Origin: a virus | Virus record (IMG/VR): IMGVR_UViG_3300011445_000053 | Coordinates: 1-32,789 of that record | Length of the DNA stretch: 32,789 bases | Direction: 5' to 3' (one strand) | The notes under the pieces: model-generated | Database searches by the model: none | Seen by the model: only the letters and a program-made list of their open reading frames with translations | Told to the model about the DNA's origin: nothing | Shown here: piece after piece, positions 1-32,789 of the stretch | Numbering within the stretch: position 1 is the stretch's first letter | Layout of the letters: each line of letters begins with the position of its first letter | Made by a program: the position numbers and the translations under genes

Positions 1-48
1 ATCATTGCCAAGCTGACTACCAAGGAAAGGATAATCGTAGATGAATGA
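1..48 (+). CDS. C-terminal end of an unidentified protein (cut by the window edge)
   Basis: The frame is open from the first base and stops at TGA 46-48, giving only 15 residues (ending ERIIVDE). The stop overlaps the ATG of the next gene at 45, the same coupling used between most genes here, so I read it as the end of a real upstream gene of the tail operon. Nothing can be said about its function. Confidence 0.4.
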   Translation: MIAKLTTKERIIVDE

Positions 49-170
49 GGCCGATACAGGAAATAGTGGTCTGGATAAAGACAGGTGAACTTAAGATCCT
101 CGTCTACGGAGGTGTGACCATCGAGTACTATCAGTCCAAACCATTTATTGTAAGATTAACATTAAACTGA
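45..170 (+). CDS. Small hypothetical protein, 41 aa
   Basis: The ATG at 45 overlaps the stop of the preceding frame, and its own TGA (168-170) overlaps the ATG of the next gene at 170, so it is coupled on both sides. The product begins MRPIQEIVVWIKTGE and looks like a compact beta-rich peptide with alternating hydrophobic residues and no membrane segment. I do not recognise a family. It lies upstream of the tape measure gene, so a role in tail assembly or neck completion is possible but is inferred from position only. Confidence 0.5.
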   Translation: MRPIQEIVVWIKTGELKILVYGGVTIEYYQSKPFIVRLTLN

Positions 171-442
171 TGAGCATTATAGAAAAACTTTCAGACCGCG
201 GTGGCTTTATTTACGAAGTCATCATGGTTACCTTGAAGAACAATCCTCCAATGAACAAAGCGAAGTTACAGTACGAACTACTGAAGTGCGGAGTGTACAT
301 AAAAGCACCGCTGTTAGAGGCGGCCATAAATACATTGATTGAAAAGAAGTTACTACCACCACCGAATGAAAAGAAAGAAGCCAGTCCCCAAGCGGAAACC
401 GGTAAAACCCCCACTCCCATCGTACAACTTGAGCCACGATGA
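170..442 (+). CDS. Small protein with a possible winged-helix fold, 90 aa
   Basis: Residues 1-63 form an amphipathic helical domain whose pattern (NKAKLQYELLKCGVYIKAP, then a helix ending TLIEKKLL) resembles a helix-turn-helix or winged-helix domain. Residues 64-90 are a Pro/Glu/Lys-rich tail that looks disordered. The start overlaps the previous stop as TGATG. The last 77 bases overlap the next gene in another frame, where the encoded sequence is also Pro/Lys-rich. Genes in this position, just before a tape measure, are often tail assembly chaperones read through by frameshifting, but the fold does not itself suggest a chaperone. Function unknown. Confidence 0.55.
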   Translation: MSIIEKLSDRGGFIYEVIMVTLKNNPPMNKAKLQYELLKCGVYIKAPLLEAAINTLIEKKLLPPPNEKKEASPQAETGKTPTPIVQLEPR

Positions 443-1004
443 TGTCAAGCACAAGATAGAAGTAGCGTTCGAAGCAGCAGGGAGAAAATACTATCGGTTC
501 ATTGACGATCATCAGATTCCGGTGGGGAGATACAAATATATCTATGCAGCGCTGAAAGAGGTGGATCTTCGGATGAACCTGGAGACATTGCAATCCTATA
601 TCAAGGAGATGAAGAATATCTTGGATGGTGGTATGAAGAAGAACCAAGTATCAATGGGCGAATTGTGGAAGATTGTGCTAAACATGGAATCAAGGATATC
701 GCTTGCTTTTGAACCGGCCAGTGTAGAGCGGTTAGCTGCGGTTATATTTTTTGATGAGACAGAAGATTTACGAAGTTATGATCGTAAGTATGGATTGGAT
801 AAGGTAAAGTTTTGGCAAGATAACAATGTCACCGATTTTTTTTTGACGATGCCTATCATAGAGTTGTTAGGACTGAAAGGTATTTCGCAAACATCTTTGG
901 AGGAATATATTCTGGACGCGAATCTGCTGCTTCAGGATTTGAGCATAGATCCACAGACTCAGTCATCGGAGAATTTATCAGAGAATGGGAAGAGTCCTTC
1001 GTGA
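366..1004 (+). CDS. Hypothetical protein upstream of the tape measure gene, 212 aa
   Basis: I chose the ATG at 366 (MKRKKPVPKRKP), because a start at 339 would add only an unlikely His/Tyr-rich leader and deepen the overlap with the preceding gene. Residues 1-20 are a basic, proline-rich linker. The remainder is helical and acidic, with a polar C-terminal tail rich in Ser, Glu and Asn. No catalytic motif or membrane segment is seen. Its place two genes before the tape measure matches the usual place of tail assembly chaperones, so that is the best guess. The shared linker with the gene before it raises the possibility of a +1 frameshift fusion. Confidence 0.6.
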   Translation: MKRKKPVPKRKPVKPPLPSYNLSHDDVKHKIEVAFEAAGRKYYRFIDDHQIPVGRYKYIYAALKEVDLRMNLETLQSYIKEMKNILDGGMKKNQVSMGELWKIVLNMESRISLAFEPASVERLAAVIFFDETEDLRSYDRKYGLDKVKFWQDNNVTDFFLTMPIIELLGLKGISQTSLEEYILDANLLLQDLSIDPQTQSSENLSENGKSPS

Positions 1005-1147
1005 ACTTATCAGACGGAGATCCTATCATGGAGCGTGAACTTCGCTGGATGCCTGTTTATGACTTTAATTTTCGTATTTTAGCACTCAATAAGCATAGGG
1101 CCAAGCAGGAGAACTCTCTTGAGTTCGAACCCTTCGGCCTTAAGTGA
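1001..1147 (+). CDS. Small hypothetical protein, 48 aa (GTG start)
   Basis: GTG at 1001 overlaps the TGA of the previous gene (GTGA), giving 48 residues that end at TGA 1145-1147. An internal ATG at 1028 would give 39 residues. The peptide contains WMPVYDFNFRILALNKHRAK, a tidy amphipathic sequence rather than random translation. Short proteins of this size directly before the tape measure are common as the second tail assembly chaperone (lambda gpT position), and that is my tentative reading. About 47 non-coding bases separate it from the tape measure start. Confidence 0.45.
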   Translation: MNLSDGDPIMERELRWMPVYDFNFRILALNKHRAKQENSLEFEPFGLK

Positions 1148-1194
1148 TGTTCGCTCGGCGAAGAATTCCATAGTCGCATTCTATCTTTTTGAAG

Positions 1195-3801
1195 ATGGCT
1201 GATAAGACGCAGAACATCAACATCAACTATAAGTTCAATACGGCCGAGATCGATAAGGCCGCACAATCGCTGGCCAAGGTTAATCAGGCATCAAACAAGT
1301 TACAGCAGGACGCTGGTAAGGTGGGGCAAGCCGGAGCTAAAGGAGTTCAGGATTGGAGTAAGAGTATTGCCGGATTAGAGTCAGAGATGCAACGGTTAAA
1401 GTTCAGGGCCAGAAATGCGGTTGATCCTGCTGAAGCAAAGAAGTACGGCGATGCGTGGGCTGGCGTTAAGAAACAACTTGATGAGACTACAAAGTCAGCA
1501 GGGCTGTTTAATAAAGCAGCTGGTATGACTAACAATCAACTGGCTAGTATGATCACCAGTTTTAAAGGGTTGTCAAAAATAGCGGGTGTCGGTTTGCTTG
1601 CTACTGCTACTAAGGAGGCGGTGGATTTCAGTCTGGAGATGGCCACGTTGCAAGGACAAGTAGAGGGTGTTGAGCGGGGATTTGAGAGGGCTTTTCCAGC
1701 TAGCAGCGCACTGATTCGTGATTTACAAGCAGCTACCCATGATACGATGACCGATTTCGATTTAATGAAGCGGTCATTGCAAGCTACTAACCTCGGTGTG
1801 GGTGTTGAACATTTAGCCACACTATTTGAATTTGCCGCAGCCCGTGCTCAGCAGACCGGGGAATCTGTGGATTACCTTGTTGATTCTATCGTCCGTGGTA
1901 TAGGTCGTAAGTCTCCGCTGGTACTTGATAATTTAGGTATATCTGTCACAGCGTTGAAGGATAAGTTTAACGGAGCCTCTATTGCTTCTGTATCTGTTGC
2001 TGAAGCTACTCGCGGTGTTGCTGAGATTGCTAAAGAGCAGTTGGAAAAAATGGGAGGCTATGTTGATACAGCCGAGACAGCGGTGAAGCGATTGGGCAAG
2101 ACCTGGGAAGAAGTTAAGATAGCTATAGCGAAAGGACCGATAGGAGACTTCGGTGCTGGGTTTGCGAATTTTTTTGCTGATGTGTTACAGGGGTGGGCCG
2201 ATCTTGGTAAGAATAAGGACAAGCAGTTGGAGGATATACGCGCTGCACAGGAGATAGAATCCTTAGTTGCTGTGGAATTGAACTCTAAGATGATTAAAGA
2301 TCAGGAAAAGCTAAACGCAGCATTTCAGAGCGAGTTAAAGAAACGTTTTGATATGCGTAAGCAGAATCTTGTTCAGTTAGCCATACTTGAGGAGCAAGCA
2401 AACAAGATACAGTTGGAACGGTCTTCTGCACTTAAGTCGGGAGACAGCGACAGCTTCTTCCAGCTCGGATTTGCGCTGGATGCAGTAGTTCAGAAATCTT
2501 TGCCGCTTATTTCCTCAAATCGAGAACTCTCCGAGAGTTTAAAACTGTTGAAGATAGCTTTTGACTCTGCGTTCCCTAAGCCTGGTGATAATAACCTGAC
2601 TGCTATGCGGGAGGAGTTGAAAGGGTTGATAGATACCTTTAATGAATTGAAGTTACAAAAAGATGATCGAACTAAGTTCGTTGATCCTAAAGAAGCAAAT
2701 GAGACAATAGATAAGATAAAAAAGTTATCCAAGGAAATAAAGTTCTTGGAGGATTTGCTCAAAGATCCTAAAACGTTGAAGGTAAAAGTTGAGTTCTCTA
2801 AAACGATAGAGGATTTTATAGAGGAGTGGAAAGGTGACATCCATAAGTTCTTTGGTGAGGGAGGGGACTTGAAAGATGTAGAATTGAATCCGTTCTCTGG
2901 GGTGGTGTTTGACAGGAAAGCTATTGAAGCGACAGAGATATTTGATCAGTCTACACTTGATGCTATGGATGCCGATGTTGCTGAGAAGGCAGAACATGTT
3001 GCTGATAGTTTCTGGACCAGATTCAAACTTGCGTTTAAGCGTAAGTCTGTTACTGATAAAGACCTTGAGTTGCAGGATGCTATAGTGACTGCCGAGTTAA
3101 CCGGAATTGATATTTTATCAGACCAGTTTCAATCCATAGCAAGTCAGGAGGCAGAGTTATTTGATGCCAGATTAAAACGTACTAAGCAGTTCTTCGAAGA
3201 GCAGCAACGGCTGGCCGGTAACAATGAGAAAGCGAAAGACTTGTTACGTAATCTTGAAGACAGGAAAGTAAAAGAGTTAAGAACTCGTCAGTTTATAGCT
3301 GAACAAAAAGCGGCCAAGCAACGGGCGTTGATAGATGGTGCTGCTGCTATCGTAAAGACTTTTGCTACAGTAGGATGGCCAGCAGGAGCAGTACTTGCTA
3401 TTGCTCAGGCAGCAGCCACAGCATCACAGATCGCTATCATCGATCGTCAGCAACCACGATTTGCAAAGGGTGTGATCGACTTGCAAGGCCCAGGTACAAC
3501 AACTAGTGATTCCATACCAGCAAGGTTATCCAAGCACGAATCTGTAATGACAGCCTGGGAGACAAAGAATGCAGGAGGTATATTGAAAGAGATCCGTGCC
3601 AAGAAACTTGATGACAGGGTACTTCGAAGTCTTCGTGAGTCAAGACATCCGGTTCAGGGTATGAGTGATCAGGGTATCATACGCGCTATAAAAGAAAACA
3701 AGTCACCGGATGTTATTGTGCAGAGCGGCATTGTGTATAAGGCAACCAAGCGGTCAGAAGATTACATTAAAAAGCAACGTGCTAAGTCAATACGGATATG
3801 A
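1195..3801 (+). CDS. Tail tape measure protein, 868 aa
   Basis: Sets tail length and is packed in the tail tube; it is released into the cell envelope at infection. The N-terminal 100 residues are coiled coil (repeated Lys/Gln/Ala heptads). Residues about 105-330 form a hydrophobic, glycine-containing helical region with the RGIGRKSPLVLDNLGIS segment seen in many tape measures. Further long helices follow. The C-terminus has an Ala-rich hydrophobic helix and the sequence FAKGVIDLQGPGTTTSDSIPARLSKHES, cut here to FAKGVIDLQGPG plus SIPARLSKHES, typical of Bacteroidota phage tape measures. I chose the ATG at 1195 over a TTG two codons upstream. The gene ends in an ATGA overlap with the next. Confidence 0.9.
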   Translation: MADKTQNININYKFNTAEIDKAAQSLAKVNQASNKLQQDAGKVGQAGAKGVQDWSKSIAGLESEMQRLKFRARNAVDPAEAKKYGDAWAGVKKQLDETTKSAGLFNKAAGMTNNQLASMITSFKGLSKIAGVGLLATATKEAVDFSLEMATLQGQVEGVERGFERAFPASSALIRDLQAATHDTMTDFDLMKRSLQATNLGVGVEHLATLFEFAAARAQQTGESVDYLVDSIVRGIGRKSPLVLDNLGISVTALKDKFNGASIASVSVAEATRGVAEIAKEQLEKMGGYVDTAETAVKRLGKTWEEVKIAIAKGPIGDFGAGFANFFADVLQGWADLGKNKDKQLEDIRAAQEIESLVAVELNSKMIKDQEKLNAAFQSELKKRFDMRKQNLVQLAILEEQANKIQLERSSALKSGDSDSFFQLGFALDAVVQKSLPLISSNRELSESLKLLKIAFDSAFPKPGDNNLTAMREELKGLIDTFNELKLQKDDRTKFVDPKEANETIDKIKKLSKEIKFLEDLLKDPKTLKVKVEFSKTIEDFIEEWKGDIHKFFGEGGDLKDVELNPFSGVVFDRKAIEATEIFDQSTLDAMDADVAEKAEHVADSFWTRFKLAFKRKSVTDKDLELQDAIVTAELTGIDILSDQFQSIASQEAELFDARLKRTKQFFEEQQRLAGNNEKAKDLLRNLEDRKVKELRTRQFIAEQKAAKQRALIDGAAAIVKTFATVGWPAGAVLAIAQAAATASQIAIIDRQQPRFAKGVIDLQGPGTTTSDSIPARLSKHESVMTAWETKNAGGILKEIRAKKLDDRVLRSLRESRHPVQGMSDQGIIRAIKENKSPDVIVQSGIVYKATKRSEDYIKKQRAKSIRI

Positions 3802-6800
3802 GATTCAGATTCACGTTAACGCATCGAGGATCTGAGAGCGCACCGTTCGCTGTACCAGCACTGAATACTTGGGATACCGAGACAGGGGCAGATGTTGAGT
3901 GGTCGCTTGGTCCTGCCCCGAATGTAACTGTGGTAGGGACTGGGCCATTTACCACAGAGAGTTCAGAATATCTGTGGGTAAACTATGGCTTTGAGGCTGG
4001 TGTTATATACAGTATCACTCTCGCTTACACGGCAACCTATTTAAGCGGTTCATCAAATCCAAGGTTAGCATACCTGAGAATTCTTGATAATTCATTTGCT
4101 ACTGTATTCACTGAGTCAGATAGTACACCTATAAGTCCTGGAGGAACAGGTTCTCTTACAATATCTTTTACAGCCGACAGTTCCTGCGATAAAATAGCTT
4201 TCAAAGTACAGCAAGCGTCAGAAGTTACTTTCGTAGTCAATTCAGTGTCGGGTACAAGTGTGGATCCTAACGATGTAACGTTGACTCAGGAGATTAATGA
4301 GCCGGACGGATGGAAGGAATCTATACTCAAACTTGAAAGAGATAAAGACTACAGATCGCTTGTTGAGTTTTTTGAAGGCTCGTTCATTTTCTACGGTGAC
4401 AATGGAGTAGTCAACGGGGGCATAGAATTTATCAAGGCGCTTGAGTTGGTGTATGGGCCGGATGTATCTATTGAAATGCTGATAGAGCTTACTGAGGATG
4501 ATTATACCTGGGATCAAGTGTTTCTCGGACAACTGGATTTGTCGCTTGCCGAAGAGTTGATGGATAACAAGTTTCGCATTCCAATCATTCGCGATAACTT
4601 CTGGGCCAAGTTTATGAATCGCAAGGATACTCCTGTCGATTTAAATGCGTCTACGGATCTTGATCTGGCGGCTATAACAGATCCGGTTGATTCGATTGAG
4701 TTAATTTTACCTAGCCAGATCGTTACATATTATACTGAAGCACATGCGAATTATGGGTTAACGTACCCGCCATCTGTTGGCCCTGATCCTCAACCAGCAC
4801 TCTTAATTAACTTTGATAATATACTTAATGATGACATACCGCTATTCACTATAGCCAGAGCGCCAGCTACCAATGAAGTAGCTAAAATATTGGGCCTGTT
4901 TGAAGCTCCTTATAATGGTGAGTACATCATCGAAATAAAATTGCCTGTTGGCTTATGGGATGAAACATCATTTCCTGGGGAGTGGAGCGGACCAGGTCTG
5001 GTCAGGTTAAGATTAAACAAGACCAATAGCGAGGCTGTGGATATTTATGATTATACAGACGGTGATGGGTTTGCATTGAGTGATGGCGCTGACAATATCG
5101 GGGTGTTTCATCTTACGCTTACTTATAGTCTGTTTAAGGGAGAACAATTAGCTATAAGATTACACCGATCCGATGTGGGAGATGCAGTTACTGTGTTTGG
5201 AGAGATACGATTGGTATGGCATACTGATGTTCAACTGGCCACTACACAGGCTATCACATTGTCAGGAGAGCAAACTATAGATGGTGTGATGACTTCCACC
5301 GACAGGGTGTTGGTTAAGAATCAGGGTAACTGGGAAGAGAATGGCATTTATGTTACGGGGGCTGGGGCGTGGACCAGAGCTACGGATATGGATTCGGGAG
5401 ATGAAGCGTACCTGGCCGCTGTGTATATTACTGCTGGAGATAACCAATCAGATAGTTCGTGGTATCAAACGGAAGATATTGCAGATATTGGTATTGGTCC
5501 ACAAATCTGGACGATAACCGATAATTCAGATGAGCATATTAACGCATTACCACTGTCAATATTCGAAGATGATCGGTTTGGTAACTTTATTAAGATCACA
5601 GCAAAGACTAAGTTTCGTCAGACGCAACAGCCAGCTTCATTGATGCATGATGCAGGAGCAGCAATATTAAAATCATACGGACTTGGAGAAACCAATCCGT
5701 TTTATTCGGAGGTGATGGGGTCTGAGTTTACGTTGGCCAGACAATACGAACAGAATGGATGTATATGGAAACACGCTGTGCTGAGAGGTCTTCAGCTGCG
5801 TGGATATACTCTTGCTGAGAAACCGTTTTTCACCTCGTTTAACGAGTGGTGGAAAGGATGTAATCCGATATTTAATCTCGGTCTTACTTATGAGTTCAGG
5901 GAAGGATATACTGTAACTCCTATAGGCAGTGAAGTTGCTGCCCTTGCAGATTGGGAAGACGCTCTCGGATCCAACCCTGGTGCATGGACGTATACTTCAC
6001 CCAACGTTCCGCATACATCGGTTAACGGGGATGCCGGTGTTGAAGGATATACCAAAGGGGCTGTGGCCACTGTTGCAGGTCAGACATATGCATTCTCCTA
6101 TGTACTGCATATCGCTGATACCGGTGTTGAAGATCCTCTTATAGTAGTTACTGTTGCTATACTTGATGCATTTGATAATGAAATCGTGACCATTGAATTA
6201 AATCATATAACGGCCGGATATAAATTTGAAACATTCACGCTGACTCCGCTCAGTGACGGTACAAGTGTTGCCATGAGACTGTTGAATAATACTGTCATGG
6301 AGACAAAGACGTTTGTCTTACGCTTGTTCACGGGTGCTGCCTGTGAGCAGTTTTTGTTGGACCCTGAATTCCTTACCGGTTCTCCCTGGACGCACGATGC
6401 GGCCGGAACGCCGTGGGTAATTACCGGAGGAGCCGCTACGTTGAGTTTGGCGTCAGGTGATTCTGAGCGTTTGATACAGTCTTTTGCTGGTGGAGGAATC
6501 GGGGATTACTTAATAGTCTATCAGCGGACAACTACGAATTTCGCTGTTAGCGTGGACTCCATGAACCTGGCTATAAGTTGTTATGACGAGGACGATAATC
6601 TTATCAGCGGATTAGGTGCATTCATTGTTGTAGATACTTCGATAGAGTCTACCGCAGCGTTTACCAGTGTTGTACCTGTGGCCACCATAAAGATCATAGC
6701 TGAGGTCAATTCTGGCGCTGATATGGATATTAGTCTTGGGTTTGTAGAGTTGTATGGACCCACACTGATAACACCCATTGTTGTTCAGGATGAGAATGTG

Positions 6801-7772
6801 ATCCGGGTGGAGGAGGTGGAACATTTTTATGATCCTGATTTTGTGCTGGAGATATCGAACATTAGAAACATCACCAGATCATATGACAACGATAAAATAT
6901 TTAACAAGATAAATATAGGTTATACGACTTGGAAGTCGGAAGACATTTCCGGTATTGACGATCCTCAGACTCAGCATATCTACTCAACACGTTTTGAGAA
7001 GATAGGCACTACCCTGACATTGTGGAGCGATTGGATCGCTGCATCGCTGGCCATAGAGACAACACGGCGTAAGACGATAGCGGAGTCAACCGATTTTAAG
7101 TTTGACGACAGTGTATTTATCGTGGCCATAAATACAGATGACGTATCCCCTGATGTCTATCGCCCGGAGTTGGATGAGAATTTTACTGATGTACAAAATC
7201 TTTTAGATCCTGAGACACGCTATAATCTCAGTCTTACTCCCACCAGGAATCTGCTGCGTTGGAGTAAATGGCTGAACGGATGTCTTCAGAACTACCTTAG
7301 TTCATACTACAAGTTTGTACGGGGAGAGGGTAACTTTGATATGATCTCCGAGATGATAGAGGAATCCCCTGATTGTCTTGATCAGGATTATGGCGGGGAA
7401 CCACTGTCTGAAAAGCAGGATGTAGAAGTAACTGATGATATTATTCATCTTCCAAACTATTATGATATTGAGATCCCTTTGACTTGGCAGGATTACAAAA
7501 CTATCCGCGAGAACAGGAAGAAGGCCATAGGTATCAGCATGACCGATGAGAATCACGTAGCTCTTTTTATAGATGAGCTGGAATACAATATCATGCATGC
7601 CAGGGTCAAGATCACTGGCTGGACCAACGTGTTCCTGGAGCTTAGTGTGATCGAAGATGACGTAGCCGATCAGCTTTGTATGATTCCTGAGGGGGAATGC
7701 GCGAATCCGATTACGGACGAGAATGATGTGGTGCTTACTGACGAAAATGGGGTATGTATAGAGTTTGCCTAA
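3798..7772 (+). CDS. Large tail-tip / hub protein with carbohydrate-binding-like modules, 1324 aa
   Basis: Overlaps the tape measure stop by ATGA, the position of distal-tail and central-fibre genes. The N-terminal 150 residues look like a jelly-roll or lectin-type module. Residues about 160-290 (KLERDKDYRSLVEFFEGSF onward) resemble the attachment domain of Bacteroidota phage tail proteins. Residues about 480-578 form a module recurring in phage tail proteins, with the signature TIDGVMTSTDRVLVKNQG, ENGIYV and WTRATDMDSG. Two further beta-rich modules follow (about 700-1000). The C-terminus repeats a short phrase (TDENDVVLTDENGV). No protease or glycosidase motif is evident. Probably part of the tail tip and host contact. 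Confidence 0.7.
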   Translation: MRFRFTLTHRGSESAPFAVPALNTWDTETGADVEWSLGPAPNVTVVGTGPFTTESSEYLWVNYGFEAGVIYSITLAYTATYLSGSSNPRLAYLRILDNSFATVFTESDSTPISPGGTGSLTISFTADSSCDKIAFKVQQASEVTFVVNSVSGTSVDPNDVTLTQEINEPDGWKESILKLERDKDYRSLVEFFEGSFIFYGDNGVVNGGIEFIKALELVYGPDVSIEMLIELTEDDYTWDQVFLGQLDLSLAEELMDNKFRIPIIRDNFWAKFMNRKDTPVDLNASTDLDLAAITDPVDSIELILPSQIVTYYTEAHANYGLTYPPSVGPDPQPALLINFDNILNDDIPLFTIARAPATNEVAKILGLFEAPYNGEYIIEIKLPVGLWDETSFPGEWSGPGLVRLRLNKTNSEAVDIYDYTDGDGFALSDGADNIGVFHLTLTYSLFKGEQLAIRLHRSDVGDAVTVFGEIRLVWHTDVQLATTQAITLSGEQTIDGVMTSTDRVLVKNQGNWEENGIYVTGAGAWTRATDMDSGDEAYLAAVYITAGDNQSDSSWYQTEDIADIGIGPQIWTITDNSDEHINALPLSIFEDDRFGNFIKITAKTKFRQTQQPASLMHDAGAAILKSYGLGETNPFYSEVMGSEFTLARQYEQNGCIWKHAVLRGLQLRGYTLAEKPFFTSFNEWWKGCNPIFNLGLTYEFREGYTVTPIGSEVAALADWEDALGSNPGAWTYTSPNVPHTSVNGDAGVEGYTKGAVATVAGQTYAFSYVLHIADTGVEDPLIVVTVAILDAFDNEIVTIELNHITAGYKFETFTLTPLSDGTSVAMRLLNNTVMETKTFVLRLFTGAACEQFLLDPEFLTGSPWTHDAAGTPWVITGGAATLSLASGDSERLIQSFAGGGIGDYLIVYQRTTTNFAVSVDSMNLAISCYDEDDNLISGLGAFIVVDTSIESTAAFTSVVPVATIKIIAEVNSGADMDISLGFVELYGPTLITPIVVQDENVIRVEEVEHFYDPDFVLEISNIRNITRSYDNDKIFNKINIGYTTWKSEDISGIDDPQTQHIYSTRFEKIGTTLTLWSDWIAASLAIETTRRKTIAESTDFKFDDSVFIVAINTDDVSPDVYRPELDENFTDVQNLLDPETRYNLSLTPTRNLLRWSKWLNGCLQNYLSSYYKFVRGEGNFDMISEMIEESPDCLDQDYGGEPLSEKQDVEVTDDIIHLPNYYDIEIPLTWQDYKTIRENRKKAIGISMTDENHVALFIDELEYNIMHARVKITGWTNVFLELSVIEDDVADQLCMIPEGECANPITDENDVVLTDENGVCIEFA

Positions 7773-7826
7773 AAATGAATATATTTACAACGCTGTTCCG
7801 CAAAGGAAGATATCAAATTTATTGTC

Positions 7827-8612
7827 ATGGTACTTTCTGACGCGCAACCTATTCAATTCTGGCCTGTAGACTGTGACACGTTTAACGAGCATGTCTCTGA
7901 CGGTGTACATCATGTATGCTTCTGTCAGCCCGTCAACTGTGATGATACGATAGTCATTCAAGGATATGTGGTAGGGGAAGGATCTCCTCCTGTAGCTGAT
8001 GATTATACGCTTACGATCGTAGCAGAGAATGGAGGAACACTCGCTGAGATTCCCTTTGATGTGCAGGAGGTAGGTGACAAGTTTGTATACAGTGTGACGT
8101 TGAATCTGGAGACAATGAGTCCTGACCTATGCAGTACCAGGGTCCAGTTTCAAATAAATAATGCCTCCACTGTTACCTCTGTAGCCAAGTCTGACTGCAT
8201 AGACATCGCCGATCACGACAATACAATACTCATCACCTATTCTAACCATAGAAACTTCGCCGGATTAGTTTATCAGAATGCCTCTCCAGAGTTTGAATTC
8301 TACCTTCGTGTTCCCGCTATATTTTATCATCAGCGATTCCCCGAAGAGGATGAAGTCATTGAACTATCATCATCATTAGTTGCACTTACCGGAGAGTTGA
8401 AGCGCACCAGACTAATGGATACAGACTACATGCCGTATTACATGCATGAGAAAATTAAGCTTGTACTAAAGCATCAGTTCGTGTCCATCTACAACAAGGA
8501 GTGGGTGAAGGAGGCTGCTTACGAATTATCAGATACCGATAGAAGGTGGCCAGTCACCAAAGCAAAGTGCTGGATAACAGAGAAAGAATTTGTTCATAGA
8601 AATGTTTTATAA
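7827..8612 (+). CDS. Putative tail structural protein, 261 aa
   Basis: An unrecognised beta-rich protein with seven cysteines in its first 125 residues (CDTF, CFCQPVNC, LCST and KSDCID). A central part has alternating hydrophobic residues, as in an immunoglobulin-like or beta-sandwich fold. The C-terminal third is mixed and ends with WITEKEFVHRNVL. The start is about 54 bases after the hub gene with no Shine-Dalgarno sequence. Its place between the tail hub and a likely tail tube gene makes a virion component probable. Cysteine content is higher than in its neighbours. Confidence 0.55.
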   Translation: MVLSDAQPIQFWPVDCDTFNEHVSDGVHHVCFCQPVNCDDTIVIQGYVVGEGSPPVADDYTLTIVAENGGTLAEIPFDVQEVGDKFVYSVTLNLETMSPDLCSTRVQFQINNASTVTSVAKSDCIDIADHDNTILITYSNHRNFAGLVYQNASPEFEFYLRVPAIFYHQRFPEEDEVIELSSSLVALTGELKRTRLMDTDYMPYYMHEKIKLVLKHQFVSIYNKEWVKEAAYELSDTDRRWPVTKAKCWITEKEFVHRNVL

Positions 8613-8630
8613 CCTTAAACTTTAAAAAAG

Positions 8631-9287
8631 ATGAATGTTTTAGTATTGCCTCAACAGAATGATGTGGTACAGGAGATGTCTCGCGTAATAAGAGAAGCCT
8701 ACAAGGTATTCGCTGACATTTTCTGCGATGAAGATCAGCCGGATTACATCCAGCTTGAATGCGGATCAGAACTCGGTGGTGTTATCGCCATTGGTTTGAT
8801 CAAACCCGGGTCCGATGTCGGAGATACCGATGTAGAAAAGATCGCCAACTTCGAAGATGAAGCCTGGTGGGCAGCAGCGTTAGCCGCTTCTCCGCAGGAA
8901 GCCTGGGTGATCCTTGACACTCGCGGCTCTCTTCCAGCAGGAACACCCACTGAGGAAGAAGGTTTCGGTTTGATCCCTACAGAACGTACGGGGGACGATC
9001 GTGAACTTACTTTCGAAGCACTTGGTGTGATGGAGAACCGTGACTTCGTAGCTGCTACCAACAAGCGCAGAGGCTGGGGTCTGATCTATGTAACGGCTGG
9101 TAAGGATACGACCACAGGAGGATACGAATCTTTCTATGTGTCGAACGTATCGGTGTACATGAGTGATTTGATCGAACAGTCTATCAAGACGCGCAAGCGT
9201 TGGTCAGGATCGGCCAAGTGGTCTACTGACATGACGCCAGGTCTTCCATTCATTGCTCCTGCTTCGATCTTTACCACGACTGCTTAA
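8631..9287 (+). CDS. Probable major tail (tube) protein, 218 aa
   Basis: A compact mixed alpha/beta protein with no signal peptide or membrane segment. It is preceded by an A-rich leader (ttaaactttaaaaaag), the kind of start region seen before strongly expressed Bacteroidota phage structural genes, and it stands clear of its neighbour rather than overlapping it. The second half (residues about 125-200: RELTFEA, GWGLIYVT, SNVSVYMSDLIEQS) suggests the long beta strands of a tube subunit. Size fits a tail tube monomer. I cannot exclude a head decoration protein. Confidence 0.45.
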   Translation: MNVLVLPQQNDVVQEMSRVIREAYKVFADIFCDEDQPDYIQLECGSELGGVIAIGLIKPGSDVGDTDVEKIANFEDEAWWAAALAASPQEAWVILDTRGSLPAGTPTEEEGFGLIPTERTGDDRELTFEALGVMENRDFVAATNKRRGWGLIYVTAGKDTTTGGYESFYVSNVSVYMSDLIEQSIKTRKRWSGSAKWSTDMTPGLPFIAPASIFTTTA

Positions 9288-11120
9288 ATGTTATACGGCT
9301 CAACCGAGTTTCGGGATCTCCTGATTGAAATTATCAGGAAGGAATACAGGCATCATAACTATGCGCTCACTGTGAAGTTAGCCAAGGAGATGTCTGTGCA
9401 TGTGTACGGAGAAAGACCGGATAGTCTGCTCTCCCGTGTTCGTCCCGGAGAGGACGCAGATATCATGCAGTACCGACTCGATAACTTTGAGCCAACCACC
9501 AAAGCGCCCTGTGGTAAGGCGCTTAAGATCGTATCCAAGATCTTCAATCCTAACCTGTACTCTATCATCTGGCCCAAGGATAATCCTGTAGCCGAGGAGT
9601 TGCGTATCTACACCACGTATTATTTTCCGGTGTATAATTCGCTGATGGTGTATAACAAGGATGTTACGCTGAAGAAAATGATCGCGGATGCCAACGCTGT
9701 GATGGCCGTCAAGCCACAGCGTATCCCACAGAATGATGCCGAGAAAGTCAAGCCGATCGTTACCATCTACTGTTCAGAGGATATCTGGAACTATGATCTT
9801 GATCATTACCTGTTCCACATATCGGAAGAAAAGCTAAATGGAGATACCATTCATACCTTTGAGTATTATGACTTCACACAGTTCATCCGGTTCCAAACCT
9901 CTTCGCCTAACTATCCCGACCTCAAGATCACCGTTATCGAGTCCTACCAGCACAGCTTTAAGGATGAACGGGGGGAACAAGAAATTCCATGTTGGAAGTT
10001 ACGTGGTAATACATTAACAGTCACAGACGGCGACCCTGTATACGAGTCCTTCTTTGCTGATGCCCAGCCGCACTGGAATCTTTCGCTCATCCATGAAAGC
10101 GATGTTCTCGGTTCGTTCGTAAAACACATGAACCCTCAGCGCTACATTATCGGGGAAGAATGTCAGAACAAAAAAGAAGTCGATGGCATCATGCTGCGTT
10201 GTCACAACGGTACGCTTAGAGGCGGCAGCAAGGATGGTAGAGGACTCTCCATGCAGTGCGACATGTGCGGCGGTACGGGCAAGGTAGCTTCCTCTCCGTA
10301 CGAGGATATGATCATGCTGCGCCACAAGCTCGATGAGATGACCAACCTGACCATGGATCCTGTAGGCTATGTCCACGTACCCGTGGATGCTACCCGGATG
10401 CTGGCCGATCGGGCTGACATTATGGTACAGCGGGGTAATGCAGCGATCAACATGCTGATCGAAGATTATGTCGGCGCTAATCAATCGGGTGTAGCCAAGA
10501 TCTATGATCGCTCCGCACAAAGCGATACGATCTATGATATCGGTATGGCGATGTATGATGTTCACTTCCAGAATCAATACTACTTCATCAACAAGTACAT
10601 GAATGAAGTAGCGGATAGGTCGGCGGGTAAAGCAACGGATGAGAACCTACCACAGGTTAACAAGCCGACACGCTTCAATGTTGAAACCATGGCAGAGTTA
10701 GTTAACTCATTCCGTGAAGGTGTAGCTGCCGGACTCGATCGTAACTTCATGCAAGTAAAACAGATCGAGATCCTCTCGAAAGACCTGGATACCAACCCTG
10801 ATCTGAAGAAGTACTACGTGACTATTGTGAACCTTGATCCCCTGTTTGGTATGACACAGGTAGACATTGATGCCAACCTGGCCAAGACCTTAATCAAGAA
10901 GGAAGACGCTGTGATCCACGCTAATCTGAAGCCCTTCGTAGATCGGGCGGTAGCGGAGAACAAGGGATTTTTGGATTTTGACCAGACGGTGAAGATGGAT
11001 ATCTTGCGCAAATACGCCCAGGAATTGATCAAAACGGAAAAGCCGATGATCGATCCAATGGCCATACCGCCGGATGACACCACAGGAACTAGCTCTACTG
11101 ATCGAGACACTGATACTTGA
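9288..11120 (+). CDS. Portal protein, 610 aa
   Basis: Forms the dodecameric vertex ring through which DNA is packaged. Length, the helical C-terminal third and its place directly before a MuF-like gene and upstream of scaffold and major capsid support the call. The region around residues 360-430 (DPVGYVHVPVDATRM, then a long helix) fits the wing-to-stem part of portal proteins. An unusual insert at about 290-330 carries four cysteines (C292, C305, C324, C327), the last two in a CDMCGGTG motif like a DnaJ zinc repeat. The acidic Asp/Thr-rich C-terminus overlaps the next gene by 47 bases. The start immediately follows the previous stop. Confidence 0.8.
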   Translation: MLYGSTEFRDLLIEIIRKEYRHHNYALTVKLAKEMSVHVYGERPDSLLSRVRPGEDADIMQYRLDNFEPTTKAPCGKALKIVSKIFNPNLYSIIWPKDNPVAEELRIYTTYYFPVYNSLMVYNKDVTLKKMIADANAVMAVKPQRIPQNDAEKVKPIVTIYCSEDIWNYDLDHYLFHISEEKLNGDTIHTFEYYDFTQFIRFQTSSPNYPDLKITVIESYQHSFKDERGEQEIPCWKLRGNTLTVTDGDPVYESFFADAQPHWNLSLIHESDVLGSFVKHMNPQRYIIGEECQNKKEVDGIMLRCHNGTLRGGSKDGRGLSMQCDMCGGTGKVASSPYEDMIMLRHKLDEMTNLTMDPVGYVHVPVDATRMLADRADIMVQRGNAAINMLIEDYVGANQSGVAKIYDRSAQSDTIYDIGMAMYDVHFQNQYYFINKYMNEVADRSAGKATDENLPQVNKPTRFNVETMAELVNSFREGVAAGLDRNFMQVKQIEILSKDLDTNPDLKKYYVTIVNLDPLFGMTQVDIDANLAKTLIKKEDAVIHANLKPFVDRAVAENKGFLDFDQTVKMDILRKYAQELIKTEKPMIDPMAIPPDDTTGTSSTDRDTDT

Positions 11121-11925
11121 CGCTGATGCCAGGTATGCCAAGACCTTACAACGCTTTCAGAATGTCCTTTACGATGAGCTTGCGCTCATCCTGAAAGACC
11201 TTGATCTCACTAATGGTTATATCCAGCAAACCACTGCCAACCGGCGTATCTTAACCGAGGCTTATAATGCTATCGATACGGCATACACCTCCCCTACCTA
11301 TTCGCTTGCTGTTAGCAATTACGTGGCGATTGTTCCCAAAATCGATGCGGCGAATATTGCATACTTCACCTCGCTTGAATCGGGTTTTGCGCCGAAGAAA
11401 GTATATCTGAAGTCTATCCAGAAGGAACTCATTACTACGGTTAATCAGTACGTGATGCAGGACGGATTACAGTCTCAGGTGATCCAGCCGCTTAATCAAA
11501 TCTTAAATCAGAACATCAATGCCGGAGGATCTTACTCAGGCTTCATTGATCAGGTACGTACCTATGTGAGGGGATCCTCTGAAGTGGAATCCAAGGCTAT
11601 GCAGTACACCAGGACGTTCGTCAAAGACACGCTGTTCACATATTCCAGAACGTATCAGCAGGCCGTAAGCGCTGATCTGGGGTTGACGTATTACTACTAT
11701 TCAGGATCGTTGATGGATACCTCCAGGCCATTCTGTGTAGAACGATTCGATCAATACTATTCCAAGAAAGAAATTGAATCATGGGCTGGACTTGAATGGA
11801 AAGGGAAGAAACAAGGTACAACGGAGAGTTCCATATTTCATTTTGCGGGAGGGTGGAATTGTGGGCATCAGATTATTCCTGTGTCCGAATTGATAGTACC
11901 CAAGGAGGTTAAGGATAGACAATAA
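11074..11925 (+). CDS. MuF-like minor head / head morphogenesis protein, 283 aa
   Basis: Minor head proteins of the SPP1 gp7/MuF class bind the portal and enter the capsid in small copy numbers. The first 200 residues are helical. The C-terminal 80 residues carry the MuF-like pattern: DTSRPFCVERFDQYYSKKE, then GGWNCGHQIIPVSE, where the N-C-G/R-H and P-V-S elements are characteristic. The gene starts inside the last 47 bases of the portal gene, as is typical for this pair. No toxin domain is fused at the C-terminus. Confidence 0.75.
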   Translation: MTPQELALLIETLILDADARYAKTLQRFQNVLYDELALILKDLDLTNGYIQQTTANRRILTEAYNAIDTAYTSPTYSLAVSNYVAIVPKIDAANIAYFTSLESGFAPKKVYLKSIQKELITTVNQYVMQDGLQSQVIQPLNQILNQNINAGGSYSGFIDQVRTYVRGSSEVESKAMQYTRTFVKDTLFTYSRTYQQAVSADLGLTYYYYSGSLMDTSRPFCVERFDQYYSKKEIESWAGLEWKGKKQGTTESSIFHFAGGWNCGHQIIPVSELIVPKEVKDRQ

Positions 11926-12122
11926 GAAAGGGAATCCGATCGCCTACCAGATTCCCTGTCTACCAGAGAATTTTAGAATTTATGAAGAAGTAAAGATAAT
12001 TAAAAAGGCCAGCTATTGTGAGAATAACCGACCTTCCATGTTCTTAGTAGTTTACCACTCGGGGCAACACTCACTCCTACTACAAATGTAATTTACTATA
12101 TTTATCACAAAATCAATTCATT
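11926..12122 (+). other. 197-base gap between the portal/MuF and capsid gene groups
   Basis: This is the longest stretch without a gene in the structural half. A 7-bp inverted repeat, GGGAATC/GATTCCC with a 13-base loop, spans 11930-11956 just after the MuF stop. It lacks a U run, so it is at best a weak or processing hairpin. The remainder is AT-rich toward the next start and probably holds the promoter or leader for the scaffold-capsid genes, but I find no confident Bacteroidota-type promoter match. No open frame of useful length is present. Confidence 0.4.
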
Positions 12123-12524
12123 ATGTATGCTAAAGTAAAGGATCGCAGGACTGGGGTGCTTAAAACCGTGATGGCCAAGGCGTATCAATTAATCCCACAC
12201 CGCTATGATTTGTTAGGTTACATAGACGAGGATGGTAATCCTGTCGAAGTAGCTGCTCCCACTCCCCATGTAAAAAAAAGTCTAGCAAGGGCTGTCGCTC
12301 CTGCGGCGGCTAAGGCCAAGCTCACCCGTGAAGATCTTGAGCGCATGAATGCAGAGGCGATGGAGAGAGCTAAGAAGAATAAGGCAGAACTCGATTCGCT
12401 TAGAGTACCAGAGGGTTTTGGATTGAATCCTGATATACTCGATGAGGTTGATAAGCAGATTGCTGCTATCCCACCTAGGCCATCCGCTACTAAAGTCAAA
12501 TCCGTAAAAACATTTAAAAAATGA
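12123..12524 (+). CDS. Hypothetical head-region protein, 133 aa
   Basis: A small basic protein. Residues 1-45 (KVKDRRTGVLKTVMAKAYQ) look like a small beta-containing domain, residues 48-95 are Ala/Lys-rich helix, and the C-terminus is Pro/Lys-rich. Similar short proteins precede scaffold and capsid genes in Bacteroidota phages, but I do not know a function. It starts after a long AT-rich gap and ends in an ATGA overlap with the scaffold-like gene, so both are probably expressed together with the capsid. Confidence 0.55.
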   Translation: MYAKVKDRRTGVLKTVMAKAYQLIPHRYDLLGYIDEDGNPVEVAAPTPHVKKSLARAVAPAAAKAKLTREDLERMNAEAMERAKKNKAELDSLRVPEGFGLNPDILDEVDKQIAAIPPRPSATKVKSVKTFKK

Positions 12525-13396
12525 AGACCAAAGATTTCTATTCCAAATTGAAAGAACAGGGAAAAATAGATTCCCCCGACTTTGATGCATTTATTGAATC
12601 GCTGCAGGACAGTGACGTACCCGATGCAGTGGTGAAAGCGATTGAAGATAACTTCCTTACTCGCGAACGAGCGATGTCCGATCGCCAGGTCAGCATGGAC
12701 ATCTGGGGCAAGGCACTAGTGCCTGTCGATAAAGAGATTGATCGTATTACCACCTTCATTGAATCGCTCGACAAAGGACTGGCCAATGATATTCGCTGGA
12801 TGGTAAAGGATCTTGGACCAGATAAGAGAGTACCAGATACCTTCAAACAACTGGGAAAGATTTCTCAATCATTACCGAAGATACTGGAGAAAGTTAAGGC
12901 TGCACCAGTGGATGATGAAGCTACCAAGAAGAAGTTAGCCGATTACGAGCGTAACATACAAGAGTTAACCGGCAAGTTTACCGAAGCAGAGAAAGCATAC
13001 AATACCCAACTGGAGCAACAGAAACTAGAATCAGAGAAGTATCTCAATGACTACAAGATAGATACTCAGTTGCAAAGCATGGGAAATAAGTTTACTTTAG
13101 CAGAAGCTTACGAAAAGAACCGCGAGGATTTTACGCAAGTGTTCCTGTCCAAAATTAAGTCAGACAATGACTTGAGACTTGGAGATAAAAATGAGATTCA
13201 GGTCTACGATCGCGAGTCTGGAAAACCGAAGTTTAACGGTAACTCTCCAGTTACTATTACTTCATTGCTGGAAGAAAAGTTTAAGCCCTTCCTGAAACAA
13301 TCAGGACAAGCCGCAGCTCCAACCCAGGAAAGTAATCATCGTCCACCTGAACGCAAAGAAGGCCATCGCGCCGGATCCCGTACAACGGTGGAGTAA
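12521..13396 (+). CDS. Probable capsid scaffolding protein, 291 aa
   Basis: Scaffolding proteins guide procapsid assembly and leave or are cleaved before packaging. This one is highly charged, helical, and placed immediately before the major capsid gene. Residues about 135-190 form a coiled coil rich in Glu, Lys and Gln (KKKLADYERNIQELTGKFTE). The C-terminal 30 residues are disordered and basic (PPERKEGHRAGSR), as expected for a capsid-binding tail. No protease motif is seen. The start overlaps the previous stop as ATGA. Confidence 0.65.
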   Translation: MKTKDFYSKLKEQGKIDSPDFDAFIESLQDSDVPDAVVKAIEDNFLTRERAMSDRQVSMDIWGKALVPVDKEIDRITTFIESLDKGLANDIRWMVKDLGPDKRVPDTFKQLGKISQSLPKILEKVKAAPVDDEATKKKLADYERNIQELTGKFTEAEKAYNTQLEQQKLESEKYLNDYKIDTQLQSMGNKFTLAEAYEKNREDFTQVFLSKIKSDNDLRLGDKNEIQVYDRESGKPKFNGNSPVTITSLLEEKFKPFLKQSGQAAAPTQESNHRPPERKEGHRAGSRTTVE

Positions 13397-13408
13397 CACT
13401 CCTAACAC

Positions 13409-14506
13409 ATGCCATTCAACTTAGACATAGTTGGCGCTTGCGAGAACATTCGTAAGGAAGCCGAAACTATGGCTGGCGAGAACTACGCCTATAATCTCAA
13501 GCGCAAGACTGGCGCTTTGGATTTCATTACTTCCCCCGAGAACGGTGGAGTAGATGCATCATTAATCTCTTACGATCAAGGTAAGAAGATCGCCACGCTG
13601 AAACTGCTCTATGATCAGCGTACCAAACCCTGTCAGATCTCCACCAACTGTGCGCAGAATGTCTGCGATGAAGGCGCTTCTCCGCTTCGTAAGCAAGCCC
13701 TTATCGAGATCTCAGGGTGTATTAAGACGCCTGTACGTGCATACAATAACGATGACATGGTAGCGCTGTGCAAAGACACTGGCGCATTCATGCGTGATCG
13801 TGGTGTTCACGACATCATCGCTGCCCATCAGAAACTCGATGAGCTTATTCTCGCTGAGATGGATAACCAGATCGGTGTCAACTATGAGTTTGATGGTACT
13901 ACCACAGCTGCAGGAGCGTATAAGTCAATCCAATTGACAGTTACTTCGTCTTCCCAGAAAGTACCGCTGCCAGGTAACTTCGCTGAGGTTGTCCTGGACT
14001 ACGAGAACAACCAGCTTAATGGTACTCCTGCTATCATCGGTCAGGGTATTGTTCAGCAGTTCTATAAACTGCATGACTGGTCCTGCTGTAATGCTACCAC
14101 TCCTTACGGAGAAGAGAACATTGAAGGCGATGCACGGTTCTACTTAGACCAGGCCGCTAACTCGGTACTTGGATCTAACAAGTTCATCATGGCTGCGTAC
14201 AGGATACTTCACCTGTTGACATTCAATGAGAACCGTAACATTATGATCAATGATGAAGCACAGGTTCACACCGTCATCAGAGATCCAATGGGTTATCCAT
14301 TTGATTGGAACCTTGACTTCTATTTCGACAAGTGCGATAAGCAGTGGAAGTCAATGTATTCGCTCACCTGGGGAATGTTCAATGTGTATCAGCCCGATTC
14401 GTTTGCTGCTGCTGGTGAAGATTCATCTCCTGATGTGTCTCCTGATTGCAATGACGATCTCGATGGTATGCTTGGTGTGTTTGGCTACACAGCCACAACC
14501 GCTTGA
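13409..14506 (+). CDS. Major capsid protein, 365 aa
   Basis: The shell protein is placed directly after the scaffold-like gene and before the connector genes, and its size suits a HK97-fold capsid subunit. It has a long N-terminal helix-containing arm, an extended middle, and a C-terminal half with FIMAAYRILHLLTFNENRN and repeated aromatic strands. It is rich in cysteine (for example CQISTNCAQNVCDEG and the WSCCNA segment), which could allow disulfide stabilisation. I infer the capsid role mainly from gene order and sequence type; no single motif proves it. The TGA overlaps the TTG start of the next gene. Confidence 0.75.
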   Translation: MPFNLDIVGACENIRKEAETMAGENYAYNLKRKTGALDFITSPENGGVDASLISYDQGKKIATLKLLYDQRTKPCQISTNCAQNVCDEGASPLRKQALIEISGCIKTPVRAYNNDDMVALCKDTGAFMRDRGVHDIIAAHQKLDELILAEMDNQIGVNYEFDGTTTAAGAYKSIQLTVTSSSQKVPLPGNFAEVVLDYENNQLNGTPAIIGQGIVQQFYKLHDWSCCNATTPYGEENIEGDARFYLDQAANSVLGSNKFIMAAYRILHLLTFNENRNIMINDEAQVHTVIRDPMGYPFDWNLDFYFDKCDKQWKSMYSLTWGMFNVYQPDSFAAAGEDSSPDVSPDCNDDLDGMLGVFGYTATTA

Positions 14507-15450
14507 GTTGCTATAGTGATTATATAACAATTGACAGAAGTATCCCCTCGAGATCAGGCTTATATGCTGTTGATCTCCCGGGGGTCGAACTGTCGATGCT
14601 GGATCTCCTGACAAAAGAGGACCAAGCGGATTATCTTGAGTTCTGGGAGATGATCTATGACAAAGCCTGGCAAGGCTTCGTATCCGATCTCACGCATCAG
14701 CTGCAGGAAAAATTCTTCGTTGATTCAAAGCTAGTTTCACGGGAAACATCTCAGTTCTTAACGGATGTCAATGCTGGAGGATTAGCCGGAGTTACTATAG
14801 AATTTCAATTACCACGCTATGCAAAGATGCATGTGGTATCGATTAATTTATGGAGCGCTCTTGACTATGCATCTCCAGGTATTGAGATCAAGATCTTCGA
14901 TCAGGATGCAGATGGTGATGAACTGTACTCAGAGTTCCATGAGGTGACTGCCGGACTTAATACGATCTTCATCGATACTGATTTTGAGACTGACAAAATT
15001 CTTGTAGTATACGACTCTGACACCTATTCGCTCCGTCAAACCGAGATCAAGCGCTACTATAACACTACGTATAGTGACTATTCCTGTGATACCTGTGCCT
15101 TCGATTGTGGAGGGTACACGGGTCGCATCACCGAGTACAACGGAGGTGGACTTAATGTAAAGTACAATGTGTTCTGTTCGGTGGAGAAGTTCGCCTGTGA
15201 GAACATCAACCTGTTCAAGCAAGCGATATTCTATCGTGTAGGTCTTGAACTCCTATACGAGCGCATGTTCGGTAACCGTATCAATAAGTACATGACCATG
15301 ACGATCGAACGCAAGGATGAGTTACAGCTCTACTTCAACACGGAGTACGAGAAGAACTTAACTCGTTCAGTGCGGAATCAAGGTATGGGTGAAGATCCAT
15401 ACTGCTTTACGTGTAAGGGTATAGTAACAGCAAGAGCAGAATTACCATAA
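14503..15450 (+). CDS. Probable head-tail connector / adaptor protein, 315 aa (TTG start)
   Basis: It begins MSCYSDYITIDRSI followed by SGLYAVDLPGVEL, an N-terminal pattern I associate with the first gene after the capsid gene in Bacteroidota phages. A helical segment comes next (about 30-75), then a beta-sandwich-like middle (residues 85-185) and a Cys-containing C-terminal half (CDTCAFDCGG; CENINLF; CFTCKG). The TTG at 14503 overlaps the capsid stop. A later in-frame ATG would lose the conserved-looking N-terminus, so I prefer the TTG. Role by position: adaptor ring or head completion. Confidence 0.6.
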   Translation: MSCYSDYITIDRSIPSRSGLYAVDLPGVELSMLDLLTKEDQADYLEFWEMIYDKAWQGFVSDLTHQLQEKFFVDSKLVSRETSQFLTDVNAGGLAGVTIEFQLPRYAKMHVVSINLWSALDYASPGIEIKIFDQDADGDELYSEFHEVTAGLNTIFIDTDFETDKILVVYDSDTYSLRQTEIKRYYNTTYSDYSCDTCAFDCGGYTGRITEYNGGGLNVKYNVFCSVEKFACENINLFKQAIFYRVGLELLYERMFGNRINKYMTMTIERKDELQLYFNTEYEKNLTRSVRNQGMGEDPYCFTCKGIVTARAELP

Positions 15451-15480
15451 TGGCAAAGAAGAAAGGCAAACGTTGCGGAT

Positions 15481-15951
15481 GTGGATGAAATCCGCAATAT
15501 ATCTGTCAAGTTAAGTGCAGCACTTAAGTCCGACAGGGCTAAACGTGTTGCAATCAATACGGTATTGGCTGTACACAAGAAACGAATCTTCGACCAGGGA
15601 CTTGACGCTGGCGGTGCTGTCATTGGAACCTATAGCACGGAGCCTATTGATATCCCTCCACGCAAGCAAGCCCGTAATACGGGTAAGCGACATTTCGCCG
15701 GAGGATACGCTGAGTACAAGACCGCGATCGGTAAGAATCCTGGGTACGTGAACCTACAGAATTTCGGCCAGATGATGGCCGATTATGGTTTGATAGTCAA
15801 TGGACAGGATTACGGTTTAGGCTATAACAATTCCCACAACTACGACAAGTCCATCTGGCTGCAGGATAAGTACAAGAAGGAAATATTCCATCATAGCCAA
15901 TCAGAAATTGATCTGTTGATGAACGTGTTAATGTTCGAACTTAATAAGTAA
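15481..15951 (+). CDS. Tail completion / neck protein (gp10-like), 156 aa (GTG start)
   Basis: The sequence has features of virion morphogenesis proteins that join head and tail: an N-terminal helix, then RIFDQGLDAGGAVIGTYS, then a basic stretch and HFAGGYAEYKTAIGKNPGYVN, and a C-terminal EIFHHSQSEI. The frame is open from 15451 with no ATG, so the first usable start is GTG 15481. A 12-codon ATG frame (15450-15488, MAKKKGKRCGCG) overlaps this start in another phase and looks like a natural N-terminus, which is odd. It ends in an overlap with the next gene. Confidence 0.65.
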   Translation: MDEIRNISVKLSAALKSDRAKRVAINTVLAVHKKRIFDQGLDAGGAVIGTYSTEPIDIPPRKQARNTGKRHFAGGYAEYKTAIGKNPGYVNLQNFGQMMADYGLIVNGQDYGLGYNNSHNYDKSIWLQDKYKKEIFHHSQSEIDLLMNVLMFELNK

Positions 15952-16586
15952 TGCCTGGGATCATAGACACCATATCGCTTTCGATGGAGGACTGGGTGCT
16001 AGACTACTTCGGTGACGTATCCGCTGACATGCACTTCAAGAATTGGGGGTTTGTCGAGCTTGCCTATCGTGGATCGAAAGGTAAGACAGGCAATACTTCT
16101 CAACAGCCCATACCAGTTACCATCAACGGTACAGGGCAGCGTGACCAGGTATCGCTGGATGACCGCTACGATTATATGCACTGGATCCGATGGCCAGAAC
16201 CGCTGACATCCGTTGATTCAGAGGAAGACAGCTGGGGATTGAGAGCAGGGAAACGAATGCATTTACCCTTGCGTATTGTGGTGGCTACTAAAGTCGGTGT
16301 GGGAGAGAATTTTATTCTAGAGCTTGTTAATGGACTACCCGAGAACGTGGTCGTGCCAGGGTTCGACTTTGTGTTCCTGAATTCTGATTACTCCATTGAT
16401 CCCGATCACGAAGAGATCTATCGTACTGAACTGGGCAACACGGTGTACGAACAACACCGTTTCGATTGGAATTTATACGTGATTAACCTGTCGGTGGAAT
16501 TTGTACAGGGACTACTATGTATTGAAGGATCACCCGATGTACAGGGTAAGATATTTGACGAGACATTTGATTCAACTTTTGAATAA
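15951..16586 (+). CDS. Probable tail terminator or connector protein, 211 aa
   Basis: Follows the gp10-like gene, the usual place of the tail terminator. The protein is mixed alpha/beta with a central MHLPLRIVVATKVGVGENF strand region and a C-terminal half containing VVPGFDFVFLNSDYSIDPDH and HRFDWNLYVINLSVEFVQG. I associate this pattern with structural proteins of Bacteroidota siphoviruses. No enzymatic motif. Starts and ends in overlaps (stop TAATG with the fibre gene). Confidence 0.5.
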   Translation: MPGIIDTISLSMEDWVLDYFGDVSADMHFKNWGFVELAYRGSKGKTGNTSQQPIPVTINGTGQRDQVSLDDRYDYMHWIRWPEPLTSVDSEEDSWGLRAGKRMHLPLRIVVATKVGVGENFILELVNGLPENVVVPGFDFVFLNSDYSIDPDHEEIYRTELGNTVYEQHRFDWNLYVINLSVEFVQGLLCIEGSPDVQGKIFDETFDSTFE

Positions 16587-17446
16587 TGGAATATAGCGAC
16601 TACGTTGAAACTAGATCAGATGCCTCTACTCCTACAGGAGCTGAGTTAGTTGCTGTGAGTCAGGGAGGCACGGCTAAGAAGATGACCGCTTCGCAGATAG
16701 CTAACCTGGCAAGTGTGGCAGCGTGGAACACGACAACAGCAGGAACAGTACAACGCTCTACACAAGCACAGGCACAGGCAGTCGCCACTCAGGCGGGACT
16801 GGGATCTTCTTCAGGACAGGATGATGCCAGAGCGCCTTCAGAGTTAGGACTGCTCGACATGCTCATTCAACTGTTCAGCACAGCGGTGACCTGGGTAGCG
16901 AAGATGACTTTCACCGCTGCACCAAGATTTAATTCAACAACAGCTTCTCAGTTTCTACGGGTAGATTCCAACAAAGATCTCGAGTCCGTGGCTGCAGCTA
17001 CGCAGGCAGAGATGGTCACGGGTACGAACGACACCAAGCCAGCCACTGCCAAAAGCGTTGAAGACAAGCGGAGTATCACGCTGAAGTCGTTCTCCAACTC
17101 AGCGACAGGTTCAAGCACGATAGATTGTTTGAGTTCACAAGAGGTGACGGTATTTTATAATACAACAGTGACAGGGGCAATTACCATTGCACTCAGTAAC
17201 GATTCTAACTTAGAAATATTAAACGTTGTAATTCCAATAACAGGTTCTGGCATAGGGATTACAACACCAAGTACTACCAGAATGTCGCGGTATACAGAGG
17301 TGAGTGCTGGAGATGGGTGGTATCAATCGACAAAAATTTTACAGGTATCAAGTGTTGGAACGGCTGATACGCATGAGCTTTCTTTTAAGAGAGTATCAGC
17401 AGGACCTACATTCAATTTACAATATGACGGACCTTTTAGAGCATGA
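16586..17446 (+). CDS. Tail fibre protein, 286 aa
   Basis: The N-terminus (YSDYVETRSDASTPTGAELV, then VSQGGTAKKMTASQIANLA) is a typical fibre attachment sequence. Residues about 50-70 are Ala/Gln/Thr-rich, and TGTNDTKPATAKSVEDKRS (about 144-162) matches the short repeat common in trimeric phage fibres. The C-terminal third is beta-rich and probably globular. Coupled on both sides. Likely part of the adsorption apparatus. Which receptor it recognises cannot be read from the sequence. Confidence 0.7.
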   Translation: MEYSDYVETRSDASTPTGAELVAVSQGGTAKKMTASQIANLASVAAWNTTTAGTVQRSTQAQAQAVATQAGLGSSSGQDDARAPSELGLLDMLIQLFSTAVTWVAKMTFTAAPRFNSTTASQFLRVDSNKDLESVAAATQAEMVTGTNDTKPATAKSVEDKRSITLKSFSNSATGSSTIDCLSSQEVTVFYNTTVTGAITIALSNDSNLEILNVVIPITGSGIGITTPSTTRMSRYTEVSAGDGWYQSTKILQVSSVGTADTHELSFKRVSAGPTFNLQYDGPFRA

Positions 17447-18162
17447 GTTTACTACGTCACCATAACCTATTAGGCGGACCATTTCCGCTACCGTATTTAT
17501 ACACTTATGGAACGGTTCCTGCTGATAATACCTCTAATACTTCTTCCCCAATGACTCCCTATGTCTCTATAGGAAGCATCGGCATGAGACAAGGGGATTT
17601 AGTTCATGTGTCAAACTATGTAGGTGATAGTAATAGCAGAACGTTGACAATAACAGCGGGTGGTCAGACGTGGACCACCACTAAGGAGCGTAATGGTGGT
17701 ATTCCGGAGATATGGACAAGCTGGTGTACGTTTAACGGGACCTGGTCAGCAGACCCAACATTTGCAATCTCAGGTTCAGCGGTAATGAAGTCTACGCAGA
17801 TGTTTATCATCAGACCTCCAAAGGTTAACGCGGTATGGACTGTAGATCAAGGCCCGACATTTAACACTACAGGAGGCGCATCTGTAACACATGTGGTAAC
17901 CGGGGTAACAAACACTATGAATAATAATATCACTATCGCAAGATTAATAACGAATACCACAACGGGTACATATAATGCGCATAGTCCCCTGTCATGGGTG
18001 CAAATTGGGACAGCTAACTTCAGGAACACTGGGCCGAACAATAAGAATGGTATGTATTTTATTTTAAACCAGCGCGTTCCCTCTGCCACAGGTAACTTAA
18101 CGGTGACCACTAATGCGCTGGGTAACGGATTTGGCACAATGCATTCACTTTACTACACTTAA
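17443..18162 (+). CDS. Putative fibre-associated beta-rich protein, 239 aa
   Basis: A Ser/Thr/Asn-rich protein of predicted beta strands with short aromatic motifs (LTITAGGQTWTTT; WTSWCTFNGTW). It has the look of a lectin-like or beta-sandwich head domain. The N-terminus (LLRHHNLLGGPFPLPYLYTYG) is short and apolar without a recognisable signal peptide. The start overlaps the fibre gene stop (ATGA). Function unknown; receptor binding is suggested by context. Confidence 0.55.
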   Translation: MSLLRHHNLLGGPFPLPYLYTYGTVPADNTSNTSSPMTPYVSIGSIGMRQGDLVHVSNYVGDSNSRTLTITAGGQTWTTTKERNGGIPEIWTSWCTFNGTWSADPTFAISGSAVMKSTQMFIIRPPKVNAVWTVDQGPTFNTTGGASVTHVVTGVTNTMNNNITIARLITNTTTGTYNAHSPLSWVQIGTANFRNTGPNNKNGMYFILNQRVPSATGNLTVTTNALGNGFGTMHSLYYT

Positions 18163-18173
18163 AAAAATATAAA

Positions 18174-18542
18174 ATGGCAACATCAATCACTCCCGAACAA
18201 ATGACAGCACTGGAAACCCATCAGCGGCATAAGGATATTTCAAAACAATGGGTTAAAGACATCGCAACTTTCCTCCGTGGCACTGCGAATGGTGATGAGA
18301 CTTGGGCAAAGAAAAGAATTATCGCGGCGGGTGTTGCTCACCATCCTAACTCCCAGGATTACGGAGAGTGGATCGCGCAGATGACTGCTACACTCAAAGG
18401 GGCAGTGGTGTGGGATGGGGTCGATGCAGAGATAACACCAGAGAACCTGGATGCCACGGTTGATTTCCTGGTAACGGGAAATAACTACGATACTATGGCC
18501 AATGACATTTACACACTCAGAGCTTCAAGAATAGAGTTCTAA
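18174..18542 (+). CDS. Hypothetical protein, 122 aa
   Basis: A small helical protein preceded by an A-rich leader (cttaaaaaaatataaa). The pattern is acidic, with no signal or membrane segment. Residues 1-40 (PEQMTALETHQRHKDISK) and the C-terminal NNYDTMANDIYTLRASRIEF frame the sequence. It sits inside the adsorption module between two fibre-like genes; it could be a fibre chaperone or a minor virion protein. I do not recognise it. Confidence 0.5.
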   Translation: MATSITPEQMTALETHQRHKDISKQWVKDIATFLRGTANGDETWAKKRIIAAGVAHHPNSQDYGEWIAQMTATLKGAVVWDGVDAEITPENLDATVDFLVTGNNYDTMANDIYTLRASRIEF

Positions 18543-18543
18543 C

Positions 18544-18828
18544 ATGGCAACCAAGAAAGCAGTACTGGAGGATGATGATTACGAACCCGCTGTAGTCATA
18601 GGAATGATAATGGCCGCACGAACAATTGCTTCAGATTTAGATTCCCGTAAACGACAGTTTGCCCGGATTGTGTTAACCAATCCGGTAGACTATATCCCCA
18701 TATTCAAGTATCTCATCATCGTAAATCTTGACACCACAAATTGGGGTTCAATGAGCGAACCGCAGAAAATAGCAGCCACAGAAATAGAGGCCTATAATGT
18801 ATTCAGTCAAGCAGGAAACATAATATAA
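18544..18828 (+). CDS. Hypothetical protein, 94 aa
   Basis: Starts two bases after the previous stop and ends one base before the next ATG, so it belongs to the same transcript. The sequence is helical (VVIGMIMAARTIASDLDSRK) with a mildly hydrophobic middle (YIPIFKYLIIVNLDT) that is too short and charged at both ends for a convincing membrane span. Possibly a fibre assembly helper together with its 122-residue neighbour; this is inference from position. Confidence 0.5.
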   Translation: MATKKAVLEDDDYEPAVVIGMIMAARTIASDLDSRKRQFARIVLTNPVDYIPIFKYLIIVNLDTTNWGSMSEPQKIAATEIEAYNVFSQAGNII

Positions 18829-18829
18829 G

Positions 18830-19501
18830 ATGGCACAGAAATCAGACGCAGATCTTCAGATCCAACGCGCACAAATAGAAGACGAGACAGCTATAGGCGC
18901 TAACACGGCATCCAGGATTGGACAGATGCATGAGGATGAGATTGATTCCAAGATCAATAACGACAAGATTATTGACGAGGACAACATGGCCTCTGATAGT
19001 GCTACCAAAGTTCCCACGCAGCAGAGTGTTAAGGCGTATGTAGATGCCAGTACTGGTGGTCACGTTATCGAAGACGAAGGAACGCCATTAACCCAACGAA
19101 CTAAGTTAAACTTTGTAGGCGGGGGCGTAGCGGTTACCGACGATTCAGGAGACGATGCCAGCGTGGTGACAATTCCTTTACAGGGGGTTCGATCCGTAGC
19201 GGTAGCAAGTACTGCAACACTAACTCCAGACCTGGACAACTATGACTCTTTCACTGTTACTGCGCAAGCCGCGGGGCTAACGATAGCAAATCCAACCGGG
19301 ACCTTACAGGATATGCGTGAATTTACGATACGTATTAAAGATAACGGAACACCACGTGTAATAAGCTACGGCACACAATACAGGCAGATGGAGATTAGTT
19401 TACCTGTACTTACCATAACAAGCAAGTACTTATTCCTCCAGTGTAGTGTAAACACTGTAGATACTAAAATGGATGTAGTAGCAGTAGTCAACGAAATATG
19501 A
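18830..19501 (+). CDS. Tail fibre protein, 223 aa
   Basis: The sequence MASDSATKVPTQQSVKAYVD (residues about 53-72) is a classic phage fibre motif linking an N-terminal helical region to a beta-rich part. The following stretch, LNFVGGGVAVTDDSGDDASV, matches another common short fibre module. The C-terminal part is beta-rich (ITSKYLFLQCSVNTVDTK), probably a trimer tip. The N-terminal 50 residues are charged and helical. Coupled to the next gene by ATGA. Probably a shorter fibre or a connector for the following enzyme-like protein. Confidence 0.65.
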   Translation: MAQKSDADLQIQRAQIEDETAIGANTASRIGQMHEDEIDSKINNDKIIDEDNMASDSATKVPTQQSVKAYVDASTGGHVIEDEGTPLTQRTKLNFVGGGVAVTDDSGDDASVVTIPLQGVRSVAVASTATLTPDLDNYDSFTVTAQAAGLTIANPTGTLQDMREFTIRIKDNGTPRVISYGTQYRQMEISLPVLTITSKYLFLQCSVNTVDTKMDVVAVVNEI

Positions 19502-21426
19502 TCTGGTCACAGAAGAAATACGGCATTCCTGCCACACCGAATTACGCCGCACTAACAGGTGCGGATGTGTTCGATTCTACCGGGCTGGTATATAACGCCA
19601 CAAATTCATATGGACAGGTAAATTCATTTGGTGTCGTCGTACTATGGAAATCGCTTATAAATTCCAGTAAAACATTTACAGGAATAGATTCAAAAGGGGC
19701 CGGAAATTTATACTTTGAGAAAAATAAAAGGGCAAATGTAATACATAATACAGGCGCTGGGTTATTCAGGCAGGCTAGCGCAGTACAGTCTAGAACAGAC
19801 TTTAGCTATCTGTGGCACCATGCTTCAGGGTTCTCAAGCATGAGATGGACTGTTCATTGTGTGGCCAAGTTTGGAATGGAAGATTTTTACGGATCGCTGT
19901 TTTCGATACTGGCTAACAATCAGGGCGGCGCGGCAAGGCCTGGAGTACTTATATATCAAGGCGATCGCTTAGCCGCTTCACAAGATGACACAGTAAGCGT
20001 TCAAATAACAAAAGCCACAGCGGGGAATATAATTAATAGCACGAACAACAATAAGGTAACTTCTGGTTCGTGGCATTTAGTTACGATAGAGTTCAACGGA
20101 TCGCTTGGTGCTACAAATTCTGTAATACTTTATGTCGATGGGGTGTTGCAAACTATCACCACGACATCAGCGTCAACTACAACAAACATAACGAACTTAG
20201 ATGCACTTGAGATTATGGGGTTGGGTGGTGCTGCATTAACTACAACATCCTTTAAAATGTCACACTTGATTATTCAGAATGTGGTGGAATCTTCAGGGGT
20301 TAGGAATACGATCATGTCAGAACTTGGGGCATGGACGTCTTATTTTAACGAGTCTGATAATGGTAATGAAATTACAACTTCTGGACAATTAACAAAGTTA
20401 ATTCAGGAGAACCGATACTACCTGACCGCTAAAATTATACAGGATGTAACTGACGACAATAAAATGGTTACCCTATTTACTAATGGCACAAACGCCAACG
20501 GGAATGCTGGGAAACGATTGTCTATAATCAAAAGCACTAATTACGGTAAAACATGGGGGGCTATTTCTACAGTATACGATCCGGCTGGAACTGAATTTGT
20601 CCAGTGTAGTACAGCTGGAGTTACCCCAGCTAATAAATACGTGTGCATTTTTAATACGAATGTCAACACTTCTGGTACTGTAATAGCTAACCCAACTAAG
20701 CTATATGTTACATTTTCAACTGATCAGGGGGCAACATGGTCCGCACCTGTAGATATTACATCTTCAGTTCCATCTGACAGTCTTAATAATTTCAGTTGTG
20801 AGAGTCAGGTAATTTGTAATAACGGTCGCATACTGTTTGTGTTGAATAAACAAACTGACCCAGGCGTAAGCACCAATTCAGCCAATTATTGTATGTACTC
20901 CGATGATGACGGGGCGACATGGGCAACTACCACTATCCGGGCATCGCATTCAGACTATGTTACAGAAGCTGCGTGTCTTCATCTTGGAGGTGATAATATA
21001 TATGTATTGATTGGAAGTTATCAGGACAACGAATGGAGATGTTTTACAAGTTCTGACAATGGTGATACATGGACATACGAGGGTCTTATGGATTTCACAA
21101 CTTCAGACACTACACCGTCCACGCTACACAAATTTAAAATTAATAATACAGAAGTAGCGAGGTTTAATTACTATGTACATGGTTCATTCACCTATAAATC
21201 ATCCTATGCACTGGTAGCGGATCTTTTGACTGATCCATTAACGGCTTGGGCCTTAAAACAGGTAACCATGAATCAGTTTATAATGCATGGTGACTTCTGC
21301 CATTATAACAATGGTATAGAAACGATATTTGTTACACCTGTTCAACCGGATACATTTTCAGGAACTATTGATTCAATGGGCTACGGTTACGGATTGGTGC
21401 CTGTTTTAACGTCACTTGTGCCGTAA
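19498..21426 (+). CDS. Receptor-binding protein with LamG-like and sialidase-type propeller domains, 642 aa
   Basis: Residues about 110-265 look like a concanavalin/LamG beta-sandwich (SWHLVTIEFNGSLG, VILYVDGVLQTI). Residues about 300-640 hold four Asp boxes of the S-x-D-x-G-x-T-W type at 346-353 (STNYGKTW), 407-414 (STDQGATW), 468-475 (SDDDGATW) and 518-525 (SSDNGDTW), the hallmark of six-bladed sialidase-type propellers. A glycan-binding or glycosidase function on the host surface is likely. I cannot locate the arginine triad and nucleophile of true sialidases with confidence, so activity is uncertain. No signal peptide, consistent with a virion protein. Confidence 0.75.
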   Translation: MIWSQKKYGIPATPNYAALTGADVFDSTGLVYNATNSYGQVNSFGVVVLWKSLINSSKTFTGIDSKGAGNLYFEKNKRANVIHNTGAGLFRQASAVQSRTDFSYLWHHASGFSSMRWTVHCVAKFGMEDFYGSLFSILANNQGGAARPGVLIYQGDRLAASQDDTVSVQITKATAGNIINSTNNNKVTSGSWHLVTIEFNGSLGATNSVILYVDGVLQTITTTSASTTTNITNLDALEIMGLGGAALTTTSFKMSHLIIQNVVESSGVRNTIMSELGAWTSYFNESDNGNEITTSGQLTKLIQENRYYLTAKIIQDVTDDNKMVTLFTNGTNANGNAGKRLSIIKSTNYGKTWGAISTVYDPAGTEFVQCSTAGVTPANKYVCIFNTNVNTSGTVIANPTKLYVTFSTDQGATWSAPVDITSSVPSDSLNNFSCESQVICNNGRILFVLNKQTDPGVSTNSANYCMYSDDDGATWATTTIRASHSDYVTEAACLHLGGDNIYVLIGSYQDNEWRCFTSSDNGDTWTYEGLMDFTTSDTTPSTLHKFKINNTEVARFNYYVHGSFTYKSSYALVADLLTDPLTAWALKQVTMNQFIMHGDFCHYNNGIETIFVTPVQPDTFSGTIDSMGYGYGLVPVLTSLVP

Positions 21427-21438
21427 AAAACATTACAA

Positions 21439-23265
21439 ATGAAATATTTAATTCTCCTGTTGTTTCCCCTGTCACTGCTGGCGCAGGACTCGCTACACAT
21501 AGAAGAACTCGGTGTGTACGTGAAAACAACCGAAACGCCTCCACCCATCCCCGTGGATTCCTTCCTTACTATTGATAATGCCGTGAAAGGCATTCAGGGA
21601 TACCAGCATAATTATACGGGTAGCTGGACCGAAGGAACCAGTGCCAATTGGTATGCCAGTACATTAACCTACACAGCGAATGGAACTGTAACCTTCCGCT
21701 TCAATGGAACCAAAATTGAATGGTACACGGAGAAAGGGCCGACTCATGGTAAGGTAGGAGTAACGGTCGATACTTCACCAGAAGTTATCATCGACCTGTA
21801 TGCTCCTGCATTTGCTCAGAAGGTAAAAGTGTTTGAGCGTATCACCACGCAGGATATTCATACGATCAAGCTACGCTCAACTGGTACAAAGAATCCTGCA
21901 TCCAGCAACACGTATTTGCTAACGGACTTCTTCAAGATCAAAGATCCTGGGTTTGTACCTGATACTGTACCGCCTATTCCTCCACCAGTAACTGGTGATA
22001 TCATCGTATCACCCGGGCAATCCATCAAAGCCGCAGTAGAATCAGCGGCATCGGGTAAGGTCGTAAGTCTATTGGAGGGTACTTACAACGAGAACCTAAT
22101 CAATGTGCCGGTAGGAGTATCCGTGGTTGGGGCTGGTAAGCTGAAGACTATTATCAACTTCACCGGAAGCATGCCACAGCAATCCGAGGCAGCGATGTTC
22201 CAACTTAAAGGCGGATCTCTGGTCCGTATTATGCCGATGACTATGGGTATCACTGGCATCATGCTACTGGTTCTCTTGTGGTTAATAGCTAACTACGGAC
22301 CGTGGGCAGCACGAATTAAAATAATAGTTACATCAGTCATCGTCGTTATCATTATTGCAATCATCATCTACATTGTTAATGCTCCCAGGGCTTCTCAACA
22401 GGCAGCGGGTAACCAAACCATATCCGGGTTTACGATAAATGGAAAGTTTCAATGCAACGGTGGCATTATGGTAGACGGTAGGGATGCGGTCAAGATATTG
22501 GATGTCAAAGTACAGGAAACAACCTACTTCGGAGCATGGTTAAAGAACACAACGGGTAGTGAGTTTGCTAATAACGAACTAATAAATGGTAGTTGGGCTT
22601 CTGTTGGATGGGTAACCGGCGAACTTTGTGTGCATAATATTACTAACACTATCATCCATCATAACTTCTTTAAGACTACACGCAATGATAAAGGATACGG
22701 TATCAAAGCACTGTGGCCTGATGGAACTGTAACTAATTCAAAGTTCTATAATAACAAGTTTGAATTGACACACTTCTCTCTATGGAACAATGGGTCAGCG
22801 CCGAACATTGATATTGAACTGCATAATACGTTCTACAATGGCATTGAGATCTATGAGAATGACTTCTCCACGATGGGGTTATCATTAGCCTCTCACAGAC
22901 CGACTAAAGGAGGTAGGACCATCGTACGCAACAATCGTTTCGTATGGTGTTCAACCGCTCACATCGAACTGGTATGCTCCAACATAACCATTGGTCCGGG
23001 TAACGTGTTCAACGGAGCGCCGATGCTGACGGCGAATTTCCAGCCCAATGGAAAGTGGACGGATATCATCGTAACCGGTAATACCTTCACCAGTAACGGG
23101 GCGAATCCATCCTGGGGAGGAACGCATTTGATAGGTGCTAACGGAATGGACATGACCATTACCAACAACACCTACAATCATTTAGGTGGCTATACCTTTG
23201 TAAAGCACATGGGGGCGCCTGCGAACAGTACAATAGTGGATACAGGCAACACCAAGAACCAATGA
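21439..23265 (+). CDS. Secreted right-handed beta-helix protein with an internal two-helix membrane insert, 608 aa
   Basis: Residues 1-16 are a signal peptide (MKYLILLLFPLSLLAQ). Residues about 45-170 form a beta-sandwich-like module (TFRFNGTKIEWYTEKG). A proline-rich linker leads to a parallel beta-helix from about 185 to the end (VSPGQSIKAAVESAASGKVV onward, then NNKF and NNRF type turns). Between residues 265 and about 318 lie two strongly hydrophobic helices (about 269-285 and 295-313) separated by YGPWAARIK. They interrupt the helix where the chain otherwise runs on from KGGSLVR to NQTISGFTING. The insert begins with an ATG at 22231. Function: probably carbohydrate binding or lysis of surface glycans. 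Confidence 0.65.
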   Translation: MKYLILLLFPLSLLAQDSLHIEELGVYVKTTETPPPIPVDSFLTIDNAVKGIQGYQHNYTGSWTEGTSANWYASTLTYTANGTVTFRFNGTKIEWYTEKGPTHGKVGVTVDTSPEVIIDLYAPAFAQKVKVFERITTQDIHTIKLRSTGTKNPASSNTYLLTDFFKIKDPGFVPDTVPPIPPPVTGDIIVSPGQSIKAAVESAASGKVVSLLEGTYNENLINVPVGVSVVGAGKLKTIINFTGSMPQQSEAAMFQLKGGSLVRIMPMTMGITGIMLLVLLWLIANYGPWAARIKIIVTSVIVVIIIAIIIYIVNAPRASQQAAGNQTISGFTINGKFQCNGGIMVDGRDAVKILDVKVQETTYFGAWLKNTTGSEFANNELINGSWASVGWVTGELCVHNITNTIIHHNFFKTTRNDKGYGIKALWPDGTVTNSKFYNNKFELTHFSLWNNGSAPNIDIELHNTFYNGIEIYENDFSTMGLSLASHRPTKGGRTIVRNNRFVWCSTAHIELVCSNITIGPGNVFNGAPMLTANFQPNGKWTDIIVTGNTFTSNGANPSWGGTHLIGANGMDMTITNNTYNHLGGYTFVKHMGAPANSTIVDTGNTKNQ

Positions 23266-24668
23266 ATATAACATTCACCGAAGACATCGAAGCTGGTAAT
23301 TATATCCTGCTTCCTGAAGACGGATCTCCTGATCCTGATGAGCCGTGTATATGTCTGGCCCAAGCCGGTACAACAACCACACTACCTGCTGGATCTCCGG
23401 CTGTAGTCACTTCACGGCTTGTAGATGATATAAATTACTTTGATTTTAAAATTCCGCAAGGAATTCAGGGCATTCAGGGCATACCTGGACCAACGGGGCC
23501 ACAAGGTCCTCCAGGCACAGGTGGTGGGTCAGGCGGTGGAACGCTTAAAGGTTACTTTGATGTCACTGCATACGGTGCTAAAGCCGATAGTACGTTCGAT
23601 TGTGCGCCAGCATTTCAGGCCGCCATTGATGACGCCATCAGAGCGAAAGGAACGGTATACATTCCAGCTACAGGTGCTGGATTCAACTACTATAGATTAA
23701 ACAGCGGGTTAAATATCGTTGCTGATCCTAAGTACCCGGATAATCAGATCAACATACGAATAACTGGTGATGGTCACTTGGCCCGACAGATAGTTTATCA
23801 CGGTCCGAGCAACGGCTCCGTGTTTAAAATAATAGGGATGAAAGGTGGCTACTTTGATAATGTAAAAGTAAACATTGCTGCTGGCGTTACCGGTGTTAAA
23901 TGTTATGACATAGGAACAAGTGCTTACGCAGGTTCAACAGGTGGATTTTCTTTCCGGGATTGTCAAGCATTACTCAACTCAGGCGAAGGTAATACAGGGT
24001 GGAGAGTTGGCGCTGTATCCGCTGGCAGCGGTGCGGACATTTCAAACATTACGTGGAGCAATTGTACCGTTGGTGGTGGACGAGTCTACGGGTATCCGGG
24101 ACAGTATGGTTTTCACATCAATGGTGGAAATTCCTTACAGTTTACTTGGGTGGGTGGTGGAGCCTACTGGTGTGAGAATGCTTTCCGTTTGGATGCAGGT
24201 GGCTGTATGTATTGTTATGGTGTGGGTGGATCCGGTAACGCAATTGACTTTAAACAGAACTATGTAAACTCGCTTACAGTTGATGGAAATCGTTGGGAAA
24301 ATGGAAAATTATTCTTAGATGTATCGGGTGCTGAAGGACACTCAAATATAATGATCTCAAATCTTCACTTAGGAGATTATCGTCCAACGGACGGATACCT
24401 TTTCAGAACTAAACAGCCTGGAACCCTTATCATAGATGGATTATTCTTTTATAATGAGGGGCTTCGGTTAATGACTGCTCCAATAGTACTCTTAGAGAGC
24501 AACTTTCATATCGGAAACTTCCACATGAGAGGAGGAGCCGTAATGAGTAATGCTGCTTCACTTATACAGGTCGTTAGCCCTATCAATTGGAAAATAAGAA
24601 CAACAACAGTAGGTAAAATGACTAAAGGATATTATTCGGATGCTTATTTCCCCGATATAACAACTTAA
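23262..24668 (+). CDS. Tailspike with collagen-like repeat and pectate-lyase-like beta-helix, 468 aa
   Basis: Residues 1-65 are a short attachment domain. Residues 66-86 are Gly-X-Y collagen-like repeats (QGIQGIQGIPG and GPTGPQGPPG), followed by a Gly/Ser linker. The beta-helix begins with the pectate-lyase-like signature FDVTAYGAKADS and continues to the C-terminus with repeated aromatic/Gly/Asn turns. Collagen-like trimerisation plus a beta-helix is a standard tailspike design for binding or cleaving polysaccharide. The start overlaps the previous stop (ATGA). No signal peptide, unlike its neighbour. Confidence 0.75.
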   Translation: MNITFTEDIEAGNYILLPEDGSPDPDEPCICLAQAGTTTTLPAGSPAVVTSRLVDDINYFDFKIPQGIQGIQGIPGPTGPQGPPGTGGGSGGGTLKGYFDVTAYGAKADSTFDCAPAFQAAIDDAIRAKGTVYIPATGAGFNYYRLNSGLNIVADPKYPDNQINIRITGDGHLARQIVYHGPSNGSVFKIIGMKGGYFDNVKVNIAAGVTGVKCYDIGTSAYAGSTGGFSFRDCQALLNSGEGNTGWRVGAVSAGSGADISNITWSNCTVGGGRVYGYPGQYGFHINGGNSLQFTWVGGGAYWCENAFRLDAGGCMYCYGVGGSGNAIDFKQNYVNSLTVDGNRWENGKLFLDVSGAEGHSNIMISNLHLGDYRPTDGYLFRTKQPGTLIIDGLFFYNEGLRLMTAPIVLLESNFHIGNFHMRGGAVMSNAASLIQVVSPINWKIRTTTVGKMTKGYYSDAYFPDITT

Positions 24669-24686
24669 CTTTAAACAATAAAAATT

Positions 24687-25034
24687 ATGGCACTAGCAGG
24701 AACAATGAACACCACGCAAAAGATGCCTTTTACTTTTGCACCGGATCAACCACTCGATGGACCTCTCACTTCTGTAGTAGAGGGAGATGCAACGGTAACA
24801 GTTGATGACCCGGAGACTGGCCTCACGGGCTTTATCGTATCGGGTGAAACAGCCGGAGCGGATGTAGTGGTAACTTTTACCGGTGACGGTGAACTTGGCC
24901 CAGGTGTAGCACACTTGCAGGAAGTGGTTACCATCACCATCACTGCACCGAATGCAACTACGCTTGGTGGAACACTTGGAACACCAGTACCGAAAGAAGA
25001 GATAAATCCGCTGAGTAAAGCGAAGAAAAAATGA
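24687..25034 (+). CDS. Small Ig-like protein with C-terminal LGG tag motif, 115 aa
   Basis: Residues 1-90 form a beta-rich domain resembling a bacterial Ig-like repeat (DATVTVDDPETGL, VSGETAGADVVVTFTGDG). The C-terminus contains PNATTLGGTLGTPVPKEE, almost the same phrase as the end of the next gene, then a basic tail ending KAKKK. An A-rich leader (ctttaaacaataaaaatt) precedes the start, so expression may be strong. Possibly a virion decoration or adhesion protein. I do not recognise a specific family. Confidence 0.6.
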   Translation: MALAGTMNTTQKMPFTFAPDQPLDGPLTSVVEGDATVTVDDPETGLTGFIVSGETAGADVVVTFTGDGELGPGVAHLQEVVTITITAPNATTLGGTLGTPVPKEEINPLSKAKKK

Positions 25035-25345
25035 AAGTCAATATCATCTTTGAGTCTGTCAAAATCTACGATGTCGGGGATCGCCTCGATGTCGTAGTAG
25101 GACAGGCGTTCGGCATCGAAGTATTAGAGGCTGAACCTATGCCAGAGATATTCACTAACCGGGATCCTATCCTGGAGATTGACAACGATGGCATTCATGC
25201 AAACGCACTATCACTCGGAGAATCGATCATCCGGTTTATGGATGGCGTTACAGTGGTGAAGGATTTAACAATTGCAGTTGTTGAAGCTACTTCTCCTAAC
25301 GCTACTACACTGGGTGGTATACTCGGTGATCCTGTACCAAAATGA
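25031..25345 (+). CDS. Small beta-rich protein sharing a C-terminal motif with its neighbour, 104 aa
   Basis: Coupled by ATGA to the preceding gene. The first 85 residues appear beta-rich (VNIIFESVKIYDVGDRLDVV). The last residues, SPNATTLGGILGDPVPK, match the motif in the upstream protein at 13 of 16 positions, while the codons differ at many places. The two are therefore diverged relatives at their ends, or share a selected tail. Function unknown. Confidence 0.55.
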   Translation: MKVNIIFESVKIYDVGDRLDVVVGQAFGIEVLEAEPMPEIFTNRDPILEIDNDGIHANALSLGESIIRFMDGVTVVKDLTIAVVEATSPNATTLGGILGDPVPK

Positions 25346-25578
25346 AATTACTCCTCCTGCTGATTCTACTGTCTGCTTGTAGCGCTACGCGACAACGGAC
25401 AGTAGTAGTCAGCGTGTATGAGTATCCGATGCAGCTGGATTCGGTAAAGATCCCTGCAGATTCAATAGTTCATTACCGTCAGGAGATCCGCAAGCAGGAG
25501 AACAAAAAGAACTTCTGGAAGGGAGCCACCATCACCATGCTGCTGTTCATCCTACTGGAAATATTCCTCACTATATGA
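25342..25578 (+). CDS. Lipoprotein with C-terminal membrane helix: candidate u-spanin, 78 aa
   Basis: The N-terminus (MKLLLLLILLSACSATR) is a lipoprotein signal with lipobox L-S-A-C and acylated Cys13. A short periplasmic stretch (residues 20-58) is followed by one membrane helix at about 60-77 (ATITMLLFILLEIFLTI). An outer-membrane lipid anchor plus an inner-membrane helix in one chain is the layout of unimolecular spanins such as T1 gp11, which fuse the two membranes in lysis. It is shorter than known u-spanins. The next gene encodes a membrane protein. Alternatively an o-spanin-like protein or a superinfection-exclusion lipoprotein. Confidence 0.55.
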   Translation: MKLLLLLILLSACSATRQRTVVVSVYEYPMQLDSVKIPADSIVHYRQEIRKQENKKNFWKGATITMLLFILLEIFLTI

Positions 25579-26003
25579 TCGCATTTTCTTACGGTATAAT
25601 GGTAGCGATTTCCTTTGTCACGCTGATAGGAGTGATCTACTCATGGATTGAAATGAAATTCGATCAGCGTTCGACAGTGGTATTTGATATGGATGGAGTT
25701 CGTTCCCCTGAAGAAATGAAGATCATCCACGAATACTATCTTCCCACCAGAGCAGCGGTGTTGATCCTGTTAACAATGGCCGCGGATATCCAAGCCTTCT
25801 GGCCATGGCTGGCGCTGTTTGTATTCTGTATGTCCATCTTCTGGATATGCTTCGATATCTTCTGTGCAGTGGTATGGCTGGGTAAGCCCTGGTATTATGC
25901 GGGAGATCCTCCACCGTTCGGGTGGGATCCTATACTGTTCTTCTTTCTGAAGGGAGCCATCCTGGCGGCAAGCTTATGGATCTACATCCGGTTGTCGACA
26001 TAA
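25575..26003 (+). CDS. Polytopic membrane protein, 142 aa
   Basis: Four membrane helices are visible at about residues 5-24, 60-78, 80-103 and 119-139, with a charged loop at 27-52 (EMKFDQRSTVVFDMDG). It overlaps the lipoprotein gene by ATGA and is the last gene before a shared terminator region. A holin, a lysis regulator or an immunity protein would suit the context, but there is no diagnostic motif. I recognise no family. Confidence 0.6.
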   Translation: MIAFSYGIMVAISFVTLIGVIYSWIEMKFDQRSTVVFDMDGVRSPEEMKIIHEYYLPTRAAVLILLTMAADIQAFWPWLALFVFCMSIFWICFDIFCAVVWLGKPWYYAGDPPPFGWDPILFFFLKGAILAASLWIYIRLST

Positions 26004-26024
26004 AATAAAAGGGGCCGAAGCCCC
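26002..26024 (-). terminator. Intrinsic terminator of the Ro60 gene
   Basis: Read on the - strand, the hairpin GGGGC-UUCG-GCCCC (26024-26011) is followed at once by UUUUAUUUU. The C(UUCG)G cap and U run make a strong rho-independent terminator about 12 bases after the Ro60 stop. On the + strand the same stem is followed by cgttatc and lacks a U run, so it would be weak for the convergent late genes, although it could act as a partial barrier. Confidence 0.85.
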
Positions 26025-26035
26025 CGTTATCACAA

Positions 26036-27445
26036 TTAAAGCAGAACAACAGAATTGATTTCATTAATGAGCGCTTTCTTATCCTGTTCCATCAACTTCA
26101 TTATGTCAAACACTTTTTCGCTGAAGCCAGCAAGCGCATAGACATTGTGTTGTGGGAACTGCATGGATCCGTATCCTTGCAAGTCAAACGAATATACAAA
26201 AGGATCAGCCTTCAACTTTTGTTTGTATTGATTAAAAGTTGACACTGGTGAGTTACCACCCATCCACCCTTGCATATCAGACAGGATTATAATCCGATCA
26301 TACGCTTTGTTAGCGGTCTGAAAGATTGCATGGAAGTTAGTTCCACCTGAAGAAAACTTCACCGAGTTTGCGATAGTGATCACTGAATCAGAGGAGTTAA
26401 CGTTCACGTATTTAGCGTTCTCTTGAAACAGAATCAAATCGCAATCATTGGACTTCACCAGCACCGCTGCAAAGAGCGACCCTATCTGCGCTGGCTTGCC
26501 ATTCATCGAGCCGGACACATCCAGCACCACCAGGGTCCGTCCATCGAATTTAGGCACATTCGCACAGGCGATATCCACGGCTTGATTTAGGGCCTTTACA
26601 GTAGCTCTCACCTCTTGTGAGGAATCCAGCTTGTTAATTTCCTCAAACGCAGTGGTGAAACGGAAAGGCAGTACCAGTGACTTCCTGATCAGCTTCTCAT
26701 CAACGAGCATCTCCAATGCTTGATCCAGCACCTCTGGAGCCTGTTCAATGATGTTCCGCAGGTTCCGTAACAGGGCGAAGTAGCCGATCTTCCTGGTGAG
26801 GATAAGCTCCTTCCACGCATCCGACTTTGCCTCCGCTGCATCCTCAGCCTTGCCAGCCTCGGATAGCTTGGCCTCCCAGGTATCTTCAGACTTCAGCGTA
26901 CCCGCTATTAGGGAGGCTAGCGCCTTCGCGTTCTTATCGACTGGCGTTGGGTGCAGGATGTTCGCTGCGTCCACCAGTGAGAATCCCTTGCCCTCTCCAC
27001 GGTACTTGGCCAGCTGGTAGCCATCGAACTTGTCGAAAGCTTTAGCCAGACCAGCCTTCATCGCGTGAGTCATCTTGCCCTTGGCATAGGACAGGATCTC
27101 GGTGATATCGTCAGGCCGGTACACCACGGAGTTATAGAAGCCTTTAGCACATGGATTACCCTTGAGGAACCCCCCTAATTTCACTGCCGCTACGTGTGAT
27201 ATGGATCGCATACCAAACTTGGTACGTCCATACACAATGGCCTTGGCCGCAAATTCAGGATTGATCTTAGGCAAGAGAGACTCTAATCTATCGAAGCCAG
27301 TTTCTTCCTTCTGGTAGAACTGATTTTGCGCGAATGAAGTAAGCAGGATGGAAACGAATTCCAATTCTGGTGTCTGGGAGAAGGCCTCGCCTCCGGCCAG
27401 GTTGGTCACCTTGGTAGGTGATTCTTTAACATTGAACTTTGCCAT
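26036..27445 (-). CDS. rsr: Ro60/Rsr ortholog: TROVE plus vWA domain RNA-binding protein, 469 aa
   Basis: Ro60 proteins are ring-shaped RNA chaperones that bind Y RNAs and misfolded RNA; in bacteria a Y RNA can tether them to PNPase. The TROVE part (about 1-300) carries the typical EFAAKAIVYGRTKFGMRSIS (67-86), ANILHPTP (161-168) and WKELILTRKIGYFALLRNLR (211-230) segments. The vWA domain (about 303-469) has an intact metal site: D309-x-S311-x-S313, T369 and D390. It is complete and slightly shorter than cellular orthologs. Upstream on the same strand lie a terminator-like hairpin and three Y-like RNAs. The start ATG follows the U run by about 11 bases, suggesting control by read-through or by Ro60 binding. 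Confidence 0.93.
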   Translation of the reverse strand: MAKFNVKESPTKVTNLAGGEAFSQTPELEFVSILLTSFAQNQFYQKEETGFDRLESLLPKINPEFAAKAIVYGRTKFGMRSISHVAAVKLGGFLKGNPCAKGFYNSVVYRPDDITEILSYAKGKMTHAMKAGLAKAFDKFDGYQLAKYRGEGKGFSLVDAANILHPTPVDKNAKALASLIAGTLKSEDTWEAKLSEAGKAEDAAEAKSDAWKELILTRKIGYFALLRNLRNIIEQAPEVLDQALEMLVDEKLIRKSLVLPFRFTTAFEEINKLDSSQEVRATVKALNQAVDIACANVPKFDGRTLVVLDVSGSMNGKPAQIGSLFAAVLVKSNDCDLILFQENAKYVNVNSSDSVITIANSVKFSSGGTNFHAIFQTANKAYDRIIILSDMQGWMGGNSPVSTFNQYKQKLKADPFVYSFDLQGYGSMQFPQHNVYALAGFSEKVFDIMKLMEQDKKALINEINSVVLL

Positions 27446-27456
27446 ATAATTAAAAT

Positions 27457-27489
27457 AAAAAGGTCACTAATCATCCTCTGATAGTGACC
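27457..27489 (-). terminator. Terminator-like hairpin between the Y RNA array and Ro60
   Basis: On the - strand, GGUCACUA (27489-27482) pairs perfectly with UAGUGACC (27469-27462) across a 12-base loop, followed by UUUUU (27461-27457). The Ro60 start codon lies 11 bases beyond. It would release Y RNA transcripts and limit Ro60 expression to read-through. Its 5' arm, GUCACUAUC at 27488-27480, is also the exact complement of GAUAGUGAC at the start of the second Y-like unit, so alternative pairing that frees the downstream gene is possible. Confidence 0.75.
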
Positions 27490-27500
27490 CTTCAATAACA

Positions 27501-27625
27501 TGACAGGAAATACCTCAATCGGAAATTTAGCGCTCTACCATTGAGCTACTGGGTTTCCCCAGATTGGATTCGAACCAATAACCACTCGATCCACAGTCGA
27601 AGTAACCGATTAATCGTCACTGTCA
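27501..27625 (-). ncRNA. YrlA-class Y RNA with permuted tRNA-like module
   Basis: Closing stem UGACAG (27625-27620) with CUGUCA (27506-27501); conserved UGACGA at 27619-27614; second stem UUAAUCGG (27613-27606) with CCGAUUGA (27522-27515); conserved UACUUCGA at 27604-27597 and AUUUC at 27511-27507. At the tip is a tRNA mimic in permuted order: T arm AUUGG-UUCGAAU-CCAAU (27579-27563), an acceptor-like stem CUGGG-GAAA-CCCAG (27562-27549) with a tetraloop in place of free ends, the linker UA, then D arm GCUC-AAUGGUA-GAGC (27546-27532). The stems at the base stand where a tRNA anticodon arm would be. This is the architecture reported for bacterial YrlA RNAs, which bind Ro60 through that helix. 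Ends are estimated from pairing. Confidence 0.82.
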
Positions 27626-27631
27626 AGATCA

Positions 27632-27699
27632 TTGATAGGAGAAATCGCTGCTGGGAGTGTTTCATTGCTCGAAGTATCCCAATGGCTCGTCACTATCAA
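27632..27699 (-). ncRNA. Minimal Y-like RNA unit 2 (no tRNA module)
   Basis: Closing stem UUGAUAG (27699-27693) with CUAUCAA (27638-27632), 7 perfect pairs. Conserved UGACGA at 27692-27687, inner stem UUGGGA (27682-27677) with UCCCAG (27656-27651), conserved UACUUCGA at 27676-27669 and AUUUC at 27645-27641. The order and spacing match the other two units. Both stems differ from unit 1 by paired changes, evidence that the RNA is structured and selected. It lacks the T and D arms and so resembles only the Ro60-binding helix of the third unit. Confidence 0.68.
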
Positions 27700-27706
27700 A
27701 TATGTA

Positions 27707-27775
27707 TAAGAGGAAATAATGTAGCTGGGTGTTTTCTGTAAGCTTTCGAAGTAACCCAACTGCTCGTCACTCTTA
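27707..27775 (-). ncRNA. Minimal Y-like RNA unit 1, overlapping the RHH stop codon
   Basis: Closing stem UAAGAG (27775-27770) with CUCUUA (27712-27707); conserved UGACGA at 27769-27764; inner stem AGUUGGGU (27761-27754) with ACCCAGCU (27730-27723), 8 pairs; conserved UACUUCGA at 27753-27746; AUUUC at 27717-27713. The UAA that opens the closing stem is also the stop codon of the RHH gene, so the array is probably cut from, or co-transcribed with, that mRNA. It could also act as a 3' UTR element that binds Ro60. Transcription start not identified. Confidence 0.65.
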
Positions 27776-27907
27776 ATGTTTTTTTTCAATAAATTCTTGT
27801 ACGATCCGTCTGATCATACTGGACACTGTCCTCTCCCCGTAATCGGGGGCCATCTTCTTTAATTTTTTGACCCATTCGTGGTCTATCCAGAAGTTGAATC
27901 TCGTCAT
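27773..27907 (-). CDS. Ribbon-helix-helix DNA-binding protein, 44 aa
   Basis: A short protein of the Arc/CopG type: beta strand near residues 2-7 (TRFNFW), helix A about 10-20 (EWVKKLKKMAP), turn DYGERT, helix B about 27-42 (VSSMIRRIVQEFIEKK). RHH dimers insert the paired strands in the DNA major groove and usually repress nearby promoters. It is the first gene of the Y RNA-Ro60 transcription unit and its stop codon forms part of the first RNA unit. It may regulate the divergent promoters in 27908-27969. Start ATG at 27907; no clear Shine-Dalgarno sequence. Confidence 0.75.
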   Translation of the reverse strand: MTRFNFWIDHEWVKKLKKMAPDYGERTVSSMIRRIVQEFIEKKH

Positions 27908-27969
27908 GGCGGTAGCAAGGTACAAAGGTGCGTATTAAATACATACAATTTTATTAACTATATTTACAT

Positions 27970-28155
27970 ATGCCTATACTATACCTAATCCTGCTGCTGG
28001 CCATACTGGGTGTGGTCATGTATCTAATCAACAAACATGTACCAATGGACGAGCCGTATAAGAAGCTACTTAACTGGGTAGTCATCGTCGCTGTAGTTAT
28101 CTGGCTCTTGCGCGAGTTCGGTGTGTTTCATTACTTACGTGACATCACCGTCTAA
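27970..28155 (+). CDS. Small two-helix membrane protein, 61 aa (holin-like)
   Basis: Two membrane helices (about residues 2-20 and 36-52) joined by a short loop, NKHVPMDEPYKKLL. Proteins with this pattern (apolar helix, PMD-type loop, apolar helix ending IWLL) are common in phages and may act as holins, but that is unproven. It is the only + strand gene in the right arm, divergent from the RHH gene and convergent with the next - strand gene, with an 11-base 3' overlap. Its upstream 62 bases are very AT-rich and probably hold its promoter. Confidence 0.65.
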   Translation: MPILYLILLLAILGVVMYLINKHVPMDEPYKKLLNWVVIVAVVIWLLREFGVFHYLRDITV

Positions 28156-28366
28156 GCTGGATAAACCATACTACTCCGCAGAAGGTAGTGAACATCACCA
28201 TCAGGTACACACCGTACATCATCTCCTCATTAGTCTTGGCGTGTGAATACCACATCGGTACAATGATGAAGGCCAGTGAGATGATCACGCCTAACATGAT
28301 GCAGAGGAGGAATCTACCAGCATAATACCAGATCGATACATCGTTTGGTTTTTCAAATGGATCCAT
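28145..28366 (-). CDS. Small membrane protein, 73 aa
   Basis: Two membrane helices at about residues 15-37 and 49-69. The N-terminus is hydrophilic (MDPFEKPNDVSIW) and the C-terminus ends FIQLRR, favouring both ends in the cytoplasm. It overlaps the stop of the preceding gene by 14 bases and is the last gene of the - strand operon. No family is recognised. Position near another membrane protein on the opposite strand could hint at lysis or exclusion, without proof. Confidence 0.55.
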   Translation of the reverse strand: MDPFEKPNDVSIWYYAGRFLLCIMLGVIISLAFIIVPMWYSHAKTNEEMMYGVYLMVMFTTFCGVVWFIQLRR

Positions 28367-28664
28367 TATGTTTAGTTATAAGTGAACATATATAATATCT
28401 TGTACTCTCCCACCCTTCTGCTGGTAAACACATAACTATATTCTCAAGGCATTTCAATAGTTCCGCTTTGTCAACCTGAAGTTGTTCACATTTATAATAT
28501 AACTCATCTTTGACCTTTATTATTTGCTGTAGCCTCTCATTTTCTGATCGGGAAGCGGTAGCACCGTGTATGTAACCCTTTGCGTACATACGTTCATCAT
28601 AGTCTGAGTGTCCCTGTCCAATGGAATACTTTCTAGCCTCGAGTACTATTTGTTCGTCATCCAT
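28353..28664 (-). CDS. Coiled-coil protein, 103 aa (paralog of the 29952-30242 product)
   Basis: I chose ATG 28664, which overlaps the upstream stop as TGATG; a GTG one codon earlier is also possible. The middle is a coiled coil, with YYKCEQLQVDKAELLKCLEN near the centre. The phrase recurs as YQCEKLAADKAELLEALND in the protein encoded at 29952-30242, so the two are paralogs within the same operon. N-terminal ARKYSIGQGHSDYDERMYAK may form a separate small domain. Function unknown. Confidence 0.6.
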   Translation of the reverse strand: MDDEQIVLEARKYSIGQGHSDYDERMYAKGYIHGATASRSENERLQQIIKVKDELYYKCEQLQVDKAELLKCLENIVMCLPAEGWESTRYYICSLITKHNGSI

Positions 28665-29206
28665 CACGATACTATGATTGTTCGGTTGACTAATTTCGCT
28701 CCAGGTACGTCAATGCCCTCCATCAGATCGTGTTTGAGCCTTGCCTCATTCAGGTCAAAGTAGATCAGCGGGATCTTGGTGAGGTCAGTCACCGCTACTT
28801 CACGCTTGTTACGTGTATGTCCGTTGACCTGTACTTCTGTCTCTGCCAGCTTGCGCTCCAGTGTCTCAGGCTTGGTGATACGGCTATCCTCCAGTATCCG
28901 ATACTTAGCTACAGCAGCGATACGCTCCTGCTCAGTATACCAGCTGTCCATCTGTTCCTTGACTTGCTTGATACACGCCTCCAGTTTCTCTTCCAGCGGC
29001 TTGAAGTATTCACGAATCTGCTTGGTAGTTTCCAGCGATGGCTTGAGCGACTTATCCTTGAGTGCCTTCGCTTCCTTCTCAGCCAGCTTGAAGGTTTTGA
29101 GCAAGCTGCCACCAGCCTCAAACTCTGCCTTGCTGTTACACTTGTAATCTGTTGCGCGGTTGATTTCACTCTTGAGTGATTTCTCCATTTTTACGATCTC
29201 TTGCAT
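28664..29206 (-). CDS. Charged helical protein, 180 aa
   Basis: Residues 1-110 are long charged helices (KSLKSEINRATDYKCNSKAE; EYFKPLEEKLEACIKQVKEQ), likely coiled coil. The C-terminal 50 residues are mixed and end DVPGAKLVNRTIIV. Proteins with this layout (helical N-terminus, IPG/VPG-type strand near the end) often accompany phage single-strand annealing or exonuclease genes, and a PD-(D/E)XK exonuclease is encoded in the same operon, but I cannot name the family with confidence. The start overlaps the previous stop as TAATG. Confidence 0.6.
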   Translation of the reverse strand: MQEIVKMEKSLKSEINRATDYKCNSKAEFEAGGSLLKTFKLAEKEAKALKDKSLKPSLETTKQIREYFKPLEEKLEACIKQVKEQMDSWYTEQERIAAVAKYRILEDSRITKPETLERKLAETEVQVNGHTRNKREVAVTDLTKIPLIYFDLNEARLKHDLMEGIDVPGAKLVNRTIIVS

Positions 29207-29379
29207 TATTCTTCTATGTTTAAAAAGTTAACGTATCTTTTATAAATATCTGATTCCTTACCAAATGTCCACCTGACTACAGGCTGAACCAACCACTGCA
29301 AAACAACAAGTATCAGTACGATGATGAATAGCATTAACAATCTGATGACTGTCCATACTACCGCTGCTATTTTTTCCAT
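29206..29379 (-). CDS. Single-pass membrane protein, 57 aa
   Basis: The sequence begins MEKIAAVVWTVIRLLMLFII, with one strong membrane helix spanning about residues 6-30. A C-terminal hydrophilic part (RWTFGKESDIYKRYVNFL) follows. It starts 11 bases inside the end of the preceding gene and its TAA overlaps the ATG of the next. This coupling and the coherent hydrophobic pattern support it as real despite its length. Function unknown. Confidence 0.6.
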   Translation of the reverse strand: MEKIAAVVWTVIRLLMLFIIVLILVVLQWLVQPVVRWTFGKESDIYKRYVNFLNIEE

Positions 29380-29525
29380 CTGTTTTCAAGGTACTGTAAA
29401 ACGTACTTGGCAAACTCGGTGAGAAACTCATGGTCATCGAACATGAAAATCTTTTCCTTTCGGATAACAGCGAGGTCATATCTTTCCTTCAGACGCTTGG
29501 CTGATTCTTTATTGAACTGGATCAT
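29367..29525 (-). CDS. Small helical protein, 52 aa
   Basis: Begins MIQFNKESAKRLKERYDLAV and ends with LENRWKK. Mostly helical, charged, with a short acidic-aromatic middle (IFMFDDHEFLTEF). The ATG overlaps the stop of the VRR-NUC gene (ATGA) and the stop lies inside the next gene. Composition and coupling make it a likely real gene. No family recognised; perhaps a nuclease partner, on position alone. Confidence 0.55.
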   Translation of the reverse strand: MIQFNKESAKRLKERYDLAVIRKEKIFMFDDHEFLTEFAKYVLQYLENRWKK

Positions 29526-29974
29526 TTTTTCCATGACTTAAACCTGTAATAAAAATCTTCCCAGCTCTTCACAATCACGTATATGCCACCAGCCCTTTCT
29601 AATCTGGACTGAAATTCTTTTTGGACTTCACTCTGTGTATCCCGGCCAATCTTCACTTCGATCGAATAGATCCGTCCTTTGAGAACAATCTGCAAATCTC
29701 CCTGACCAACGTTATGTCCTGGTAGCCACATGCCCTTCATCTGACGAGTACGACCGATCACATCCACTACCGTAGCTCCGTTACGGAATCTTCCTTCGGA
29801 TCCGGTACGCTGACACATGATGCCTTGAATTGTACAGAAGTCAAGGATGGCCAGGGTCAATCCATTGGCCGTCTTGTCGGAGTATACCTTGCGATAACGG
29901 CCATGTTCAGGTACGTTCGGATGCTTGGCCAAGTCGTACTGGAAGCGGGCTTCAGTTAGGTCTTTGAGTGTCAT
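29522..29974 (-). CDS. VRR-NUC domain nuclease, 150 aa
   Basis: The VRR-NUC fold is a PD-(D/E)XK nuclease related to Holliday junction resolvases and FAN1. Here the core is G-Q-G-D93-L followed by the beta strand with E106-V-K108, then Q114, Q118 and Q122 in the next helix and AGGIYVIVKSWEDF near the C-terminus. Residues 1-60 contain a helix and an RTGSEGRF turn likely to bind DNA. Standalone short VRR-NUC proteins are common in phages, where they are thought to resolve branched DNA. It overlaps the upstream gene by 23 bases and the downstream one by ATGA. Confidence 0.82.
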   Translation of the reverse strand: MTLKDLTEARFQYDLAKHPNVPEHGRYRKVYSDKTANGLTLAILDFCTIQGIMCQRTGSEGRFRNGATVVDVIGRTRQMKGMWLPGHNVGQGDLQIVLKGRIYSIEVKIGRDTQSEVQKEFQSRLERAGGIYVIVKSWEDFYYRFKSWKK

Positions 29975-30242
29975 GTTTGGAGAGAACTTCTTTAGCTTTT
30001 AACAACGTTGGATTTTCCATTGCTGCTTCGTATTGGTATGATTCAACCATGTCATTCAACGCCTCAAGTAGTTCCGCTTTGTCGGCTGCTAGTTTTTCAC
30101 ATTGATATACGTAGGCAATATACAGTTCCTTCAGTCGCTCGTTCTCTGCCTTGAGCGCAGCGAGTTCATCCCTCAGTGTTTTATCCCGCCTGTCATTAGC
30201 GGCTGACATACCGTAATAAGCTTCCATGTCTTCGGGTGTCAT
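29952..30242 (-). CDS. Coiled-coil protein, 96 aa (paralog of the 28353-28664 product)
   Basis: I chose the ATG at 30242 (MTPEDMEAYYGMSAAND): it overlaps the TGA of the upstream gene (ATGA) and has a good GGAGG sequence six bases upstream, one of the few clear Shine-Dalgarno sites here. A start at 30272 is possible. A long coiled coil follows (LAALKAENERLKELYIAYV) with YQCEKLAADKAELLEALND, the phrase shared with its paralog. Function unknown. Confidence 0.65.
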   Translation of the reverse strand: MTPEDMEAYYGMSAANDRRDKTLRDELAALKAENERLKELYIAYVYQCEKLAADKAELLEALNDMVESYQYEAAMENPTLLKAKEVLSKHDTQRPN

Positions 30243-30394
30243 ATTTTCCTCCGTTTCCGTAAGTACCACCATCCCAATAGCAATCCAGCGATGAGCAGGA
30301 TCACCGTACCTGTGAGCGGAACAGGTTGTCCTGTGCGTGGATCAACTTCCCCTGGATTCCCCGGAGGTTGTGGTTGAATTAGTGTGTATGTCAT
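30239..30394 (-). CDS. Small proline-rich single-pass membrane protein, 51 aa
   Basis: The N-terminal 28 residues are proline- and glycine-rich (IQPQPPGNPGEVDPRTGQPV), followed by one membrane helix (about 29-44, TVILLIAGLLLGWWYL) and a basic end RKRRKI. Orientation is probably N-terminus outside. ATG overlaps the preceding stop (ATGA) and its stop overlaps the next start (ATGA), so translation is coupled on both sides. Family not recognised. Confidence 0.6.
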   Translation of the reverse strand: MTYTLIQPQPPGNPGEVDPRTGQPVPLTGTVILLIAGLLLGWWYLRKRRKI

Positions 30395-30729
30395 CGGTAA
30401 TAAAAAGCATCCTGTAATTTCTCAGGGTCCGACTCTACGATGTAGCCTCTAATGGTTACATCAGGGTTGTACCCGAATCGATATGAGCTTCTACTTTCAT
30501 ATCCGTAATTAATTTCAATATTCATTGGATCAATCGTAGCCACCACAATATTATCTTTATTGACAATGTACAACTTGGCCCTCTCAAGATCCCCATCAAC
30601 ATGGACGAAGTTCTTCACTTCTTCCGGCTGATATATCTCTATACGATCCGACTTCTTAACTATTTCCTTCCCCAGGAATGGCAACGCACTCAGGGAAGGT
30701 ATTATCGCCAGGAATTGACTTCTGTTCAT
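30391..30729 (-). CDS. Hypothetical protein with apolar N-terminus, 112 aa
   Basis: The N-terminus (MNRSQFLAIIPSLSALPFLG) resembles a signal-anchor or twin-arginine-like leader, though with only one Arg. The rest is beta-rich: RIEIYQPEEVKNFVHVDGD, then AKLYIVNKDNIVVATIDP. It may be exported or membrane-attached, which is unusual among early genes. The gene starts 74 bases inside the upstream one, a large overlap. Function unknown. Confidence 0.5.
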   Translation of the reverse strand: MNRSQFLAIIPSLSALPFLGKEIVKKSDRIEIYQPEEVKNFVHVDGDLERAKLYIVNKDNIVVATIDPMNIEINYGYESRSSYRFGYNPDVTIRGYIVESDPEKLQDAFYYR

Positions 30730-30853
30730 TTGTTTCTATTCGTTTACGCGCTGCATATTCTCGTTGATACTCGGCTTCCTTGTCAGCCCGTGTGTACTTA
30801 GTGCGAGTCCGATAGACCCGCTGATATAATTTACGTTCTTCTCTTGAATACAT
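30656..30853 (-). CDS. Basic helical protein, 65 aa
   Basis: The first 40 residues are a highly charged helix with alternating Arg/Tyr/Glu (REERKLYQRVYRTRTKYTRA, then EAEYQREYAARKR). This type appears in many phage genomes as a small DNA- or RNA-binding protein. The C-terminal 25 residues are neutral and Pro/Gly-rich. The start overlaps the previous stop as TAATG, but the 3' end overlaps the next gene by 74 bases. Function unknown. Confidence 0.5.
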   Translation of the reverse strand: MYSREERKLYQRVYRTRTKYTRADKEAEYQREYAARKRIETNEQKSIPGDNTFPECVAIPGEGNS

Positions 30854-31026
30854 TACTCTTGAATTAGTTCTAACTCAGGTTCCTTACCTCCCTTAATCGT
30901 GTGATAACCATTGAAATTTAACTTGATCTTAGTTCCGTCCTCAAACTCAATCAAGAGTTTATTGATATCACATTCATAGCAATCGACAATGCGCTTGCCT
31001 TTCAGGTCTTGGGGTAGGATGTTCAT
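30853..31026 (-). CDS. Small beta-rich protein, 57 aa
   Basis: Begins MNILPQDLKGKRIVDCYECD and continues with beta strands (KLLIEFEDGTKIKLNFNG) and an acidic end. The pattern of a DGT turn flanked by strands suggests a small barrel or SH3-like fold. ATG lies four bases inside the end of the preceding gene and the stop overlaps the following ATG as TAATG. No family recognised, but coupling and sequence support it. Confidence 0.6.
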   Translation of the reverse strand: MNILPQDLKGKRIVDCYECDINKLLIEFEDGTKIKLNFNGYHTIKGGKEPELELIQE

Positions 31027-31169
31027 TTTTTGGTTCCTCGTTTAATTAAGTCTGCTAATGCGTCTTCTTTGTTTTGTTTTGTCTGCAGTGCATAGAGATG
31101 CCAACGCATCACCACATCCTCAGGCAACCTGGAATTGATCGCCTTCCTTGATTTTTCTTTGTCTTTCAT
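31023..31169 (-). CDS. Small RHH-like protein, 48 aa
   Basis: A lysine-rich N-terminus (MKDKEKSRKA) is followed by INSRLPEDVVMRWHLYALQT and a second helix NKEDALADLIKRG, the strand-helix-helix layout of ribbon-helix-helix proteins. If so it would bind DNA as a dimer and regulate early genes. The ATG overlaps the exonuclease stop (ATGA) and the TGA overlaps the next ATG. It differs in sequence from the RHH protein near the Y RNAs. Confidence 0.55.
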   Translation of the reverse strand: MKDKEKSRKAINSRLPEDVVMRWHLYALQTKQNKEDALADLIKRGTKK

Positions 31170-31834
31170 TTTGGTCCAAGTTTTAATATAGAATCCTTTT
31201 TGTTCTCGTAATGTTTTCGCAGCACCAGGTGGATATCGATCAGGTGATTCAACTCTTCTCTTCCTTCCTTCAGGTAATCCGGGTAATCCAGTACCGGCAG
31301 GAAGAACAACGGGTGGCCTACTACCTTCTTAGCCTGACCAATAAACTCAAAGCTCTTAATACCCGGGGCTGACATATACAATGCAGCTTGCCGGAAATAA
31401 TCGAACTCACGGCTCTTCTTAAGAAAGTCATCCTCGCTCGTACAACTGGTTCCCTTAAGATCCCATACCTTCTGCGCCTTGCGTATATCGAGGTACATAA
31501 GTATAAGCGCACCACGATAAATAAACTGAATCTCGACCTCTGTCTCGGCTCCACGTAAGATCGGCTTAACTCTAGGATCCTCACGGAAGCTCTTCGCCAT
31601 CTGTCCGCACAAGTAATCATCTTTCTCCAGGACTGTTTCTTCTTCATCGGGTTCTAATGCTCGTTTATGATGCTCTGTACCAAAGGTTAGAAAGGACTCG
31701 GACCCGAACCACTGGCTCTCTCCGATCAGCGCTCGTTTCAACGTACTCAAGTATGAGTTGCTGATGTGAGGCTTGTCCGTACGCACTACGTGTGCAAGGT
31801 GTAACACTTTCTCAACTCCGGTTTTAGCCTTCAT
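31166..31834 (-). CDS. PD-(D/E)XK exonuclease (RecB/Cas4-like), 222 aa
   Basis: I start at ATG 31834 (MKAKTGVEKV); a TTG at 31861 would add nine residues. Family features in order: FGTEHHKRAL (H at about 55), D116 in MYLD, D125-x-K127 in WDLKGT, and Q149-x3-Y153 in RQAALYM, the conserved Q/Y motif of phage and Cas4-type nucleases. The metal-binding Asp replaces the more usual Glu in E-x-K. Such enzymes degrade duplex ends in recombination and repair. It overlaps the upstream gene by 11 bases and the downstream gene by ATGA. Confidence 0.8.
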   Translation of the reverse strand: MKAKTGVEKVLHLAHVVRTDKPHISNSYLSTLKRALIGESQWFGSESFLTFGTEHHKRALEPDEEETVLEKDDYLCGQMAKSFREDPRVKPILRGAETEVEIQFIYRGALILMYLDIRKAQKVWDLKGTSCTSEDDFLKKSREFDYFRQAALYMSAPGIKSFEFIGQAKKVVGHPLFFLPVLDYPDYLKEGREELNHLIDIHLVLRKHYENKKDSILKLGPK

Positions 31835-32090
31835 GCCTATTGGGATCAAGTAACTTCTCAAAGTTCTGCCGTTGCTCCAGGTGAGCCATCAGTCCGTCCA
31901 CACCGTCCTTGTGCTGCTCGGCAGCAAACTTGGACATTACCATCAGGCACAGCGCCATGACAGATTGCTTATGGTCCTCGTTTGATTTCTCCAGGTAATC
32001 AAAGCAAGCTCTTGCCAGCTCCAGTATAAGCGGCTTCTCGGGAGATGAACCCCCAAGTTCAACGAGTATATCTATATGATCTTTTCTCAT
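31824..32090 (-). CDS. Helical hypothetical protein, 88 aa
   Basis: Almost entirely helical: KPLILELARACFDYLEKS, then QSVMALCLMVMSKFAAEQ and a charged C-terminus. No metal site or membrane segment is obvious. It begins in an overlap with the upstream gene (ATGA) and overlaps the exonuclease start, so it may act with that enzyme or simply share its mRNA. Not recognised. Confidence 0.55.
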   Translation of the reverse strand: MRKDHIDILVELGGSSPEKPLILELARACFDYLEKSNEDHKQSVMALCLMVMSKFAAEQHKDGVDGLMAHLEQRQNFEKLLDPNRHEG

Positions 32091-32419
32091 AGCGCTTCAA
32101 GTTGTTCAGCTAACCGCTGAGTTTGGTCTTCAACATATGACTCGGAACAAGTGATAAGATTATCACCATAATGGGCGGTATCGAATCCAACGATCCAATG
32201 ACCTTTGAAGTCTTCAGGCCAGCTAAAGCCATCCGGCATTTCTCCATCGTGATAGTGGTTGCTATATGTGAGTCCACCGTGAACGTCCACAGGGATATCA
32301 TAATAAGGTACACCATAATACTTGTGTCCTTCAGGGATAGCAACGTAACCACATCCCCAGCCTGCCTGCATGTATGCTCTCATACCACCCCATGGTGCTG
32401 GTCTTACTACTGTCTTCAT
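32087..32419 (-). CDS. Conserved phage hypothetical protein, 110 aa
   Basis: The combination WGCGYVAIPEGHKYYG, then DVHGGLTYSNHYHD and HWIVGFDTAHYGD is a pattern I know from widespread small phage proteins of undetermined function. Several conserved His, Asp and Cys residues (VHGG, HYHDG, DTAHYGD) could bind metal. It is soluble and compact. Coupled on both sides by ATGA overlaps. Confidence 0.7.
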   Translation of the reverse strand: MKTVVRPAPWGGMRAYMQAGWGCGYVAIPEGHKYYGVPYYDIPVDVHGGLTYSNHYHDGEMPDGFSWPEDFKGHWIVGFDTAHYGDNLITCSESYVEDQTQRLAEQLEAL

Positions 32420-32613
32420 AACTCTCTAAGGTTTGAGATTCGTACTACATCTTCCAGTAACTCGATGATCTTCTCCTGATTCTTGACTCTGACATTGATC
32501 TTGTAATACCACAGGACAAATTCCCTGACCAGCACAAAGACAACGATAGAGAGTACTACAAAGGCAACAATGAAAATGGCTGTTGTTGCCGGATTGAAAT
32601 TATTATAGTTCAT
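32416..32613 (-). CDS. Single-pass membrane protein with helical tail, 65 aa
   Basis: One membrane helix at about residues 11-34 (AIFIVAFVVLSIVVFVLV), then a basic-acidic helical tail (RVKNQEKIIELLEDVVRI) that could form a coiled coil in the cytoplasm. ATG overlaps the stop of the gene to its right (ATGA). Function unknown; small proteins with this layout are common in phage early regions. Confidence 0.6.
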   Translation of the reverse strand: MNYNNFNPATTAIFIVAFVVLSIVVFVLVREFVLWYYKINVRVKNQEKIIELLEDVVRISNLREL

Positions 32614-32789
32614 AGTTTGCGACTCTTAAGTTCTTGTCTAAATATTTTTATCCACTTAACTTTTCCACCGAGATACCCTCTAGGTATAGTCATTTCTCCT
32701 TTACCATTCAAACACCTGATCACATTCTTGATGTGGTCGGTAGTCATATCCTTTACAGGTAGATGTCTCTTATCAGCGGTGATCCATAC
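32610..32789 (-). CDS. Hypothetical phage protein, C-terminal 59 aa (N-terminus beyond the window)
   Basis: The frame is open to the right edge. The visible part, WITADKRHLPVKDMTTDHIK followed by NVIRCLNGKGE, is typical of small phage proteins that carry a W-x-T-x-D-x-R segment and an MxxxHLxN-type helix. It ends in TGA overlapping the next ATG. Function unknown. The start lies beyond the window. Confidence 0.6.
   Translation of the reverse strand, partial: VWITADKRHLPVKDMTTDHIKNVIRCLNGKGEMTIPRGYLGGKVKWIKIFRQELKSRKL

What the first reader, a model, noticed from the sequence alone, without database searches (positions are those of the whole stretch)
26036..27907. Phage-borne Ro60-Y RNA ribonucleoprotein locus
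A complete Ro60 protein (TROVE plus vWA with all metal-site residues) lies directly downstream of three structured RNAs, one with the tRNA-mimic fold of bacterial YrlA RNAs. In cellular bacteria Ro60 and Y RNA act with PNPase in RNA quality control and stress survival. Finding the whole set in a phage late/early junction, between tail and replication genes, suggests the phage redirects host RNA decay, protects its own RNAs, or responds to tRNA damage. These roles are inference.
Basis: partly seen in the sequence, partly recalled or inferred. Interest (0 to 1): 0.93.

Follow-up and report, generated by a model that had tools for sequence, protein, structure and literature searches.

The report
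Phage Ro60 cassette with tRNA-mimicking Y RNAs
A small mobile gene cassette in a bacterial virus encodes a ring-shaped RNA-binding protein (Ro60) and three small partner RNAs, one of which copies a whole transfer RNA, anticodon arm included, in rearranged order; similar sets occur in many phages and bacteria and may help viruses manage or shield tRNAs during infection.

Summary
ORF 26036-27445(-) is a Ro60 protein (TROVE ring plus vWA with intact metal site), preceded on the same strand by three tandem Y-like RNAs (U1 27707-27775, U2 27632-27699, U3 27501-27625). Phage Ro60 genes and Y RNAs are already known, so the headline is not new.

New here, to my knowledge: (1) The units share a covarying core (outer stem, AGTGA-type loop, inner stem, UUACUUC) found at 38/40 viral, 25/38 bacterial-genome and 12/16 named-phage ro60 loci, usually as arrays; Rfam has no model for it. 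(2) U3 is more than a YrlA-type D/T/acceptor mimic. It is a complete circularly permuted tRNA with an anticodon arm (UUCGA-CUGUGGA-UCGAG); a model trained without the window finds it at 71 bits. Across units, anticodon-like loops are canonical (U33 21/22, R37 22/22). Other loci embed unpermuted tRNA bodies. (3) A ribbon-helix-helix gene, the array and ro60 travel together as a cassette; terminase relatives of this phage lack ro60.

Likely role, inferred: a Ro60 RNP whose tRNA-like Y RNAs engage tRNA-handling enzymes (host PNPase, or anticodon nucleases as decoys). No expression or binding data exist.

The parts
27773..27907 (-). 44-aa ribbon-helix-helix ORF, first gene of the cassette, probable regulator; its stop codon overlaps the start of U1
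   Evidence: RHH_1 E=0.0041, Arc-like repressor PHROG E=0.0042, both weak alone; conserved at the same place in six other contigs, 38-49% identity
27707..27775 (-). U1, short Y-like RNA unit (P1, AGTGA-type loop, P2, UUACUUC hairpin)
   Evidence: scanner score 14.1, R1 33.1 bits (in training), fold z-score -3.2
27632..27699 (-). U2, short Y-like RNA unit
   Evidence: scanner score 14.1, R1 29.8 bits (in training), fold z-score -1.5
27501..27625 (-). U3, Y-like RNA unit whose interior is a circularly permuted tRNA
   Evidence: scanner score 14.7, Rfam YrlA 44.3 bits
27532..27601 (-). tRNA module of U3: anticodon arm 27585-27601 (loop CUGUGGA, anticodon-like GUG), variable 27580-27584, T arm 27563-27579, acceptor hairpin with GAAA loop 27549-27562, UA, D arm 27532-27546
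   Evidence: leave-window-out model R3, 71.0 bits, E=3.5e-18; covariation in 15 modules
27452..27493 (-). intrinsic-terminator-like hairpin followed by a T run, between the array and ro60
   Evidence: fold z-score -4.9; similar hairpins before ro60 in L004, L010-L013, L052 and L040
26036..27445 (-). ro60 gene, 469 aa, TROVE plus vWA with intact metal site

Best explanation
This is a mobile three-part cassette: an RHH regulator gene, a tandem Y-RNA array and ro60. It makes a Ro60 ribonucleoprotein in a phage that probably infects a Bacteroidota host. Transcription starts upstream of the RHH gene and runs through U1, U2 and U3 to a terminator, so Y RNAs outnumber the read-through ro60 mRNA (inferred). 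Ro60 binds the common stem core of each unit (inferred from conservation). U1 and U2 are plain Ro60 ligands. U3 presents a full tRNA-shaped body (anticodon, T, acceptor and D arms, permuted, no free CCA end) as an effector module. The most likely job is to engage tRNA-handling enzymes of the infected cell: tethering host PNPase for decay of damaged tRNA and other structured RNA, and/or acting as a non-productive tRNA decoy for anticodon nucleases used in phage defence. Shown by sequence: the parts, the folds by covariation, the cassette. Inferred: expression, binding and function.
For: Protein family and fold. RNA core covaries and recurs at dozens of ro60 loci, including unseen bacterial ones. 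Complete permuted tRNA with anticodon arm in U3 and canonical anticodon loops across 22 units. RHH ORF, array and ro60 are shared by six other contigs that share no other window gene tested; terminase relatives lack ro60. Bacteroidota-type TAnnTTTG box upstream of the RHH gene in all six relatives and a BT4734-like domain in the contig. Phage ro60 genes lie among tRNA genes in csAss, crAss001, phage G, HGTV-1, BRock, Atuin and RHph_TM30, and a TROVE gene lies in 20 of 29 archaeal tRNA clusters (PMC6333295). Rsr and YrlA bind PNPase (PMC9879122); YrlA was proposed as a competitive inhibitor of an anticodon nuclease (PMC7790460).
Against: No expression, processing or binding data. Nearest-neighbour folding prefers another pairing in U3 (-36.3 against -29.8 kcal/mol). 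The 52-kb contig shows no tRNA gene, so a link to phage tRNAs does not apply to this phage directly. In Salmonella YrlA was not itself cut by the anticodon nuclease (PMC7790460). Thirty-four of 56 T-arm units lack a clear anticodon hairpin. The window lacks an exact TAnnTTTG box at the RHH gene.
Confidence: 0.6

Rival explanations
1. A RYPER-like degradation machine only: the Y RNA tethers Ro60 to host PNPase and redirects decay of structured RNA to reprogram the infected cell. The tRNA shape is just a tether surface and the anticodon arm has no role of its own.
For: Rsr and YrlA bind PNPase and alter its substrates (PMC8394870, PMC9879122); the protein has the Ro60 fold.
Against: Does not explain why the anticodon loop keeps U33, R37 and A38 with varied anticodons, nor unpermuted tRNA bodies in other loci.
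Confidence: 0.3
2. Decoy or sensor against anticodon nucleases: Ro60-bound tRNA-like Y RNAs occupy host anticodon nucleases or bind cleaved tRNAs, sparing real tRNAs during infection.
For: Complete tRNA body with canonical, varied anticodon loops; tRNA gene context of many phage ro60 genes; suggestion for YrlA in PMC7790460.
Against: No direct test; many units lack an anticodon arm; no nuclease partner identified.
Confidence: 0.25
3. Chaperone or quality-control RNP for RNA in general: Ro60 binds misfolded RNA and the Y RNAs only gate its ring; tRNA likeness serves RNA stability and modification.
For: Vertebrate Ro60 binds misfolded RNA (structures 2i91, 9nep); two of three window units have no tRNA module.
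Against: Does not account for the anticodon signature or the tRNA context.
Confidence: 0.3
4. The tRNA-like arms are chance matches or a decayed tRNA gene.
For: Score below the Rfam gathering threshold; ARAGORN finds no tRNA.
Against: Leave-window-out hit of 71 bits against a next-best of 9.2; covariation; recurrence at dozens of ro60 loci.
Confidence: 0.02

Closest known systems
YrlA RNA (Rfam RF02553; Salmonella rsr-yrlB-yrlA-rtcB-rtcA operon; PDB 6CU1)
   Same: Next to a Ro60 gene; ends paired in a long stem; interior is a circularly permuted tRNA mimic in the order T arm, acceptor, D arm (PMC8394870, PMC11472068)
   Different: U3 scores below the gathering threshold, has a different stem core, and adds an anticodon arm; two short units precede it; no rtcBA found near
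Ro60 / Rsr proteins (D. radiodurans Rsr 2nvo, vertebrate Ro60, Thermus phage phiLo Ro60 9l5y)
   Same: TROVE ring plus vWA fold and metal site
   Different: Shorter (469 aa), 16-21% identity to solved structures in the fold comparison; RNA binding untested
Uncultured 634-kb phage LR745206 (L004) and related large phages
   Same: 57% identical Ro60, two Y units and a terminator before ro60
   Different: Its second unit carries a long conserved insert of unknown kind instead of a standard tRNA module; no RHH ORF found by my pattern
Listeria phage CKA15 (CKA15_055 Rsr-like protein)
   Same: Abundant noncoding RNAs transcribed upstream of an Rsr-like gene, proposed as Y RNAs (PMC12282133)
   Different: Structure of those RNAs not compared here

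Membership tests
Ro60 / Rsr protein | TROVE domain forming a helical-repeat ring | tested here: met
   Pfam TROVE 3.6e-16; AlphaFold2 model matches 9l5y, 2nvo, 1yvp
Ro60 / Rsr protein | vWA domain with metal-site residues DxSxS, T, D | tested here: met
   D309, S311, S313, T369, D390
Ro60 / Rsr protein | binds Y RNA and misfolded RNA | not testable with these tools
   needs binding assays
bacterial Y RNA | encoded beside ro60, 5' and 3' ends paired in a stem with internal loop | tested here: met
bacterial Y RNA | stem sequence recognised by Ro60 as in known Y RNAs | tested here: inconclusive
   own conserved core (UUACUUC, AGTGA-type loop); the stem of the Rfam YrlA consensus does not visibly match it; known Y RNAs outside Rfam were not compared
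YrlA (RF02553) | score at or above gathering (69 bits) | tested here: not met
   44.3 bits
YrlA (RF02553) | permuted T, acceptor, D arm mimic | tested here: met
YrlA (RF02553) | no anticodon arm in the family structure | tested here: not met
   U3 has a 5-bp, 7-nt-loop anticodon arm
RYPER (Ro60-Y RNA-PNPase) | Y RNA tethers PNPase to Ro60 | not testable with these tools
   needs pull-down; no phage PNPase seen, so a host enzyme would be needed
rsr-yrl-rtcBA RNA repair operon | RtcB ligase encoded with Ro60 | tested here: not met
   no RtcB in 12 related viral records, some of them fragments
tRNA gene | recognised as tRNA, free 3' end for CCA | tested here: not met
   ARAGORN finds none; acceptor arm closed by a GAAA loop
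known anti-phage defence system | match to PADLOC models | tested here: not met

The most novel reading that the evidence does not exclude
Ro60 loci of phages and some bacteria encode a repertoire of Y RNAs that display complete tRNA bodies (permuted and unpermuted) with varied, canonical anticodon loops, forming a Ro60-held decoy or sensor system for anticodon-targeting nucleases that can spread as an RHH, Y-array and ro60 cassette.
Probability: 0.25. Interest if true: 0.86.

Novelty: new variant of a known kind. Interest (0 to 1): 0.64.

Why it matters
Bacterial Y RNAs have known partners but few known functions. A Y RNA that copies the whole tRNA, anticodon loop included, and recurs with different anticodons gives a concrete test of why these RNAs mimic tRNA: decoy, sensor or adaptor. 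The covarying core defines an RNA family that Rfam does not model, and it shows that some annotated phage tRNAs lie inside Y RNAs. Ro60 in gut phages such as crAss001 also bears on the reported idea that commensal Ro60 RNPs can trigger lupus autoimmunity (cited in PMC8394870).

Tried and rejected
(a) Chance arms: rejected. (b) Plain YrlA member: rejected as filing, because the score is below gathering and an anticodon arm is present. (c) tRNA gene: rejected. (d) CRISPR-repeat and BTnc049 sRNA hits (E 0.38 and 1.5) near 27454-27542: sub-threshold; the first lies on the terminator hairpin. (e) Antitermination: U2 TGATAGTGAC is a 10-nt complement of the terminator arm GTCACTATCA; dropped because, by eye, terminators of L010-L013 show no such complementarity to their arrays. 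(f) RNA repair ligase RtcB nearby: none in 12 relatives. (g) Known defence system: no PADLOC match. (h) MAFFT alignments of raw short units (A2-A6) put the stems out of register, so loops were trimmed and, for five longer units, one base removed on each side to make the seed A7; the seed is therefore hand-prepared, and the test that counts is the unseen bacterial loci. (i) The first permuted model R2 had an artificial GAAA linker that favours the window; replaced by R3 with natural linkers and without the window. (j) Short units also show 7-nt-loop hairpins (18 of 68), so loop length alone is not evidence; their anticodon signature is weaker (T33 14/19, A38 9/19).

Full report
CHECK OF THE OBSERVATION. 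The minus-strand ORF 26036-27445 encodes 469 residues with TROVE (3.6e-16) and vWA_Ro60 (1e-7) matches above the curated cut-offs and PHROG 850 'RNA-binding protein' at 4.8e-38. An AlphaFold2 model from 35 sequences (pLDDT 81.8, pTM 0.72) matches solved Ro60 proteins: 9kop, the Ro60 dimer of Thermus phage phiLo (9l5y), D. radiodurans Rsr (2nvo) and vertebrate Ro60. The metal-site residues D309, S311, S313 and D390 are invariant in the family and T369 nearly so. Upstream on the same strand, Rfam YrlA matches 27509-27603 with 44.3 bits, E=1.3e-8, below its gathering score of 69.

THREE UNITS. The 275-nt stretch holds three copies of one plan: an outer stem P1, a loop of AGTGA type, an inner stem P2, the motif UUACUUC, an interior, then P2', a pyrimidine-rich UUUYC loop, and P1'. 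A hand-prepared seed of 15 short units (loops trimmed) gave 95.8% paired cells and a covariation score of 1.00, against 0.26 for shuffles and at most 0.25 for slid partners. Model R1 from this seed hits U1 (27709-27773, 33.1 bits) and U2 (27635-27696, 29.8 bits), both in training, and most related viral ro60 loci. More important, it hits bacterial ro60 loci that were not used to build it, up to 47.6 bits, almost all on the coding strand upstream of ro60. A separate script that looks for P1, P2 and the motif finds units at 38 of 40 distinct viral loci, 25 of 38 GTDB loci and 12 of 16 named phages; 33, 17 and 10 of these have two or more. In the viral and GTDB loci, 169 units lie upstream of the ro60 start and 8 elsewhere. 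Only 2 of 271 motif sites on control strands pass the same score. The short units have no Rfam match at gathering thresholds.

THE tRNA MODULE. Inspection of all loci showed that many units carry tRNA parts. In the window, U3 reads: UUCGA-CUGUGGA-UCGAG (anticodon arm, 5 bp, 7-nt loop), UGGUU (variable), AUUGG-UUCGAAU-CCAAU (T arm), CUGGG-GAAA-CCCAG (acceptor arm closed by a tetraloop), UA, GCUC-AAUGGUA-GAGC (D arm). This is a full tRNA, circularly permuted so that the Y stem enters between D and anticodon arms. Fifteen such modules gave 95.4% paired cells and covariation 0.67 against 0.22 shuffled. To avoid circularity I rebuilt the model without the window and with natural linkers: it finds 27532-27601 at 71.0 bits, E=3.5e-18 (rough), with the next hit in the window at 9.2 bits. 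Among 56 units with a T arm, 22 have a 7-nt-loop hairpin at the anticodon position (shuffles: mean 3.7, maximum 10). Their loops show U33 in 21, R37 in 22 and A38 in 20, over 19 distinct loops. Anticodons differ: GUG in the window; GUU, GCU, CAU, UGU, UAU and others elsewhere. Eight units were classed as carrying an unpermuted tRNA body; in csAss phage, two annotated tRNAs lie inside such units. Known YrlA is a circularly permuted mimic of the D, T and acceptor arms (PMC8394870, PMC11472068), and the Rfam structure line has no anticodon arm.

CAVEATS. Nearest-neighbour energies prefer a different pairing in U3 (-36.3 against -29.8 kcal/mol). Helix choices in the seeds were partly guided by complementarity, and sequences within a clade are related. 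Thirty-four of 56 T-arm units show no clear anticodon hairpin. Short units also form 7-nt-loop hairpins but with a weaker anticodon signature.

THE CASSETTE. Directly upstream of U1 is a 44-aa ribbon-helix-helix ORF (27773-27907; RHH_1 E=0.0041, Arc-like E=0.0042). Six other viral contigs share this ORF (38-49% identity) and ro60 (59-63%), with Y arrays between, and no other of the 20 window genes tested within 3 kb. All six have a Bacteroidota-type TAnnTTTG box just upstream of the RHH start; the window has a near match only. A terminator-like hairpin separates array and ro60 in the window and in several relatives. Of the 13 other records with a related terminase that were searched (several of them short fragments), none holds ro60. 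The window is almost identical (99.95% over 11.4 kb) to part of a 52-kb contig with terminase, DNA polymerase A, a VapE-like helicase and a BT4734-like domain, and no tRNA gene was found. I infer a transferable RHH-Y-ro60 module in a probable Bacteroidota phage.

HOW IT MAY WORK. Shown: protein family, RNA folds by covariation, gene order, recurrence. Inferred: transcription from the RHH gene through the array, termination that favours Y RNA over ro60 mRNA, Ro60 binding to the shared stem core, and effector use of the tRNA body. Two uses fit: tethering host PNPase, as reported for Rsr and YrlA (PMC8394870, PMC9879122), and engaging tRNA-targeting enzymes, a possibility raised for YrlA as a competitive inhibitor of an anticodon nuclease (PMC7790460). 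The retained anticodon loops favour the second. The wider tRNA context of ro60 (phage tRNA clusters; 20 of 29 archaeal tRNA clusters, PMC6333295) fits either. I put identity and architecture at about 0.95, and a tRNA-enzyme role at about 0.5, split between these uses.

NOVELTY. Phage Ro60 and Y RNAs are known: 95 INPHARED records, reviews and phage papers (PMC7824862, PMC7765460, PMC12282133), crAss001 gp96, and a deposited phage Ro60 structure. Not found in the literature available here: the shared array core, the complete permuted tRNA with anticodon arm, the unpermuted variant, and the RHH-led cassette. The key 2014 and 2020 papers on bacterial Y RNAs were not held, so this novelty is provisional. 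Verdict: a real, well-supported new variant of a known kind.

Noticed in passing
L004:5625-5909 and 18 other loci (L016-L039, L048): In large phages the second Y unit carries a conserved insert of roughly 150-200 nt in place of a standard tRNA module, with no Rfam match in the one tested. Unexplained.
   Followed up: partly
L005:3637-3915; L108:2798-2927: Annotated phage tRNAs (csAss tRNA-Tyr and tRNA-Lys, Xanthomonas phage 10KY502B tRNA-Thr) lie inside Y units, so some phage tRNA annotations may be Y RNAs.
   Followed up: partly
L100:315-470 (Bacillus phage G): A candidate permuted unit has a 7-bp acceptor stem followed by ACCA before the linker, which looks like a discriminator base plus CCA; whether it could be processed to a real tRNA end is unknown.
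   Followed up: no
L106:6751-7006 (Brevundimonas phage Papperlapapp): Rfam permuted tmRNA (RF04321) above gathering, 60.2 bits against 47, in a phage genome near its Ro60 gene.
   Followed up: no
tandem tRNA arrays in L073, L080, L085, L103: The permuted-tRNA model also matches across borders of neighbouring tRNA genes at 20-40 bits, so tandem tRNA arrays could be the source of the permuted modules.
   Followed up: no
L087, L090, L091 (Spartobacteria LR76, Neolewinella persica, Chthoniobacter flavus): Bacterial isolates carry the same Y arrays before ro60; whether these regions are prophage was not checked.
   Followed up: partly
L010, L015, L052 upstream of the RHH ORF: GTGTGT and ACACAC or GCACAC flank the promoter-like box, a possible operator for the RHH protein.
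   Followed up: no
window 31166-31861(-): Weak match to a PDDEXK-like family (DUF3799, 3.8e-4, below the cut-off), possibly an early-gene exonuclease.
   Followed up: no

What the first reader, a model, noticed from the sequence alone, without database searches (positions are those of the whole stretch)
27532..27579. Permuted tRNA mimic: T arm, GAAA-capped acceptor-like stem, D arm
On the - strand a T arm with loop UUCGAAU precedes, rather than follows, the D arm with AAUGGUA loop. Between them the 5-bp acceptor-like stem is closed by a GAAA tetraloop, and the invariant-type UA linker lies before the D stem. This cannot be charged like a tRNA but could be recognised by RNase P, tRNA modification enzymes or tRNA-cleaving defence nucleases. 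It may therefore serve as a decoy in phage-host conflict.
Basis: partly seen in the sequence, partly recalled or inferred. Interest (0 to 1): 0.8.

Follow-up and report, generated by a model that had tools for sequence, protein, structure and literature searches.

The report
Phage Y RNA carrying permuted tRNA
The tRNA look-alike is part of a Y RNA, a small partner RNA of the phage's own Ro60-type protein encoded just downstream; such RNAs are known, but this one and many phage relatives keep a whole circularly permuted tRNA, anticodon arm included.

Summary
It is not a stand-alone decoy but the module of a YrlA-like Y RNA (27625-27501; RF02553 44.3 bits, E 1.3e-8, below the curated cut-off of 69), the last of three tandem Y RNAs directly upstream of an Rsr/Ro60 gene (27445-26036). 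A model built from 25 relatives without the window finds it at 66.9 bits, and the four arms covary. The same Ro-binding frame (two stems and UACUUC) occurs 175 times in 73 related loci against none on the reverse strand, nearly always upstream of rsr. Phage Y RNAs and YrlA tRNA mimicry are known; descriptions I could read give YrlA only D, T and acceptor arms, so this is a new variant of a known kind. A tether or gate for Rsr is the likeliest function; the anticodon-nuclease decoy is untested.

The parts
27501..27625 (-). Y RNA 1: outer stem TGACAG/CTGTCA, inner stem TTAATCGG/CCGATTGA, UUACUUC motif, permuted tRNA-like module
27585..27601 (-). anticodon arm TTCGA-CTGTGGA-TCGAG, anticodon GUG
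27563..27579 (-). T arm, loop UUCGAAU
27549..27562 (-). acceptor-like stem of 5 bp closed by a GAAA tetraloop
27532..27548 (-). UA linker and D arm (GCUC-AAUGGUA-GAGC)
27632..27699 (-). Y RNA 2: short stem-loop with the same Ro frame, no tRNA module
27707..27775 (-). Y RNA 3: short stem-loop with the same Ro frame, no tRNA module
27455..27492 (-). terminator-like hairpin with U run between the Y RNA array and rsr
   Evidence: z -4.9; sequence
26036..27445 (-). Rsr/Ro60 homologue, 469 aa, TROVE and vWA_Ro60 domains

Best explanation
The element is the tRNA-like module of a phage Y RNA that works with the phage's own Ro60-type protein (Rsr). Shown here by sequence: three tandem Y RNAs share one frame upstream of rsr, and the rsr-proximal one carries a complete tRNA body opened between positions 26 and 27, its acceptor end closed by a GAAA tetraloop. 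Inferred from studied relatives: Rsr binds the two-stem frame, and the tRNA-like part projects from the ring and either tethers a partner (PNPase in the bacterial RYPER particle, or another nuclease or modification enzyme) or gates what Rsr can bind, so that the phage can remodel or degrade structured RNA during infection. Modification of the D and T loops by host enzymes probably stabilises the fold. Identity as a Y RNA is near certain (about 0.97); the tether or gate mechanism is the best supported by family knowledge (about 0.5).
For: YrlA model match; Rsr gene directly downstream on the same strand; three repeats of the frame GTGACGA-stem-[U/A]UACUUCG; the same frame in 73 loci, 175 at score 30 or more against 0 on the reverse strand, 147 of 165 within 1.3 kb upstream of rsr; a 59%-identical Rsr in phage LR745206 also follows two Y frames and a terminator-like hairpin; four-arm covariation in 25 relatives, 96.5% of cells paired against 72% shuffled and at most 51% slid; the window is found by a model it did not contribute to. 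Literature: Rsr binds the basal stem, the tRNA-like domain contacts PNPase, DusA and TruB modify YrlA (PMC8394870).
Against: The RF02553 score is below the curated cut-off (44.3 against 69). The minimum-energy fold of this RNA alone does not form the T arm (z -1.65), so the tRNA fold rests on covariation. No transcript, Rsr binding or partner is shown. The frame scanner was designed on four of the loci it was later applied to. Model R1 also matches junctions of tandem tRNA genes, up to 50.5 bits, although this window has no tRNA genes.
Confidence: 0.85

Rival explanations
1. Anti-defence decoy: the Y RNA presents a whole, uncharged tRNA with an intact anticodon loop so that host anticodon nucleases or other tRNA-targeting effectors bind or cut it instead of real tRNAs; Rsr only stabilises it.
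For: Intact anticodon arm with U33 and mostly purine 37 in 28 viral modules with varied anticodons; acceptor sealed, so it cannot serve translation; competitive inhibition of an anticodon nuclease was proposed for YrlA (PMC7790460).
Against: Salmonella YrlA is not cleaved by the SOS-induced nuclease (PMC7790460). About half of the viral modules and most Y RNAs lack the arm; Rsr-linked chromosomal loci have it too (8 of 23); anticodons are too varied for one nuclease.
Confidence: 0.2
2. A genuine permuted tRNA gene: the transcript is cut open at the acceptor cap and joined at 26/27 to give a functional tRNA-His.
For: Un-permuted, the sequence is called a tRNA-His(gtg) by ARAGORN (halves chosen by me and ACCA added).
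Against: Acceptor stem of 5 bp closed by GAAA, no CCA; relatives have 4-10 bp sealed mostly by tight GNRA or UUCG-type caps; D and anticodon halves are separated by the Ro frame, which is conserved with Y RNAs that hold no tRNA.
Confidence: 0.02
3. Chance or decayed junction of two tandem tRNA genes (3' half of one, 5' half of the next).
For: Such junctions do match the YrlA and R1 models weakly.
Against: The two acceptor strands pair with each other and covary in all 7 pairs, 39 of 49 with 5 bp or more against 4.1% in swapped halves; no tRNA genes in the window; Ro frame and rsr next to it.
Confidence: 0.01

Closest known systems
YrlA (Rfam RF02553), bacterial Y RNA; Salmonella structure PDB 6CU1
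   Same: T arm, capped acceptor-like stem and D arm in permuted order; stem formed by the RNA's ends; linked to rsr; U[A/G]CUU after the basal stem
   Different: The Rfam structure has a connecting helix in place of the anticodon arm and PMC8394870 describes only D, T and acceptor arms; here the anticodon arm is kept and the tRNA is opened at 26/27. Score is below the gathering cut-off.
Short Y RNAs of Ro60/Rsr particles (Deinococcus Y RNA, Salmonella YrlB)
   Same: basal stem for Rsr, small loop, encoded beside rsr (like Y RNAs 2 and 3)
   Different: no sequence comparison with these RNAs was made here; Y2 and Y3 are shorter stem-loops with their own frame sequence
Phage Rsr homologues with likely Y RNAs (mycobacteriophages; Listeria phage CKA15, PMC12282133; jumbo phages, PMC7824862)
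   Same: phage-encoded Ro-type protein with neighbouring small RNAs
   Different: Y RNAs of CKA15 are conjectural there; the protein of related phage P100 matches DUF2828/DUF7788 and its upstream repeats do not fit the frame described here
Permuted tRNA genes of archaea and red algae
   Same: 3' half precedes 5' half
   Different: those are processed into chargeable tRNAs (my own knowledge); here the acceptor is sealed by a tetraloop

Membership tests
YrlA / bacterial Y RNA | tRNA-like domain with T arm, capped acceptor-like stem and D arm in this order | tested here: met
YrlA / bacterial Y RNA | basal stem formed by the two ends of the RNA, for Rsr | tested here: met
   two stems of 6 and 8 pairs, frame shared by Y2, Y3 and other loci; binding itself not testable
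YrlA / bacterial Y RNA | encoded beside an rsr (Ro60) gene | tested here: met
YrlA / bacterial Y RNA | score at or above the Rfam gathering score (69 bits) | tested here: not met
   44.3 bits; Xanthomonas phage copies score 55.9 and 46.7. Hence filed as a variant, not as a strict RF02553 member.
YrlA / bacterial Y RNA | binds Rsr; carries dihydrouridine and pseudouridine | not testable with these tools
   needs experiment; reported for Salmonella YrlA (PMC8394870)
tRNA | order D-anticodon-T with an open 7-bp acceptor and a CCA end | tested here: not met
Rsr / Ro60 | TROVE domain plus vWA domain with MIDAS residues | tested here: met
   both above their Pfam cut-offs; D309, S311, S313
tandem tRNA-gene junction | neighbouring complete tRNA genes and unpaired acceptor strands | tested here: not met

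The most novel reading that the evidence does not exclude
Phage Rsr particles display whole, uncharged, circularly permuted tRNAs with varied anticodons, used to bind, block or recruit enzymes that act on anticodon arms (host anticodon nucleases or anticodon-loop modification enzymes), a function that arm-less YrlA cannot have.
Probability: 0.25. Interest if true: 0.8.

Novelty: new variant of a known kind. Interest (0 to 1): 0.5.

Why it matters
Y RNAs are thought to steer Ro60-type rings through a replaceable effector module. That phages of several host phyla keep arrays of Y RNAs, many displaying a complete permuted tRNA with an intact and varied anticodon loop, makes a question directly testable (what reads the anticodon arm?) and gives natural variants to test it with. 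It also warns annotators: some GenBank 'tRNA' genes next to phage rsr are Y RNA modules.

Tried and rejected
Rfam at gathering threshold: nothing. A mixed nine-protein alignment could not seed a contig search. Tandem tRNA remnant and functional permuted tRNA: rejected on the capped, covarying acceptor and the surrounding frame. RtcB link (RNA repair operon): only 2 of 24 records, so not a general partner. Listeria P100 as a source of expression evidence: its Ro-like protein is a different Pfam family and its upstream repeats do not match this frame, so the CKA15 transcript data were not used as support. My first D-arm search pattern was faulty and was replaced. The portal protein gave no phage relative, so the host stays unknown. 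Chen et al. 2014 (RNA 20:1715) and Wang et al. 2018, the key papers on bacterial Y RNAs, are not in the held library; what I recall of the first (likely Y RNAs in more than 250 bacteria and phages) is from memory. No structure prediction of Rsr was run, as sequence evidence for it is already strong.

Full report
Observation. The - strand carries, at 27579-27532, ATTGG-TTCGAAT-CCAAT, CTGGG-GAAA-CCCAG, TA, GCTC-AATGGTA-GAGC, exactly as described. ARAGORN sees no tRNA gene in the window, and Rfam at curated thresholds sees nothing. With permissive thresholds the YrlA model (RF02553) matches 27603-27509 (-) at 44.3 bits, E 1.3e-8 in 601 nt, and E 1.7e-10 in the search of the whole record with this one family, below its gathering score of 69. 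Weak YrlA matches also occur in ordinary genomes (7 of 14 controls), so the score alone would not settle the matter.

Surroundings. The next gene on the same strand (27445-26036) is a Ro60/Rsr homologue with TROVE and Ro60-type vWA domains, aligned by profile to Ro60 (1yvp) and Deinococcus Rsr (2nvo), with the MIDAS residues D309, S311 and S313 conserved. Upstream lie two more stem-loops built like the first: outer stem, GTGACGA, inner stem, [U/A]UACUUCG, loop, inner stem, pyrimidine-rich linker, outer stem (27699-27632 and 27775-27707). A terminator-like hairpin (27492-27455, z -4.9) separates the array from rsr. A 50-aa ORF ends in the first stem of Y RNA 3 (27925-27773).

Relatives. The closest Rsr outside the same virus (59% identical; phage LR745206, 635 kb) also has two such frames and a terminator-like hairpin upstream. 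A Xanthomonas phage has five, three with permuted tRNA modules, and a crAss-like phage has three. A scanner for the frame, made from these, found 175 instances at score 30 or more in 73 loci and none on the reverse strand of the same 568 kb; 147 of 165 lie within 1.3 kb upstream of rsr. Bacillus phage G, Arthrobacter, Streptomyces and Caulobacter phages, and bacterial chromosomes (Acidobacteria, Asticcacaulis, Thiofilum and others) share it. The scanner was designed on four of the loci, so the reverse-strand control, not the raw count, carries the argument.

The module. Of 175 unique Y RNAs (score 26 or more), 49 have a T arm before a D arm, two have the straight order, 17 a T arm only and 107 no T arm. 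In the 49, the acceptor strands pair with each other over at least 5 bp in 39, against 4.1% when halves are swapped between RNAs. An anticodon arm was tested at the exact distance that a tRNA demands from the T loop: 22 of 49 have 5/5 pairs in that register and 0 to 2 at registers shifted by 1 to 6 bases; 33 have at least 4. After removing chance cases, 28 have a full arm with U33, with more than ten different anticodons. In the window this arm is TTCGA-CTGTGGA-TCGAG (27601-27585), anticodon GUG; its 5' strand overlaps the conserved UACUUC. Joining the halves at 26/27 and adding ACCA, ARAGORN of 28 a tRNA, the window's twin L001 as tRNA-His(gtg); since I chose the halves, this illustrates rather than tests.

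Covariation. In 25 modules without the window or its twin (alignment A3) the four-arm structure has 96.5% of cells paired (72.4% shuffled, at most 51% slid), 126 cells changed on both sides (39 shuffled), and compensatory changes in 7 of 7 acceptor pairs and 3 of 5 anticodon-arm pairs. The sequences had been selected for T, D and anticodon-arm pairing, which favours those helices; they were not selected for the acceptor. A model from this alignment finds 27601-27531 (-) at 66.9 bits, E about 6e-15; the next place in the window scores 9. The same model matches tandem tRNA junctions at up to 50.5 bits, so tRNA-rich regions must be excluded when it is used; the window has no tRNA genes. The energy-only fold of this single RNA forms both outer stems, the capped stem and the D arm but not the T arm.

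Mechanism. In studied bacteria the basal stem of the Y RNA binds Rsr, the tRNA-like domain is reported to contact PNPase, and DusA and TruB modify it (PMC8394870; PMC7790460; PMC4726728). The window has the same anatomy, so a tether or gate role in a phage Rsr particle is the best inference; no step of it has been shown for this phage. What reads the anticodon arm is open. The decoy idea gains a plausible structural basis from the arm but has no direct support, and the variety of anticodons and its presence in chromosomal loci (8 of 23) argue against a single nuclease as target.

Comparison. Phage and bacterial Y RNAs with tRNA-like domains are known (Chen et al. 2014, recalled but not read; cited for mycobacteriophages in PMC12282133). 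The Rfam structure and PMC8394870 give YrlA only D, T and acceptor arms. Keeping the anticodon arm, and opening the tRNA at 26/27 rather than through the anticodon stem, is the difference. I could not check whether the 2014 and 2018 papers mention such forms, so novelty is stated as a variant of a known kind.

Noticed in passing
L006:1640-1915, L086 near 2311, L116 near 2083: The same Ro frame holds tRNA-like modules in the ordinary order (D, anticodon, T); in phage csAssE-Sib (OR575929) two of them are annotated as tRNA-Tyr and tRNA-Lys.
   Followed up: partly
L009:1801-1868 (OQ622092 20624-20691): The annotated tRNA-Thr of Xanthomonas phage 10KY502B overlaps the anticodon/T part of a Y RNA's permuted module and is probably a misannotation.
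   Followed up: partly
L127, - strand, upstream of 23091 (Listeria phage P100 gp165): A DUF2828/DUF7788 protein is preceded by three stem-loops sharing ACAGCAA[A/T]TACTA; they may correspond to the very abundant non-coding RNAs reported for related phage CKA15 (PMC12282133).
   Followed up: partly
L004:2127-2411: A Y frame whose insert of about 240 nt is not tRNA-like; its nature is unknown.
   Followed up: no
L010 (Bacillus phage G), 1200-1880: Five Y frames in a row upstream of gp540, none with an obvious tRNA module.
   Followed up: no
window 27773-27925 (-): A 50-aa ORF (ending ...TVSSMIRRIVQEFIEKKH), resembling a small DNA-binding protein by eye, whose stop codon lies in the first stem of Y RNA 3.
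   Followed up: no
window 21439-23265 (+): A beta-helix-like protein interrupted by an odd hydrophobic stretch (..MGITGIMLLVLLWLIANYG..), possibly a frameshift or insertion.
   Followed up: no
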